In this document: positions 1-64,000 of the stretch, piece by piece
Layout: the number at the start of each line of letters is the position of its first letter
Position numbering within the stretch: position 1 is the stretch's first letter
Translations under genes and position numbers: made by a program
The notes under the pieces: generated by a model
Told to the model about the DNA's origin: nothing
The model's input: only the letters and a program-made list of their open reading frames with translations
Database searches by the model: none
Assembly: GCA_905233425.1 (NCBI GenBank)
Contig: CAJOEC010000011.1
Coordinates: forward strand, 1-64,000
DNA: 64,000 nucleotides
Origin: an uncultured Prevotella sp.
GTDB taxonomy: Bacteria; Bacteroidota; Bacteroidia; Bacteroidales; Bacteroidaceae
Direction: 5' to 3'

Positions 1-1
1 T

Positions 2-718
2 TTCGGAATGTCATCGGCTGTCTACGACCGTAAGTTTGAGCCTGCCGTTAGCTTCGATCAGAAAAGCGACGAGGGCGACTTTACCTATCAGCCAAGAGGT
101 TATACCCTTGCTGTACCTTATAAGCCCAGTCTGCGGACTGGGCAGGGTGCCAAACTTTATAGATTCGAAAAGGCCGTCATAGAAGACGGCGTCACTACCG
201 TCGAATTCGTAGAAGCTCCTAAATCTGACAATTATTATACGACCCATGCCCGTCATCCTTACTTCTTGGTTGTAGAAAACGGTGATCCCTTCGAATTGGC
301 GTCTGCTGGAGAAAGCACGATTCAGATAGGGGGTGGAGGCTCCCAGACCGAAAACGGTGGCTACGCCTTCGCAAGCACTATGACTCGTATCGACAATACA
401 GACCTCTACGATGCCAACCAGCCGAAATATATCCTACAGAGTGACGGCAACTGGCATAAAGTGCCGCAGAATGAGCCGAAGGCCTTCGTACCACCTTTCC
501 GCGCTTACTTCAAGGCCAGCCAGACACAGACACAGACTAATTTTGCACGCGCGCTGGTCACCTCTTTCGGCGATGTAGAAACGGGTATCGCTCCCGTCGT
601 CCGCACCATCGACCACGATGGCACCAAGCACTACTATAACCTCAGCGGCCGCCGTCTCAACGGTAAGCCTAAGAGCGGTATCTATATCTTCAACGGCAAA
701 AAGTATATTAATAAATAA
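2..718 (+). CDS. C-terminal part of a large surface/secreted protein (5' truncated by window edge)
   Basis: Frame is open to the window edge; C-terminus YYNLSGRRLNGKPKSGIYIFNGKKYINK is the GIYI-NGKK tail common in Bacteroidales surface proteins. Confidence 0.7.
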   Translation, partial: FGMSSAVYDRKFEPAVSFDQKSDEGDFTYQPRGYTLAVPYKPSLRTGQGAKLYRFEKAVIEDGVTTVEFVEAPKSDNYYTTHARHPYFLVVENGDPFELASAGESTIQIGGGGSQTENGGYAFASTMTRIDNTDLYDANQPKYILQSDGNWHKVPQNEPKAFVPPFRAYFKASQTQTQTNFARALVTSFGDVETGIAPVVRTIDHDGTKHYYNLSGRRLNGKPKSGIYIFNGKKYINK

Positions 719-736
719 AGTAAAGGAGAGAAGACA

Positions 737-880
737 ATGAAAAAGAAATATATGAAGCCCACAATGCGCGAGTTCAGGATTCAGCACCACCGCATCATCT
801 GCGCCAGCCCCCCCGAAAGACAAAATAATCGTTTCGTAGATGACCCAGACTGGAAGTGGGACGAAGGTGGCGGACAATAA
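737..880 (+). CDS. Small ORF, 47 aa (MKKKYMKPTMREFRIQHHRIICASPPERQNNRFVDDPDWKWDEGGGQ)
   Basis: ATG after an AAAGGAGAG purine-rich stretch (722-730); MKKxYxKPxxxxxxI...xCASP pattern resembles short Bacteroidales peptides; below the ORF-track cutoff. Confidence 0.6.
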   Translation: MKKKYMKPTMREFRIQHHRIICASPPERQNNRFVDDPDWKWDEGGGQ

Positions 881-1056
881 CCCGCAGGGATAACTGTGTC
901 CAAACGTGTCAAATCGTCAAAAACAACATGTCAATGAGTGGATAAACGAACACTATCGCGAGCCGTAGCCCTCTTCTGAGGGTTCCACTCAAATTTGTGA
1001 ATTAATAGAAGTGCCCAATAATTGTTCTAATATCTTCAAATAAACCATCGTTTTTC

Positions 1057-1088
1057 TTTGGCCAAGTCGGAAATAATTGCTATCTTTG
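1057..1088 (+). promoter_or_regulatory. Bacteroidetes sigma-ABfr-type promoter (-33 TTTG, -7 TATCTTTG)
   Basis: TTTG 1057-1060, 20-nt gap, TATCTTTG 1081-1088, about 40 nt before ATG 1128. Confidence 0.7.
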
Positions 1089-1127
1089 CCCCCCGAATTG
1101 ACACTTATTAATCACTAATTATCAACA

Positions 1128-2822
1128 ATGACTATGAAGAAAGTACTATCCTTTATCATTCTGATGCTCCTGCCGATGATGGCGGGCGCGTATGATGCCA
1201 AGGTTGGCGGCATCTACTACGTTTTCAACCAAGAGAACAAAACAGCAACTGTGACATACAGAGATAGTACGTCGGTTTATAATGGTGTGATCTATTCTCC
1301 CCAATATTCATCTGACTATGAAGGCGATGTTGTAATCCCTGATGCTGTGACATGGGAAGGCGTAAGCTACAAAGTCAAATCGATAGGCAATGGAGCCTTT
1401 CGCGGATGCCCGAATCTGACGAGCATATCCATCCCCCCATCGATAACCAGCATTGGCTATGCCTTCGACGGACTTTCCGCTGTGCATATCTCCGACCTTG
1501 CAGCCTGGTGTGCAATGGACTTTACCATAGGCTATGGCTCAAGGTGGACTCCTACCATGTCGAACAATCCATTGTATTACACTCATAGCCTGTACATGAA
1601 TGGCGAAGAGGTAACCGACCTGGTCATTCCCGAAGGTGTGACCAAAATAGGGAATCTTGCCTTTCAGGATTGTTTTTCACTGACCAGCGTCACCATCCCC
1701 TCTTCCGTCACCAGCATTGGCTCTGGTGCTTTCAATGGCTGTAGCCAGCTGTCTGCCGTACACATCTCTGACTTGGCAGCCTGGTGTGCCATCAACTTTG
1801 ACGTTAAAAATTATGCGATATGGTATGGCTCAGGCACTTTTTGGGCTTTCTACACAAGCAATCCACTTTACTATGCCGGGCATCTTTATTTGGATGGTAA
1901 GGAGATTACCGACCTGGTCATCCCCGAAGGAGTGACCAGCATCGGACAAAACACCTTCTGCCATTGGCCTGCTCTGACCAGCGTCACCATACCCTCTTCA
2001 ATAGCCAGTATAGGCCTTGGCGCCTTCGAAGAATGCCGCCAGCTCAACGCTGTTCATATTTCCGACGTTGGTGCCTGGTGCTCTATTGAGTTTGACGTAC
2101 AGCACGCCAACGATGGAATAGCTGGTGACACAGTTCATACGAACAATCCGCTATATTCTGCCGGGCATCTTTACATGGACGGCAAAGAAATCACCGACCT
2201 GGTAATTCCTGAGGGCGTAAAGGACTTGGGCGACTGGACATTTGTAAACTTGAAGAACGCGCTGGCATCTGTCACGTTCCCCAGCACCTTGGAAAGTGTT
2301 GCAAACAATTCCTTCAAGGATATAACCTCTCTGATGACCGTGCGGTCATATATCAAGTCTCCTTTCCATGTAGACTGTTTTAGCGATAATACTTACAGGA
2401 ATGGGACACTTTACATTCCCACAGGCACGAAAGACCTGTATTCACGTTTCGACGGATGGCGCAGTTTCCTGAAGATTGAGGAGATGGAGTTAGACCCTAC
2501 CCCCAACGGCGAGTGTGCCACACCAACCATCATCGTTATGAACAACAGGTTCAAGTTCCAGTGTGCCACCCCTGGTGCCACCTTCACCAGCACTCTGACC
2601 ACCGCCGAGGAACAGTTCACAGGCGATGAGGTGGTGATGAACAGCGACACCACAACCTATATCCTCACCGTATATGCAACAGCCCCAGGCTATTCCCAAT
2701 CCCAGCCCGCCAAATACATGTTCACCGTAAACAAAACCGACGTGAACAATGACGGCGCCATCGACGTGGCCGACATCGCCACTATTATCAACAAAATGGC
2801 TTCAGGGGCGAGGATACAGTAA
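1128..2822 (+). CDS. BspA-like leucine-rich repeat (LRR_5) surface protein with C-terminal dockerin-like half repeat
   Basis: Repeated LVIPEGVTSIGxxxFxxxxxLTSVTIPSSVTSIG units; C-term DVNNDGAIDVADIATIINKMA. Confidence 0.9.
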   Translation: MTMKKVLSFIILMLLPMMAGAYDAKVGGIYYVFNQENKTATVTYRDSTSVYNGVIYSPQYSSDYEGDVVIPDAVTWEGVSYKVKSIGNGAFRGCPNLTSISIPPSITSIGYAFDGLSAVHISDLAAWCAMDFTIGYGSRWTPTMSNNPLYYTHSLYMNGEEVTDLVIPEGVTKIGNLAFQDCFSLTSVTIPSSVTSIGSGAFNGCSQLSAVHISDLAAWCAINFDVKNYAIWYGSGTFWAFYTSNPLYYAGHLYLDGKEITDLVIPEGVTSIGQNTFCHWPALTSVTIPSSIASIGLGAFEECRQLNAVHISDVGAWCSIEFDVQHANDGIAGDTVHTNNPLYSAGHLYMDGKEITDLVIPEGVKDLGDWTFVNLKNALASVTFPSTLESVANNSFKDITSLMTVRSYIKSPFHVDCFSDNTYRNGTLYIPTGTKDLYSRFDGWRSFLKIEEMELDPTPNGECATPTIIVMNNRFKFQCATPGATFTSTLTTAEEQFTGDEVVMNSDTTTYILTVYATAPGYSQSQPAKYMFTVNKTDVNNDGAIDVADIATIINKMASGARIQ

Positions 2823-2860
2823 GGTACGGTACATGCAAAAAAATACCTAATTGTGGTTAT

Positions 2861-2891
2861 TGCACAGGTCGGAAATAATGACTACCTTTGC
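2861..2891 (+). promoter_or_regulatory. Bacteroidetes-type promoter (-33 TTGC, -7 TACCTTTG)
   Basis: TTGC 2861-2864, 19-nt gap, TACCTTTG 2884-2891, upstream of CDS 2961. Confidence 0.6.
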
Positions 2892-2960
2892 ACCCGATAA
2901 TCATTTATTGGTATAATGTAGGGGCGGGCCACGTGCCAGCCCGATAAAAACGGAAGGACG

Positions 2961-3953
2961 ATGAAGAACCAGAAGACATACGAGGCCGACGACAAGATGA
3001 TCTCGCTCATCCGCGACAACTACGACCTGCTGCAGATGCTTGGCAGCTTTGGCATCAGTCTCGGCTTTGGCGACAAGACGGTCAAGGAAACGTGCGAGGA
3101 CAACGGTGTGGACACTTACACCTTCCTTGCGGTGGTCAACTACACGATAAACGGCTATGGCGAGTTCGAGGCCGATGGGCAGCTTTCAGTCCCCACATTG
3201 TTACACTATTTAGAGGCCAGCCATGCCTATTTCCTTGACTTCCAGCTGCCCTATATCCGGCGTGAGCTGCAGGAGTCGCTCGACGAGAACTCACAGCTGA
3301 CAAGTCTCAACACTCAAGTCTCAAATCCCCTGGCAAAGCTCATACTGCGCTTCTACGACGAGTATGCCCACGAGATACGGCGGCACATGAAGTATGAGCA
3401 GAAGACGCTGTTCCCCTACGTGCAGTCGCTCATTGACGGACATCCTGCCAACGACTACGACGTGGACACGTTCTCGAAGCACCACGGAGCGGCCGACAAG
3501 AAGCTGCGCGAACTGAAACTGCTGGTTATCAAGTATCTGCCCCAGGACGGATTGCACAACAACCAGTTGACCGCTACCCTCCACGACATCTACGAGAACG
3601 AGGTGTGGCTGCGCCAGCACGCCATGGTGGAAGACCATATCTTTGTGCCCGCCATCCGCCGCTTGGAGCAGGTCGCCCGCCAGAGCGACGTGACTCGCAA
3701 CATCTCGGACATGGTGTTCAAGGGTGGTACACAGAACTCCGAAATGCTCTCCGACCGCGAGCGCGACGTGATTGTGTCGCTGGTGCAGGGCATGTCGAAT
3801 AAGGAGATTGCCGACCACCTCTGCATCTCGGTGAACACGGTCATCACTCACCGCCGCAACATCGCCCGCAAGCTGCAGATACACAGTCCCGCAGGCCTCA
3901 CCATCTATGCCATCATCAACAACCTTGTGGACATTTCGTCGGTAAAACTATAA
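2961..3953 (+). CDS. LuxR-type transcriptional regulator with N-terminal RIC/ScdA-like (DUF542) and hemerythrin-like domains
   Basis: N-term LGSFGISLGFGDKTVKETCEDNGVD; HxxxE motifs (RHMKYEQKTLFPY, QHAMVEDHIFVPAI); C-term LSDRERDVIVSLVQGMSNKEIADHLCISVNTVITHRRNIARKLQ is a GerE/LuxR HTH. Confidence 0.85.
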   Translation: MKNQKTYEADDKMISLIRDNYDLLQMLGSFGISLGFGDKTVKETCEDNGVDTYTFLAVVNYTINGYGEFEADGQLSVPTLLHYLEASHAYFLDFQLPYIRRELQESLDENSQLTSLNTQVSNPLAKLILRFYDEYAHEIRRHMKYEQKTLFPYVQSLIDGHPANDYDVDTFSKHHGAADKKLRELKLLVIKYLPQDGLHNNQLTATLHDIYENEVWLRQHAMVEDHIFVPAIRRLEQVARQSDVTRNISDMVFKGGTQNSEMLSDRERDVIVSLVQGMSNKEIADHLCISVNTVITHRRNIARKLQIHSPAGLTIYAIINNLVDISSVKL

Positions 3954-3989
3954 TAAACTTTACAATTACCTCCTGTTTATTAACAGTTG

Positions 3990-4026
3990 GTGCTATTTGT
4001 CCGTAAGGATAGATAGCACTTTTTTT
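3990..4026 (+). terminator. Rho-independent terminator of the LuxR-type gene
   Basis: GTGCTAT (3990-3996) / ATAGCAC (4013-4019) stem followed by a T tract (4020-4026). Confidence 0.75.
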
Positions 4027-4081
4027 ATTATTCGTAACAAATTTTATTGAAAAATGTATGGTGGTTTTAATCTTTTTTTTG

Positions 4082-4089
4082 TAATTTTG
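4082..4089 (+). promoter_or_regulatory. -7 element TAATTTTG ahead of the fasciclin/SusCD locus
   Basis: TAATTTTG followed by GC, about 67 nt before ATG 4156; -33 not convincing. Confidence 0.5.
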
Positions 4090-4155
4090 CACGCTGTTAG
4101 GCGTAATTTACGCTAATTTAATAAAAAAAGGATAATAACTATAACCAAAACCTGT

Positions 4156-7104
4156 ATGAATGACCGCTTTTTCGTGCTTGCGAGGAGGAAATGGATTTGC
4201 TTTTCCCTTGCTATGATTTGTGGGGTATTCACGGCATGTACAGACGATTACGACCTTGACGACGAGGGGAATTATCCTTCGTGGTTGGGAGGTAGCATCT
4301 ATGGAGCTTTGAAGGATCCCAGTAGCATTCAGGAGTCTGACAAAGAAATCTTGTCGGGTACTTTCACCAACTATCTTCGTCTGATAGACGACCTCGGCTA
4401 TGCAGAGACGCTGTCGAAGACTGGCTCGAAGACCGTCTTTGCGGCCAACGACGAGGCTTTTGAGCGTTTCTTTGCCAATAATCAGTGGGGGGTGAGGCGT
4501 TACGAGGACCTTACGCTTTCCATGAAGAAACAGTTGCTCAATGCCTCTATGCTCGACAATGCGCTGTTAGTGGAGATGTTGTCCAATATCTCGGGAACCT
4601 CCGAAGACCCCATCATCCATGGTATGGCATTGAAGCATGTGACAAGTGCCAGCGTGATAGACACGATCACCCACATGAAGTGGAAGGGTGACATGCCTGT
4701 GAACAATGAGTACTGGGAAAAGTTCTACGACAAGGGCTTGTATGTGGTCATGGATGCCACCCGTCCCATGATGGTTCATTTCACCGAGGAGCAGATGACC
4801 ACCAACGCCATCACGACCCGCGGCACAGACAGCGACTTTGAAGTGGTAACAGGAAACGTGTTCGACCCAGAAGAACATTCTGCCTACATCTTCAGGAACA
4901 AGATAATCAGCCCTGACATCACTTGTAAGAACGGATATATCCACCAGATGGAGGATGTGCTTGTTCCTCCTGGCAATATGGCCCAGGTCATTCGTAACAA
5001 TGGCGAGTCATCCCTTTTCAGCCGGATGCTCGACCGTTTCAGCGCTCCTTATTTTGACGCGGAAGCCTCCATCCTGACCAGGAACTACAACGACTATGTC
5101 CAGTCATTAGGCGATAACACCACCTTGCAGCATATTGACAGCATCTATCAGATGCGCTATATCAGTTCATACTCGCAAGGCAGCGACCTGATGTATGACC
5201 CAGACAACACCGTCGTCGGCTACGGTCTCGTCTATGATCCCGGATGGAATAATTACGATAATGGTTCGGGCGACAACAGCATCCGTGACATTGCCGCTAT
5301 GTTCGTGCCCACGGACGACGCCTTGGGCAATTTCTTCATCGACGGTGAGGGTAAGTTCCTTATGGAAGAATTCGGAAAGAAGGAGGGAGATGTTGTCGTC
5401 AACGACAGGCAACACCTGGCCGAGAACATTGACTCCATTCCCCTCCAGAACGTGCAGCAGCTCATCAACAACCTGATGAAGCGCTCTTTCGTCTCGACTG
5501 TGCCTTCAAAGTTCGACCACGTCATGGACGAGGCCAATGACCCCATGGGTCTGAGCCTTGATGTGCTCAACCGCACAGCCGACAATAAATATAATGTGAA
5601 GATAGCCAACAACGGTGTCATCTATATGCTCGACAAGATGTTTGCGCCTCCTTCGCTCGTCGCAGTCTCAGCGCCGGTCACCATGAAGAGCAACATGCGC
5701 ATCATGAATGTGGCCGTGAACGACGGTAAGGGCACCAAGCCGCTCGGACTCAACCTCAACTACTACGCCTACCTTCTCGCCATGAGCGCCACCTACGCTT
5801 TCTTCATCCCTACCGACGATGCTTTCGAGCGCTATTATATAGACCCCTCGTCGCTCGCCGACGATGAGCCTCGCGCCCTGAAGTTCTATTACCAGAGCAA
5901 GTCGCCTTTCGTCAACTGCTCAGCATGGAAATGTCTCAAGAACGCGCAAGGGCAATGGGAAATCGGTGACTCCATAGGAAAGATAAACGCAGCCAGCTTC
6001 CGCTCACAGTTCACCGACCTGCTCAATTATCATACCATCGTGCTCGGCGACGGAGAAAAGCTGGGAGACAACGGGAACAAATATTACAAGACAAAGCATG
6101 GCGGAGAAATCCTGTTTGAGAACGGAGTTGTAAAGAGCGGGGCGCAAATCGAAGGCTCAGTGCCAGCCTCCACCATCACCCAGACATACAACCAAAAGAA
6201 TGGCGTGGCATACGCCATCGACCATATCATACAGGCACCACAGCGCTCCGTACTATCCGTCCTTGAGCAAGACGCCGCCACCACCGCACGCTTCTCGGAG
6301 TTCCTCAAGCTCTGCAACGATTTCGACATGGACGAACTCATGGCATTTGCCAGCGACCGGCTCAGCGAGAAGAACGCTGTGACGAAGAAACAGCGCATGG
6401 CTGCCTATCATCCCTTTGCGGCCAAGAATGGCCTTACTGACAACGTCAACTATTTCAACTCATTTAATTATACCGTCTATGCCCCCGACAATGAGGCCAT
6501 GCAGAAGGCGTACGACCTCGGACTGCCAAAGTGGAGCGACATAAAGGCCATCTACGAACCTGTACGTGAGCGATTCGAACTTGAAAAGGCAGAGAATAAT
6601 ATCAGCCCGGAAATACAGCTCCTCCGTGAGAAGGCCCTGGCGATGGTGGAAGAAATCAACAGTTTCATCCGCTATCATTTCCAGGACAACTCCATCTATG
6701 CCGACAACGTCATTGAGGAGGGCGCATACGCCACGGCCTGTTCCGATACTGCCCGCATACGCCAAAAGCTGAACATAACAGGCGGCAGCGGCCGCCTCTA
6801 TGTCACGGACAACTCCGGCCAGACCATCACGATCGATACCAACAACTCTACAAGTTATGTGAATGTGATGACCCGCGACTATGAACTCAACAAGCGTTCA
6901 CATGTCATCAACAATTCCTCGTTTGCTGTCGTACATCAAATCAGCACACCGCTCAATTTCCACAAAGCCAACCCCTCTGAAAAAGCTGGGACTCGCTACG
7001 ACGCCCTTTGGACGGGCAGCAATGCCAACGCCCGAATGGCTGACTATTACAAGCGGTTCGAGAAATTCTACTATACGCGCTACGACTATGATTTTGAACA
7101 TTGA
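4156..7104 (+). CDS. Multi-FAS1 (fasciclin) domain lipoprotein
   Basis: Signal peptide with lipobox (MICGVFTAC); repeated FAS1-like blocks (TVFAANDEAFERFF, AFFIPTDDAFERYY, YTVYAPDNEAMQKAY). Confidence 0.85.
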   Translation: MNDRFFVLARRKWICFSLAMICGVFTACTDDYDLDDEGNYPSWLGGSIYGALKDPSSIQESDKEILSGTFTNYLRLIDDLGYAETLSKTGSKTVFAANDEAFERFFANNQWGVRRYEDLTLSMKKQLLNASMLDNALLVEMLSNISGTSEDPIIHGMALKHVTSASVIDTITHMKWKGDMPVNNEYWEKFYDKGLYVVMDATRPMMVHFTEEQMTTNAITTRGTDSDFEVVTGNVFDPEEHSAYIFRNKIISPDITCKNGYIHQMEDVLVPPGNMAQVIRNNGESSLFSRMLDRFSAPYFDAEASILTRNYNDYVQSLGDNTTLQHIDSIYQMRYISSYSQGSDLMYDPDNTVVGYGLVYDPGWNNYDNGSGDNSIRDIAAMFVPTDDALGNFFIDGEGKFLMEEFGKKEGDVVVNDRQHLAENIDSIPLQNVQQLINNLMKRSFVSTVPSKFDHVMDEANDPMGLSLDVLNRTADNKYNVKIANNGVIYMLDKMFAPPSLVAVSAPVTMKSNMRIMNVAVNDGKGTKPLGLNLNYYAYLLAMSATYAFFIPTDDAFERYYIDPSSLADDEPRALKFYYQSKSPFVNCSAWKCLKNAQGQWEIGDSIGKINAASFRSQFTDLLNYHTIVLGDGEKLGDNGNKYYKTKHGGEILFENGVVKSGAQIEGSVPASTITQTYNQKNGVAYAIDHIIQAPQRSVLSVLEQDAATTARFSEFLKLCNDFDMDELMAFASDRLSEKNAVTKKQRMAAYHPFAAKNGLTDNVNYFNSFNYTVYAPDNEAMQKAYDLGLPKWSDIKAIYEPVRERFELEKAENNISPEIQLLREKALAMVEEINSFIRYHFQDNSIYADNVIEEGAYATACSDTARIRQKLNITGGSGRLYVTDNSGQTITIDTNNSTSYVNVMTRDYELNKRSHVINNSSFAVVHQISTPLNFHKANPSEKAGTRYDALWTGSNANARMADYYKRFEKFYYTRYDYDFEH

Positions 7105-7120
7105 ATATTGAGTATCTATG
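7093..7120 (+). repeat. Heptanucleotide repeat ending on the SusC ATG
   Basis: TTTGAAC ATTGAAT ATTGAGT ATCTATG. Confidence 0.6.
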
Positions 7121-10100
7121 AAAAAGGAAAATAAATATCAGAGGTTCTTGAAGGTGCTGTTGTTGGTCGTAGCCACGCAGTTTTCAATCTTCAATTTTCA
7201 ATCCTCAATCTGTTTCGCACAGACCACGCGCATTTCCGGCACCGTCACCGATGCCATGGGGCCGGTCATGATGTGTAATGTCGTGGAAATCGACAACAAC
7301 AACCGTATCGTTTCCAATGCTCAGACCGACATCAACGGTAACTTCTCCATGACCATCAAGAACGCGAAGAACAAGCTCCGCATATCATACGTCGGCTATA
7401 AGACCGTCACACTTTCTATAGGCACCCGGAACAAATTCAATGTCAAGATGCAGGATGCCACACAGATAAAAGAGGTGGAAGTCGTGGCCAAGCGTAAGTT
7501 CAACCAAGGAGGACTCGCCATTCCCGAAAAAGAAGTTTCCGTGGCTGCCCAGACCTTTAACATGGCCGAAGTAGAGGGACTCGCCTTCACCTCAGCCGAC
7601 GAAGCACTGCAGGGACAAATTGCCGGACTCGACATCGTCTCCAACTCAGGTAACCTCGGCTCTGGCACAACGATGCGCCTGCGTGGTGTCACCTCCATTA
7701 ACGGAGACTCCAACCCGCTCATTGTCGTCGATGACAACATCTTCGACAACCCCGATGCCAACTTCGACTTCCAGAACGCTAACGAAGAGACCTACGCTTC
7801 GCTGCTCTCTGTCAACCCCACTGACATCGAAGACATACAAGTGCTCAAAGATGCAGCAGCAACAGCCATTTGGGGTTCACGAGGTGCCAACGGTGTCATC
7901 GCCATACGCACCAAGCGCGGTGCCCGTGGAGCCGTGCGCGTAGACTACTCACTACGACTGCAGGCCAGCTGGCAACCAAAGGGCTACAACCTCCTCAACG
8001 GTGACGACTACACTATGATGCTCAAGGAGATGTACTACAACCCCACCCAGAGTGCCAACGCAACCACCAACATCAACGAAATCAACTACAACTACCAATG
8101 GGCAGAATTCCAGAACTGGAACAACAACACTGACTGGGTCGACGAAGTGCAGCAGACAGCTTGGAGCCAGTACCACTCCCTCTCCATCACCGGCGGCGGC
8201 GAGAAAGCTAACTTCAGAGTGTCAGTAGGCTATGACCACCAGAACGGAACCATCATCAAGCAGACGCTCGACCGATTCACCACAAAACTCACGCTCGACT
8301 ACTTCGTCAGCGACCGAATCAAGTTTAGTACTACATTCCCACTCACCTACACCGCCAACAACCGAAATTTCGACGACAACATACTCGGACGGGCACAGCA
8401 GATCTCACCAAACATGAGCGTCTACCGCCAGAACGGCGACGGCACCAACACCGATGAGTTCTATGCCATGCTGCCACTCGGGGCAAGCGATGCCGCTGGC
8501 TCATCAATGCCTAACACCTCCTCACCGCAGCTGAGTGCCATACGTGACCTCGGAAACCCCGTCGCCATCGCAAACCTCGCATGGAGAAAAGAAAAGACCT
8601 ACCGTATTTCACCAGAGTTCAAACTCGACTACGACCTGCTTGGCAAGGATGACAGCCACACCCGTCTGAAATACACCGGACTCGTCTACCTCGACATCTT
8701 TTCCAAAAGCGAGCCAAAATACTGGCCAGGAGCACTCGAAACCAAAGGATGGAACGACGGCAAGTACAACCTCAGCCAAGTCTACGACTACAATTCACTT
8801 GCCGTCACAACACGACACACCCTCACTTTCACTCCGCACTTCAAAAACCAGGACTTCTACACCACCATGCTCGCACGGTGGGAACTCACGACGGGCAACG
8901 ACAACAGCCAGAACGTAGAAAACAGAAATACCCCCACAGTGCCAGGCGGTTCTGCCTCCGGGCAGGCAATCTCCCCCACAGTCGATGCCAGTATCACCTC
9001 CATGAGCTCCGGCAACGGGCAGTGGCGTTCCATGTCAATGACCTATACCGGGCACTTCTCCTACAAAGAGCGCTACATCCTCGACGCTTCACTCCGAGCT
9101 GACGGAACCACCAAGTTCGGCGATGACAAGAAGTGGGGCTACTTCCCCGGACTCTCCTTACGATGGAACATCATCGACGATCACAACTCCCTCTCCCTTG
9201 GTGAGAGCCTCAGGGGTGCCCTCTCCATGTTAGCCTTCCGTGCATCGTGGGGAATCGTAGGACGCCCCCCTGGTTCCGAATACCTCCAATATGCCATGTA
9301 TAGCACGTCAGGTGTATATGGCGGACTCGGAAACACACACAGCGTCACCTACCTCGACGGACTACAGCTCAACAAGCTCAAATGGGAACGCACATCACAG
9401 TATAACCTCGGAGCCAACCTCGGCATACTCAACGACCGCATCACAGCCAGCTTCGACTACTATTTCAAACGTACCAACGATCTGCTCATGGGAGGCGTCG
9501 CCATTCCCTCCTCAACAGGATTCTCCTCACTCTCATGGGCAAATGTGGGAGAGTTGACCAACAAAGGATGGGAACTCAACATCTATGCCAACCGGTTCAT
9601 ACGCATACGCGATTTCTCTGTCTCCGCAAACTTCAACATCTCGCAGAACTTTAACGAGATAACAGACATGGACGAAAGCGTATTGGAGAGCATCAACTCC
9701 CAATGGGACTACAGCAAAAGAGGACAGTATCTTAACCGCATACAGAAAGGCAATCCCCTCGGATCCATCTACGGTCTCCGTTATAAAGGTGTCTATCAGT
9801 ACACATACGAATACCTCACCAACATGAAGACCAGTAATGGATGGGATGGAGAAAAACTGCGCGACTATATCAACAACCAGTTCCTCGCCCAGGGAAAGAC
9901 GGCGCCAATAGCACTCGACGCAGAAGGCAAAGTCATGATGGATGCATTCGGAGATCCTATACGCTTAGTCTATAACTTCAGCGATGGCACATCATCTTAT
10001 AAATTCCAGGGCGGCGATGCCATCTATGAGGATGTCAACCACGACGGCCAGATCAACTCCCTCGACATCGTTTATCTTGGCAACTCCAACCCACATCTCA

Positions 10101-10579
10101 ATGGAGGATTCGGCATCAACCTGCAATTTAAGAACTGGTCGCTGAAGACAAGCTTCAACTACCGTCAGGGTGTGAAGGTTGTCAATTCGGCGAAGATGAA
10201 CCTCGAGCAAATGTTCAATGCCTATAACCAGAGTTCTGCTGTAAACTGGCGCTGGCGTAAGAATGGCGATGTAACCATCATTCCGCGTGCCATGTTCAAC
10301 ACGGGCTATAACTTCTTAGGGAGCGACCGTTATGTGGAAGATGCCTCGTTTGTTCGTATGAGTTATATCCAGCTTTCTTATAATTTTAATCCCAAGGTGC
10401 TGAAGCCTCTGGGGTTGCATAGGCTGAACTTCAGCCTCTCGGGGCAGAATCTTTTCTTCTGGAGCAAGTATAGCGGAACCGATCCTGAACATTCGCCCGG
10501 TTCATGGGGTATAGCCTACGACTCTTCGCAAACACCACGATCAAAGTCGGTGACAATGAATATTCAAGTGGGATTCTAA
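7118..10579 (+). CDS. SusC/RagA family TonB-linked outer membrane protein
   Basis: CarboxypepD_reg-like N-term, plug motif LKDAAATAIWGSRGANGVIAIRTKRG, C-terminal barrel. Confidence 0.95.
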   Translation: MKKENKYQRFLKVLLLVVATQFSIFNFQSSICFAQTTRISGTVTDAMGPVMMCNVVEIDNNNRIVSNAQTDINGNFSMTIKNAKNKLRISYVGYKTVTLSIGTRNKFNVKMQDATQIKEVEVVAKRKFNQGGLAIPEKEVSVAAQTFNMAEVEGLAFTSADEALQGQIAGLDIVSNSGNLGSGTTMRLRGVTSINGDSNPLIVVDDNIFDNPDANFDFQNANEETYASLLSVNPTDIEDIQVLKDAAATAIWGSRGANGVIAIRTKRGARGAVRVDYSLRLQASWQPKGYNLLNGDDYTMMLKEMYYNPTQSANATTNINEINYNYQWAEFQNWNNNTDWVDEVQQTAWSQYHSLSITGGGEKANFRVSVGYDHQNGTIIKQTLDRFTTKLTLDYFVSDRIKFSTTFPLTYTANNRNFDDNILGRAQQISPNMSVYRQNGDGTNTDEFYAMLPLGASDAAGSSMPNTSSPQLSAIRDLGNPVAIANLAWRKEKTYRISPEFKLDYDLLGKDDSHTRLKYTGLVYLDIFSKSEPKYWPGALETKGWNDGKYNLSQVYDYNSLAVTTRHTLTFTPHFKNQDFYTTMLARWELTTGNDNSQNVENRNTPTVPGGSASGQAISPTVDASITSMSSGNGQWRSMSMTYTGHFSYKERYILDASLRADGTTKFGDDKKWGYFPGLSLRWNIIDDHNSLSLGESLRGALSMLAFRASWGIVGRPPGSEYLQYAMYSTSGVYGGLGNTHSVTYLDGLQLNKLKWERTSQYNLGANLGILNDRITASFDYYFKRTNDLLMGGVAIPSSTGFSSLSWANVGELTNKGWELNIYANRFIRIRDFSVSANFNISQNFNEITDMDESVLESINSQWDYSKRGQYLNRIQKGNPLGSIYGLRYKGVYQYTYEYLTNMKTSNGWDGEKLRDYINNQFLAQGKTAPIALDAEGKVMMDAFGDPIRLVYNFSDGTSSYKFQGGDAIYEDVNHDGQINSLDIVYLGNSNPHLNGGFGINLQFKNWSLKTSFNYRQGVKVVNSAKMNLEQMFNAYNQSSAVNWRWRKNGDVTIIPRAMFNTGYNFLGSDRYVEDASFVRMSYIQLSYNFNPKVLKPLGLHRLNFSLSGQNLFFWSKYSGTDPEHSPGSWGIAYDSSQTPRSKSVTMNIQVGF
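7182..7210 (+). repeat. Heptanucleotide repeat inside the SusC signal peptide
   Basis: TTTCAATC TTCAATT TTCAATC CTCAATC (period 7); encodes FSIFNFQSSI. Confidence 0.75.
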
Positions 10580-10593
10580 AGACACTCCCCTGA

Positions 10594-10612
10594 CCCCGCC
10601 TGACAGGCGGGG
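10594..10612 (+). repeat. Intergenic hairpin CCCCGCCT-GAC-AGGCGGGG between SusC and SusD
   Basis: Perfect 8-bp arms, no T tract. Confidence 0.7.
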
Positions 10613-10636
10613 GAACAGACGAAAGGGAATTGAATA

Positions 10637-10761
10637 AATAATAATATAACTGACAAAAGGATTATGAAGAAATATATCATTGAAAAGTCAAGGCAACTGT
10701 TTGCATTTGTTGTCTACATATTCCTCCCCCTCGTTGGGGGAGGCTGGGTGGGGGTCTCCTG
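10637..10761 (+). repeat. Duplicated leader cassette, copy 1 (5'UTR + signal peptide of SusD 10664)
   Basis: ATAACTGACAAAAGGATTATGAAGAAATATATCATTGAAAAGTCAAGGCAACTGTTTGCATTTGT... near-identical to 19928-20053. Confidence 0.85.
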
Positions 10762-12538
10762 CAATGACTTCCTGACGATCTATCCCACAGACCGTATCGT
10801 AGGTGAGGACTTCTGGAAGACGAAGTCCGATGTTGACCAGATGGTGGACGGCTGCTATCTGAGTATGTTGAATGAGGATGTGCAGTCACGTGCCATTATC
10901 TGGGGTGCTTATCGTTCGGATGAACTGGTGAAGCGTGATGACTACACAGACTTGACGCTTGACAATATCAGCGCATTAAATCTGCTGCCTACGATGGGCT
11001 ATTGCTCTTGGGCAAGTCTGTACAAGGTCATCAACAACTGCAACATCGTTTTAAATCATGCTCCAGATGTAATGACTGCCGATCCGGAATTCACTGAAGG
11101 CGACTATCAGGTGGTGAGGGCACAGATGCTGGCTTTGCGGAGCCTGTGCCACTTCTATCTTGTGCGTGCTTTCCGCGATGTCCCCTATATGTCTCATTCC
11201 GTAGAGAATGACGATGATGTCAAGGCTGTTCCCCAGTTATCGCCTGGTGAAGTGCTTCAGTATTGTTTGGACGATTTGCAGGAAGCCCGTCGTTACATCA
11301 TGAAGTCGGGCGGTTATGGCCAGAACGATTGGCGCAACTGGGGCTATATCACCACAGATGCTGTCGATGCCATCATGGCAGACATCTATCTGTGGCGCGG
11401 CTCCATGACGCATGACAATGCCGACTACGAGAAAGTGGTTGAACTCGTTGATCGCGTGATTGAGGCGAAGGATGAGTATTTTAAAAAGTACAACTATGAG
11501 ATGGTGGGCACTGACAAAAAAGACATCTATCATCTTTATGAAGCTGAGGATGCTCAGTTGATGCTCTTCCATTTCAATAATGGTAATTGTCGCGAAAGTA
11601 TTCTGGAGTGGCAGTATAATGGTATTAATAACGCCAACACGGAATTGGAGAGATACTATTATAAGACAGACAACTCTGCCCAGCATGGCCGCCTGATGGC
11701 ATCGAAAATCTTCAATTCAATCGAAGCTAATGCCAACAAGGTAGGGGCTCAGAAGATATTCTTCTCCAAAAATGATTATCGTTTCTGGAACATCGTTTAT
11801 GATGCCGACAACGCGGAGGCGGAGCAACTGGCCATAAGGAAGATGGTTTATGGTGAGAGTTCTCAGTCGGTAGTCTCTGTGAATTCTACGGCTGGCCTGT
11901 CGAAGAGTACTTCGCGAAACTTTGACAACTTCCGCCAGAACTGGATTGTCTATCGTATCACAGACCTGATGCTGATGAAAGCTGAGGCTCTTGTAGCGAT
12001 GTCGACCGATGAGGATGCCGACAAACTGAGAGGGGCATTCGATCTGGTGCAAGCGGTGAACAAGCGCTCAATGGATATGGATGCCAAGGACACGCTGAGA
12101 GTTAGTAACTTCCGCACAAAGGATGCCATGGAAGTGCTGGTGCTTACGGAAAGAGAGCGTGAACTGTGCTTCGAGGGTAAGCGCTGGTGGGACCTGATGC
12201 GTTATTGCTACCGTGGAATGCAGGGGGTAAACATCAATAGCACGATGGTCTTGTCTTCGCAGACCTCTTCGGAGGAGGGCGATGCCTCACCCGATTCCTC
12301 CGAAGGCGGAAAGACCGTGGGGGCGCAAACGACATCTAACGAATGGCCCAAGCTGCGTAAGGATATGGCAGATTTCATTATCCGCAAATATAAGGCGGGT
12401 GAGGGTGATGCCGTTTCTTATAAGATGGATTCCGAGCCATATTTGTACTGGCCCATCTATGAAAATGAAATGAAAGCAAATGTCCTGCTGAACCAGAATC
12501 CTGTCTGGATTCAGGAGAAATCTACGGAGAAAAAATAG
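10664..12538 (+). CDS. SusD/RagB family nutrient-binding lipoprotein
   Basis: Lipobox GVSCNDFL; RAQMLALRSLCHFYLVRAFRDVPY; LTERERELCFEGKRWWDLMRY. Confidence 0.95.
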   Translation: MKKYIIEKSRQLFAFVVYIFLPLVGGGWVGVSCNDFLTIYPTDRIVGEDFWKTKSDVDQMVDGCYLSMLNEDVQSRAIIWGAYRSDELVKRDDYTDLTLDNISALNLLPTMGYCSWASLYKVINNCNIVLNHAPDVMTADPEFTEGDYQVVRAQMLALRSLCHFYLVRAFRDVPYMSHSVENDDDVKAVPQLSPGEVLQYCLDDLQEARRYIMKSGGYGQNDWRNWGYITTDAVDAIMADIYLWRGSMTHDNADYEKVVELVDRVIEAKDEYFKKYNYEMVGTDKKDIYHLYEAEDAQLMLFHFNNGNCRESILEWQYNGINNANTELERYYYKTDNSAQHGRLMASKIFNSIEANANKVGAQKIFFSKNDYRFWNIVYDADNAEAEQLAIRKMVYGESSQSVVSVNSTAGLSKSTSRNFDNFRQNWIVYRITDLMLMKAEALVAMSTDEDADKLRGAFDLVQAVNKRSMDMDAKDTLRVSNFRTKDAMEVLVLTERERELCFEGKRWWDLMRYCYRGMQGVNINSTMVLSSQTSSEEGDASPDSSEGGKTVGAQTTSNEWPKLRKDMADFIIRKYKAGEGDAVSYKMDSEPYLYWPIYENEMKANVLLNQNPVWIQEKSTEKK

Positions 12539-12581
12539 AGACCCTCCCCCTTACCCCTCCCTATATGGAGGGGAGTAGATA
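12539..12581 (+). repeat. Intergenic hairpin repeat, copy 1
   Basis: GACCCTCCCCCTTACCCCTCCCTATATGGAGGGGAGTAGATAG; near-identical to 19879-19921. Confidence 0.75.
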
Positions 12582-12616
12582 GAAAAATACAAGATACAAT
12601 TAATTCCCTATTAATT

Positions 12617-14704
12617 ATGAAAAAGAATATTTTGAACAAGACAAGGAAGTTGCTTCGTTTCGTTGTCTATATACTCCTCCCCCTCGCAGGGGGAGGCTGG
12701 GTGGGGGTCTCCTGCTCCGAGGATATCGACGAGTCAAATCTTTACACATTTACTGGTGAGACCATCGAGGACTATCTGGTAAATCGCAGTGAACGGTTCA
12801 GCAGTTTCAATTATATCCTGTCACGGATAGGATATGACAAGATCCTGTCCGCCTACGGTACATACACATGTTTTGCTCCTGACAACGACGCAGTGACGGC
12901 GTATGTGGACAGTCTTTATGAGGACATGAGCAACCCTGAACTGCCTCATAATGGTATGACAAAGCCTGGGCTGGAAGGACTTACCGACTCGCTATGCAAT
13001 GATATTGCTCTTTTCCACCTGTTGGGCACTGAGGTGATGAGTGTCTATATGGGGAATGGTATGACGGTAAAAACCATCTTGGGACGCGAAATCACGACTT
13101 CTCTTGATACGGCAACAAATCAGGTTGCCATAAACCGTAATTCCCTGATTCTTGCCAAGGGTATTGACAAGGACTTGGAGAATGGTGTGCTGCATGAGAT
13201 TAGCCAAGTGATAACCCGCTCCAACCTGCTGATTGCGGGCGAAATGGAGATGCACCAGGATCAGTTCTCCGTATTCTCGAATGCTTTGAAAGCGACTGGC
13301 TTGGCCGACTCGCTGACGGCGCTTAGTCACGATTTCGAGAAAATTTCGATTAAGACAGGCTTCTATCTGCCTAATAAATGCGAAATGGGTTACACCATTT
13401 TTGCAGAGACCGATGACAGTCTCGCAGCATTAGGAATCGTCGACGTAGAGACATTGGCAGAATATGCGAGGAAGGCGTATGCGAACTGTGAGAATTGGTA
13501 CGACTACGTGCGCAACAATAATATTGAAATCAGTTACGGAACAGACTACAAGAATCCCTGGAATGTGCTAAGCATGTTCCTGCGTTATCATATCCTGAAA
13601 TACAAGATTCCCTATACGAAGCTGACGAACCATCACAACGAGATCTCGAAGGTTACGCTTGTAGAGTATTACGAAACGATGCTGCCCTACACGCTCCTCA
13701 AGGTGACAAAGAATGGCACAAGTCTGAGGCTGAATCGTTGGGTGGCCAATTCGTCGCTGACCGACCGGGTAGCAGAACTGATGTCAGAATCCCTGCGTCC
13801 CGTTATGTTCGAAGGCATTGAACTGGCTGGTCAGAAAAGTCAGATCTCTCCCACAAACGGCTATATCCATCCCATCAATGGCGTGCTGGTGTACGATGCT
13901 AATGTGGTGAGGGGGGCATTGAACGAGCGTCTGCGTTTCGATGATGCGAGTTTGTTTGGCGAAATGATGTCCAACTCCTTCAGGCGCATAACTGACAGTG
14001 AGGTGGACGCGCTTAACGGTGGCAAACGAGGAACCGACGGTGACCTGAGCGGCGCCTATATCCGCATACCGCCTGGCTTCTTGGAGTACATGAAGATCTA
14101 CAATGGCGATGAAACGCGCCTGTACTATCTGCCAGGCCAGAGCAGCGGCTGGAGCAACTATCAGGGTGATGAGTTCAACTGCAAGGGACATTATGACTTC
14201 GCCATGCGTCTGCCACCGGTGCCAGAGGGAACCTACGAACTGCGTATCGGCTACACCGCTGAGGGCAACGAACAGCGTGGCATGTTGCAGTTCTACTTAG
14301 GCTCTTCCTCGGACTTGACGACGATGAAGGCATTAGACATTCCTCTTGACATGCGTCTCGTACCTGTGAACAATGCAGACCTGACTCCCGACGTCTATAC
14401 TGGCTGGTGTGACTGGACGAAACTTGACGACAAGGGCGTGGAGAGCGATGTGAACATGCGAAACTTAGGGTATATGCGCGGGCCGCTCTATTACACCGTT
14501 GGCATCAATTCGGGCAACTATGCGCGCAACAATCCTAAAGACCTGCGCCGCATACTTACCCGGCAGCACTTTGGGCAGGGCGAATACTGGTTGCGCTTCA
14601 AGAGTGTGCTTGACTCTGATCACCACCAGTTCCATCTCGACTATATTGAATTCTGCCCGGAGAATGTTTACAATAGCACGACATATATAGAAGATATGTT
14701 CTAA
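12617..14704 (+). CDS. Fasciclin (FAS1)-like domain lipoprotein
   Basis: Lipobox GVSCSED; FNYILSRIGYDKILSAYGTYTCFAPDNDAVTAYV and NGVLHEISQVI are FAS1-like. Confidence 0.8.
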   Translation: MKKNILNKTRKLLRFVVYILLPLAGGGWVGVSCSEDIDESNLYTFTGETIEDYLVNRSERFSSFNYILSRIGYDKILSAYGTYTCFAPDNDAVTAYVDSLYEDMSNPELPHNGMTKPGLEGLTDSLCNDIALFHLLGTEVMSVYMGNGMTVKTILGREITTSLDTATNQVAINRNSLILAKGIDKDLENGVLHEISQVITRSNLLIAGEMEMHQDQFSVFSNALKATGLADSLTALSHDFEKISIKTGFYLPNKCEMGYTIFAETDDSLAALGIVDVETLAEYARKAYANCENWYDYVRNNNIEISYGTDYKNPWNVLSMFLRYHILKYKIPYTKLTNHHNEISKVTLVEYYETMLPYTLLKVTKNGTSLRLNRWVANSSLTDRVAELMSESLRPVMFEGIELAGQKSQISPTNGYIHPINGVLVYDANVVRGALNERLRFDDASLFGEMMSNSFRRITDSEVDALNGGKRGTDGDLSGAYIRIPPGFLEYMKIYNGDETRLYYLPGQSSGWSNYQGDEFNCKGHYDFAMRLPPVPEGTYELRIGYTAEGNEQRGMLQFYLGSSSDLTTMKALDIPLDMRLVPVNNADLTPDVYTGWCDWTKLDDKGVESDVNMRNLGYMRGPLYYTVGINSGNYARNNPKDLRRILTRQHFGQGEYWLRFKSVLDSDHHQFHLDYIEFCPENVYNSTTYIEDMF
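12676..12713 (+). repeat. GC-rich hairpin element (CCTCCCCC-N5-GGGGGAGG + CTGGGTGGGGGTC) inside a signal peptide
   Basis: Same element at 10723-10761, 12676-12713 and 20016-20053; related copies at 30405-30440 and 31222-31256. Confidence 0.8.
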
Positions 14705-14714
14705 GGAGACCTTT

Positions 14715-14749
14715 AGTTAATAGTTTATAGTTAATAGATAATAGTTATG
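14715..14749 (+). repeat. Heptanucleotide repeat ending on ATG 14747
   Basis: AGTTAAT AGTTTAT AGTTAAT AGATAAT AGTTATG. Confidence 0.85.
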
Positions 14750-16531
14750 ATTACTAATATTTTCAGGGATTTACTTTATGTATGTCCGCCAAAAGCAGCG
14801 AAGTGGTTGGCGTGCATAGCACTATTCACCATTCACTATCCACTATTCATTAGCTGCTCCGACTGGGATGACCATTTCAATGCCAACACATCAGTGCTGG
14901 AGTCCCAGAACACGACCCTGTGGAAGAACATTGAAAAGAATGGCAATCTTACGCAGTTTGCCGAGATTCTGAGAAGAACGGGATACGACCAGCGTTTGGA
15001 CGCTTCGCAAACCTACACGGTATGGGCTCCCGAAGACGACACCTTCGATTATCAGACCCTACTGGGCTACGACAATGAACGCTTGGTGAAGGAGTTTGTG
15101 GAAAACCATATCGCCCGGAACAACTATCCTGCCTCTGGCGAAACGGACAAGGATGTGTATATGCTGAATGAAAAGAAAATGCATTTCTCGGGGAAGGACT
15201 CGTACGTTATTCAAGATGTCTTGCTCGATCAGCTGAACATGGGGAGCAGCAACGGGACGATTCATACGCTGAAAGGTCGTATAGCCTTCCTTTCGAACAT
15301 CTACGAGGCATTGCTCAGCGTTGATTATCCTGTTGATTCGGTTCGCGACTATGTTCTCAGCTTCGACGAGAAAATCATCGATGAGAGGAAGAGCAAGGCG
15401 GGGCCTGTGGTGAACGGTGAACAGACTTTCCTTGACACGATTTATTATGAGCATAACGATATGCTGAGTCTGTTCGAAGCGCACATCAACCGGGAGGACA
15501 GTAGCTATACGATGCTGCTACCGACGAACAAGGCATGGAGGGATGCCCAGACAAAGATCCGGGGTTACTGCAACTATCTCCCTTCGTTCAAGTACTTAGT
15601 GCCTGGTGAAGGAAGGAACCCTACAACGGTGACGCTGAAAGACGCGGAGGCAATGAAGGACTCCTTGGCAAAGCTATATATGATGGCAAGCCTGTTCTAC
15701 AACAACAGCCTCTATGACAACAAGAAGTTGAAGAGACTGGAAGAGGGTGCTGTTCTCAGCTGCGACTCGCTGATGACCACCTACGGGTTCAAAATGTATT
15801 CCGATGATGCCGCCAACGTTTTTCACGAAGCAAAACGGCTTGAGATGAGCAATGGTGCCGCCTGGATTACGGACAGTCTGCGGATACCCTCGTGGACGAT
15901 CTGCAATCCTGAAATACGTTTTGAGGCGGAGTACCAGGACATACAGGCTTACTATACCAACTTGAACGGAGCACCTAATGTGAAGGTGGTGACCAAGCAG
16001 AACGAGGAGGTGCTGGGACATGTGTCGAACAACCGTTATGTTGAGCTGGAGCCTCAGAGCAAGAACTCGAACCCTGAGATATACTTCTATATGCCTAACC
16101 TTCGCTCTACGACATATAATATCTATGTGGTGCTTGTTCCTGCAAATATCAACAGCAAATACTATGCGGGTGAGCTGAAGCCCAACCTCATTGACTTCAC
16201 GATAGGATGTAATGACGAGAAGGGCTCTTTCAAACAGACTCGTTTAGAGAACGTGACGGTACGAGTTGACTCGATAGATGACGAACGGTATACGGCAAAG
16301 GTTGACACTGTCCTTGCAGGAGAATTCACCTTCCCCCTTTCCTATCTGGGAGTATCTTCAGGATCGAAGAGATATGCACCTTATATCCGTGTACGTAGCA
16401 AGGTGACCAACGCGGAGTCTGCCAGCTACGACCGCACCCTGCGCATCGACTGCATCATACTTCGGCCGAAGGAACTCGACGACTATATCAGCGAGCATCC
16501 TGATTATAAATATGACAGAGGGGATTATTAG
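14747..16531 (+). CDS. Fasciclin (FAS1) domain lipoprotein
   Basis: Lipobox FISCSDWDD; FAEILRRTGYDQRLDASQTYTVWAPEDDTF; NGTIHTLKGRIAF. Confidence 0.8.
   Translation: MITNIFRDLLYVCPPKAAKWLACIALFTIHYPLFISCSDWDDHFNANTSVLESQNTTLWKNIEKNGNLTQFAEILRRTGYDQRLDASQTYTVWAPEDDTFDYQTLLGYDNERLVKEFVENHIARNNYPASGETDKDVYMLNEKKMHFSGKDSYVIQDVLLDQLNMGSSNGTIHTLKGRIAFLSNIYEALLSVDYPVDSVRDYVLSFDEKIIDERKSKAGPVVNGEQTFLDTIYYEHNDMLSLFEAHINREDSSYTMLLPTNKAWRDAQTKIRGYCNYLPSFKYLVPGEGRNPTTVTLKDAEAMKDSLAKLYMMASLFYNNSLYDNKKLKRLEEGAVLSCDSLMTTYGFKMYSDDAANVFHEAKRLEMSNGAAWITDSLRIPSWTICNPEIRFEAEYQDIQAYYTNLNGAPNVKVVTKQNEEVLGHVSNNRYVELEPQSKNSNPEIYFYMPNLRSTTYNIYVVLVPANINSKYYAGELKPNLIDFTIGCNDEKGSFKQTRLENVTVRVDSIDDERYTAKVDTVLAGEFTFPLSYLGVSSGSKRYAPYIRVRSKVTNAESASYDRTLRIDCIILRPKELDDYISEHPDYKYDRGDY
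14823..14851 (+). repeat. Heptanucleotide repeat inside a lipoprotein signal peptide
   Basis: ATTCACC ATTCACT ATCCACT ATTCATT; encodes FTIHYPLFI. Confidence 0.8.
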
Positions 16532-16557
16532 TGAAAAGTGAAGAGTGAAAAGTGAAA
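16530..16557 (+). repeat. Heptanucleotide repeat overlapping stop codon of 14747 gene
   Basis: AGTGAAA AGTGAAG AGTGAAA AGTGAAA. Confidence 0.85.
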
Positions 16558-16588
16558 AATTTGCTACTCCGAAAAAAATAATACGATT

Positions 16589-19500
16589 ATGAGACGATTA
16601 AGCATTTTAATATTTTCATTATTTAGTTTTATTGTTATAGCCCAAGCTCAAGATGCGGACGGGGGCGTCCACGCTCCAAAATTAAAGCGTGTCACCGTGC
16701 CGGACTACCCCACCAAGGAGGTTAGGGGCATCTGCATCGATGCCACCACGAAGGCACCTCTGGCAGGTATCATGCTCAGGGCTCTCGACAATAACAACTA
16801 CACAGCCATGACCGAGGATAATGGCGAGTTTGTCATCAAGGTCCCTGTCTACACCACTGCGCTTTATGTCCACTCGCCTCAGTACATCAGCCTTCAGGTC
16901 GCAATAGCTGGGAGCAACCTTAAGATTGAGATGCTTCCTGACGTGTTCCGGCCCATGTTTACCAAAGAGACAAGCATCGTCGCAGCTAACACGCAGAGCA
17001 TCACCAACACCACGTCACACACGATAGAGACGGATGTCGGTAACATCATGGGAGCCGATGTGCATACCCTGAACCGCTCTGGTGTACCTGGCAGTGGTTC
17101 CGCCATGTTCATACGCGGACTCAATTCGCTGAATGCAAATGCACAGCCACTGATAGTCATCGACGGCATCATACAGGACATGCAACAGACACGCTCTTCA
17201 CTCCATGACGGTGACTACGCCAACCTCCTCCTCAACATCAACCCTGAGGACATCGACAAGGTGACCGTCCTGAAAAATGCCACCGCCCTCTACGGCGCAA
17301 AGGGCAGCAACGGTGTCATCCTCATTGAGACCAAGCGCGGCCACTCCATGGCTACACGCATCGATGCCAATGTGGGTGTGGGAGTCTCCCTCGTGCCGCG
17401 TCTGCCTACAATGATGGACGCTAACCAATACCGCATCTATGCATCCGAGATGCTCGGCACATATCCCACCATCAGCCAGTTCACCGACCCCACAACCTTC
17501 AAGTTCCTCATCGACGACCCCTCGAAGTACTACTATGCCATGTATCACAACAATACCGACTGGACAAAGGAGGTCTATCACACGGCGATGACACAGAACT
17601 ACAACATCAACGTGCAGGGTGGCGACGACATCGGCATGTATAACCTCTCCCTTGGATATACCGACGGTCAGAGTACGGCGAAAGAAAACGGCTTCAACCG
17701 ACTTAACGTCCGTTTCAATACCGATATCAGCATCCTCAGACAACTGAAGGTGCAGTTCGACATGTCCTATACGAAAATCAACCGCGACGTGTTCGACGGC
17801 GGTGCGCCTGCCGACTTCTCCGCAGCACCGGTGTCATCACCCACCTTCCTCGCACTCATCAAGTCGCCATTCCTCAGCCCATATACATATAATAATGTGA
17901 GCAGGTACTTCTCTTCCACTCTTTCCGAGGCCGACGACTACCTTACCATGCTCGACACCGACCTTAGCCTCGGCAATCCGACGGCTGTGTTACAGAATGG
18001 TAAAGGCATCAACAAGAACCGTGTGGAGTCCAACCATTTCAATACCGTCATCGCCCCACGCTTCGACTTTAACAGCTGGCTGTCGCTGACCGAGACCTTC
18101 AGCTATACCCTTGACCGCATCTCACAGCGGTACTATCGCCCCAACAATGGCATGCCCATGTTCCTTATCGAAGGCATTGGCAGTGTTCAGAACAAGGCCA
18201 TGTCCATGTTCTCCAAGGAAAACTCCATCAGCAGCGACACCCGCCTGCAGCTACAGAAGCAAATGGGGCCGCACTCCCTGAATGCCTTTGTCGGCCTCCG
18301 ATACCTCAACTTCGCATACGACAACAACCAGCCCGAGGGACAGTATGCCAATGCTGCCAACGACAAGACACCCAACATCAGCACCAATATGGACTTCTAC
18401 GACGCCACAGGCACTAACGACGAATGGCGCAGTCTAACCTGGTATGCCAATGCAGACTACAACTACCGAAACCGCTACTATCTACAGGCTTCCCTGTCCG
18501 TAGAGGGTAACAGCCGCTTCGGAAAGGAGTCAAAGGGTATGAAGATTGGCGGTGTCAAGTGGGGACTATTCCCAAGCGTACAGTTAGGATGGGCAATCTC
18601 AAACGAGGCGTGGTTCCAGTCTCTCAACGCTCAACACTCAACACTCAGCTTTATCAACTACCTCCTCCTCAGAGCTGGATGGGACCTCAGCGGCAATGAC
18701 GACATCAGCAACTATGCTGCCCGCACATCGTTTGGCATCAGCAAATATCTGTGGAAGGCTACCGCTGCACAGCTTGACAACATCGGCAACGAGGAAATAT
18801 CCTGCGAGCGCACCAGCAAGTTCAATTTCGGTCTGAAGGCCAGCTTGTTCAAAAACCGCATCGGAATCGACTTCGACTACTACATACACCGCACCAACGA
18901 CCTGCTTACGCTAAAGCATTTCGACAACCTCGTGGCGGGTATCGACAACTATTGGAGCAATGGCGGTTCACTCAGCAACAAGGGCTTCGAACTCACACTG
19001 ACCACCAAACCGGTGGTAGCCAAGTCACTGCAGATAGAACTCGGCGCTTCCATAGGTCACTATGTCAACAAGGTGAAGTCGCTGCCCAACAACAGTCTTA
19101 TATATCTCGATGGTGAACAGACGGCACAGGGCTACACCTCTTCCATCTATGGCATAGAGAATATTGCCACCATCGTCGGACATCCGGCAGGAGTGTTCTA
19201 CGGCTATAAGACCGATGGAGTGCTTGCCACCGACCAGGAGGCATCCACCGCTGGCACAAATGGCTACCTTTACCTCACCGATGCCACTGGCGCACGCCAG
19301 GACTTCCACGCTGGCGACATGCGTTTTGTCGACATCAATGGTGACGGCGAAATAGGCGAGGCCGACAAGACCATCATAGGCGACCCCAATCCCGACATCT
19401 ACGGTAACATTTTCGCCAATGTGAACTGGAAAAACCTCACACTCCATCTCGGATTCAACTATTCGCTTGGCAATGACATCTACAACTACCAGCGCAGCGT

Positions 19501-19879
19501 GCTCGAGGGTGGTAGCAACTTCTACAACCAGACCACGAACATGACCAACCGATGGCGCACTGAAGGGCAGCAGACCGACGTGCCACGCATCAGTTACGGC
19601 GACCCGATGGGCAACAGCCGGTTCAGCGACCGGTGGATAGAAAACGGTTCCTACTTACGCCTGAAGACACTCCGACTCACCTACAAGGTGCCGGTCAACC
19701 TTAGTTGGCTACAGGGACTGGCACTATGGGGCGAGGCCAACAATCTCTTTACCGTCACACGCTATGTGGGCAGCGACCCGGAGTTCTCCGCCAACAACGC
19801 CGTGCTCTATCAGGGCATCGACCCAGGCAATGTGGCACAGGGACGCACCTTCACCTTTGGAATGAGAATCAATCTATAG
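16589..19879 (+). CDS. SusC/RagA family TonB-linked outer membrane protein
   Basis: VLKNATALYGAKGSNGVILIETKRG plug motif; C-terminal barrel; second SusC of the locus. Confidence 0.95.
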   Translation: MRRLSILIFSLFSFIVIAQAQDADGGVHAPKLKRVTVPDYPTKEVRGICIDATTKAPLAGIMLRALDNNNYTAMTEDNGEFVIKVPVYTTALYVHSPQYISLQVAIAGSNLKIEMLPDVFRPMFTKETSIVAANTQSITNTTSHTIETDVGNIMGADVHTLNRSGVPGSGSAMFIRGLNSLNANAQPLIVIDGIIQDMQQTRSSLHDGDYANLLLNINPEDIDKVTVLKNATALYGAKGSNGVILIETKRGHSMATRIDANVGVGVSLVPRLPTMMDANQYRIYASEMLGTYPTISQFTDPTTFKFLIDDPSKYYYAMYHNNTDWTKEVYHTAMTQNYNINVQGGDDIGMYNLSLGYTDGQSTAKENGFNRLNVRFNTDISILRQLKVQFDMSYTKINRDVFDGGAPADFSAAPVSSPTFLALIKSPFLSPYTYNNVSRYFSSTLSEADDYLTMLDTDLSLGNPTAVLQNGKGINKNRVESNHFNTVIAPRFDFNSWLSLTETFSYTLDRISQRYYRPNNGMPMFLIEGIGSVQNKAMSMFSKENSISSDTRLQLQKQMGPHSLNAFVGLRYLNFAYDNNQPEGQYANAANDKTPNISTNMDFYDATGTNDEWRSLTWYANADYNYRNRYYLQASLSVEGNSRFGKESKGMKIGGVKWGLFPSVQLGWAISNEAWFQSLNAQHSTLSFINYLLLRAGWDLSGNDDISNYAARTSFGISKYLWKATAAQLDNIGNEEISCERTSKFNFGLKASLFKNRIGIDFDYYIHRTNDLLTLKHFDNLVAGIDNYWSNGGSLSNKGFELTLTTKPVVAKSLQIELGASIGHYVNKVKSLPNNSLIYLDGEQTAQGYTSSIYGIENIATIVGHPAGVFYGYKTDGVLATDQEASTAGTNGYLYLTDATGARQDFHAGDMRFVDINGDGEIGEADKTIIGDPNPDIYGNIFANVNWKNLTLHLGFNYSLGNDIYNYQRSVLEGGSNFYNQTTNMTNRWRTEGQQTDVPRISYGDPMGNSRFSDRWIENGSYLRLKTLRLTYKVPVNLSWLQGLALWGEANNLFTVTRYVGSDPEFSANNAVLYQGIDPGNVAQGRTFTFGMRINL

Positions 19880-19921
19880 ACCCTCCCCCTTGCCCCTCCC
19901 TATATGGAGGGGAGTAGTTAG
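19879..19921 (+). repeat. Intergenic hairpin repeat, copy 2
   Basis: GACCCTCCCCCTTGCCCCTCCCTATATGGAGGGGAGTAGTTAG. Confidence 0.75.
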
Positions 19922-19927
19922 AATTGC

Positions 19928-20053
19928 ATAATAATAATATAACTGACAAAAGGATTATGAAGAAATATATCATTGAAAAGTCAAAGCAACTGTTTGCATT
20001 TGTAGCCTATATACTCCTCCCCCTCGCAGGGGGAGGCTGGGTGGGGGTCTCCT
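19928..20053 (+). repeat. Duplicated leader cassette, copy 2 (5'UTR + signal peptide of SusD 19957)
   Basis: Near-identical to 10637-10761 while the mature proteins diverge. Confidence 0.85.
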
Positions 20054-21855
20054 GCTCCGACATGTTCGAGACAGATTCCGACCGTCAGATATTCGACCCA
20101 GAACTCGACCAGAAGACCGACTCCATGTTCTACACCTTAGGCATCCTGAAGGGCTTGCAGCAGGCCGCCGACCAGTATGTGATGACGGGAGAGATGCGTG
20201 GCGACCTCGTAGCCACCAATGTCTATACGGAGACCGACCTGCGTGAGCTGGCCGACTTCTCCCTCGCCGCCGCCACTGTGCCCGAAGCGTCAGCTTCGGG
20301 TTCCCCCTCCAGCACCAACAAATTCAACCAGCCCTATCTCTACTACCGCATCATCAACAACTGCAACTATTACATTGCCCACCGCGACACAACCCTGCTC
20401 ACCGGTAGCCGCAAGGTGGCCATACCTGAATATGCCGAGGCACTGGCCGTCCGCGCATGGGCCTATATGCAGCTTGCCAAGAACTATGGCGAGGTGCCTT
20501 TCTATACAGACCCGCTCGTCAGCATCGGCGATGCCAACCAGAACTTCCCCACCAAGGACCTGCAGGGCATCTGCGACGCGCTCACCCCCGAGCTCATCAA
20601 GTTCAGCGGAACCGCAGTACCCGACTATGGCAACATATCCGCAGGCATGCTCAACGGCACCACCAGTGCCGAAGAGAAAAACATACAGTCCGCCAAGGCC
20701 ATGATTCCCGTTGATGTGGTATTGGGTGACCTCTTCCTGGAAACCAACCAGTATGAACAGGCTGCAAAATACTACTTCAACTACTTATTGGTGAACAAGC
20801 TCGTTGCTGAACAGGCATATATCGAACCATGGGACTACAGGGAGGAATTGGGCGACAGACTGCCTAACGACGCAACGGTTTATAAGAACACACAGCGTTC
20901 TTTCCCCTGGAGTTCCATCTTCTCCATCTCCGATCCCCAGGACATCATTACCTATATCCCCTTGGCATCCAATGAACTTCGGGGTGTCACCACCGAGCTG
21001 CCACGCTATTTCGGTTACGACTTCTACAGCACCACCAGCGGCTCCTCCAATTCAAAAGAGCGCTTCCTCGTGGACCGGCAGATTGACGCATCGCAGACTT
21101 ACTACCAGCTGAACCAGAAACAGGAATGGTACTATGTGCCCAATTCTCAAACCAGCGCTGGCAACATTGTGAAAACTGCCAGTATCGGCGACATGCGCCG
21201 TATGGTCACCATGCGTAGCGTCAGCAAGCAGGACTCCATATTCTCTGTCATGACCAAGTTCTTTAGTGCCAATGTACCCATCTACCGCATTGCTACCGTC
21301 TACCTCCGGCTCGCAGAGGCCATCAACCGTATGGGACAACCAGAGGCTGCCTTCGCCATACTGAAAGACGGCATTAAGGACGACCTATCCAACACCAACT
21401 ATTTCTATTTCCATCCCTCCGACTATGATGAACGCATGGGTACCCAGGAGTTCTTAGAGAAGGTGGTGCCTTTCCTTTCGAAGGAAAATAGTGCTTATTT
21501 CACCAACAACTGGAGCATTCACAGCCGGGGAGCCGGCTATACGCAGGGTGCCTTTACCGGCTACCAGCTCGACACTCTCGTAACACAGAAAATGGCCGAG
21601 CTGAACATCACCCCCATGGGCAACCTCAACGACACCATCAATGCCGTAGAGGACCTAATCTGCGACGAGATGGCCCTTGAACTGGCCTTCGAGGGCAACC
21701 GTTTCGGAGACCTCACCCGCATAGCACGTCACAAGAACCTTGCTGCCTTCTATGGCGCCAACTACGGCTCGAAGTGGCTTGCAGACAAGCTCGCCTACAA
21801 AAATCCCAAGGTGTCGCTACTCGACGAAAAGAACTGGTTCCTCCCACTGAAGTAA
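19957..21855 (+). CDS. SusD/RagB family lipoprotein
   Basis: Start refined from 19924 to ATG 19957 (MKKYIIEKSKQL); lipobox GVSCSDMF; YAEALAVRAWAYMQLAKNYGEVPFY; LICDEMALELAFEGNRFGDLTRIARH. Confidence 0.95.
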   Translation: MKKYIIEKSKQLFAFVAYILLPLAGGGWVGVSCSDMFETDSDRQIFDPELDQKTDSMFYTLGILKGLQQAADQYVMTGEMRGDLVATNVYTETDLRELADFSLAAATVPEASASGSPSSTNKFNQPYLYYRIINNCNYYIAHRDTTLLTGSRKVAIPEYAEALAVRAWAYMQLAKNYGEVPFYTDPLVSIGDANQNFPTKDLQGICDALTPELIKFSGTAVPDYGNISAGMLNGTTSAEEKNIQSAKAMIPVDVVLGDLFLETNQYEQAAKYYFNYLLVNKLVAEQAYIEPWDYREELGDRLPNDATVYKNTQRSFPWSSIFSISDPQDIITYIPLASNELRGVTTELPRYFGYDFYSTTSGSSNSKERFLVDRQIDASQTYYQLNQKQEWYYVPNSQTSAGNIVKTASIGDMRRMVTMRSVSKQDSIFSVMTKFFSANVPIYRIATVYLRLAEAINRMGQPEAAFAILKDGIKDDLSNTNYFYFHPSDYDERMGTQEFLEKVVPFLSKENSAYFTNNWSIHSRGAGYTQGAFTGYQLDTLVTQKMAELNITPMGNLNDTINAVEDLICDEMALELAFEGNRFGDLTRIARHKNLAAFYGANYGSKWLADKLAYKNPKVSLLDEKNWFLPLK

Positions 21856-21861
21856 GGGGAA

Positions 21862-22329
21862 TTATTTTGTAAGTCTATCTAATAGTGCCTGGCAGCCTTC
21901 CAATACATCGCGCCAAGTAGCCTCGAAATCGCCTGTGTACCAAGGGTCTGCCACCTCGCCAGGCCGTTCGGTGAAGTCCATCAGCATTACGATTTTCCCT
22001 TCCGGGTCGCCACCGCAGATATTCCGCATGTTGCGGATGTTCCACTCGTCCATGCCTATCAGCAGGTCGTAGCGGTTGTAGTCCGAGCGCGTCATCTGCC
22101 GTGCCGTCTTGCCCGCACAACCAATGCCGTGCTCCGCCAGTTTCCGTCGCGCAGGGGGATATACGCTTATGCCTATCTCCTCCGTCGAGGTGGCTGCCGA
22201 CTCAATAACGAAGCTGTCCTCCAGCCCCGCCTGGCTTACCAAATCCTTCATCACGAACTCTGCCATCGGGCTGCGGCAGATGTTCCCGTGGCATACAAAA
22301 AGAATTCTATGTTTAGTGTTGTTTTCCAT
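21862..22329 (-). CDS. Low molecular weight protein-tyrosine phosphatase
   Basis: ILFVCHGNICRSPMAEFVM active-site loop; DPWYTGDFEATWRDVLEGC; start trimmed to MENNTKHR. Confidence 0.9.
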   Translation of the reverse strand: MENNTKHRILFVCHGNICRSPMAEFVMKDLVSQAGLEDSFVIESAATSTEEIGISVYPPARRKLAEHGIGCAGKTARQMTRSDYNRYDLLIGMDEWNIRNMRNICGGDPEGKIVMLMDFTERPGEVADPWYTGDFEATWRDVLEGCQALLDRLTK

Positions 22330-22513
22330 TTGGGGTGCAAAGGTACAAAAATATATCGAAATCAGGATGACAAATTGGGATAATCCCGTCGGGATTTGGT
22401 GAAAACCGGCCATAGTGCTACGTTCTGAGGCGGCAAGACGACCCCAGGGCTAAAAAATGAACCAAAAAGGGGAAAAAATCCTGCATTAATTACATTGGTT
22501 TCAAAAAAATGTG

Positions 22514-22521
22514 TACCTTTG
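22514..22521 (+). promoter_or_regulatory. -7 element TACCTTTG upstream of the cobalamin riboswitch
   Basis: GTGTACCTTTGCACCC immediately 5' of the riboswitch. Confidence 0.55.
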
Positions 22522-22534
22522 CACCCGCAATACA

Positions 22535-22700
22535 GGGATGTGTTGCCCGCGAAGGTGCACTTAGCTGTGCTTAATTGGGAATGTGAGTGAGAATCTCCGA
22601 CTGTCCCGCAGCAGTGAACTCCGTTATGGCTCCTAAAGTGGAGCAAAGTCTGAAGACCAGCCTTCCTGCGGACGAGAAGGCACCGCTCCACGATGCATGG
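22535..22700 (+). promoter_or_regulatory. Cobalamin (B12) riboswitch
   Basis: GAAGGTGCAC...TTAATTGGGAATGTGAGTGAGAATCTCCGACTGTCCCGCAGCAGTGAACTCC...AAGTCTGAAGACCAGCC match the conserved cobalamin riboswitch boxes; next gene is a TonB receptor. Confidence 0.9.
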
Positions 22701-22726
22701 TGACGGTGGACTAAAGAAAGAAGATA

Positions 22727-24880
22727 TTGATGACGATGGTCCGACGATTGATGAGCGTTGTGATAGCCCTTGAGGCTTTTCTCCCGCTGCTTGCCCTTGA
22801 AGCGGACGAGACATCCATGCTTTCAGGGGACTCGCTGCAGCATCTCGGCGAGGTGGAGGTCTACGGCAAGCGCCCGTTGGCCACATCGCAGAAGTTGAGC
22901 GGGGGCGACCTGCAGGCTCTGAGCACTACGTCGGTGGCCGACGCGCTGAAGTATTTTTCTGGCGTGCAGATAAAGGACTACGGCGGACTGGGCGGACTGA
23001 AGACCATCAATGTGAGGTCGATGGGGGCGCAGCATGTGGGCATCTACATCGACGGCATACGCATCACCAACGCACAGAACGGCACCGTCGACTTGGGAAA
23101 GTTCTCGCTGTCAAGCATGGAGAGCGTGACACTCTATAACGCCAACAAGCTTGACAACTGCCAGTCGGCCTCGGAATATGCCTCGGGCGCTACCGTCTAT
23201 CTGCGCACACGCCGCCCCACGAAGGACTTGCTGTCGGTGCAGCTGCGCCGGGCGTCGTTCTACACGTGGATGGGGAAACTCAACGCTCAATTTTCAATCT
23301 ACAATCCTCAATCTTCATTCCTCAATGGCTGGAAGGGGTTCATTGACGGCGAGTGTACCTACTCTCGCGGCGACTATCCTTTCCGCTACAACTCCGAGTA
23401 TGAGGACACCGTGGGCCGGCGCGCCAACAGCGACATACGTTACGGGCGCATAGAGGGGGCGCTGTTCAAGGGCGGTTTCTCCACACATCTTTATTATTAT
23501 GACTCCGAGCGCGGCTGTCCGGGGGGCATCGTCCGCCGGCTGAGCGACAAGTATGTGAACGCGGGACGCGAGTGGGATCGTGACTTCTTCGTGCAGGCCT
23601 CCTACGAACAGCAGTTCAGGGAGCACCACCGCGTGAAGGTGAACGCAAAATACACCAACGAGTACCTGCGCTACTGCACCGACTACCCCGAGAACCAGAA
23701 CACCGCCCGCGTGGACAACCACTACCGTCAGGAGGACGGCTACGGCGCTCTCTGCTATGGCTATATGCCGTGGACGTGGCTGTCGCTGTCGACGAGTTAC
23801 GACGTGCGCTACAGTAAGCTGCGTGCCGACCTGAAGCATTTCGACAACGTATTCAGACTGGACCAAAAGGAGGTTGTGGCGGCACAGATAAACCTGAACA
23901 ACGAATTATATAACGACCACAGATTACACAAATTTCACGGATTATATGGGTTGCAGGCCGCGGTGTCGTTGCTACACCAGCACTACCATGACTTCACATT
24001 CACACATGTTGGAGCCGCCGACCCATTAGACCGCTGGACGCCCGCCGTCTCAGTGGCCTATACGCTCAGCGGCGTGACGCTGCGGGCATGGTACAAGAAA
24101 ATATTCCGTGCGCCGACACTCAACGACCTCTACTATACGCAGGTAGGCAACCGCAACCTGAAGCCGGAATACACAAAGCAGTGGAACATCGGAGCGGAGT
24201 GGCACTGGACATCTAAAAACAACGAATTACACGAAATAACGACCGACGTTCAGGCAGATGTGTATCAGAACAGGATTGAGAACCGCATCGTGTGCCTACC
24301 GCTGAAGGGCACCTACACCTGGACGATGATGAACTACGGCTACACCTTCTGCCGGGGGCTGAACGCCACGGTGAAAGGACACTACGAGAAGGGGCCGTGG
24401 GGCGCATCACTGCTCGGCTCGCTGACATGGCAGCGCGACCTGAACCGCACCGACCCCGATGATGAGGACACTTACGACAAGCCAATCTGCTACTCCCCGG
24501 AACTGTCGTACACCGTCACGGGAATCTGTACTTTTACCCCACGCGGGAGGACAAATACACCCAACGGAAGCGGGCGGACTAACGACCACAGATTATACGA
24601 ATTACACGAAAATACAAGAAAGTGTCCCTACGGCAGCTATTCTCTCACCATCTCCTATATGCACGTAGGCGAGCGGATGTGGAGCTACGCCGACCCAGAG
24701 GACATCCTTGAACCTTATAATAACATTGACGCGAAACTGTCGTACACCACGACGTTTGGGCGTCTCTCGACCGGTCTCTGCCTTGAGGTCTGCGACGTGC
24801 TCGACGAACAGTACGAACACATACCCCGCTACCCCATGCCCGGCCGCAACTACCGACTGACGCTCACTCTTGGACTCTAA
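22727..24880 (+). CDS. btuB: TonB-dependent receptor, BtuB-like (riboswitch-controlled)
   Basis: Plug (VADALKYFSGVQIKDYGGLGGLKTINVRSMGAQHVGIYIDG) and barrel; directly downstream of the cobalamin riboswitch. Confidence 0.85.
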   Translation: MMTMVRRLMSVVIALEAFLPLLALEADETSMLSGDSLQHLGEVEVYGKRPLATSQKLSGGDLQALSTTSVADALKYFSGVQIKDYGGLGGLKTINVRSMGAQHVGIYIDGIRITNAQNGTVDLGKFSLSSMESVTLYNANKLDNCQSASEYASGATVYLRTRRPTKDLLSVQLRRASFYTWMGKLNAQFSIYNPQSSFLNGWKGFIDGECTYSRGDYPFRYNSEYEDTVGRRANSDIRYGRIEGALFKGGFSTHLYYYDSERGCPGGIVRRLSDKYVNAGREWDRDFFVQASYEQQFREHHRVKVNAKYTNEYLRYCTDYPENQNTARVDNHYRQEDGYGALCYGYMPWTWLSLSTSYDVRYSKLRADLKHFDNVFRLDQKEVVAAQINLNNELYNDHRLHKFHGLYGLQAAVSLLHQHYHDFTFTHVGAADPLDRWTPAVSVAYTLSGVTLRAWYKKIFRAPTLNDLYYTQVGNRNLKPEYTKQWNIGAEWHWTSKNNELHEITTDVQADVYQNRIENRIVCLPLKGTYTWTMMNYGYTFCRGLNATVKGHYEKGPWGASLLGSLTWQRDLNRTDPDDEDTYDKPICYSPELSYTVTGICTFTPRGRTNTPNGSGRTNDHRLYELHENTRKCPYGSYSLTISYMHVGERMWSYADPEDILEPYNNIDAKLSYTTTFGRLSTGLCLEVCDVLDEQYEHIPRYPMPGRNYRLTLTLGL
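23278..23326 (+). repeat. Seven heptanucleotide units inside the btuB-like CDS
   Basis: ACTCAAC GCTCAAT TTTCAAT CTACAAT CCTCAAT CTTCATT CCTCAAT. Confidence 0.85.
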
Positions 24881-25119
24881 ACCACGAATTAAACGAATTA
24901 CACGAATTAAACGAATTACACGAATTACACGAATTACACGAATTACACGAATTACACGAATTAAACGAATTAAACGAATTACACGAATTACACGAAATAA
25001 CGACCACAGATTACACGAATTATACGAATTGACGACCACAGATTACACGAATTACACGAAATGAAGACCACGAATTAAACGAATTACACGAAATAACGAC
25101 CACAGATTACACGAATTAT
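24881..25119 (+). repeat. 9-nt tandem repeat tract (ACGAATTAC/ACGAATTAA)n with interspersed GACCACAGATT units
   Basis: About 240 nt of 9-nt periodic sequence between the btuB-like and btuG-like genes. Confidence 0.9.
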
Positions 25120-25122
25120 AGT

Positions 25123-26463
25123 ATGAAACGACTGCTGACAGGTTTATTGTTTATATATTGTATAACGTATGGCGTAGCGCAGGAGAAACTCATCGTCCTG
25201 AACGAGGGTATGTGGCAGGCCGACAACGGACGGCTGACATACTTCGAGGACGGGCGCGTGGTGAGCAACTCATGGTTCCGCGACGTGAACGGGAAGAAGA
25301 TCGGCGACACGCCCAACGACATTATTCAGATCAATGACAAACTTATAGCCATCGCCGTGAACTGGTCGAACATCGTGCAGTTCATCACCACCGAAGGCCG
25401 TGCAGTCGCCGCCACCGAGGACATACCGAACAACCGCAAACTCTGCTCCGACGGTAAGTTCGTCTATGTCACCAGCTACGGCCACGAATGCGAGACCACA
25501 GGCGGCACCCGCTACTTCGAACGGGGCTTCGTGGCAAAGATTGACCTGAGCAACTACAAGGTCGTTGCCGCCTGTGAGGTGGGCTATGAGCCGGAGGGCA
25601 TCGCCCTATATAAAGGCCGCCTCTTCGTGGCTAACACCGGGGGGTACGCCGCACAGGAAGACCACGATTACGAGACGACGGTGAGCATCATCGACGCCAC
25701 GACGATGAAGGTGGAGAAGACCATCGACACAGGCATACCCAACCTCTTCGGCAAGATGTCGCAGAGCGGGCGCTACCTCTGCATCAACTCGCCAGGCGAC
25801 TACTACGAGCAGCCCGCCGCCGGACTCATCTTCGATTGTGAGGCCGCTCTCTCAACACTCAACACTCAACACTCAACATCAATCTTCGTCCGCTTCGACA
25901 AGCCCGCCACCTACAACTGCACCACCCTCGACGGGCGTTTCCTCGCCATCGGCTCCAGCTTCTCCTACATCACAGGCGACTACGAGTTCTCCTACCTCAC
26001 CATCGATCCGCAGACCGTGATGGAGACCCGTGGCGCAAGCGGTCTCTCGCAGTCGCTGCCCGGCTCGCTGAAGACCGACTTCGAGAAGATGGGCCAGCCC
26101 TACGGCATCTACGTGAACCCATACACCGGCTATATCTACGGCACCGATGCCACCTCCTTCGAAGGCGCGGGCTACCTCTACCAGTGGTCTCCAGAGGGCA
26201 AGCAGCTCGGCAAGCACAAGGTGTATATCAATCCCGGCCATTTCCTCGCCCTGCCACCCGACGGCCATTTCCCACAGCCCGACACCAAGGGCGATGTCAA
26301 TGGCGACGGCACGATCGACGTGGCCGACATCAGCACCGTCATCAGCGTCATGGCCGGCTCTGTGTCCTCTGAGACCTCTGTGGCTGCCGACGTAAACGGC
26401 GACGGCACAGTTGACGTGGCCGACATCTCGGCCATCATCACCGTCATGGCCGGTGGACAATGA
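25123..26463 (+). CDS. BtuG-like beta-propeller surface protein (DUF5074/YncE-like) with C-terminal dockerin-like duplication
   Basis: LIVLNEGMWQADNGRLTYFEDG..., YVTSYG, EPEGIALYKGRLFVANTGGY propeller repeats; DVNGDGTIDVADISTVISVMAG...DVNGDGTVDVADISAIITVMAGG; position in B12 locus. Confidence 0.75.
   Translation: MKRLLTGLLFIYCITYGVAQEKLIVLNEGMWQADNGRLTYFEDGRVVSNSWFRDVNGKKIGDTPNDIIQINDKLIAIAVNWSNIVQFITTEGRAVAATEDIPNNRKLCSDGKFVYVTSYGHECETTGGTRYFERGFVAKIDLSNYKVVAACEVGYEPEGIALYKGRLFVANTGGYAAQEDHDYETTVSIIDATTMKVEKTIDTGIPNLFGKMSQSGRYLCINSPGDYYEQPAAGLIFDCEAALSTLNTQHSTSIFVRFDKPATYNCTTLDGRFLAIGSSFSYITGDYEFSYLTIDPQTVMETRGASGLSQSLPGSLKTDFEKMGQPYGIYVNPYTGYIYGTDATSFEGAGYLYQWSPEGKQLGKHKVYINPGHFLALPPDGHFPQPDTKGDVNGDGTIDVADISTVISVMAGSVSSETSVAADVNGDGTVDVADISAIITVMAGGQ
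25850..25877 (+). repeat. Four heptanucleotide units inside the btuG-like CDS
   Basis: TCTCAAC ACTCAAC ACTCAAC ACTCAAC. Confidence 0.85.
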
Positions 26464-26470
26464 TTCTTAA

Positions 26471-26558
26471 ACAACGAATTGTTTTTTTCTAAACAACGAA
26501 TTGAACGAATTACACGAATTGAACGAATTACACGAATTGAACGAATTTGAACGAATTA
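26471..26558 (+). repeat. 9-nt tandem repeat tract (ACGAATTGA/ACGAATTAC)n
   Basis: AACAACGAATTGAACGAATTACACGAATTGAACGAATTACACG... Confidence 0.85.
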
Positions 26559-26588
26559 TTCTATAACATTAATTAAATGTAATCCACT

Positions 26589-29500
26589 ATGAAGAAATTA
26601 TTACTTAGTTTCCTTGCCCTATCGCTCATGGCGACGGGCAGCGCACTTGCCACCCAGGTTGAGGTGACGATGAACGCAAAGAGCAAGCTCATCAAGTCAT
26701 TGAAGGGCCTGAACAACGACGCTATCGTTGAGGTGGGCGAACCCACCAGCAACAAGTACACCTTCGACGCCCCCGACGGCTCCTACCTTCTGACGGCCAC
26801 TGCTGCCGACGGCGAGACCGTCAGCGGCACCATCCAGCTCGACATCGATGCCGACCACGCCACCTTCGCAATCTTTTCGCCCGAGGTGCGCGTGAAGAAC
26901 GCCGACTGGGTCTATGGCACCGACTACACCCTCACGCTGAAGGTTACCGACAAGGAGGGCGGCATCGTGAACACCACCATGGGCGAATACACCAGCGGCA
27001 ACAAGATGTTCCTCGTCTTCAGCGGCAACACCTACTACCTCGACCTCGTGCCCTCCGAGGCCCATCTGGCCGAGGGCTATCTGCCCGTCACCTATTCAGG
27101 CACTGTGACCGCCAACCCCACCATCCAGGCCGAGGCTCCCATGAGCGACCTCTTCACCATCAGCGTGCCCGCCACTGCCGAACTCTTCGTCGGCACCAAG
27201 ACGGCCCATTTCGTGAAGTTCAAAGAGGTGGCCCCGCAGAATGTCGCCACCGAGGGCAACACGAAGACCTACACCTACCGCTTAGCTGACAAGCAGCAGT
27301 ACAACTACCGCGTCACCCAGCCCAGCAAGGTGACGCAGGCTGGACTCTTCACCATGAGTATCGACCAGGAGAAGCGCCCAGTGCTCGACTTCACCGACAC
27401 GGATCTTTCGGGACTGACACCGAGAATCATTGACCACGCCGCAGAGTCCAACGATGGCTACAACGTCGCCGACATCTTCCTCAACATCAACCCCAGCGGC
27501 CACTTAAAGCTGGCCAACGTGGGCGACACTTACGACATACTGCCCATGCGCAACTGGGAACTTGTCAACAGCATCACCGCCAACTACTTCATCGAGCCTG
27601 ACTTCCACTTCCGCGTGCTGAACACCAACGGCGAGGCCGACAACTCAGTGGTGAAGGTCGAGGACGAACTGCTCACCGCCGTGGGCAAGGGCACAGCCAT
27701 CGTCCTTGTCTACTATGATGCCATCCACCTCGACCTCTACGACGGAGCCGAGAAGAAGAGCTTCGTAGGCGGCAGCGACTGGAGCGCCATCTGGCCGGAG
27801 AATACTGGCGTGTTCGTCGTCACCGTTGGCGAAGAGGCCACTGGCATCACGCCCAACATCACCATCAACAAGGACTACCTGACCACTGTCACACCGTGGG
27901 GCGGCGGCGACCCCATCGACACGAAACTCTCCATGGAAAACGTCGATGCAGAGTTCGACGTGCTCTATTTCCTGACTCCCGAAGACTTCAGCGAGGGCGG
28001 CTACGACTACACCTTCACCCCCGAGGGCGTTGCCACCGTCACGCTGGCTCGTCCAATGGTCAGCATGAGTTCAGTGGGATACACTGGCTTCTCTGAAGAG
28101 GGCGTGACGAAAAACGCCGACGGCAGCTACACCCTCCATCTCACCGAGGGCCGCAACATCGTGTGCCTGACCAACGCCGCCGGTCAGAGCGTCTATCAGG
28201 TGATGACCGCCAAGCCATGTAGTCGCACCATCACTGTCAATGGCGAGGTAGTCACAAAAGTCAAGCCCGGCGACGAGGTCACCATTCAGTACTCCGGCCT
28301 CTACCATCCCGCTGGCAAGCTTGCAGGCATCCACAACTTCTTCGGTTTCCTGGACTACAAGCAGGCAACCGAGGGAATCACCGTAAACAAGAGCAAGGCC
28401 AACCAGTACAAGATGGCCTCAACGCCCGAAGCCCAGGCAGTCACCTTCACTGTGCCCGAAGATTGGACACAGCCCACGATTGAGCTGACAGACGGCGTGC
28501 TGGGCATCAGCGGTTACGGCGACCCCGTCGGCAACCATCGCGCCACGTCGAAGCTGACCGGCCGTGCCCCCAACTTCACCGCTATCTCTCAGAGTGCCGT
28601 CCTCGGCCGCGTGCCAGCCGTCGTGCTCACCGTCGATGTGCCCTCGTTGGCAGAAGAGACGACCATCTCCACGATGGAGGACACCGGCATGGAGTTCAAC
28701 GACAAGGGTTTCTGGAACGGCGGCATGATTGGCGAAGGCGAGGAAGGCGACTGGGGCGAGGTGACCTACCACTGCCCCTGGATCAGCGGACTGCTCACTG
28801 GCTACGTGGACTACAGCTTCATGGACATGGACGAGTATAGCTACGACTGGTGGGGCGGCATCGCCCTCTCGAAGCGCACAGGCACGACGCTGGAGTCGCT
28901 CGACGACCAGTACAACAACATCGTGGGCACGGGTGCCAACGGCTCGGAGACCTTCGCCGTCGTCTATGGTGAAGGCATCATCGATGTCAACGTCGAGGGC
29001 GGAGCTACCGTCAACAGCATGTATGTCGTCAACAGCGCCTACGCCATGCAGAACATCCTCGTGGGCGACGGCTACTCGAAGAAGTTTGAGGAAGAGGGCG
29101 ACCACCTCTACATGAACATCGTGGCCACCAAGGCCGACGGAACCGAAAAGACCGAAGTGGTGAAGCTGGCCGAGTTCACCACCGAGCTGAACTATATCAA
29201 GGACTGGACGAAGATTGACCTGAGCGGCTTTGGCTCAGACGTGACGAAGCTCACCTTCCAGCTCACCGCCCACAACAGCGGCGTGCCCCTCTATGCCTGC
29301 ATCGACGACATCGAGGTGAGCGTTCCCGTCACCGAGGCCGAGGCCTTGGAGGTTGCCGACTTCGAGAACCTGGAACTTGACGACGAGAGCTATTGGAATG
29401 GCACCGACGACACGGGTTCATTCGTCAGCGGTTCGTTCAAGTTTGAGAACGGCCACGAGACTTACGACTATGGCACTTACCTCTACGACTATTGCTACGG

Positions 29501-30161
29501 TTTCTTCTACACCAACATGACCTCTACCAACTATGAAGGCGATGCCTCTACAGAGCAGTACAAGTCGTGCGTAGGAAGCGGTGTGGACGGCTCGCGTAAC
29601 TTCGCCACCTATAACGTCAACAGCTATAACCCGAAGTATGTCGAGGTGCTGACCGACGAGGGTGCTGTCATACCCGGCTTCTACATCACCAACTCTGCCT
29701 ACGCCTACACCTCGATGGTGAACGGCGACGACTACGCAAAGAAGTTCGACCTCGGCGACTGGTTCATGCTCACCGTCACCGGCTACGATGCCGACGGCGA
29801 GGTGACGGGCACGAAGGACTTCTATCTGGCCGACCTGCGCGACGCCGACAATGCTTATATCATCAACGACTGGCGCTATGTGGACCTCTCTGGTCTGGGC
29901 AAGGTGAAGAAGCTCGGCTTCGACATGAGCAGCAGCGACACCGGCGACTGGGGCATGAACACACCCGCCTATTTCTGCATGGACAACCTCGGTGCCAAGG
30001 GCGTTGAGGAGCTGCCTGAGAGCAATGTTACCGTCGGTATTCAGTATGTTGCGACTGAGTCGCAACAAACGGAAAATGTCTACGACCTGCAGGGCCGCCG
30101 AATCACTCCATCAACCAAGGGCATTTATGTCAAGAATGGCAAGAAAGTGGTTGTCAGATAG
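26589..30161 (+). CDS. BtuH-like surface protein with two DUF4465-like domains and C-terminal GIYV-NGKK motif
   Basis: Two copies of the pattern FxDKGFWNG...TYHCPWISG...GTGANGSETFAV / LDDESYWNG...FKFENGHE...GSGVDGSRNFAT; C-term VYDLQGRRITPSTKGIYVKNGKKVVVR; B12 locus context. Confidence 0.7.
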   Translation: MKKLLLSFLALSLMATGSALATQVEVTMNAKSKLIKSLKGLNNDAIVEVGEPTSNKYTFDAPDGSYLLTATAADGETVSGTIQLDIDADHATFAIFSPEVRVKNADWVYGTDYTLTLKVTDKEGGIVNTTMGEYTSGNKMFLVFSGNTYYLDLVPSEAHLAEGYLPVTYSGTVTANPTIQAEAPMSDLFTISVPATAELFVGTKTAHFVKFKEVAPQNVATEGNTKTYTYRLADKQQYNYRVTQPSKVTQAGLFTMSIDQEKRPVLDFTDTDLSGLTPRIIDHAAESNDGYNVADIFLNINPSGHLKLANVGDTYDILPMRNWELVNSITANYFIEPDFHFRVLNTNGEADNSVVKVEDELLTAVGKGTAIVLVYYDAIHLDLYDGAEKKSFVGGSDWSAIWPENTGVFVVTVGEEATGITPNITINKDYLTTVTPWGGGDPIDTKLSMENVDAEFDVLYFLTPEDFSEGGYDYTFTPEGVATVTLARPMVSMSSVGYTGFSEEGVTKNADGSYTLHLTEGRNIVCLTNAAGQSVYQVMTAKPCSRTITVNGEVVTKVKPGDEVTIQYSGLYHPAGKLAGIHNFFGFLDYKQATEGITVNKSKANQYKMASTPEAQAVTFTVPEDWTQPTIELTDGVLGISGYGDPVGNHRATSKLTGRAPNFTAISQSAVLGRVPAVVLTVDVPSLAEETTISTMEDTGMEFNDKGFWNGGMIGEGEEGDWGEVTYHCPWISGLLTGYVDYSFMDMDEYSYDWWGGIALSKRTGTTLESLDDQYNNIVGTGANGSETFAVVYGEGIIDVNVEGGATVNSMYVVNSAYAMQNILVGDGYSKKFEEEGDHLYMNIVATKADGTEKTEVVKLAEFTTELNYIKDWTKIDLSGFGSDVTKLTFQLTAHNSGVPLYACIDDIEVSVPVTEAEALEVADFENLELDDESYWNGTDDTGSFVSGSFKFENGHETYDYGTYLYDYCYGFFYTNMTSTNYEGDASTEQYKSCVGSGVDGSRNFATYNVNSYNPKYVEVLTDEGAVIPGFYITNSAYAYTSMVNGDDYAKKFDLGDWFMLTVTGYDADGEVTGTKDFYLADLRDADNAYIINDWRYVDLSGLGKVKKLGFDMSSSDTGDWGMNTPAYFCMDNLGAKGVEELPESNVTVGIQYVATESQQTENVYDLQGRRITPSTKGIYVKNGKKVVVR

Positions 30162-31416
30162 CCTTTTACTTGTAGCACTCGCTCTGCTCACAGCCTGCGG
30201 GGGCAACCGTTCCCCGCAGAGCTGGGCAGAGCGTCTGCAACAGGAGCCGGCCCCCGACAGCATAGCATTCCGTTACGCCCGCCTCATCCATGTGGAGCGG
30301 CGCGACGACTGCCGCATCGTCTACATCGACAACCCCTGGAATCCGGGCAAGACGCTCCACACCTACGTCCTTGTCCCGTATGCTGCGCTAAATGCGCAGC
30401 CGCTCCCCTCCCATCAAGGGGAGGGGTTGGGGGGGGGGTCTGTAAATACCCTCGTTCGCGTCCCTCTCCAGCGCAGCGTCGTCTTCACCAGCGTCCACTG
30501 CGCTCTCATAGACCAGCTACAGGCTACGGCACAGGTAGCTGGTGTCGCCGACCTGAAATATATCAAGGTCCCCTTCGTACAGGAAGGCGTGAAGCGCGGC
30601 ACCCTAATTGACTGCGGCGACGGCATGAGTCCGATAGTGGAGAAGATCATCGATGCCAGTGCCGATGCCATCCTTCTCTCGCCATTCGAGAACAGCGGCG
30701 GCTACGGACGCTTGGAGGACATCAACATCCCCATCATCGAGTGTGCCGAGTATATGGAAACCTCGCCCTTGGCCCGCGCCGAGTGGATGCGCTTCTACGG
30801 TATGCTCTACGGCAAAGAGAAGGAGGCCGACAGCCTCTTCCAAGAGGTGGAGACCCGCTACCATGCCCTCTGCCAACTGGCCGCAGTCGGCGGTTCTCCC
30901 GCCGACACACCCTCCCTGGAAGCGCGGTCGTCCGCGCTCCCAGGGCGCCCCTCAGTGTTGATGGACAAGATGGCCGGCTCGGTGTGGTATGTCCCCGGCG
31001 GTCGCTCCACCATCGGCCAGATGCTTGTCGATGCCGGGGCCGACTATCCCTGGGCCGATGACACTAACAGCGGTTCCCTCCAACTGTCCTTCGAGACGGT
31101 GCTCGAGCGTGCCGGCCACTGTCAGCTCTGGCTCCTGCGCTACGACAGTCCGCAGCCCCTCACCCTTAGTGCCCTCCTCAGCGAAAAAGACGGTTACCGA
31201 ATGATGGAAGCCGTGAAGACTCCCCTCCCTTCAAGGGGAGGGGTTGGGGGTGGGGTCATTCCCGCACACGGTGTCTATGCCTGCAACGTCTCCACCTCGA
31301 TGTTCTACGAAGAAACCCCTTTCCGCCCCGACCTCCTGCTACAGGACTTCATAAAAATCCTCCACCCCGACATACAAAACCTGCCGCCCCTCCGTTATTA
31401 TCATAGGGTGGAATAA
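30136..31416 (+). CDS. ABC transporter substrate-binding lipoprotein, BtuF-like
   Basis: MARKWLSDSLLLVALALLTACGG lipobox; periplasmic-binding-protein pattern (DAILLSPFENSGGYGRLEDINIPIIECAEYMETSPLARAEWMRFYGMLYGKE); start refined from 29992, overlaps previous CDS by 26 nt. Confidence 0.8.
   Translation: MARKWLSDSLLLVALALLTACGGNRSPQSWAERLQQEPAPDSIAFRYARLIHVERRDDCRIVYIDNPWNPGKTLHTYVLVPYAALNAQPLPSHQGEGLGGGSVNTLVRVPLQRSVVFTSVHCALIDQLQATAQVAGVADLKYIKVPFVQEGVKRGTLIDCGDGMSPIVEKIIDASADAILLSPFENSGGYGRLEDINIPIIECAEYMETSPLARAEWMRFYGMLYGKEKEADSLFQEVETRYHALCQLAAVGGSPADTPSLEARSSALPGRPSVLMDKMAGSVWYVPGGRSTIGQMLVDAGADYPWADDTNSGSLQLSFETVLERAGHCQLWLLRYDSPQPLTLSALLSEKDGYRMMEAVKTPLPSRGGVGGGVIPAHGVYACNVSTSMFYEETPFRPDLLLQDFIKILHPDIQNLPPLRYYHRVE
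30405..30440 (+). repeat. GC-rich hairpin element in the btuF-like CDS
   Basis: CCCCTCCCATCAAGGGGAGGGGTTGGGGGGGGGGTC; encodes PLPSHQGEGLGGGS. Confidence 0.7.
31222..31256 (+). repeat. GC-rich hairpin element in the btuF-like CDS (second copy)
   Basis: CCCCTCCCTTCAAGGGGAGGGGTTGGGGGTGGGGTC; encodes PLPSRGGVGGGV. Confidence 0.7.
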
Positions 31417-31457
31417 GACCCATAAGACCTATAAGACCCATAAGTCCCATAAAACCC
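31413..31457 (+). repeat. 9-nt tandem repeat (ATAAGACCC)n at the btuF/btuC junction
   Basis: ATAAGACCC ATAAGACCT ATAAGACCC ATAAGTCCC ATAAAACCC. Confidence 0.85.
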
Positions 31458-31559
31458 ACCGCTGCATTAGCCCTTCTGGCCCTGCTAATAGCCGCGCTGT
31501 TTGCCCTCAACATCTTTGGGGGCAGCATCGACATCCCCGCCTCCGATGTCCTCGACATC

Positions 31560-32465
31560 TTGACAGGCGGCGAGGGGCAGAAGGAGTCATGGCGTTACAT
31601 TGTTCTTGAAAGCCGACTTCCCCAGGCCATCACCGCCCTCCTCTGCGGTGCCGCCCTTGCCGCCAGCGGACTGCTGCTCCAGACCGCCTTCCGCAACCCC
31701 CTCGCCGACCCCTCCATCTTCGGCATCAGCAGTGGCGCAGGCCTCGGTGTGGCCCTCACCATGCTCCTCCTCGGCGGCTCGCTGTCCCTCGGTTCGCTCC
31801 ATCTTGGAGGCTTCATCGCTGTCATTCTCGCCGCTTTCGTCGGGGCGATGATTGTCACCGCCATCATCTTTTTCTTTTCCACCAGAGTCAGGAACCACAT
31901 AATGCTGCTCATCATCGGCATCATGATAGGCTACCTCTCCGCCTCGGCCATCACCCTGCTCAACTTCTTCGCCACCGACGAGGGCGTGAAGTCATACATG
32001 GTCTGGGGCATGGGCACCTTCGGCGGTGTCACCACGGCCCATCTGCCCATCTTCGCCACCGTCACCATCGCCGGCATCGTCGGCACCCTCATGCTCATAA
32101 AACCGCTAAACGCCCTGATGCTCGGCGACCGCTATGCCGAGAACCTCGGCTTTAACATACGCCGCATACGCAACTGGCTGCTTGTCGTCACCGGACTTCT
32201 CACCGCCATCACCACCGCCTTCTGCGGCCCCGTGTCGTTCATCGGCCTGGCTGTGCCCCACATCGCCCGCCTCACCTTCCGCACCGACAACCACCAGTTG
32301 CTGCTGCCCGCCACTTTGCTTTGCGGCGCAGCCGTTGCCCTGCTGTGCAACATCATCTGCTATCTGCCCGGCGAGAACGGCATCATACCCCTCGGAGCCG
32401 TCACCCCTCTCATGGGTGCCCCCGTCATAATATACATCATTGTCAAACATAACAAACCTCAATAA
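31560..32465 (+). CDS. FecCD/BtuC-family ABC transporter permease (true N-terminus probably further upstream)
   Basis: LPQAITALLCGAALAASGLLLQTAFRNPLADPSIFGISSGAGLG is diagnostic FecCD; TTG at 31560 omits in-frame upstream TM1 (TAALALLALLIAALFALNIFGGSIDI). Confidence 0.85.
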   Translation: MTGGEGQKESWRYIVLESRLPQAITALLCGAALAASGLLLQTAFRNPLADPSIFGISSGAGLGVALTMLLLGGSLSLGSLHLGGFIAVILAAFVGAMIVTAIIFFFSTRVRNHIMLLIIGIMIGYLSASAITLLNFFATDEGVKSYMVWGMGTFGGVTTAHLPIFATVTIAGIVGTLMLIKPLNALMLGDRYAENLGFNIRRIRNWLLVVTGLLTAITTAFCGPVSFIGLAVPHIARLTFRTDNHQLLLPATLLCGAAVALLCNIICYLPGENGIIPLGAVTPLMGAPVIIYIIVKHNKPQ

Positions 32466-32474
32466 TTTACAACT

Positions 32475-33980
32475 ATGTTCAAAAGTTTCAACGGTTTCCA
32501 TCTCATCGACGCCTACCACAAAAGGCATCAAGAGAAGAAAGACCACCCTCAAAGGGTATTAAAGAAAACGGTGGAGGCCATCGCGGTAGTGCTTATTACA
32601 CTGCTGCTGTGGAATCTGCCAAGTGATTCATTCGGCATCGACGGGCTGAACATCGTCCAGCAGCGCATCATTGCCATCTTCGCCTTCGCCACGCTGATGT
32701 GGATTATGGAGGTGGTGCCGTCGTGGGCTACCAGTGTCGCCATCATGGGCCTGATGCTGCTGTTCTGCAGCGACTCGGGCGTGAAATGGCTCTGCGACCC
32801 TGAAGAAGTGGGCACGCTGCTCTCCTACAAGGGAGTTATGGCCTGCTTCGCCGACCCAGTCATCATGCTGTTCATTGGCGGCTTCATCCTTGCCATCGCG
32901 GCGACGAAGACCGGCCTCGACGCGCAGTTAGCCAAGGTGCTGCTGAAGCCATTCGGCACGCGGAGCGAGATGGTGCTCTTAGGCTTCCTGCTCATTACGG
33001 GCCTGTTCTCGATGTTCGTGTCGAACACGGCGACGGCCGCCATGATGCTGACGTTCCTCACGCCTGTTTTCAAGCAGCTGCCGCCGGAGGGCAAGGGACG
33101 CATCGCCCTGGCATTGAGCATCCCCGTGGCTGCCAACCTCGGCGGAATGGGAACGCCCATCGGCACACCGCCCAACACCATCGCCCTGAAGTATCTCAAC
33201 GACCCCGAAGGTCTGAACCTCAACATAGGCTTCGGCGAGTGGATGATGTTCATGGTGCCACTGGTCGCCGTGCTGCTGTTCATCGGATGGATGCTGCTGA
33301 AGACTATTTTCCCCTTCACCCAGAAGCGTATTGAGCTGACCATCGAGGGCGGCATGAAGCCGGGGGCACAGTCGAAGATTGTCATCGTGACGTTCATCGC
33401 CACCGTGGCCCTATGGCTGCTCGACTCGGTGACGGGCATCAACAGCTACACCGTGGCGCTCATACCTTTCGTGGTCTTTGCCATGACGGGTGTCATCAGC
33501 CGTCAGGACTTGGAGGAGATAAACTGGAGCGTCATCTGGATGGTAGCCGGCGGTTTCGCCCTGGGTTATGGCCTGAACCAGTCGGGCTTGGCCGCTTTGG
33601 CTGTCGAGAGCATCCCCTTCGGCGAGTTCTCGCCTCTGCTCATACTCATTCTCTCGGGTGTCATCTGCTATCTGCTGTCGAACTTCATCAGCAACTCGGC
33701 AACGGCGGCACTGCTCATGCCCATCCTCGTGGTGGTCTGCTCGGCCATGGGCGACAAGCTCGACGCCATCGGCGGCACGTCGACGGTACTCATCGGTGTG
33801 GCCATCGCGTCCTCGTCGGCTATGATACTGCCCATCTCCACGCCGCCAAACGCACTGGCCTACGCCACGAACCTCGTGGAGCAGAAGGACATGGCCCGCA
33901 TCGGTATCATCACCGGCATCGTCTCTATGGTGCTCGGCTATGCCCTGCTCTATCTCATGGGAATAATGCACGTCATCTGA
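32475..33980 (+). CDS. DASS/SLC13-family anion (sodium/dicarboxylate or sulfate) transporter
   Basis: ISRQDLEEINWSVIWMVAGGFALGYGLNQSGLA, NFISNSATAALLMPI, LPISTPPNALAYAT. Confidence 0.85.
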   Translation: MFKSFNGFHLIDAYHKRHQEKKDHPQRVLKKTVEAIAVVLITLLLWNLPSDSFGIDGLNIVQQRIIAIFAFATLMWIMEVVPSWATSVAIMGLMLLFCSDSGVKWLCDPEEVGTLLSYKGVMACFADPVIMLFIGGFILAIAATKTGLDAQLAKVLLKPFGTRSEMVLLGFLLITGLFSMFVSNTATAAMMLTFLTPVFKQLPPEGKGRIALALSIPVAANLGGMGTPIGTPPNTIALKYLNDPEGLNLNIGFGEWMMFMVPLVAVLLFIGWMLLKTIFPFTQKRIELTIEGGMKPGAQSKIVIVTFIATVALWLLDSVTGINSYTVALIPFVVFAMTGVISRQDLEEINWSVIWMVAGGFALGYGLNQSGLAALAVESIPFGEFSPLLILILSGVICYLLSNFISNSATAALLMPILVVVCSAMGDKLDAIGGTSTVLIGVAIASSSAMILPISTPPNALAYATNLVEQKDMARIGIITGIVSMVLGYALLYLMGIMHVI

Positions 33981-33982
33981 AC

Positions 33983-34020
33983 CGCGAATTGAACGAATTA
34001 CGCGAATCACACGAATTGAA
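33983..34020 (+). repeat. 9-nt (CGAATTACA-type) repeat tract after the DASS gene
   Basis: GCGAATTGAACGAATTACGCGAATCACACGAATTGAAC. Confidence 0.7.
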
Positions 34021-34121
34021 CGGCCTTGCGCTTGGCTTCCTCTGCCTCACGGATGGCCATTCCACCACGGCGTGCATGACGTTAAGGTCTACACCCTTCA
34101 CCATGTCGATAATTGGGGCCA

Positions 34122-35446
<1,325 letters not shown>

Positions 35447-35583
35447 AGTAGGAGGCGTGGCCTCCGTCCAAGGCTTTTGCCCTTTCAGGGCGATGATAAC
35501 CCTATCATCATACCCAGGGCGTTGCCCTGGGCTGACTGCTTGCTGGCCTTTTAGGCCGTTCTGCGGAAACATACGATAATCAT
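35447..35583. repeat. About 135-nt multi-hairpin intergenic repeat, copy 1
   Basis: AGTAGGAGGCGTGGCCTCCGTCCAAGGCTTTTGCCCTTTCAGGGCGATGATAACCC...CCCAGGGCGTTGCCCTGGG...GGCCTTTTAGGCC; homologous to 49405-49544. Confidence 0.9.
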
Positions 35584-35724
35584 CTATTTGTACCAACTTG
35601 TCGCAATGGTGGCTGCAAAGATACGAATTTATCCACAATAATCATTAAAAAACGTGGGGAAATATCGTCGCTTCGTCATTTTTTATGTAATTTTGCCACA
35701 TAAACCCTATAAACAGACAACATT

Positions 35725-37383
35725 ATGACTAAAAAAGCATTTGCGATGGCAGCCATCGCGTGTGGTGTGGCATTTTGCAGCTGCACAGAACAGAAGAAAG
35801 GGGAGGCCGTCGGCCTTCAAGTGAAAACACAGTACGGCGTAGTCGAAGGCTTCGAGGCGGACAGCGTGAAGAAGTTCCTCGGCGTGCCCTTCGCACAGGC
35901 TCCCGTGGGAGAATTGCGCTGGAAGGCTCCGCAGCCACTTCAGGCGTGGGAGGGCGTGCGCGAGGCGAAGCAGTTTGGCGATGACCCCATGCAGCCCAAC
36001 ATCTTCGGCGACATGTCGTTCCGCGGCTCCGGGCGCAGCGAGGACTGCCTGTACCTGAACATCTGGACGACGGCGGAGACCACGGCCGACGCCCTGCCCG
36101 TGCTTATCTACTTCAACGGCGGCGGACTGATGGCCGGTTCGGGCAGCGAGCCGCGCTACGACGGTACGAGCATCGCCAAGCATGGCGTCATCGGCGTGAC
36201 GGCCAACTACCGTGAGGGCGTGTTCGGATTTTTCGCCCATCCCGACCTCACGGCGGCAAGCGACTACAAGGGTAGTGGCAACTACGGTTTCCTCGACCAG
36301 GTGGCCGCCATCAAGTGGGTGAAGGAGAATATCGCGGCCTTTGGCGGCGACCCAGCCAAGATTACCATCGTGGGCGAGTCGGCAGGCTCGTTCTCCGTTT
36401 CGCTGCTGATGTGTTCGCCCCTGTCGAAAGACTTGATTGCGGGTGCCATGCTTTCGTCGGGTGCCGAGGTGCTGCCATACATGCCATCGTCGCAGGCCGA
36501 TGCCGACGCTGCCGGAGCCGAACTGCTGAAACAGGCGGGCATAGCAAGTCTGGCCGACGCGATGGCACTGAGCGCCGATTCACTTGAGAAGCTCCTTCCT
36601 CCACGTGGTATGGCCAATGTCGTAATCGACGGTTATTTCATGGCTGAGAACCCCGACGACATCTTCGGGAAGAACGGACAGTCGCAAGTGCCCCTGCTCG
36701 CCGGCTGGAACTCATTAGAAGCCCATCCCATGCAGGCATTGCAAGGCCAGGCTCCTACACTCGAGAACTACAAGAACGCCATGCGGGCGCAGTTCGGCGA
36801 CATGACCGACGAGATCTTCGCGGCCTACGGTATCGAGACCGACGACGACGTGATGAGCCAGAAGGGCTTCGACCTCGTCAGCGACCTCTTCACCGGCTTC
36901 CCCACATGGAAGGTCTGCGACTATCACGCCAAGTCGGGGCTGCCCGTCTACCGCTACCACTACATGCACCCGCGTCCTCAGGTTTCGGCTAAGATGGGTG
37001 ACAAGGTGGGCGCACTTGCCGGAGGCGTGCGCGACAAGACCGAGGAGGAGAAGAAGGCCGCTGCCGAGCAGCCAGCCATCGCTCCTGGTGCCGTTCACTC
37101 CGCCGACATCGAGTATGCCATGGGAACGCTCGACACCAACGAGTACTACGACTGGCAGGACGAGGACTATGCCATCTCGAAGCTCTTCCTCACCTACTAC
37201 GCCAACTTCTGCAAGACGGGCAATCCTAATGGCGAGGGTCTGCCCCAGTGGACGGCCATAACCAAGGACAACCTCGATGCTGCTCCCGTGATGAAGATCG
37301 ACACCGAGTCCCGCGAGGTCGCTTCCCCGGAAAGGGAGAATGCCTATCGCGTCTTGGAAAAGTTCTACAGAAGCAGGAAATAG
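35725..37383 (+). CDS. Type-B carboxylesterase family protein
   Basis: KKFLGVPFAQAPVGELRWKAPQ; SEDCLYLNIWT; ITIVGESAGSFSV. Confidence 0.9.
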   Translation: MTKKAFAMAAIACGVAFCSCTEQKKGEAVGLQVKTQYGVVEGFEADSVKKFLGVPFAQAPVGELRWKAPQPLQAWEGVREAKQFGDDPMQPNIFGDMSFRGSGRSEDCLYLNIWTTAETTADALPVLIYFNGGGLMAGSGSEPRYDGTSIAKHGVIGVTANYREGVFGFFAHPDLTAASDYKGSGNYGFLDQVAAIKWVKENIAAFGGDPAKITIVGESAGSFSVSLLMCSPLSKDLIAGAMLSSGAEVLPYMPSSQADADAAGAELLKQAGIASLADAMALSADSLEKLLPPRGMANVVIDGYFMAENPDDIFGKNGQSQVPLLAGWNSLEAHPMQALQGQAPTLENYKNAMRAQFGDMTDEIFAAYGIETDDDVMSQKGFDLVSDLFTGFPTWKVCDYHAKSGLPVYRYHYMHPRPQVSAKMGDKVGALAGGVRDKTEEEKKAAAEQPAIAPGAVHSADIEYAMGTLDTNEYYDWQDEDYAISKLFLTYYANFCKTGNPNGEGLPQWTAITKDNLDAAPVMKIDTESREVASPERENAYRVLEKFYRSRK

Positions 37384-37450
37384 ACACAAGACGGCTCTCT
37401 GCCAAAGTCTGCCCGGAGCAGCCAAAAAATCGTCGCCGACATGACAAATA

Positions 37451-37512
37451 GTTCGCCCGGCGCGAACTCCCAGTCCGCCCGGCGCGAACTCACAGTTCGC
37501 GCCGGGCGAACT
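37451..37512. repeat. GC-rich direct/inverted repeat cluster (GTTCGCCCGGCGCGAACT units)
   Basis: Two direct copies (37451-37468, 37474-37490) and one inverted copy AGTTCGCGCCGGGCGAACT (37494-37512). Confidence 0.85.
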
Positions 37513-37603
37513 CTTTGGCGTCTCGGAGGGCTGTTTTGGACACCTCGGCGATAGCCAAAAGTTAAAAACCCAAAATGTGTGTGCGCGTTTGGGAAAAATT
37601 CCT

Positions 37604-37611
37604 TACCTTTG
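37604..37611 (+). promoter_or_regulatory. -7 element TACCTTTG
   Basis: TTACCTTTGCAG just upstream of ATG 37637; -33 weak. Confidence 0.5.
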
Positions 37612-37636
37612 CAGTCGAATGTGTGATTATTGTACT

Positions 37637-38764
37637 ATGAGAACAATTATGAGAATAAGACAATGGGTGATAGCCGCCACCCTTCTCTGCGGCTCCCATG
37701 CTGCGCTGGCCGTTGAGCCCGGTGGCGAGTTCTCAATCGCGACGCTCAACGTTGACGGACTGCCGCAGAAGATCCTGATGGTGAAAGTCAATGCCAACGG
37801 CCCCGGCGACGAGGGTACGGCGCGAATAGGCAAGTATCTGGCCGGGAAGGGCTACGACCTGGTAATGATGCAGGAGGACTTCAACTTCCACGGCGTGCTC
37901 TCCGTCTGGCTCGAGGACGACTACTCGATGGACGAGTGGAGCGGCGACGTGGGGCTTGACGGCCACAAGATAGACTTCCTCCATCTGCAGAACCATCGCT
38001 TCGTGTGCGACGGCCTGATGGGCTGTTGGAAGAAGGACCTGCAGGTGACGCCCGCCGCCCGCACGGCATGGACGGCCAATTTCGGCAAGTTCTGCCACGC
38101 CATGGACGAGATGGTGACTAAGGGCTACCGTCGCTACGACGTGACGCTGCGCGACGGCACCGCCATCGTTGTCTACAACATGCACATGGACGCCACAGCC
38201 TCCGATGACGAGGCCGATGGGAAGGGCACCCCCGACCACGAGGCCCGTATGGCACAATGGGCACAGCTGAAGGCCGATGTGGAGACGCTGATGGATTCGC
38301 GCCCGATAATCATTGTGGGCGACATGAACACCCTATACGGACGCGACGACGTGAGGGGCGAGTTCATCGAGGCCATCAACGCCACAGGCCGTGCCACAGC
38401 TGCCGACGTGTGGGTGGAGTTGAAGCAGGGCGGTGTCTACCCGACGGCTAAGACCGAGGCGGAGGCAGGCGAGGAGACGTTCGACAAGATACTCTACATA
38501 AATCCTTCCGATGGGGCAAAGATAGTTCCAGTGTCGTTCACCATCGACCGCGACGGCTACCTGCGCGACGGCAAGCCACTGGGCGACCACTGGCCTGTGG
38601 CAGCCAAGTTCAGGGTGGCTTCACGTGACGCCGTGGGCATCAGCGCTACGCTGAATGACAAGGAAGCTGAAGATGAAGTCATATACAACATGAACGGGCA
38701 GCGCGTCGAACAGCCACGCGGCGGAGTGTACATAAAGAACGGGAACAAGACTGTAATAAGATAG
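37637..38764 (+). CDS. Secreted endonuclease/exonuclease/phosphatase family protein with C-terminal GVYI-NGNK motif
   Basis: FSIATLNVDGLP; IIIVGDMNTLYGRDD; DHWPVAAKF; C-term NMNGQRVEQPRGGVYIKNGNKTVIR; start refined from 37577. Confidence 0.8.
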   Translation: MRTIMRIRQWVIAATLLCGSHAALAVEPGGEFSIATLNVDGLPQKILMVKVNANGPGDEGTARIGKYLAGKGYDLVMMQEDFNFHGVLSVWLEDDYSMDEWSGDVGLDGHKIDFLHLQNHRFVCDGLMGCWKKDLQVTPAARTAWTANFGKFCHAMDEMVTKGYRRYDVTLRDGTAIVVYNMHMDATASDDEADGKGTPDHEARMAQWAQLKADVETLMDSRPIIIVGDMNTLYGRDDVRGEFIEAINATGRATAADVWVELKQGGVYPTAKTEAEAGEETFDKILYINPSDGAKIVPVSFTIDRDGYLRDGKPLGDHWPVAAKFRVASRDAVGISATLNDKEAEDEVIYNMNGQRVEQPRGGVYIKNGNKTVIR

Positions 38765-38771
38765 TATGGCT

Positions 38772-40442
38772 ATGAAAAAATATATAATGACGGCTTTAGC
38801 CGCCCTGATGACTACAATGACTGTCGGCGCAAAGGATGCCGATTATAAGATAACCTACGAGCGCGATACCATTGTTAAGACTCGTGTGGGAAGCGTCTCG
38901 CTGTCGTCGCGCTCCGTGCGCCGCATCATCTATGAATACACGTCGAAGGATGCCGACGGCGGGCCTGTAACCATCAGCGGGGTGATGATGATCCCCTCGG
39001 ACATTGTGGACGGCAGCGTGCCCTGCGACGGCATTATGCTCTTCAACCGTGCCACACTTGGTTCGCCCGATGACTGTCCGTCGACAGGCAGTCAGGAACT
39101 CATTAACGGACTGATTGCCAACCCGCTGAGACCGAACTACATACTCGTGATGAGCGACTTCATTGGCTACGGCTCGTCGGTAGACCGCCCGTCGTTCTAC
39201 CACAGCGGCGACGTGAACGCCCGCAACTCGCTCGACGGACTGGTGGCCGCAAAGCAGATACTCGACGACAAGCAGATGCCGCAGGGCAAGTACCTCTTCA
39301 ACCTCGGGTTCTCGCAGGGTGGCTCGGAGAGCCTCTACGTGGCCAAGCTGCGCGACATGGAGTATAAGGACAAGGGCATCACCTTCACCAAGACATTCGC
39401 CGGAGGCGGCCCCACAGACTATGCCATCGCCTATAAAGAATATGTGAAGAACGACTGGTGTGAGGACTGCAAGGACGTGGTGATGATGCTCATCTCATGT
39501 GTTGAGAACTGCCACTTGGGCATCGACTACAAGGACCTGTTCAAGGAGCCGCTCGCAACGGGGGCAAAGGAGTATGTCAAGACCAAGAAGAAGTCGACAC
39601 TCAGCGACTACGGCGTGAACATGGAGGACTCGCTCCACAACCTGATACAGCCGGCATACATGGACCCCGAGACTGAACAGGCAAAGGCGTTCATAGCTGC
39701 CCTCGAGAAGATTAACCTGATGAACGGATGGGAGCCTGACCTGGAGCAGAGATACTTCATAGAGCACAGCCGCCACGACAACTATGTGCCCATTCAGTGC
39801 GTGAGGGCCATCATCCCCTGGATGCGCGAGAAGGGCTTCACGCCAAGCATCGTGCCGGGAAAGACCAACCTACAGACCAATACAATCGTGTTCAAGCTCA
39901 ACCACACGTTCTCGGCAGTCGTATGGATGATACAGACCATAGCTGCCATACAGTTCTGGCCGGTGCTGTACTATGAGGGCGAGCAGAACCGCTACTACTA
40001 CGATGTGGTGCACGACTTGAACCTGCTGAAGGCGATAAAGTTAATAGAGAGCCTTGGCATCGACCTCAAGAAGCTGGTGCAGGAAGGAGGCTTCAGCCGC
40101 CGGCACCTGCCCACACACTACACAGCATTCGACGTGATTGACAACATCGACGAGGTGCTGGCAAAGGTCGGACTCACCACCGACGACCTCGAGGAGATGT
40201 GCGATGACGCGGGCATCACGCAGGTCGATCTTCTGGCAGCATTCCTCTATCTCAAGACTGGAATCGACCCAAGCAACCCAACCGCCTCTACTGCCGCGAC
40301 TGACAGCCCACAAGACCCGCAGCAGGCCCTTGAAGAGCGTGTGGAGGCACCTCTCTATCTGCTGCGCTACTACGAGAAACTGCTGGCCGAATGGTTCCTG
40401 CTGGCTGGCTACGACGTGAACTACCAACTGTGGGGAATGTAA
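38772..40442 (+). CDS. Secreted alpha/beta hydrolase (secretory-lipase/peptidase-like)
   Basis: Signal peptide; NLGFSQGGSESLYVAKL nucleophile elbow; HSRHDNYVPIQC. Confidence 0.7.
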   Translation: MKKYIMTALAALMTTMTVGAKDADYKITYERDTIVKTRVGSVSLSSRSVRRIIYEYTSKDADGGPVTISGVMMIPSDIVDGSVPCDGIMLFNRATLGSPDDCPSTGSQELINGLIANPLRPNYILVMSDFIGYGSSVDRPSFYHSGDVNARNSLDGLVAAKQILDDKQMPQGKYLFNLGFSQGGSESLYVAKLRDMEYKDKGITFTKTFAGGGPTDYAIAYKEYVKNDWCEDCKDVVMMLISCVENCHLGIDYKDLFKEPLATGAKEYVKTKKKSTLSDYGVNMEDSLHNLIQPAYMDPETEQAKAFIAALEKINLMNGWEPDLEQRYFIEHSRHDNYVPIQCVRAIIPWMREKGFTPSIVPGKTNLQTNTIVFKLNHTFSAVVWMIQTIAAIQFWPVLYYEGEQNRYYYDVVHDLNLLKAIKLIESLGIDLKKLVQEGGFSRRHLPTHYTAFDVIDNIDEVLAKVGLTTDDLEEMCDDAGITQVDLLAAFLYLKTGIDPSNPTASTAATDSPQDPQQALEERVEAPLYLLRYYEKLLAEWFLLAGYDVNYQLWGM

Positions 40443-40464
40443 TAAAAACAAGTCATCAACCGTC

Positions 40465-41661
40465 ATGATTGAACTACAACGACATATTGAGATCCTTCTT
40501 CTGACCAACGACTGTGTCATCGTCCCCGACCTCGGTGGCTTCATGGCCCACTATGTCGAGGCACGCTACGACGAGACCGACAACACTTTCGTCCCGCCAC
40601 TTCGCACCATAGGGTTCAACCAGAGCCTCACCATGAACGACTCGCTGCTGGTGCAGTCGTACATAGAGTGTTACGACATAAGCTATCCCGAGGCGTTGAG
40701 GCGCATTGAGGACGAGGTGGCCGAACTGCGCCAGCATCTGCAGGCCGAGGGGGAGTATGAGCTTAACGACATAGGGGTGCTCAGACTCAACGCCGAGGGG
40801 AAGCTGGAGTTCAGGCCATGCGAGGCAGGAATACTCACCCCCGGACTCTACGGTCTGGGCACATTCCAGATGATGCCGCTTGCCGCAGCACAGGAATCTG
40901 CGGTGGAAGAAGACGTTGTGCCTCTATTGGCAGAAGAGAAACAGCCCGTAGCGGCAGACATTGAACAACCGACCGATAGCAGTCAGGAAGTGGACGACAA
41001 TGAGGAGGAGCACGCCATAGTGATAAAGATGTCGTGGCTGCGCAATGCCGCCGCAGTAGCAGCTGCCGTAGTGGCGTTCTTCATGATAGGGACACCAGTG
41101 TCGAACAGCGACCTCGAAAACGGGCAGCAGATACAGCAAAGCACATTCATACCTATTGCCACGCAAGGCACCACAGTAGGGACGCGACGTGTCGCGTCCG
41201 AGCTTGATGCCGGTGGCTCCACAGTAGGGACGCAACCTGTTGCGTCCGAAATGGACGCCAGTGGCTCCACAGTAGGGACGCGACGTGTCGCGTCCGAAAT
41301 GGACGCCAGTGGCTCCACAGTAGGGACGCGACGTGTCGCGTCCGAAATGGACGCCACTACCAGCCCTGCGGAAGATAGCCCGGCACAGGACATCGCACCT
41401 GCAACCATCCAACCGCAGACCACAGCCGACGAATACTGCATAGTGCTTGCCAGTCAGGTGAGCCAGAAAAACGCCGACGGGTTTGTTGAGCAGCTGAACA
41501 AGCAGGGGTTCAACGAGGCATACATACAGAACAAGCGTTTCCGTCGTGTTCTCTATGGCCATTATGCCACACAGGACGAGGCCTCGGAAAAACTGCGCGA
41601 ACTGCGTAAGCAGAGCAGGAAGAACTTTGGCGAGGCATGGGTCATGAAGAGCGAGAAATGA
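40465..41661 (+). CDS. SPOR-domain membrane protein with N-terminal HU/CCDC81-like domains
   Basis: N-term IELQRHIEILLLTNDCVIVPDLGGFMAHYVEARYD; TM helix; C-term YCIVLASQVSQKNADGFVEQLNKQGFNEAYIQ...YGHYATQDEASEKLRELRKQ is SPOR-like. Confidence 0.8.
   Translation: MIELQRHIEILLLTNDCVIVPDLGGFMAHYVEARYDETDNTFVPPLRTIGFNQSLTMNDSLLVQSYIECYDISYPEALRRIEDEVAELRQHLQAEGEYELNDIGVLRLNAEGKLEFRPCEAGILTPGLYGLGTFQMMPLAAAQESAVEEDVVPLLAEEKQPVAADIEQPTDSSQEVDDNEEEHAIVIKMSWLRNAAAVAAAVVAFFMIGTPVSNSDLENGQQIQQSTFIPIATQGTTVGTRRVASELDAGGSTVGTQPVASEMDASGSTVGTRRVASEMDASGSTVGTRRVASEMDATTSPAEDSPAQDIAPATIQPQTTADEYCIVLASQVSQKNADGFVEQLNKQGFNEAYIQNKRFRRVLYGHYATQDEASEKLRELRKQSRKNFGEAWVMKSEK
41171..41356 (+). repeat. Four tandem 48-bp units each containing a palindrome (GGACGCGAC-GT-GTCGCGTCC)
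   Basis: Units start at 41171, 41219, 41267, 41315; encode (T/S)TVGT(RR/QP)VASE(L/M)DA(G/S)GS. Confidence 0.95.
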
Positions 41662-41678
41662 GAAGTGGGGATTGAGGT

Positions 41679-42206
41679 GTGAAAAGAGTAAGATGTCCGA
41701 AATGTGATAGCTTCATCACTTTCGATGAAACGAAATACCAGCCCGGCCAGTCGCTGGTCTTCCAGTGTCCTGACTGCGGGAAGCAGTTTGGCATAAGGAT
41801 GGGGGTGTCGAAATTGCGCGACACACAGAAGGAGGAGACACGCACACTGAACGACGAGGAACCCGACGGTGGGGAGTATGGCTCGCTTGTGGTCATTGAG
41901 AATGTGTTCCACTACAAGCAGGTGCTGCCGCTGCGCATGGGTGACAACGTGATTGGCCGCTACCAGAAGGGAAATCCCATTAACACGCCAATAGAGACTG
42001 TCGACCCCAGCGTGGACCTCACACACTGTATCGTCAATGTCAGCCGCGACAAGAGGGGACAGTTGCGCTATACACTTCGCGATGCCAACAGCAACACAGG
42101 CACATTCGTTGACAACACGGAGATAACACCGCGTGAAAAGCGAGTCATCGACGATGGCACACTGTTCACCATCGGCGCGACAAGCATCATCCTCAAACTC
42201 CATTAA
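41679..42206 (+). CDS. FHA-domain protein with N-terminal zinc ribbon
   Basis: CPKCDSFITFDETKYQPGQSLVFQCPDCGKQF; MGDNVIGRYQKGN...RYTLRDANSNTGTFVDNTEI; GTG start. Confidence 0.8.
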   Translation: MKRVRCPKCDSFITFDETKYQPGQSLVFQCPDCGKQFGIRMGVSKLRDTQKEETRTLNDEEPDGGEYGSLVVIENVFHYKQVLPLRMGDNVIGRYQKGNPINTPIETVDPSVDLTHCIVNVSRDKRGQLRYTLRDANSNTGTFVDNTEITPREKRVIDDGTLFTIGATSIILKLH

Positions 42207-42221
42207 TAACAAAGGCTTTCT

Positions 42222-42650
42222 ATGACACAACAAGAGAAGGAACGGAATCTGGACATGCGCTATTTGCGCATGGCGCGCATCTGGGCTGAGAACAGCTATT
42301 GCGAGCGCCGCAAGGTGGGAGCGCTGGTGGTGAAGGACAAGATGATTATCAGCGACGGCTACAACGGTACACCCAGTGGTTTTGAAAACGTGTGTGAGGA
42401 CGACAATGGCGTGACCAAGACATACGTACTGCACGCCGAGGCCAACGCCATTACAAAACTGGCACGCTCGTCGAACAACAGCGACGGTGCCACAATCTAC
42501 ATTACCGCATCACCTTGTATAGAATGTGCCAAGCTGATTATCCAGGCCGGAATCAAGCGTGTGGTGTACGGTGAGAACTACCGTCTGACCGACGGCATAG
42601 AATTGCTGAAAAGGGCTGGTATAGAGGTCGTCCTGCTTGAGAACGCCTGA
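42222..42650 (+). CDS. Deoxycytidylate (dCMP) deaminase family protein
   Basis: VLHAEANAITKLARS; TASPCIECAKLIIQAGIKRVVY zinc-binding motifs. Confidence 0.9.
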   Translation: MTQQEKERNLDMRYLRMARIWAENSYCERRKVGALVVKDKMIISDGYNGTPSGFENVCEDDNGVTKTYVLHAEANAITKLARSSNNSDGATIYITASPCIECAKLIIQAGIKRVVYGENYRLTDGIELLKRAGIEVVLLENA

Positions 42651-42661
42651 AACGAATGCTT

Positions 42662-43471
42662 TTATTCGTCCACGTAGTCTGACAGGCCTTCTGCCTCTTC
42701 GTCGGGGTCGGTCGTTCCGAGATCCATCATTGTGGAGTAGTTCTCCTCGGTTATCTCGTCGTCGTTGGGGCCGTCAATCTCGATGTCGTCTTCGTCGGGC
42801 TTGTTGAAGGTGTCCTCAATCTCAACGTCTTCGTCTTCATTTTCCTCGTCGTTGTACGTGTTGAACTTCATTCTTGGCTTCTCTGCCTCGGGTTTCGCTT
42901 TGGCGAAGATGGCCTCCACCCATGTGCCTTTCGGAACTTCGAGCACCTCGAAACCGTCGGCGACTTTCTTCTCGTACATGCCGCCTTTCTTGTGGAGTCT
43001 CTCCTTGGGCAGCGTCGTCGTTGAGATGTCAAAACCGTTCTCAATGATGTCCTTGATGCTCTGCGAGAGCGAGTCCCATCCACCGCCGAAGTTGCGGTCG
43101 AGCACCTCGATGAGCTTGGCGGCCGTGATGTGGCGTATGTTCTCGTATGTGAGGTCGGTGACACGTGTTATTGGACGCTTCTTTATTGCCCAGGTGGACT
43201 TCAGGCCGTCGTCGAGGCGTACCATTCCCACCTTGTAGCCCATCTTCTCATATTTCATTCTTGCGAGCTGTGACTCCCGCGAGACATCTTCGACCATAAA
43301 CGCCGAGCGGATGATGTCGGCATAGTGGCGCACGTTGTCCTTCAGCTCAGCATCCTTCTCAGCGCTTTCCAGCAGACGGAAGATGTCGTTTTCCTGAACA
43401 TCCCAAACTGAACTCTTCGTGAGATTCTTGAGCGATAGCACTTTCTTTTCTGTTTGTTCCATGTTTTCCAT
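42662..43471 (-). CDS. Conserved hypothetical protein with highly acidic C-terminus
   Basis: 270-codon ORF with its own promoter-like site; no recognised family. Confidence 0.7.
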   Translation of the reverse strand: MENMEQTEKKVLSLKNLTKSSVWDVQENDIFRLLESAEKDAELKDNVRHYADIIRSAFMVEDVSRESQLARMKYEKMGYKVGMVRLDDGLKSTWAIKKRPITRVTDLTYENIRHITAAKLIEVLDRNFGGGWDSLSQSIKDIIENGFDISTTTLPKERLHKKGGMYEKKVADGFEVLEVPKGTWVEAIFAKAKPEAEKPRMKFNTYNDEENEDEDVEIEDTFNKPDEDDIEIDGPNDDEITEENYSTMMDLGTTDPDEEAEGLSDYVDE

Positions 43472-43492
43472 ATTAATTCGTTATTACGAGTG

Positions 43493-43522
43493 CAAAGTTA
43501 GCAATTTTTGTTATTACGCAAA
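43493..43522 (-). promoter_or_regulatory. Bacteroidetes-type promoter (-7 TAACTTTG, -33 TTTG on minus strand)
   Basis: CAAAGTTA 43493-43500 and CAAA 43519-43522 on plus strand, 18-nt gap. Confidence 0.65.
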
Positions 43523-43652
43523 CAAAAGCCCCGCTCTTTAACTACCTTTAACTGTTTTTGCTTTGGTGCTTTGGTAAGAGTTACTTAGGATAAAAAGGAT
43601 GATTAGTTATTTTTGGAATAAAAGGTCCAACCTTAATGAAAACTCAGGTTGG

Positions 43653-45563
43653 TCAAGTGTTCTCTTTTGGTATTTCCACGATGAACCGGCAACCCTGATG
43701 GTAGCTGTCGTCGTAGACGAGGCTGCCGCCGAGGGCCTTGACGTGGGTCTTGCAGAGGGGCAGACCGAGTCCGAGACCTTCGGCCAGGTCGTCGCCCTTG
43801 GTGAAAGGCTCGAAAATGAGTTCTTCGGCATTCTTCGGCAGTCCGGGGCCTATGTCCTCTACTATGAAGAGGACGGCGGTGTCGGTTTGGGAGACCTTTA
43901 GCGTGATGTGCTTTCCGTCGGAGAACTTGGCTGCGTTGTAGAGCAGTTCGCGGACGGTACGCATGAGGAAGAGTTGATTGGTGCGTATTTTGAAGTCGTC
44001 GGGCAGCTGGGTGGTGAATTGTATTGGCGAGATGTAGAATAGTTTCTCCGTGTAATCTATGCACTCCTTTGCAAACTGGTTGCATAGCACGTCTTCGCGC
44101 TGTTTGTAGCGTGAGGAGTCGGCCAGACCGACGTCGCTGCTGTCGTAGAGCATCAGTGTGTTGCGCTGCAGCAGCAGGGAGTTATGCTTTAGCGTGGTGG
44201 TGAGCTGGCTTATCTCAGCTTTTTTCCTGCTATTGATGTTGTTTCTCAGCACGGCGGTCAATGCTTCTATGGCGTTGAGCGGCGTGAGTATCTGTCGCGA
44301 CACGTTTTTAATGAATGTCTGTCTGCGCCGCGATGCTTCCTGTGCGCGTGTCAGTATGCGCTCTATCTCTGCGCTCTTGCTTTCGAGTTCTGCGTCGGTT
44401 TGTTTGGTTTCTTCGAGGTGGGCAATGATGGCCTGCTGCATCTTTCGGAATGCGTTCTGCAGTTTTCCCACGACGTCGTTGTGGTCGCTCAGTGGTATGA
44501 GTGTCTGGTAGTCGCCTTCGGCAATCTTCTTTGTGGCCTCCATCAGCTCATTGAGGTGTCCTATGCTGTGCTGTACGCCCCTGCGGATTATCCACACGAT
44601 GAGGAGGAGTCCGACGACGATGAAGACGATGAGTACGATGGTGAGGTGGTTGTAGTCGGCCAGCACGTCGTCGTCGTCGCAGACGAGTGCGATGCTCCAG
44701 CCGGTATCGGACACGGGCATGTAGGTGACATGGCAGAGACGGTCGTCGATGGTGACGTGGGTGGTGCCTTGCTTTCCGGTGGTCATGGCTCGTCCCAGCT
44801 CTATTATGTCGGGATGCTCCACGGAGTCGGTGGCGGTGAATATGGTTTTCTTGAAGAGCAGGCTGCTATTAGGATGGACGAGATAGCCCCCCGAGGGACC
44901 GAGAATCATGTAGTAGGAGCTTGGATAGGGGTGGTGGGTGGCGAGCACGGTCTCGCGCAGTCTCTGGAACGAGAAGTCTACGGTGACTATGCCCTCTATG
45001 CGATTGCTTTGTGGCCGCAGTGGCATGCAGTAGGAGCCTACGGCATCGTGGTGGTTGATGGTGCCCTCGTTGAAATCGCTGAAGGGATTGATCCAGCAGG
45101 GCCGTCCCATCTGCATGGGCTTCTTGTACCAGTTCTTTTCATAATACTCGAACTCTGGCTCAAGTACGGTGATGACCGTGTCTATGTCGCGGACGGAATA
45201 GACGGAGAAATTGTCGCCGTAGTCAGGGAACGAGTTAGGCTCTGCGGCTACGGAACAGCTGAGCACGCTGGGGTTCAGGCTGACGATGCGTTGTGCTATG
45301 GTCTTGAGCGAGTCGGGTGTGAAGTTTTCTTCCATCGCCCATACATTGGCCTTGGCAGCGGTCTCTATGGCGTTGATATGGTTGTCGACGAGTCGCTCTG
45401 TGGTGCGCAGAATTGTGCGGGACCGCTCTGCTGTCTCCCGTTCCAGCAGTTCGCGTGCATACTGATAGAACACGCCCAGCGACAGCACGAATAGTGGTAC
45501 TGCCAGTATGAGGATGGTTCTGCTGAGGCGTTTTGAAAAAGTGCGGCGTACTTCTTTACTCAT
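43653..45563 (-). CDS. dCache-HAMP sensor histidine kinase-like protein; HATPase appears intact, phospho-acceptor His replaced
   Basis: dCache-like ectodomain; HAMP; FIKNVSRQILTPLNAI (SH->SR); RELLYNAAKFS, VEDIGPGLP, GLGLGLPLCK. Confidence 0.85.
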   Translation of the reverse strand: MSKEVRRTFSKRLSRTILILAVPLFVLSLGVFYQYARELLERETAERSRTILRTTERLVDNHINAIETAAKANVWAMEENFTPDSLKTIAQRIVSLNPSVLSCSVAAEPNSFPDYGDNFSVYSVRDIDTVITVLEPEFEYYEKNWYKKPMQMGRPCWINPFSDFNEGTINHHDAVGSYCMPLRPQSNRIEGIVTVDFSFQRLRETVLATHHPYPSSYYMILGPSGGYLVHPNSSLLFKKTIFTATDSVEHPDIIELGRAMTTGKQGTTHVTIDDRLCHVTYMPVSDTGWSIALVCDDDDVLADYNHLTIVLIVFIVVGLLLIVWIIRRGVQHSIGHLNELMEATKKIAEGDYQTLIPLSDHNDVVGKLQNAFRKMQQAIIAHLEETKQTDAELESKSAEIERILTRAQEASRRRQTFIKNVSRQILTPLNAIEALTAVLRNNINSRKKAEISQLTTTLKHNSLLLQRNTLMLYDSSDVGLADSSRYKQREDVLCNQFAKECIDYTEKLFYISPIQFTTQLPDDFKIRTNQLFLMRTVRELLYNAAKFSDGKHITLKVSQTDTAVLFIVEDIGPGLPKNAEELIFEPFTKGDDLAEGLGLGLPLCKTHVKALGGSLVYDDSYHQGCRFIVEIPKENT

Positions 45564-45567
45564 GGTG

Positions 45568-47037
45568 TTATTCTTTTCCTTCGAATTTGTGGCTGAGCAG
45601 TTCGAGGATGGTCTCGCTCTGCTGCTTGATGTTGTCTATCTCGCGGTTGGCTTCCTCCGGCGTGATGTCGTCGTAGTGGTCGCACAGCCTTGTCACGCTG
45701 TCGCCCACGGCCTTTGCCGGGCCTATCATGCGGTTGGTCACGTTGTGGAGCAGAGTTCTTTTCACCTCGTCGGCGGCCTCTATCTCCTTGAGTTTCTTTT
45801 CCAGCTCTTCATGTCGCTCTCTGAGCGTCTCCCTCTGTGCATCCTGCTTGGCAATGTCGGCGGCCAGCGCTTTCTGCATCAAAGCGAAGTGCTGCTGGAA
45901 TGTGCCCACCTCGTCGTCTCTCTTAGTCTTAGGTATTGTCTCGTCGTAGTGTCCTTCACCTATCCTTTCAGCACTCTCTGTCAGATAGGCCAAGGGCTTC
46001 ATCTGTCCCCTTATAGCCTTCCTACAGAGTATGTAGAAGACGAGCAGCGCTATGCCCACGATGCCCATGACATGAAAGACGAGATGGTTGTATTCGCCGA
46101 AGATGTCCTCTTTCGGATAGATGGTTGCGATGCTCCAGTTCATTCCTGCCATCTTCCTTCCCCTGACCGAATTGCGGACGAAGGGCTTGTAGAACAGATA
46201 CCAGCGGAAGTCGTTCATCAGGAACGACATGTTTCCCTCTTCGCCCTTCAGCATGGCCTTGGCTGCCTCCATTGCCGACGGGCTTGCCGCCACCTCGGGC
46301 TGGTCGAACACCTTCTGTCCGGCCAGCAACTCGTGGTTGGGGTGGATGATGTAGCTGCCGTCTTTCGCCAGCAATATGCTGTAGCTGTTGGGCGACGGCT
46401 TAGCCTCGAGCACTATCTGCGACAGCAGGCTGATGGACAGCCCTACGCCAATGACACCAACACACTCTCCGATCTTGTCCCTGATGGGCAGGCTGAAAGC
46501 GATGATGGGCTCGGCACGGTAGGCACGGTTATGCTCTGGCGGAATCCATGCAGGACTCTCTGTTGCCATCGTCTCGCTATACCATGTCTGCTGCATGTAG
46601 GGAATGTTGTCACTTTCCCTCGACACGATAAGTTCGGGCGAATTATACTTCTTGCGGTGCACGTAGGTCATCCACGGCTTGCCCTCCTCATAGTAGCCGG
46701 GCTCCATTGCTATGGCGCAGCCCACGATATCCTCGTTACACTCTACCAGTTTACGGCAATAGTGGGCCAGGGTATCCGGCTCGTCGAGATGCTCCAGTAG
46801 CCTGTAGTAGAAGTTGCCCGTCGTCTGCTCTATCGTCAGCAGGATGTTGTCCACATGCTGTACTGTGGTCTCCAGTCGCTCCTCAGCGTCATTCTTCTGC
46901 TCCTCGACCAGCGCTTTGCGCGTGAAGAAGAACAGCACGCCCAGCGACACGCCCAGCAGCATCACCACCTCAATGACCACCAGCGCATTCAGATGAATGG
47001 CCGGTGTCGAGAAAATGCGTTTCACTATCTTTTGCAT
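45568..47037 (-). CDS. dCache-HAMP sensor protein ending in a degenerate DHp-like helix, no HATPase
   Basis: Start refined from 47580 to MQKIVKRIF; HAMP; C-term LLHNVTNRMIGPAKAVGDSV...ILELLSHKFEGKE. Confidence 0.8.
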   Translation of the reverse strand: MQKIVKRIFSTPAIHLNALVVIEVVMLLGVSLGVLFFFTRKALVEEQKNDAEERLETTVQHVDNILLTIEQTTGNFYYRLLEHLDEPDTLAHYCRKLVECNEDIVGCAIAMEPGYYEEGKPWMTYVHRKKYNSPELIVSRESDNIPYMQQTWYSETMATESPAWIPPEHNRAYRAEPIIAFSLPIRDKIGECVGVIGVGLSISLLSQIVLEAKPSPNSYSILLAKDGSYIIHPNHELLAGQKVFDQPEVAASPSAMEAAKAMLKGEEGNMSFLMNDFRWYLFYKPFVRNSVRGRKMAGMNWSIATIYPKEDIFGEYNHLVFHVMGIVGIALLVFYILCRKAIRGQMKPLAYLTESAERIGEGHYDETIPKTKRDDEVGTFQQHFALMQKALAADIAKQDAQRETLRERHEELEKKLKEIEAADEVKRTLLHNVTNRMIGPAKAVGDSVTRLCDHYDDITPEEANREIDNIKQQSETILELLSHKFEGKE

Positions 47038-48023
47038 ACAATCCACACGGTTAATACGCCAACCACCACCAGTACTAAAAGTACAATGGCTATCGGCAAT
47101 ATGTGTTTGACAATATCTTTTTGGGGCACTATAACAGCCACCGACCAGTCGATGTATTCTATGGGTCCGTAATAGACAGTACATTCTTCGCCGTCTATTT
47201 CCATGTTGGTCACCACACCGCTCTTCCCGTGCTTCAGGTCTTTCAGCAGCCCCTCGTCCTTCAGCGTCAGCTCCTTCTCGTCGGGATGGGCTATGCATTC
47301 TCCGTCGTTGTTGAGTATCACCGTGTAGAAGTTCAGGTCGGTGAGCACGAGATACTTGTTGAGCACCTTGTTGCTCTTGCTGCTCTCGTCGACCCACTTC
47401 AGTTCCTTGGCCAGCCACTCGAACTTCATGTCGGCACCGCAGACGCAGGCCAGGTCGCCCTTGCTGTCGAACAGAGGTTTCACAAACGTGCTGTAGTGCC
47501 CGCTCAAGCTCGTCCCGTCGTAATAGTAGTAGGGTTCGCTCCAGAAGCTCGCGCTGCTCTCCTTCGCCTTCACGTACCATGGCGACTTGGTGTAGTTATG
47601 ACGGGCGGAACCCACCTGCCTGTAGTCGAATCCGCCGTACTCAGGTTGAAAGATGTAGGGTTCGAACCACGTGCCCTTTTCGGGGTAATAGTCGGGCACG
47701 AAGGCGGCGAAATATCCCCTCACGTCGAGGTTCAGGTTGGCCTTGCTCTTTAGCGCGGCCACCACCCCTTCCGGGTCGTTCAGGTTACGGCTCACCTCGT
47801 CGAAAATGTTGTTGGCGTTCATCTCGGCCCCGCGAATTATTTTCGCCACCTTCTCGGCCGACACGTTCTTCACGCCCATATACCTGGCATGGGCACCAGC
47901 CAGAGCAACCTGGTAGCAAGCATAGAGTGACGCGGCGGCCATGACTGTCAGTACCACCAGTACGGTGAGAACCACCGGGCGGCGTTTTGTTCTCGATTCA
48001 GTATTCTTTGTGTTTTCTTCCAT
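47025..48023 (-). CDS. Membrane-anchored dCache sensor-only protein
   Basis: TM, dCache-like ectodomain (FDYRQVGSARHNYTKSPWYVKAKES, LFDSKGDLACVCGADMKFEWL), TM, then stop. Confidence 0.8.
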   Translation of the reverse strand: MEENTKNTESRTKRRPVVLTVLVVLTVMAAASLYACYQVALAGAHARYMGVKNVSAEKVAKIIRGAEMNANNIFDEVSRNLNDPEGVVAALKSKANLNLDVRGYFAAFVPDYYPEKGTWFEPYIFQPEYGGFDYRQVGSARHNYTKSPWYVKAKESSASFWSEPYYYYDGTSLSGHYSTFVKPLFDSKGDLACVCGADMKFEWLAKELKWVDESSKSNKVLNKYLVLTDLNFYTVILNNDGECIAHPDEKELTLKDEGLLKDLKHGKSGVVTNMEIDGEECTVYYGPIEYIDWSVAVIVPQKDIVKHILPIAIVLLVLVVVGVLTVWIVCKR

Positions 48024-48031
48024 TGTCAGTT

Positions 48032-49252
48032 TTATTTAATCATTATTTTTTCAGACAGGTTAAATTGCATTTTCTGAATGGAGTTGCGAAGATCGGCAAG
48101 CTCATCGTTGTGAGAGGTCTCAGGCAGCGGCGTGTCGTACTTCCCTTGCGCTATGTCGTCGGTAACGTGGACGAGCTGCTTTATCGGCTCCGTCGCGTTC
48201 CTAATATAATAATATGTGACAAGGACAATCAGCAGGATGGCCAGGAGGATGATGACCAGTACGGTTACGGCATTGAGATAGCTCAGTATGTCGATAGCGC
48301 GGCACGGCACCACCGTCACCAATATCCATTGAGTGTATTTCACGGGCGTGTAGAACACGTAGCATTCCTCGCCATTGACAAGGAAGCGTTCCAGGCTTTT
48401 TTGCACAGACTCGTCGGCATCAGCAACCTTAATCCTGTTTATCAGCTGCTCCGCGTCGCTACTGCCAGCCCCCTCTAACTGTGTGAAGAAATTGTCCTTG
48501 ATAATCTTGTTTTCGTCAGAGTTCGTCATGAAAGTGCCGTCGTGGTTGATGATAAAGCTCTGCGACTTCATTTCAAACAAACTGGCCATCATCATGGTGT
48601 TTTTGTTGATGGTGGAGTCGGTCTCGCTGAGTTTGTTTGTCAGCCAGTCTAACGACATGTCGGCCCCCATTACGGCCACCACCTTTCCCGCCAAGTCGTG
48701 AATGGGCACCATATAGGCCGACAATGCTGTGTTTTCGTCGTATGTGTCATAGAAAGGGTCGCTCCACCTCGCTGAGTCGCTTTCCACCACGTCTTTGAAC
48801 CAGTCGGCCTGCAGATAGTCCAGGTCAGCATCGCCCAAGTCTTGCGAATTGACCACATTGGGATTGGCCGCGTTCCGCCACGCGAAAGGACAGAAGTGGT
48901 GTTGTTTCTCCGGGTAGTAGTAGTCTTCAATGAAACTGATGCCGCAACTGCGCACACGCGTGCCGCTCTTCACAATGCGCTCCATAATCTGCTTATAGCC
49001 GTCGGGCTTGTCGAGCGAGTGCTCCAGATAGTAGATGTTGTTCGTAGCGGCGACATAAACGTCGGAAATGACTCGGCGGGTGTACTCTTTTGTGATGAGC
49101 ATCTTGTTATAATAGATTTCGGAATAGAACTGGCGTGTGGCCTCTGTCTCGAAATGAAGTATAACATACGAAAGCCCAAGGACGACAAACAACGTCCAGA
49201 TCAGAATTCTTTTCGTCAGTCTGCGAGCCAGTGTTTTTGTTTTCTTTTCCAT
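48032..49252 (-). CDS. dCache-HAMP protein lacking a kinase core
   Basis: dCache-like ectodomain (VVAVMGADMSLDWLTNKL), TM, HAMP-like NATEPIKQLVHVTDDIAQGKYDTPLP, ends in short coiled coil. Confidence 0.8.
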   Translation of the reverse strand: MEKKTKTLARRLTKRILIWTLFVVLGLSYVILHFETEATRQFYSEIYYNKMLITKEYTRRVISDVYVAATNNIYYLEHSLDKPDGYKQIMERIVKSGTRVRSCGISFIEDYYYPEKQHHFCPFAWRNAANPNVVNSQDLGDADLDYLQADWFKDVVESDSARWSDPFYDTYDENTALSAYMVPIHDLAGKVVAVMGADMSLDWLTNKLSETDSTINKNTMMMASLFEMKSQSFIINHDGTFMTNSDENKIIKDNFFTQLEGAGSSDAEQLINRIKVADADESVQKSLERFLVNGEECYVFYTPVKYTQWILVTVVPCRAIDILSYLNAVTVLVIILLAILLIVLVTYYYIRNATEPIKQLVHVTDDIAQGKYDTPLPETSHNDELADLRNSIQKMQFNLSEKIMIK

Positions 49253-49404
49253 CGGTTTTCAGATATTAACTTAGTGATGATAAAAAAACTTGGTAGGATT
49301 TTGTGTGCTCGACCACGCCCCGAAGGGGGCAATGAGCTATCAGCCCAGGGCAGCGCCCTGGGTAGTCATGAGTGCACAGCCCCCGCCCTGTAGGGGCAAA
49401 AGAA

Positions 49405-49544
49405 TGAGTAGGAGGCGTCGCCTCCGTCCAAGGCTTTTGCCCTTTCAGGGCGATGATAACCCTGTCTTCATACCCAGGGCGATGCCCTGGGCTATTAGCT
49501 TTCTGGCCTTTCAGGCCGACTATCGGATACATACGGATAATCAT
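49405..49544. repeat. About 135-nt multi-hairpin intergenic repeat, copy 2, with partial inverted modules at 49310-49404
   Basis: GAGTAGGAGGCGTCGCCTCCGTCCAAGGCTTTTGCCCTTTCAGGGCGATGATAACCC...CCCAGGGCGATGCCCTGGG...GGCCTTTCAGGCC. Confidence 0.9.
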
Positions 49545-49583
49545 TTTTAGTTTTACTGATTCGGGTATATGCGGAAGAATCGT

Positions 49584-51197
49584 TTAATCATTTACCTCCT
49601 TTGCACCTTTCGGAATCTCAAATATGAACTTGGCACCGTCGGCGTATTCGTAATCGCGCCATATCCGGCCATGCAGCAGGCGGCTGATGCTCTGGCAGAT
49701 GTTGAGGCTCATACTGGTATAACGGGCGGCTTTGTCCTCGCCAGCTTTTTTGTCGTTTGTGCTGTCGCCAGACTTCATGCTCGTGTCTGTTATCGTGAAG
49801 AGGACAGCATCTCGTGTCTCTTCGCACAATAGCCTGACAAAGCCTTTCGTAGTGTAGCGGGCAGAATCGTTGAGAATCTTTGTGAGCAGTTTCCTCAACG
49901 CATCGGAGTTGGTCATTATCTCGAAATCGTCGGGCAGCTTGGTTTGGAAAATGGCGGTGACATCGCGGTTGCATTGGTTCTGAGTGACGTTTGCCAGATG
50001 GTCGCCAAGTTTGTTCACCTTAACAGGCGTGTCGAGCGGCAACTCAGTCTTACTCTCGTAGAACGACAGCTCGTTAAGGTCTTCGAGGGCTCTTTCAGCA
50101 TCCTTTTTACTGTAGTTAAGCATTCGGTTGTCGTGCTTCAACACACGTACAATCTTGTGTCGTTGATAGATTAAGAACAGCAGCACCAGTATCAGGACAA
50201 TGCCCAACGCGAAATAGAAGCGATAGCGCAGCTGGCTGTTCTGGTGGGTCAGCAGCTCCTGCTCCAGTCGCAGACGGTCGTTGTTCATGCGCAGATAAAT
50301 GCTGGCCACATCGTTTTCGTGCGATGCACGTGCAATGGAGTCGGAGATACGCTTGTATTCCACCATATACTCGTATGCCTTCTCGTTGTCGCCCAGACGG
50401 TGGTAAATGAGGGCCTTCCGCTCGGCACAGCTGTCGGCAGAAAGACGGTCTACCAGCATGAGAGCCTGCTTGTAGTCGGCATTGATGATGTAATAGTTAA
50501 GCTCTGTATACAGGTTTATCGACTTGATGCCGTCGGTCTGCGAAAGCCTTTTCATCTCCTCATAAACATGGTTGAATTCCTCCACATTCCCCTCGTTGAA
50601 GGCCACGATACTCAGGCGGTACAATGTCCTGCCCTTATGATGTGGCGTCACGTTTGGCTCGGCCAACAACTGGTATCCGTATTTCTTTGCCATCTCTACG
50701 TCACCACGCATATAGGCAATCTTCATCAGCTCGCGCAAGTCCTCGGCGGCACTCTCGTTGGGGAAATGGCGGCGGCGGAAGTCGGAAGCCTCGAGAAAAG
50801 CTTTCTGGGCAGCATCGTAGTCCTGTTGCTGCATAAGAATCATCGCATTGGTATGCAGGGCAGCATACTCGCCATAGATGCTGCCATCTTGTCGGGCATA
50901 GTCTATCATTTCCTTGGCAATGTCAAGGGCCTCTTTATAATACTGGTGAGTGGCCTCGTAGATACCCTGATTGCCCCATGCCCTATAGAAAAAACGTTCT
51001 TCGCCAGCCTCCTTACTGGCCTCTTTCAGCTTTTTAGCGACACGGGTGAATGATTCTCTATCATTGGTGTCCATATACCTAAGCATCTCTGCCTCGAGGC
51101 TAATGAGTTCATCGTTTGCGGCGGCACGCAAATTTGCCGCGCAAAACATGCAGAACAGTAGCGCAAATAGCTTCAAGTATTTCTTTAAATGCAACAT
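49584..51197 (-). CDS. TPR-TM protein with degenerate HATPase-like C-terminus
   Basis: Start refined from 51239 because the promoter overlaps the longer ORF; TPR helices; TM FYFALGIVLILVLLFLIYQRHK; LRKLLTKILNDSARYT N-box-like, G1/G2 boxes lost. Confidence 0.75.
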   Translation of the reverse strand: MLHLKKYLKLFALLFCMFCAANLRAAANDELISLEAEMLRYMDTNDRESFTRVAKKLKEASKEAGEERFFYRAWGNQGIYEATHQYYKEALDIAKEMIDYARQDGSIYGEYAALHTNAMILMQQQDYDAAQKAFLEASDFRRRHFPNESAAEDLRELMKIAYMRGDVEMAKKYGYQLLAEPNVTPHHKGRTLYRLSIVAFNEGNVEEFNHVYEEMKRLSQTDGIKSINLYTELNYYIINADYKQALMLVDRLSADSCAERKALIYHRLGDNEKAYEYMVEYKRISDSIARASHENDVASIYLRMNNDRLRLEQELLTHQNSQLRYRFYFALGIVLILVLLFLIYQRHKIVRVLKHDNRMLNYSKKDAERALEDLNELSFYESKTELPLDTPVKVNKLGDHLANVTQNQCNRDVTAIFQTKLPDDFEIMTNSDALRKLLTKILNDSARYTTKGFVRLLCEETRDAVLFTITDTSMKSGDSTNDKKAGEDKAARYTSMSLNICQSISRLLHGRIWRDYEYADGAKFIFEIPKGAKEVND

Positions 51198-51226
51198 GAT
51201 TGATAACAGTGCGTTAAAACTGACTG

Positions 51227-51258
51227 CAAAATTATACAATTATTCCGAAAGCACCAAA
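51227..51258 (-). promoter_or_regulatory. Bacteroidetes-type promoter for the sensor cluster (-7 TAATTTTG, -33 TTTG)
   Basis: CAAAATTA 51227-51234 and CAAA 51255-51258 on plus strand, 20-nt gap. Confidence 0.75.
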
Positions 51259-51381
51259 CGGAAAGTGAAAAATATTGGAAAGTAGGCGAAAAGTATGCCG
51301 TGTCATGGTTAAAACCTGTTAAATTACGGCATTCCTGCATCTTTTTTTGCTGAAAGAGGGTAGAATCTGTCAGAAAATGTC

Positions 51382-51389
51382 TACTTTTG
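51382..51389 (+). promoter_or_regulatory. -7 element TACTTTTG ahead of the NusG-like gene and capsule locus
   Basis: CTACTTTTGTACACG, about 190 nt upstream of ATG 51578; -33 not clear. Confidence 0.5.
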
Positions 51390-51535
51390 TACACGATTAA
51401 CCATCTGACACGAAAAGGGGATGGAAAACAGGTTGAAAGTTGGCCGAATGTGCCTCCCAAACGGCAGTCACGGAATCTCGGTAGGCCTAAAAAGCCTCTT
51501 GGCGACAAACAACCATCTGAAAAACAATTACTTGG

Positions 51536-51561
51536 CTTGCACAGCATTAGGAATGTGCAAG
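51536..51561 (+). promoter_or_regulatory. Leader hairpin CTTGCACA-N10-TGTGCAAG just upstream of the NusG-like start
   Basis: Perfect 8-bp arms, 16 nt before ATG 51578. Confidence 0.6.
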
Positions 51562-51577
51562 TAAGAAATCTGTTTGT

Positions 51578-52606
51578 ATGGCTGTTGATAACACCATAAA
51601 GTGGTTTGTCATGACGCATTATGAGATGAAACGTTTCATGGAGTGGCTCAAAACCGAGAATGCCCAGCGTCTGAGTAAAGGAGAGACTATTATAGAGCCT
51701 TTCTGTCCCCGTGATTTCCTGAAGGAAACGGAAGGCGCGGTGTCAGACGATTTTGCCAACATTGTGTTCCTCAAGACCACCGAGAGTGACATCAGCAATC
51801 TGGTGAACAACCAGAAGAATATTATGCCGAGGCTTCGCTTGAGGCACTATTTGGACACTAACGGCACCAAGGCCACCGTTTCTGACTCAACAATGCAGGC
51901 ATTTTTGCAGGCCTGTATCAAATATCGCGGACACTTCGAGATCATTCCTCCTGTCAGTAGTATCGAGGTCACGGATAAGGTGAAGATAATTAGCGGTCCG
52001 TTTGCCGGACATGAAGCATCTGTAGAAAGGGTACAATTGTCGCGTGGCGCAATACAACTCGATTTGGCGATTGAATTGGTTTCTGGCGTGATGAACATCC
52101 GTATGTGCGATGTTGACAAGAACAAAGTGATGATTCTCAGTCGTGACTCGGCCGATGCCATCCGTACCGACTTCATCGAGTACACACAGAACCACCTTCT
52201 CGACATCTTGAAACACCGCGTCAATCGCGAGCAGGATGCCGACGTGAACCGGCGCGATGCCGACATGCTGACCCGCCTGTACCGTTATTGTAACCACGAG
52301 GTGAAGAACGAGGCTGCCCGTAACCATTTCCTGGCTCTCATGCTCATCTGTGCCCATCTGTGCCGTTATACGGCCGACGAAGGACAGCTGCGGGAAAAAG
52401 CGTTGGGCGTGCTTTCATGTATCAATCAGCGGAGCGAGTCGAAGGCTGCCACCGACACAAGGGCATATCTCTGGATAGCGCTCTACGTCTCAACCCAGAA
52501 CCCCGTCTACCGCGATGCCGCAAAGAAATATGTGCGCGACTACCAGCCCAAGTCCGAAAAGCTACGCAGCTTCGTGTCACTCATACGTAAAGGGCGCAAA
52601 GTTTAA
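51578..52606 (+). CDS. NusG-like specialised antiterminator (UpxY-type) with long C-terminal extension
   Basis: NGN-like IKWFVMTHYEMKRFMEWLK; KOW-like VTDKVKIISGPFAGHEASVERV; first gene of capsule locus. Confidence 0.75.
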   Translation: MAVDNTIKWFVMTHYEMKRFMEWLKTENAQRLSKGETIIEPFCPRDFLKETEGAVSDDFANIVFLKTTESDISNLVNNQKNIMPRLRLRHYLDTNGTKATVSDSTMQAFLQACIKYRGHFEIIPPVSSIEVTDKVKIISGPFAGHEASVERVQLSRGAIQLDLAIELVSGVMNIRMCDVDKNKVMILSRDSADAIRTDFIEYTQNHLLDILKHRVNREQDADVNRRDADMLTRLYRYCNHEVKNEAARNHFLALMLICAHLCRYTADEGQLREKALGVLSCINQRSESKAATDTRAYLWIALYVSTQNPVYRDAAKKYVRDYQPKSEKLRSFVSLIRKGRKV

Positions 52607-52630
52607 CCTTTTTTGTTGAAAAGAGGTAAG

Positions 52631-53455
52631 ATGGAAAAATACATCTATTACATTTTATTTTTCGTCGTAGGTTGGTTAAGTAGCTGTTCCACTCCAAACA
52701 ATGTGGCCTATTTTCAAAATGCCGATGCCATACGTGGAATGACACTACAGAAAGAACAACCCTTCAGGTTGAGACCAAAAGATAAAATCAATATTGTGGT
52801 AAGCAGTACCGACCCAATGTTGGTAAACCAGTTCAACCTTACCTCTGTTTCCCATAACATGAATGCATTAGGTACCACTTTGGCACCACAAACATCGGTT
52901 GGCGGCAGTACAAGTGGAGCCTCTATTTTGGCATACACCGTTGATGAGCAGGGTGACATCAATTTCCCTGTTTTAGGAAGGGTCGCTGTGGGGGGTAAGA
53001 CACGCCAGGAAGTTGCCGCTTATTTAAGAGCCAGACTAATTGAGCGTGAATTGGTTCTTGACCCCATCGTGACAGTCGAATATGTCAATTTGGCGGTTAA
53101 TGTCCTTGGCGAGGTGAATCATCCCGGACGCATCAATGTACAAAAAGACTTTTTTACTATTCTTGATGCCATTGCCGCAGCTGGTGACTTGACCATCACA
53201 GGCCAGCGCGAGAACATCATGGTTATGCGTGAGGTAGATGGTGAAGATTTTACATACATTATCAATTTATGCGACCGTCAGGATATGCTCCTATCACCGG
53301 CTTATTATTTGCAGCAGAATGATGTTGTCTATGTGACGCCTAATTCTAAAAGACAACGAGAATCAAAATCTATAGGCAATACTTTCAACCAACCTTCTTT
53401 TTGGCTTTCGCTGGCCTCGTTTCTCACCACACTGGGAGCGCTGTTAATAAAATAA
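52631..53455 (+). CDS. Polysaccharide export lipoprotein (Wza-like)
   Basis: Lipobox LSSCSTP; FRLRPKDKINIVVSS; VTVEYVNLAVNVLGEVNHPGRINV (SLBB). Confidence 0.9.
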   Translation: MEKYIYYILFFVVGWLSSCSTPNNVAYFQNADAIRGMTLQKEQPFRLRPKDKINIVVSSTDPMLVNQFNLTSVSHNMNALGTTLAPQTSVGGSTSGASILAYTVDEQGDINFPVLGRVAVGGKTRQEVAAYLRARLIERELVLDPIVTVEYVNLAVNVLGEVNHPGRINVQKDFFTILDAIAAAGDLTITGQRENIMVMREVDGEDFTYIINLCDRQDMLLSPAYYLQQNDVVYVTPNSKRQRESKSIGNTFNQPSFWLSLASFLTTLGALLIK

Positions 53456-53461
53456 TCGGAA

Positions 53462-55633
53462 ATGGATAAACGTTCAGATAGTTTTGTCTCGATAGCCGAC
53501 TTATGGCGCATGTGCATTACGCGCTGGCGTTGGTTCGTGGCTTCTGTCTTTATTTGTCTGTTGTTTGCTGTCAGATACCTTATAGTCACACCGTTTCTGT
53601 ATACACGTACGGCCTCTATAATGCTTCATGAGGAGAATTTAGGAGAAAACGTTACAGATAAGAATAGTAAAGACTTTAATCAAATAGGTTTTGTAAAACA
53701 GAAGATCAATGTTCCTGATGTGGTACGTCACATAACTTCTCTTGAGACACTCTTGGAAGTCGTGAACCGTTTATATCCATCTATAGATGAAACGGAAAAG
53801 TTCGATATGGCCGTTGACATCCAGTCTCGTTTGTCGGCAGAGGTTGAGGAAAAAGGATCTTCCATCATTGACATGACCTATCGTGACTATTCAACAAAAG
53901 AGGCATCCAAAACACTTGAGTTGATTATTCAGGTGTATAATGAAAAATGGCTGCAGGAGAAACAGACCGTAATTCAAAACACCTCACATTTTATAGATTC
54001 ACGACTAAAATTACTCGAACGCGAACTGAGCATAGTAGATGATAGCATCTCGTCTTTCAAGAGTCGTTTCGGCATTACTGACCTTCAGCGTGTAAGCGAT
54101 GTTTATCTTCAACAGCAAAGCCGTCTGGATGCCGACATATTGAGGTTGGCAAACGAAAAAGCAATGGCCGAATATATTCGTAGTCTGCTGGAAGACAAAT
54201 CATCACCCAACCAACTGCTTTTAGTCAATTCCGGTATAAACAATGGTTTGATTGAGTCTCAGATTACGTCATATAACAGTCTGTTGATACAGATGCAAAG
54301 CCATTTGGATTACACATCTGGACAGAACCCACTGATGATTAATCTTGAGAAGGAGCTAAACAGTCTGAGGAAGAATATACTTGCGAATGTAATAAATCAT
54401 ATTCGCACCATTGACATTCAACTAAAATCCATGCATGACTATCATAGCGAAACAGCTTCAAAGATTTCTTCCAACCCCTCTCAAGCTAAGCATCTTATTT
54501 CTATTGAGCGCGAGCAAAAGGTAAAGGAAAGTCTCTATATGTATTTGCTTCAGAAGAAGGAAGAGAACGAAATAAGTCTGACGTATAAAACTGCTCCCTC
54601 ACAGATTATTGACTTTCCTAACGGTAGTGGCAAGCCGACTTCGCCAAACAGGATTGTTGTACTATTGGGAGCTGTCCTATTGGGCGTATTGATGCCATTA
54701 ACCTATTTCTTCCTTCGCGCCTCATTTGATGAAAGCGTGCGTGACCGCCATGATATAGAGATCAACAGCGACATCCCATTCATTGGCGAAGTTCCTTATT
54801 CAGGCCGTGAGCACAGCTTAGACAGTCTGTTGATGCGATTTGGAATAGGTCGCAAAGCCAAATCTGGTGGCATCGTTGTAGGTCCAGATTTGCTCAATGC
54901 CTCTAATGAGGCGTTCCGTGTTTTGCGAAATAATATGGATTCTATTGTGGCTATCAAGTCACCTGATAATAGTGGCAGGGTCTATCTCCTTAAATCTACA
55001 GAGATTGAGGTCGGTAAGACCTTTATAGGTATGAATCTGGCATTGATTCATGCTATTGGCGGACAGCGTGTTCTTTTCATCGACGGTGACTTGCGTCAGG
55101 CCTCTGCCTCACGACTATGGCGAACGCCGTTGTTTGGCTTAACCGACTATCTTAGTGGCGAAGAAAGTGACTTTCGCAAGCTGCTGTGGCATCCAGAAGA
55201 CTTTCCCACGATGGATGTTCTGCCGGCTGGTGCCCTGCCTACTAATCCAACAGAGCTGTTACAAAGTCCGTTGCTCAAAGAGCTTCTCGATACTGTGAAA
55301 CAGCAATATGACAGTATCTTTATCGACAGCCCGTCTGCCGGAATTTTGGCCGATGCCGACATTATGGAGCGTATTGTTGATTGTTCGTTACTTATCATTC
55401 GGGCTGGTCGCGTCAACCGCCACCGATTAAACGATTTCAGTCCTATTCAGATTATTAACGGCACAAGCAAACCTCAATATTTTATCCTGAACGGCGTAAA
55501 CGTTCATGTACGTTATGGTTATGCGTATTCGCACAAGTACAAACGTACTGAAGAAGAAAAAAACACAGTGGAAATAAGTAAAAAGACCATCTTACTGAAT
55601 AAGATTATATTTAGAAAGAAACAAGAGACTTAA
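53462..55633 (+). CDS. Wzc-like chain-length determinant / BY-type tyrosine kinase-like protein
   Basis: Wzz-like N-term; [12 protein letters not shown] Walker A'; [17 protein letters not shown]-term Tyr cluster YGYAYSHKY. Confidence 0.85.
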
Positions 55634-55664
55634 TAAATTCACACTTTATAATCCTTTGTTATAT

Positions 55665-56168
55665 ATGTATTCAGTCCATCCATCAAGCTACATTGATGAT
55701 AACGTCACCATAGGCGACGGCACTAAGATATGGCATTTCTGCCACGTACAAAGTGGAGCCGTGATAGGCGAGAACTGCTCGTTCGGGCAGAATGTGAATA
55801 TCGGCAATAACGTGAAAATTGGAAACGGCGTGCGCATACAGAATAACGTCTCTGTCTACGAAGGCGTGGAACTTGAAGACAACGTGTTCTGCGGCCCATC
55901 GTGTGTGTTCACCAATGTCCTTGTGCCGCGTGCTCATTTTCCTGTCCATGGGAAGTATAACAAAACATTGGTAAAAGAGGGCGCATCATTAGGAGCCAAC
56001 TGTACCATTGTCTGTGGTCATACCATCGGCCGGGGGGCTATGATTGCTGCCGGAGCCGTAGTTACTAAAGACGTACCCGACTTTGCTTTGATGGCTGGTG
56101 TGCCCGCCCGCCAAATCGGCATCGTCAACGAGCAGGGCGAGATTATTGAAAGAGTGAAAAGTGAATAG
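55665..56168 (+). CDS. Left-handed beta-helix (hexapeptide) acyltransferase, WbpD/WlbB-like
   Basis: [44 protein letters not shown]. Confidence 0.85.
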
Positions 56169-56187
56169 TGAAAAGTTAAAAGTTATG
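56153..56187 (+). repeat. Heptanucleotide repeat spanning acyltransferase stop and aminotransferase ATG
   Basis: AGTGAAA AGTGAAT AGTGAAA AGTTAAA AGTTATG. Confidence 0.85.
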
Positions 56188-57318
56188 CAATTCAGAGATT
56201 TAGCGAAACAATATCAGATACTAAAGGCTGATATTGATAATGCCATGCTGAACGTGGCTTCAGGTGCTCATTATATCATGGGACCACAAGTAAAAGAGTT
56301 GGAACAAGAACTCGCTGACTATACAGGCGTGAAACACTGCCTGACATGTGCCAACGGAACCGATGCCCTGACACTGGCACTGAAAGCATGGGGTGTCGGG
56401 CCTGGTGACGCCGTGTTTGTGCCCGATTTTACCTTTTTTGCTTCTGCCGAGGTGGTGGCATTGGAAGGTGCTACACCTATATTTGTTGATGTTGATGATG
56501 TCACTTTTAATATAGACGCGGAAAGCTTAGAGAATGCTGTCCGGCAGACATCAAAAGAAGGGAAACTCACTCCGAAGGTAGTGGTAGCCGTCGACTTGTT
56601 CGGCCTTCCTGCCAACTATCCTTTGGTCAAAGCTGTGGCCAAGAAGTATAATCTCCTGATATTGGAAGACGGCGCCCAGGGGTTCGGCGGCAGCATCAAC
56701 GGCCAGAAAGCCTGCTCTTTTGGTGACATCGCCACTACATCCTTCTTCCCAGCCAAGCCTCTTGGCTGTTATGGCGACGGCGGTGCTGTATTCACCAACA
56801 ACGACGAATGGGCACAGCTGATGAATTCCTATCGCGTACACGGAAAAGGCACCGATAAGTACGACAATGTGCGTATCGGTTTGAACTCACGTCTCGACAC
56901 GATGCAGGCAGCCATCTTGCAAGTGAAGCTACACGCTTTCGACAAGGAGGTGGAGCTTGTAAACAAGGCAGCCCGTCATTACACGGAGCTGCTGAAAGAC
57001 CATGTCAAGACACCCGTCATACCCGACGGCTTCGGTTCCAGCTGGGCACAATACACCATCCAGCTGCCTAACGAGGCAAAACGTAACGAACTTCAGCAAA
57101 AGCTGAAAGACGCTGGCATACCCTCGATGGTCTACTATCCCAAGCCCATGCACCAGCAAACCGCATTTAAGAATGCACAATGCACAATGCACAATGCTCA
57201 ATTAAATTGTGAAGTAGCCGAAAGATTATGCGGAACTGTCCTCTCCCTGCCCATGCACCCCTATATTGAGTCATCGGATATCGAGTTCATCTGTTCCACA
57301 TTTATTGCAACATTATAA
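56185..57318 (+). CDS. DegT/DnrJ/EryC1/StrS aminotransferase (WbpE/WlbC-like)
   Basis: LTCANGTDALTLALKAWGVGPGD; DIATTSFFPAKPLGCYGDGGAVF (PLP-Lys); start refined from 56161. Confidence 0.9.
   Translation: MQFRDLAKQYQILKADIDNAMLNVASGAHYIMGPQVKELEQELADYTGVKHCLTCANGTDALTLALKAWGVGPGDAVFVPDFTFFASAEVVALEGATPIFVDVDDVTFNIDAESLENAVRQTSKEGKLTPKVVVAVDLFGLPANYPLVKAVAKKYNLLILEDGAQGFGGSINGQKACSFGDIATTSFFPAKPLGCYGDGGAVFTNNDEWAQLMNSYRVHGKGTDKYDNVRIGLNSRLDTMQAAILQVKLHAFDKEVELVNKAARHYTELLKDHVKTPVIPDGFGSSWAQYTIQLPNEAKRNELQQKLKDAGIPSMVYYPKPMHQQTAFKNAQCTMHNAQLNCEVAERLCGTVLSLPMHPYIESSDIEFICSTFIATL
57172..57199 (+). repeat. Four heptanucleotide units inside the DegT aminotransferase CDS
   Basis: AATGCAC AATGCAC AATGCAC AATGCTC; encodes NAQCTMHNAQ. 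Confidence 0.85.
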
Positions 57319-57335
57319 AGACAAGCTGCCGACGT

Positions 57336-58235
57336 ATGAAAGTTAGTATAAAGGGCAAATTAAACCGAATACCTGATTTGAATGATTTCCTCGACGACTG
57401 GAATCATGAGATGCAGGTTGGCGACCAGCTGGATTGCGTGGCCGTAACAAGCCATCAGGAGTTCGACGCGATAAAGAGACGGTTCCCTCTTGGCATTGGA
57501 AGCCTCTTTGTCGGTTTGACATACGTTTGGCATGAAATGCTTCCAAAGATAAAGGCTACCCGAAAGATGTATTACTTCTTGTCAGGTAAACGCCATCGCA
57601 CTTACAGCCGCACAGAGATTCTTGGCCGAATATCCAGGGCAGGCTTCAAGATTGAGAAAGAGGAGAATCTCAACGGCTCTTTGCATGTAGTTGCCAAGAA
57701 GAGGTCTGAGCCATTAGAAAGGAATGAGACCTGCGATTCGCCCATTTTGAAAATGAAGCGTACTGGCAAAGACGGCAAATTGATAGAGGTCTACAAATTC
57801 AGGACGATGCACAGTTATTCGCAGTATATACAAGACTATGTGTACGAACTGAACAAGCTGGATCACTCTGGCAAGCTGACCGATGACTTCCGTGTCAACG
57901 TTTGGGGACGTCTTTTCCGTTCTGCATGGCTTGATGAACTGCCCATGCTCATAAATGTATTCAAGGGCGACATGAAATGGGTGGGTGTCCGTCCGCTGAC
58001 CGAACATTTCTTCTCACTCTACACCCCCGAGATGCAGGAACTTCGCAGTAAAGTGAAGCCTGGCATGCTGCCACCCTTCTATTACGAAAAGAAGACACCC
58101 ATCGGTCTTGACGAAATCCAGGCTTCAGAGCGTCGCTATATCGAAGCCTACTTGGATCATCCTTTCCGCACCGACTGGAAGTACTTCTGGGGCACAGTCT
58201 TTAACATTCTGGCAAGAAGTAAGAGCAGTAAATAA
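57336..58235 (+). CDS. Bacterial sugar transferase (polyprenyl-P sugar-1-P transferase) with atypical N-terminus
   Basis: KMKRTGKDGKLIEVYKFRTMH; LFRSAWLDELPMLINVFKGDMKWVGVRPLTEHF. Confidence 0.8.
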   Translation: MKVSIKGKLNRIPDLNDFLDDWNHEMQVGDQLDCVAVTSHQEFDAIKRRFPLGIGSLFVGLTYVWHEMLPKIKATRKMYYFLSGKRHRTYSRTEILGRISRAGFKIEKEENLNGSLHVVAKKRSEPLERNETCDSPILKMKRTGKDGKLIEVYKFRTMHSYSQYIQDYVYELNKLDHSGKLTDDFRVNVWGRLFRSAWLDELPMLINVFKGDMKWVGVRPLTEHFFSLYTPEMQELRSKVKPGMLPPFYYEKKTPIGLDEIQASERRYIEAYLDHPFRTDWKYFWGTVFNILARSKSSK

Positions 58236-58251
58236 GGCTGATTGAGAAGGA

Positions 58252-59601
58252 ATGTTGTATAGATTGCATAATAACATCTTCATTGTAGGCCTGTTGACTT
58301 TATGTTTTCTTGCTGTTATGTCATCGGGGCGTGCATTATGTGCCATCACCCCTGTTACGATGTTTGCTTTTATTACGCAGGTGGCACTACTTCTATGGTA
58401 TTCTCATGAAGACATTAATTCCTATTCGGAAAAGGAGTTGTTTCAAACAGTGCTTGTTTATAGCTTTTTGATAGCAGGTTTAATAATAGTCACCTCCAAT
58501 TTCTTATTAGGAGAAGAATTTCTGTGGGAAGATCCCGATGGGGTTTTCTATTATGAAGAAGGTCTGAGGTCTATAGATATGGGACTCCCAGAAAATGTAA
58601 CACGAATCATTTCGAGATTTGGATTTGATGACTGGGGAGCACTTATATTAAGTGCCTTTATGATGTATATTATTCCTTCCAATCTTTTTATGAACGCTTT
58701 ACATGTTCTGACAGGAGCCATCTCCGCGGTGCTGTTGTTTCGCATAGGAAAGCGTTTGATGCCTGAGAAATATGCTTTCATTGCAGGTTTAGCATACGGA
58801 ACATCATCCTATCTCATAATGTTCCATTGTACATATCTTAAGGAGTCGGTCTTTACCTTTTTAGTGATATGCGCAATGTATAACTTTTATAAGGCTATAG
58901 TTGATAAAAAAAATGGGTCATTGATTATTGTTTTTGTATTCCTCCTTATTATGGTTTTCTACAGACCCGCAGTTGTCGCTTTTCTCTTAGTCGGCTTTGT
59001 CGGTTACTACGCTGTCACTCAACATGGCAGCGCTCTGTCATTATTCCTATATGGTATGATTTTGGTGGGGTTAGTAGCCTCTATGGCTTTTTTGCAAAGT
59101 CAGATGGATCACTATACAGAAGGAGGCAACACTGACGAACTTCTTGCTGAAAATGGTTCCGCCAATTACTCTGGTGGATTTAACTATTTTGTGGGATGGT
59201 TTGCTTCATTATTTGGTCCATTTCCAACATTGTTTCCAAATGTCTCACTCGGCCCCAGGAACATGAATTTTTATGGTGCTGGGCTTACATACAAGTTGTT
59301 CTTGGTTGTTCCTTTATGGACAGGAGTCTATTTCGCAGTTAAGCGTTTCAATGCAATAATGATACCGATTGTTGGTTTTACTATTGTTGAGATGGCAGCT
59401 TCTGCATACGTGATGGCAAGTTTCGAACTGCGTAAGGTGATGTTACACATGCCTTTTATATACCCTCTCGCGTTTTATGGTCTCTACTGTTTGGAAAAGA
59501 ATAAAATAAAAGACACGTACAAACACCTATCAGAAATTACAGGCCACATTTTGGCCATTGGCATACTTCTTCTATGGAATGTAATTAAAGTTAAAGGATA
59601 A
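58252..59601 (+). CDS. Polytopic membrane protein, candidate capsule polymerase/flippase-type function
   Basis: Multiple TM helices between sugar transferase and GT genes. Confidence 0.55.
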   Translation: MLYRLHNNIFIVGLLTLCFLAVMSSGRALCAITPVTMFAFITQVALLLWYSHEDINSYSEKELFQTVLVYSFLIAGLIIVTSNFLLGEEFLWEDPDGVFYYEEGLRSIDMGLPENVTRIISRFGFDDWGALILSAFMMYIIPSNLFMNALHVLTGAISAVLLFRIGKRLMPEKYAFIAGLAYGTSSYLIMFHCTYLKESVFTFLVICAMYNFYKAIVDKKNGSLIIVFVFLLIMVFYRPAVVAFLLVGFVGYYAVTQHGSALSLFLYGMILVGLVASMAFLQSQMDHYTEGGNTDELLAENGSANYSGGFNYFVGWFASLFGPFPTLFPNVSLGPRNMNFYGAGLTYKLFLVVPLWTGVYFAVKRFNAIMIPIVGFTIVEMAASAYVMASFELRKVMLHMPFIYPLAFYGLYCLEKNKIKDTYKHLSEITGHILAIGILLLWNVIKVKG

Positions 59602-60590
59602 TGACAAGAGTAAGTGTAATTATACCTGTATACAATGTAAAGCCATATCTGGAGCGTTGCCTTCAGTCTGTGCTAAGTCAGACACTCAAAGATATGGAAA
59701 TAATCTTAGTGGACGATGGAAGCACTGATGGTAGCGGAGAATTGGCCGATAAATTGGCGGTCACAGACTCTCGTGTTCGTGTTATCCACCAAAAGAATCA
59801 AGGAGTTTCTGTAGCACGAAACACTGGACTTCAGAATGCACAAGGAGAATATGTCGTGTTTATGGATTCCGATGATGAATGGTTATTACAAGACGGAATA
59901 GAAACACTTTTAGAGAAGAGTGAACGTGGGTGCGACTTGATTGTATTCAAAAGAGTAGACATTTGGAAAGAACATCGGGAAGCTTCCAATGATTATGATT
60001 TAGAAACCATCTCAAGATTACCAGACACATCTGCTGTTTTTAGTCATCTTGTTAAGACACAGCAGTTTCAATTCAGTGCATGCTTCATGATGACGCGCCG
60101 TCAGGTGTTAATAGATAACGGAATCTTCTTCCCCGTAGGAATAGTTGATGAAGATATAAGTTGGAACTTGCATTTATGGCAATGTGTTCATTCTGTTTCT
60201 TTTCATAACCTTCCTTTCTATGGATATCATCATAGAGCCAATAGTGTTACCACGACTTCTTCCATCCGTTCCTATCGAAGCAATAATCAAATCTTTACTC
60301 ATTGGAAAGCTCTCTGTCAGGAAGGATGCACGAATAAAACATCTATATTGATTTATCTGGCTAACATTTGGGTAAGTTTAGGATATCATCTATATTCCCT
60401 GAATGATGCCGACAAGCCTGAGGCCATTAGCATACTGAAGCGTCATAAAGACTTACTATTATACGCATCTACCCCAAAATCACGTCGCACCGCAATAATG
60501 GTAAAAATCATGGGGGTAAGGAATACTACAACAATTTTAGGACTATATTGGCGTTTGCGGACAAAAATCAAGAGAAATAACATTCAATGA
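59601..60590 (+). CDS. Glycosyltransferase family 2
   Basis: VSVIIPVYNVKPYLERCLQSVLSQTLKDMEIILVDDGSTDGSGEL; start overlaps previous stop (TAATG). Confidence 0.95.
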   Translation: MTRVSVIIPVYNVKPYLERCLQSVLSQTLKDMEIILVDDGSTDGSGELADKLAVTDSRVRVIHQKNQGVSVARNTGLQNAQGEYVVFMDSDDEWLLQDGIETLLEKSERGCDLIVFKRVDIWKEHREASNDYDLETISRLPDTSAVFSHLVKTQQFQFSACFMMTRRQVLIDNGIFFPVGIVDEDISWNLHLWQCVHSVSFHNLPFYGYHHRANSVTTTSSIRSYRSNNQIFTHWKALCQEGCTNKTSILIYLANIWVSLGYHLYSLNDADKPEAISILKRHKDLLLYASTPKSRRTAIMVKIMGVRNTTTILGLYWRLRTKIKRNNIQ

Positions 60591-61510
60591 AGATTCTTAT
60601 TGTAGCTAACCACAACAAAGGATATTTTGTACCCTTTATCGTTGAGCAAGTAGAAGCCCTGAAGCAGCTCGGGGTTGAGATTGAATATTACGGCGTACAT
60701 GGAAAAGGAATCATCGGATACCTTTCAAATAGGTCTGTGTTGAAGGCCAAGATTCGCGAGTATCGTCCTGACCTAATTCATGCTCACTACGGACTTAGCG
60801 GATTGTTGGCTAATTTACAAAGAAGAGTACCTGTAGTCACGACTTTCCACGGTAGTGATATTCACGAAGGTGGCAGAAATCTTTTTTTATCGAGATTAGC
60901 AATACGACTTTCTGCATATAACATTTTTGTTACTGAGAATCTACAGAAACAGGCTGGCTGTCATGGTAATAATCAGTGCGCCTTGCCCTGTGGAATAGAT
61001 ACTATTACTATTCACCCAATAGATAGAGCTGAAGCACGAAGACTGCTTGGATGGGAGGCTGACGGAAAATATGTACTCTTTGCCGGTGCTTTTGACAATG
61101 CTGTAAAAAACAGTTCTTTGGCAAAAGCTGCAACAGCATTGACCAAAGGCGTTCATCTGATTGAGATGCGTGGTTTTACTCGTGAACAGGTTAATCTGAT
61201 TATGAATGCGGCAAACTGTCTTCTGATGACCTCTTATCGAGAAGGTTCACCACAGGTTGTCAAAGAGGCATTGGAGTGTGGAACACCTATTGTTTCTGTT
61301 GATGTCGGTGACGTTAGAGAGATTACCGCAGGCATAGAAGGTTGCCATGTCACCTCGTATGATGCTCACGATATCGCTCATGCTATAAACCAGACTTTTT
61401 CTTTTCATGGTAAGACAACAGGCCGCCAACGTATTATAGAGCGAGGACTTTCTAATGAGCTTGTAGCTAAGCGTATTTTTGATATCTACAACAGTATTAT
61501 AAACAAATAA
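60587..61510 (+). CDS. Glycosyltransferase family 4 (group 1)
   Basis: IHAHYGLSGLLANLQRRVPVVTTFHGSDI; REGSPQVVKEALECGTPIVSVDVGDVREI. Confidence 0.9.
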   Translation: MKILIVANHNKGYFVPFIVEQVEALKQLGVEIEYYGVHGKGIIGYLSNRSVLKAKIREYRPDLIHAHYGLSGLLANLQRRVPVVTTFHGSDIHEGGRNLFLSRLAIRLSAYNIFVTENLQKQAGCHGNNQCALPCGIDTITIHPIDRAEARRLLGWEADGKYVLFAGAFDNAVKNSSLAKAATALTKGVHLIEMRGFTREQVNLIMNAANCLLMTSYREGSPQVVKEALECGTPIVSVDVGDVREITAGIEGCHVTSYDAHDIAHAINQTFSFHGKTTGRQRIIERGLSNELVAKRIFDIYNSIINK

Positions 61511-61538
61511 TAGATTATTGACAGTGGGAGATGACAAC

Positions 61539-62714
61539 ATGAAAGGAGCCATCGTGTTAGAAGGACACGTCCAAGGGCTTTCTAATACACGTTCACTGGG
61601 AGAGTTAGGTATCCCTGTTTACGTAATGGACACGGTTCATTGTCTGGCACAACATTCTAAATATTGTACCAAGTATTTCAGGTGCCCAGATTTTAAGTCG
61701 GAGGCGTTTATAAAATTCTTGATTGAGACAGCTCAAAAGGAAAACATTCGCGGTTGGTTTCTCATCGGCAGCAATGACCATATTGTTGAAAACCTGGCAC
61801 TCCATAAGGCTCAACTTGCACCTTTCTACAAGATGCTGGTTCCAGACAAGTCCGCCCTCTATAACATTATTAATAAGAAGAATTTGTTGAAGGTAGCGGA
61901 AGGGTGTGGTACGGCAATACCTTCAACATGCTATCCTGAGAACATTACTGAGGCAGAATCGTTTAGATATCCTCTGCTTATAAAGGGAAATGAAGGGCTT
62001 TCCTTTTTCAAAGCGACACACCAAAAGGCCATTCAAGTAGATTCTTATCAGGAACTCATGGATGTATGTAACTCCATTAGAGAGACGGTTAATGTCCAAG
62101 ACATAATGATACAAGAACTGATACCCAATGATAAAGACAACAAGGTTGTCTCCTTCACATGCTTTGCTATACAAGGAGATATTAAGTCTTATTGGATGGG
62201 ACGAAAGTTGAGAGAGCACCCCGTCAAATATGGTACGGCGACTTTCGCAGAGAGTATCCTCGTTCCAGCTATTTTGGAGGAAGCGACTCCATTAGTAAAA
62301 GCATTAGAATATACTGGAACGTGCGAAATAGAGTTTTTACTTGATAAACGTGATGGTAAGTATAAACTCATTGAGATAAATCCCAGGACCTGGCTGTGGG
62401 TAGGCTTGGCAAAAGCTTGTGGCATAGATTATGCCAAATTAATGTATAACTTTTTGAATAATATTCCCCAAGAGTATCCGAATACATATCAAACTGGTAT
62501 AAAGTGGATTAACTGGCTGACGGATACTGTCTATGGTATGAAAGCTATTCATAAAGGACTCATCACAACAAAAGAATATGTCAAGTCTTTGCGTGGAAAG
62601 AAGGTTAGGGCTATATGGAGTTTAAACGACTTGATGCCAGGCATCGTATTCCCATTCATGTCTTTCTACATTGCAAAAAAAAGAGGAGCTCAACCCGTTT
62701 ATAAAAAATCTTAA
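61539..62714 (+). CDS. ATP-grasp domain protein (carboxylate-amine ligase-like)
   Basis: YPLLIKGNEGLSFFKATHQKAIQV; EIEFLLDKRDGKYKLIEINPRTWLW. Confidence 0.8.
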   Translation: MKGAIVLEGHVQGLSNTRSLGELGIPVYVMDTVHCLAQHSKYCTKYFRCPDFKSEAFIKFLIETAQKENIRGWFLIGSNDHIVENLALHKAQLAPFYKMLVPDKSALYNIINKKNLLKVAEGCGTAIPSTCYPENITEAESFRYPLLIKGNEGLSFFKATHQKAIQVDSYQELMDVCNSIRETVNVQDIMIQELIPNDKDNKVVSFTCFAIQGDIKSYWMGRKLREHPVKYGTATFAESILVPAILEEATPLVKALEYTGTCEIEFLLDKRDGKYKLIEINPRTWLWVGLAKACGIDYAKLMYNFLNNIPQEYPNTYQTGIKWINWLTDTVYGMKAIHKGLITTKEYVKSLRGKKVRAIWSLNDLMPGIVFPFMSFYIAKKRGAQPVYKKS

Positions 62715-62724
62715 CATTATCAAT

Positions 62725-63810
62725 ATGAACATATTAATCTCGACCGGTCATCCTGCCCAAGTCCACAATTTCCGTGTTGTCCGTGAACAACTTATCAAGA
62801 GAGGGCACAAGGTGTTTTGGCTATCTTCAAAGAAAGATATTGCTGATTATCTGTTAAATGCATACGGAATTGAATACACACAGCTGAAACGTCCAAAGAA
62901 GGGCTTGTTGTCAAAGGCGCTTGTTCTGCTACAGAATGCTTGGATAACAGCCAAAGTCATTCGAAAGAACAAAATAGACTTTGTCGTGTCAAGGGTTAAT
63001 CCAGGAGTGGTATTAGGTTCCTTCTTGATGGGCAGAACCCAAATAGGTCTGTCAGATACGGAAGCGGCAGGAATCTATGACTTGGTCTTTTCTAAATTCT
63101 TGAGTGCTTTTATCACTTCCACTTCCTTTGAACGAACGTTACGTAATGATCAGATAAGGATAGATGCGAACATCGAATTATTTTATTTGCATCCAAATTA
63201 TTTCCGTTATGATAAGGATGAGGTGTATCGATTGTTGAAGATACCTACTGACACTCCATTTGTTGTTATCAGGTTTGTAAGCTCAAAGGCGTTTCATGAT
63301 GAAGGAACCAAATTCATTACGGAGAAGAATAAAATAGAAGTTGTCAATCAGATTAAAAAATATGCAGAGGTGTTTATTAGTTCTGAGGACAATTTGCCAC
63401 CGTCAATACAACAATACCAAATCAAATTCCCGTTTGAGAAAGTTCATGATGTAATGAAAGAGGCAACCTTGTTTTATGGTGAGAGTGCAACGATGGCATC
63501 TGAATGTGCAATACTTGGTACATCTGCAATCTATGTGAATGCTCAAACAAGAGGTTATACCAATGACGAGCAACGAGTGGGATTACTCTATTATTACAAG
63601 ACTGACGAGGCATCGCAAACAGCATCAATTGAGAAGGCTGTAGAATTAGTTAAGAATAAAAGAATTAAGGAAGAAACTCAAAACAAACAGCAGGAATTTC
63701 TTAAAACAAAGATTGACCCAGTTGCATTCACAGTGTGGTTCATAGAGAACTATCCTGATAGCAAGCGCATCATGAACGAAAATCCTGATTATCAATACCG
63801 CTTCAAATAA
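62725..63810 (+). CDS. DUF354-like (glycosyltransferase-fold) protein
   Basis: MNILISTGHPAQVHNFRVVREQLIKRGHKVFWLSSKKD; FYGESATMASECAILGTSAIYVN; start refined from 62671. Confidence 0.75.
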   Translation: MNILISTGHPAQVHNFRVVREQLIKRGHKVFWLSSKKDIADYLLNAYGIEYTQLKRPKKGLLSKALVLLQNAWITAKVIRKNKIDFVVSRVNPGVVLGSFLMGRTQIGLSDTEAAGIYDLVFSKFLSAFITSTSFERTLRNDQIRIDANIELFYLHPNYFRYDKDEVYRLLKIPTDTPFVVIRFVSSKAFHDEGTKFITEKNKIEVVNQIKKYAEVFISSEDNLPPSIQQYQIKFPFEKVHDVMKEATLFYGESATMASECAILGTSAIYVNAQTRGYTNDEQRVGLLYYYKTDEASQTASIEKAVELVKNKRIKEETQNKQQEFLKTKIDPVAFTVWFIENYPDSKRIMNENPDYQYRFK

Positions 63811-63811
63811 G

Positions 63812-64000
63812 ATGGATTTTACTCGAGAGAAATATTGTGAACTTGTGTCGCAGTTAAAAAACTGTGGCTATGAGTTTATCACTTATCAGCATTATTGTGA
63901 GGGGAATCAGCCAAAACGGTTTGTCATCCTTCGGCATGATGTGGACTTGAAGCCAAAGAATTCACTGGCAGTAGCAAAAGATGAAAAGGAATTAGGAGCT
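63812..64000 (+). CDS. Polysaccharide deacetylase-like protein (3' truncated by window)
   Basis: MDFTREKYCELVSQLKNCGYEFITYQHY...RFVILRHDVDLKPKNSLAVAKDEKELGA. Confidence 0.65.
   Translation, partial: MDFTREKYCELVSQLKNCGYEFITYQHYCEGNQPKRFVILRHDVDLKPKNSLAVAKDEKELGA

Follow-up and report, generated by a model that had tools for sequence, protein, structure and literature searches.

A five-gene array of membrane sensors and pseudo-histidine kinases beside a capsule operon in a rumen Prevotella

Five neighbouring genes for membrane sensors, here called A to E, occupy the minus strand between positions 43653 and 51197 of a 64,000-nucleotide stretch of DNA (the window) from a rumen Prevotella (Table 1). 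A first, sequence-only reading of the window had described them as an array of split or degenerate histidine-kinase modules. Its coordinates and strand for all five genes agree with the list of ORFs, as does the spacing that it reported (8 nt between B and C, a 13-nt overlap of C with D and 4 nt between D and E); A and B are separated by 331 nt. Searches against Pfam and NCBIfam, with a profile-profile comparison for the DHp of D, returned the five domain architectures that had been proposed. The absence of a response regulator, noted earlier for the window, extends to the whole of its 198-kb contig, on which a Response_reg search found none, with 15 response regulators encoded elsewhere in the same genome. 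The array is thus without the linked response regulator that is expected of an orthodox HisKA kinase; orphan kinases exist, and a missing linked regulator is a weak test of orthodox-kinase status. The gene downstream of the array, at 42662-43471 (269 aa), matched no family above the cut-off in Pfam, NCBIfam or PHROGs, and searches of the open-licence literature found neither this array nor D-E pairs described.

Table 1. Genes and other features of the sensor array and of the start of the divergent capsule operon
Feature	Position	Strand	Description
Gene A	49584..51197	-	537 aa; TPR repeats behind a signal-like N-terminus, then a TM (about 322-353), a long helix and a degenerate HATPase_c
Gene B	48032..49252	-	406 aa; TM-dCache-TM-HAMP, without output domain (Pfam)
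Gene C	47025..48023	-	332 aa; TM-dCache-TM, neither HAMP nor output domain (Pfam)
Gene D	45568..47037	-	489 aa; predicted half-kinase (dCache-HAMP-DHp) with Asn435 at the His position and without HATPase
Gene E	43653..45563	-	636 aa; predicted pseudokinase (dCache-HAMP-DHp-HATPase) with Arg423 at the His position; intact N, G1, F and G2 boxes
Promoter of Bacteroidetes type (TTTG-N20-TAnnTTTG)	51227..51258	-	TTTG-N20-TAATTTTG in the window; heads A
Divergent NusG-like gene	51578..52606	+	UpxY-like NGN and KOW plus helical C-terminal domain of about 140 aa; first gene of the capsule operon
Wza-like polysaccharide export and Wzc-like chain-length/kinase genes	52613..55633	+	Poly_export in Pfam (Wza-like); sequence and synteny (Wzc-like)

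The product of gene E matches dCache, HAMP, HisKA (weakly, at 18.3 bits) and HATPase_c (strongly, at 71.8 bits) in Pfam. Its acceptor site, within SRQILTPLN, is occupied by Arg423, and its ATP-binding motifs are kept (NAAKFSDG, DIGPGLP, FEPF and GLGLGLPL); Arg423, N543, D570/G572/G574, F587 and G596/G598/G600 are invariant in six E orthologues. The sequence-only reading had allowed that a canonical acceptor His might be found elsewhere in these proteins. None was found: E carries Arg423 and D carries Asn435 at the H-box position of the DHp, and A has no DHp. Only E has the N, G1, F and G2 boxes in the intact form expected of an orthodox kinase, those of A being degenerate and D having none. 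Since no subunit carries an acceptor His, ordinary autophosphorylation is excluded on sequence grounds; an unusual acceptor might be used.

In a tree of 75 E proteins the six of Arg type form one clade with a support of 100, so that the simplest history would be a single loss of the His, in the common ancestor of the arrays sampled; the sister of this clade (placement support 80) consists of His-type clusters in which a C gene is also present. The catalytic-neighbour positions +3 and +4 from the acceptor, nearly always Arg and Thr in the remaining E proteins, vary within the Arg-type clade, and the Pro-Leu-Asn at +5 to +7, which we regard as structural, stays. That E acts as a phosphatase by way of an E/DxxT/N motif is not supported, because the +4 Thr is replaced by Ser, Ala or Met in some orthologues.

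For D, Pfam recognises dCache and HAMP and neither HisKA nor HATPase. Profile-profile alignment with hhalign places the C-terminus of D on the DHp of E with 99.1% probability (E-value 8e-19); as a control, the same C-terminus against the CA domain of E gave a probability of 0.3% and no alignment. The acceptor position is Asn435, within TNRMIGPA. His431, one helical turn earlier, was considered as a relocated acceptor; it occurs in 53 of 76 D genes but is not essential, because Arg stands there in one array (L103).

Adjacent D and E genes were found in 76 pairs. The acceptor residue of E is His in 67 of these, Arg in 6 and Gln in 2, and the one remaining pair is ambiguous (L082, in which E is split and the fragment has Thr); in 75 pairs D is without an acceptor His, mostly with Asn or Asp in its place, and in 1 it has His. 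The stop of D and the start of E overlap or nearly touch (median junction -4 nt, with 71 of the 76 between -40 and +30). D matches, which include homologous E proteins, occur in 72 of 120 genomes of the genus. Among 294 other genomes of the order, with only three others of the family sampled, there was no match to D through the DHp in a D-sized frame, and the half-kinase therefore looks confined to the genus. D is a conserved predicted 'half-kinase' with its own gene family genus-wide, and the array is, as judged from these comparisons, a pseudokinase offshoot of a widespread D-E pair, translationally coupled by prediction, that normally keeps its His on E. One member of this widespread pair consistently has neither the His nor the ATPase domain.

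The genome from which the window comes has two further D-E clusters, C51 and C87, the E proteins of which have a canonical H-box and are 43-46% identical to the E of the array. The D gene of C87 carries a TAG, and at L082 two ORFs stand in place of a single E, so that some copies of the pair do decay. At one locus (L096, 5456-8712, minus strand) the His is on D and a Gln on E, as though the acceptor had passed to the partner protein; this single case is too few for a general swap of the His between D and E, which we rejected. Another split arrangement was seen on contig C8 of the window's own genome (L020, 7646-9942), where a dCache-HAMP-DHp protein with a canonical His and no HATPase adjoins a His-less TM-HAMP-DHp protein.

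The product of gene A has TPRs and an HATPase_c match in Pfam of 24.4 bits, just under the cut-off, or of 28.3 bits, over the cut-off, in a six-frame search. By motif alignment its DHp is deleted and its N, G1 and G2 boxes are lost. Its C-terminal domain is predicted by AF2 (pLDDT 82 for the model) to have the fold of a kinase CA domain with a poorly ordered ATP-lid region. The best Foldseek match is HK853 (2c2a, E-value 5.5e-9), the kinase region of RetS is matched as well, and the CA domain of A compares with the isolated CA domain of VanS at a TM score of 0.76 by target length. Orthologues of A share 46-69% identity, and in longer relatives with a retained DHp the acceptor position is taken by Lys, Asn or Gln, never His.

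The relatives of genes B and C are of another kind. B matches dCache_1 (55.6) and HAMP (36.5) in Pfam and is 56-68% identical to its orthologues within arrays; outside arrays it is nearest to the sensor halves of proteins of dCache-HAMP-PP2C type. One close B-like protein (51%) is encoded divergently from a TPR-PP2C gene. C matches PDC/dCache without HAMP, and its array orthologues are 54-75% identical. The C family comprises stand-alone dCache proteins, and relatives at 45-49% identity lie directly upstream of TPR-TM-PP2C genes at about 11 loci, usually with a junction of -4 nt (a 4-nt overlap). The best description of C is therefore a movable sensor subunit, one that could serve TPR receptors, of which A is also one. 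Both B and C resemble the sensor subunits of PP2C/TPR receptor systems and do not look like fragments of a kinase. Given these relationships, the earlier label of 'split kinase' holds for A, D and E and has to be withdrawn for B and C. The motif Arg of dCache_1AA amino-acid sensors was not apparent when the array was inspected by eye. An output by partner switching was considered and set aside, SpoIIE phosphatases being present in the genome and none in the array; at another locus (L089) a PP2C-type gene lies near an A relative and is followed by a short ORF that appears STAS-like by eye.

The sequence-only reading had regarded a lack of synteny in related genomes as a sign of decaying pseudogenes. 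When named genomes were searched with an alignment of A, 63 loci were found, almost all from Prevotellaceae and mostly in ruminant metagenome assemblies. The order A-B-C-D-E recurs with the divergent NusG-like gene in three other Prevotella genomes (L101, L102, which is the same locus as L081, and L111). The promoter-like site that had been noted ahead of the cluster recurs in the same form just upstream of A in all three, with a spacer one base shorter in L111. Wza/Wzc-like genes follow NusG in L101 and L111, the contig of L102 ends at NusG, and two extra ORFs lie between NusG and A in L101. Two further arrays are rearranged: C-D-E-A-B in L103 (the same locus as L083), and A followed by C-D-E in L106. 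The frames are open at 64-75% identity across four species, and pairwise dN/dS is 0.08-0.20 for A to E (NusG control 0.08-0.16), values that are rough because synonymous sites are near saturation, two D comparisons being saturated. Conserved synteny, purifying selection and a conserved change of His to Arg with intact ATP boxes support the earlier proposal of a functional sensor array incompetent for phosphotransfer. Few independent evolutionary events are represented in these comparisons. Similarity to A was used to retrieve three of the six Arg-type loci, so that the association of A with E there is partly a product of how the loci were selected; among loci fetched by D alone, together with the window, A is present at 3 of 3 Arg-type loci and at 0 of 11 others with wide flanks (12 pairs were counted in the Fisher test). 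The spacer between A and B (49253-49583) is rich in repeats (for example CCCAGGGCATCGCCCTGGG) and is found in the window only; translated sequence similar to it occurs at L019, 15083-15535.

To our knowledge, descriptions of pseudo-histidine kinases are limited to a few single examples, as against which a whole predicted operon of pseudokinase parts is retained here across species. The 7TM/DISMED sensor and the receiver domains of RetS are missing from the array, as is a linked target like GacS. The control of GacS by RetS is exerted through hetero-oligomerisation (as cited in PMC9491836), and the kinase region of this kinase-like receptor acting by protein contact (PDB 6dk7) is matched by both E and A. 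Among solved structures E also matches ordinary kinases and DivL of Caulobacter (PDB 4q20, E-value 1.9e-7), in which Tyr replaces the His and which functions without kinase activity (PMC4211667). E shares with DivL a DHp-CA module in which the fold is retained, the CA motifs are intact and a non-His acceptor residue is conserved (Arg423 in 6 of 6 E orthologues). DivL itself, however, is a single protein of PAS type that senses DivK~P and works with CckA, whereas E belongs to a five-gene array, has dCache-HAMP as its input and a half-kinase as its partner, carries Arg where the His would be and has its nearest kin among the Prevotella D-E kinases. For D there is a parallel in the ChrS pseudokinase of C. 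glutamicum, which has no working CA domain and still signals by way of a DHp that it needs (PMC9491836); the ChrS variant is a laboratory-evolved frameshift, whereas D belongs to a conserved, genus-wide family with its own replacement at the acceptor site.

The five genes probably form a working, non-phosphorylating sensor complex and are not broken genes. We give roughly an even chance (about 0.5) to the reading in which the array is a selected, heteromeric pseudokinase receptor, derived from the D-E pair and acting allosterically by contact in the manner of DivL and RetS, possibly on capsule expression. The ancestral state would have been a D-E receptor pair of half-kinase and kinase, common in the genus; in one lineage the acceptor His of E would have been changed to Arg, with the DHp fold and ATP site retained, and the pair would have been joined with A, the TPR pseudokinase, and with B and C as stand-alone sensors. 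D and E, the genes of which overlap or abut, would most likely pair through their HAMP/DHp helices (their adjacency could also mean co-expression only), and B and C would contribute periplasmic ligand sensing. Changes of shape that depend on ligand and ATP might be relayed by protein contact to another kinase or, alternatively, through A to the NusG-like regulator of the capsule operon; candidate partners would be the His-type paralogues of C51 and C87, other kinases, or NusG by way of A. The subunit contacts, allosteric output, partitioned ligands and capsule target are parts of this scheme that we infer, and the retained ATP site of E favours a pseudokinase that would bind ATP, respond to ligand and signal by contact.

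The ATPase domain of E might instead phosphorylate in trans, either on the His of a paralogue from C51 or C87 in a mixed dimer or on a non-His target, and so feed into two-component signalling. This is an unlikely but tenable alternative, for the ATP boxes of E are invariant, two His-bearing paralogues of E are encoded in the same genome, response regulators are unlinked but present there, and the His on D and Gln on E at L096 are as expected if the ATPase of E serves a His of D. L096, however, is a single case, the D of the array is also without an acceptor His, and pseudokinases may keep ATP sites for structural or allosteric reasons. The presence of His-type and Arg-type pairs in the same genome offers a natural comparison for the function of a sensor kinase without phosphate transfer.

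The possible bearing of the array on the capsule involves its divergent neighbour. The product of this gene has a NusG fold (AF2/Foldseek) and scores 43 bits against the UpxY family of NCBIfam (NF033644), for which the cut-off is 100. Its extra C-terminal domain of seven helices (residues 197-337, mostly at pLDDT 70-92) had no separate match in a whole-chain search of the PDB. Specialised NusG paralogues act on adjacent capsule operons, and the window protein resembles the UpxY/NusG-type regulators of Bacteroides in being a NusG paralogue encoded by the first gene of a capsule operon (PMC7819879). It differs from UpxY in its score below the cut-off and in its extra helical domain, and the literature consulted describes no sensor array with UpxY.

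Close relatives of the NusG-like protein (57-80%) occur in 6 of 120 genomes, in five of which A adjoins; in the sixth (G034) the NusG-like gene leads Wza/Wzc without A, and full-length A without a close NusG-like gene was found in 0 of the 120. Co-occurrence of A and NusG in these genomes has a Fisher p of 3e-8, uncorrected for shared ancestry. A-type genes adjoin the NusG-like regulator in eight A loci, in three of which they lie inside the capsule operon. With A and NusG-like capsule operons linked in several genomes, the earlier suggestion of the capsule as a target has gained real though indirect support, and the capsule is a reasonable candidate target. The array does not strictly go with the capsule, since no NusG adjoins A in L103 and L106 and some A-bearing capsule operons are without B to E. 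The locus might therefore be two separate units, A serving the capsule operon with the NusG-like protein and B-C-D-E being an independent receptor with an unrelated output. We hold such a division to be improbable. It would fit the operons in which A sits between NusG and Wza without B to E (L104, L107 and L114), the place of A beside NusG in L105, the co-occurrence of A and NusG and the long A-B gap of the window. Against it, A is present in all six Arg-type E loci, the permuted one included (with the three that were fetched by A), A and B lie within about 25 nt of each other or overlap in L101, L102 and L111 on a longest-ORF reading, and C-family genes are coupled to TPR receptors elsewhere.

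The array set allows one to ask whether receptors of this type reach capsule control by way of a NusG paralogue. In a bolder and quite doubtful version of the contact-signalling reading, the phosphotransfer-dead kinase parts and detached sensors would use an ATP-driven change of shape to control elongation of capsule transcription, through direct contact between A in the membrane and the NusG-like protein; if true, this would be a route from sensor to elongation factor without a phosphorelay. That the array genes are decaying relics of sensor kinases, as might be thought from the catalytic parts missing from every gene and the split copies in L082 and C87, can be rejected as highly improbable on account of the conserved gene order and open frames in four species, the low dN/dS and the invariance of Arg423 together with intact ATP boxes.

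Elsewhere in the window a palindrome (GGACGCGACRYGTCGCGTCC), which has 145 copies in the genome as compared with 0 for a reversed control, forms in-frame repeats of 48 nt (VGTRRVASEMDASGST) at 41180-41343, within the protein encoded by the ORF at 40465-41661 (plus strand). It may be a palindromic repeat of the coding-tolerant sort seen in Rickettsia. Its peptide is also found in frame in the kinase of cluster C87 (L018, 10261-12276).
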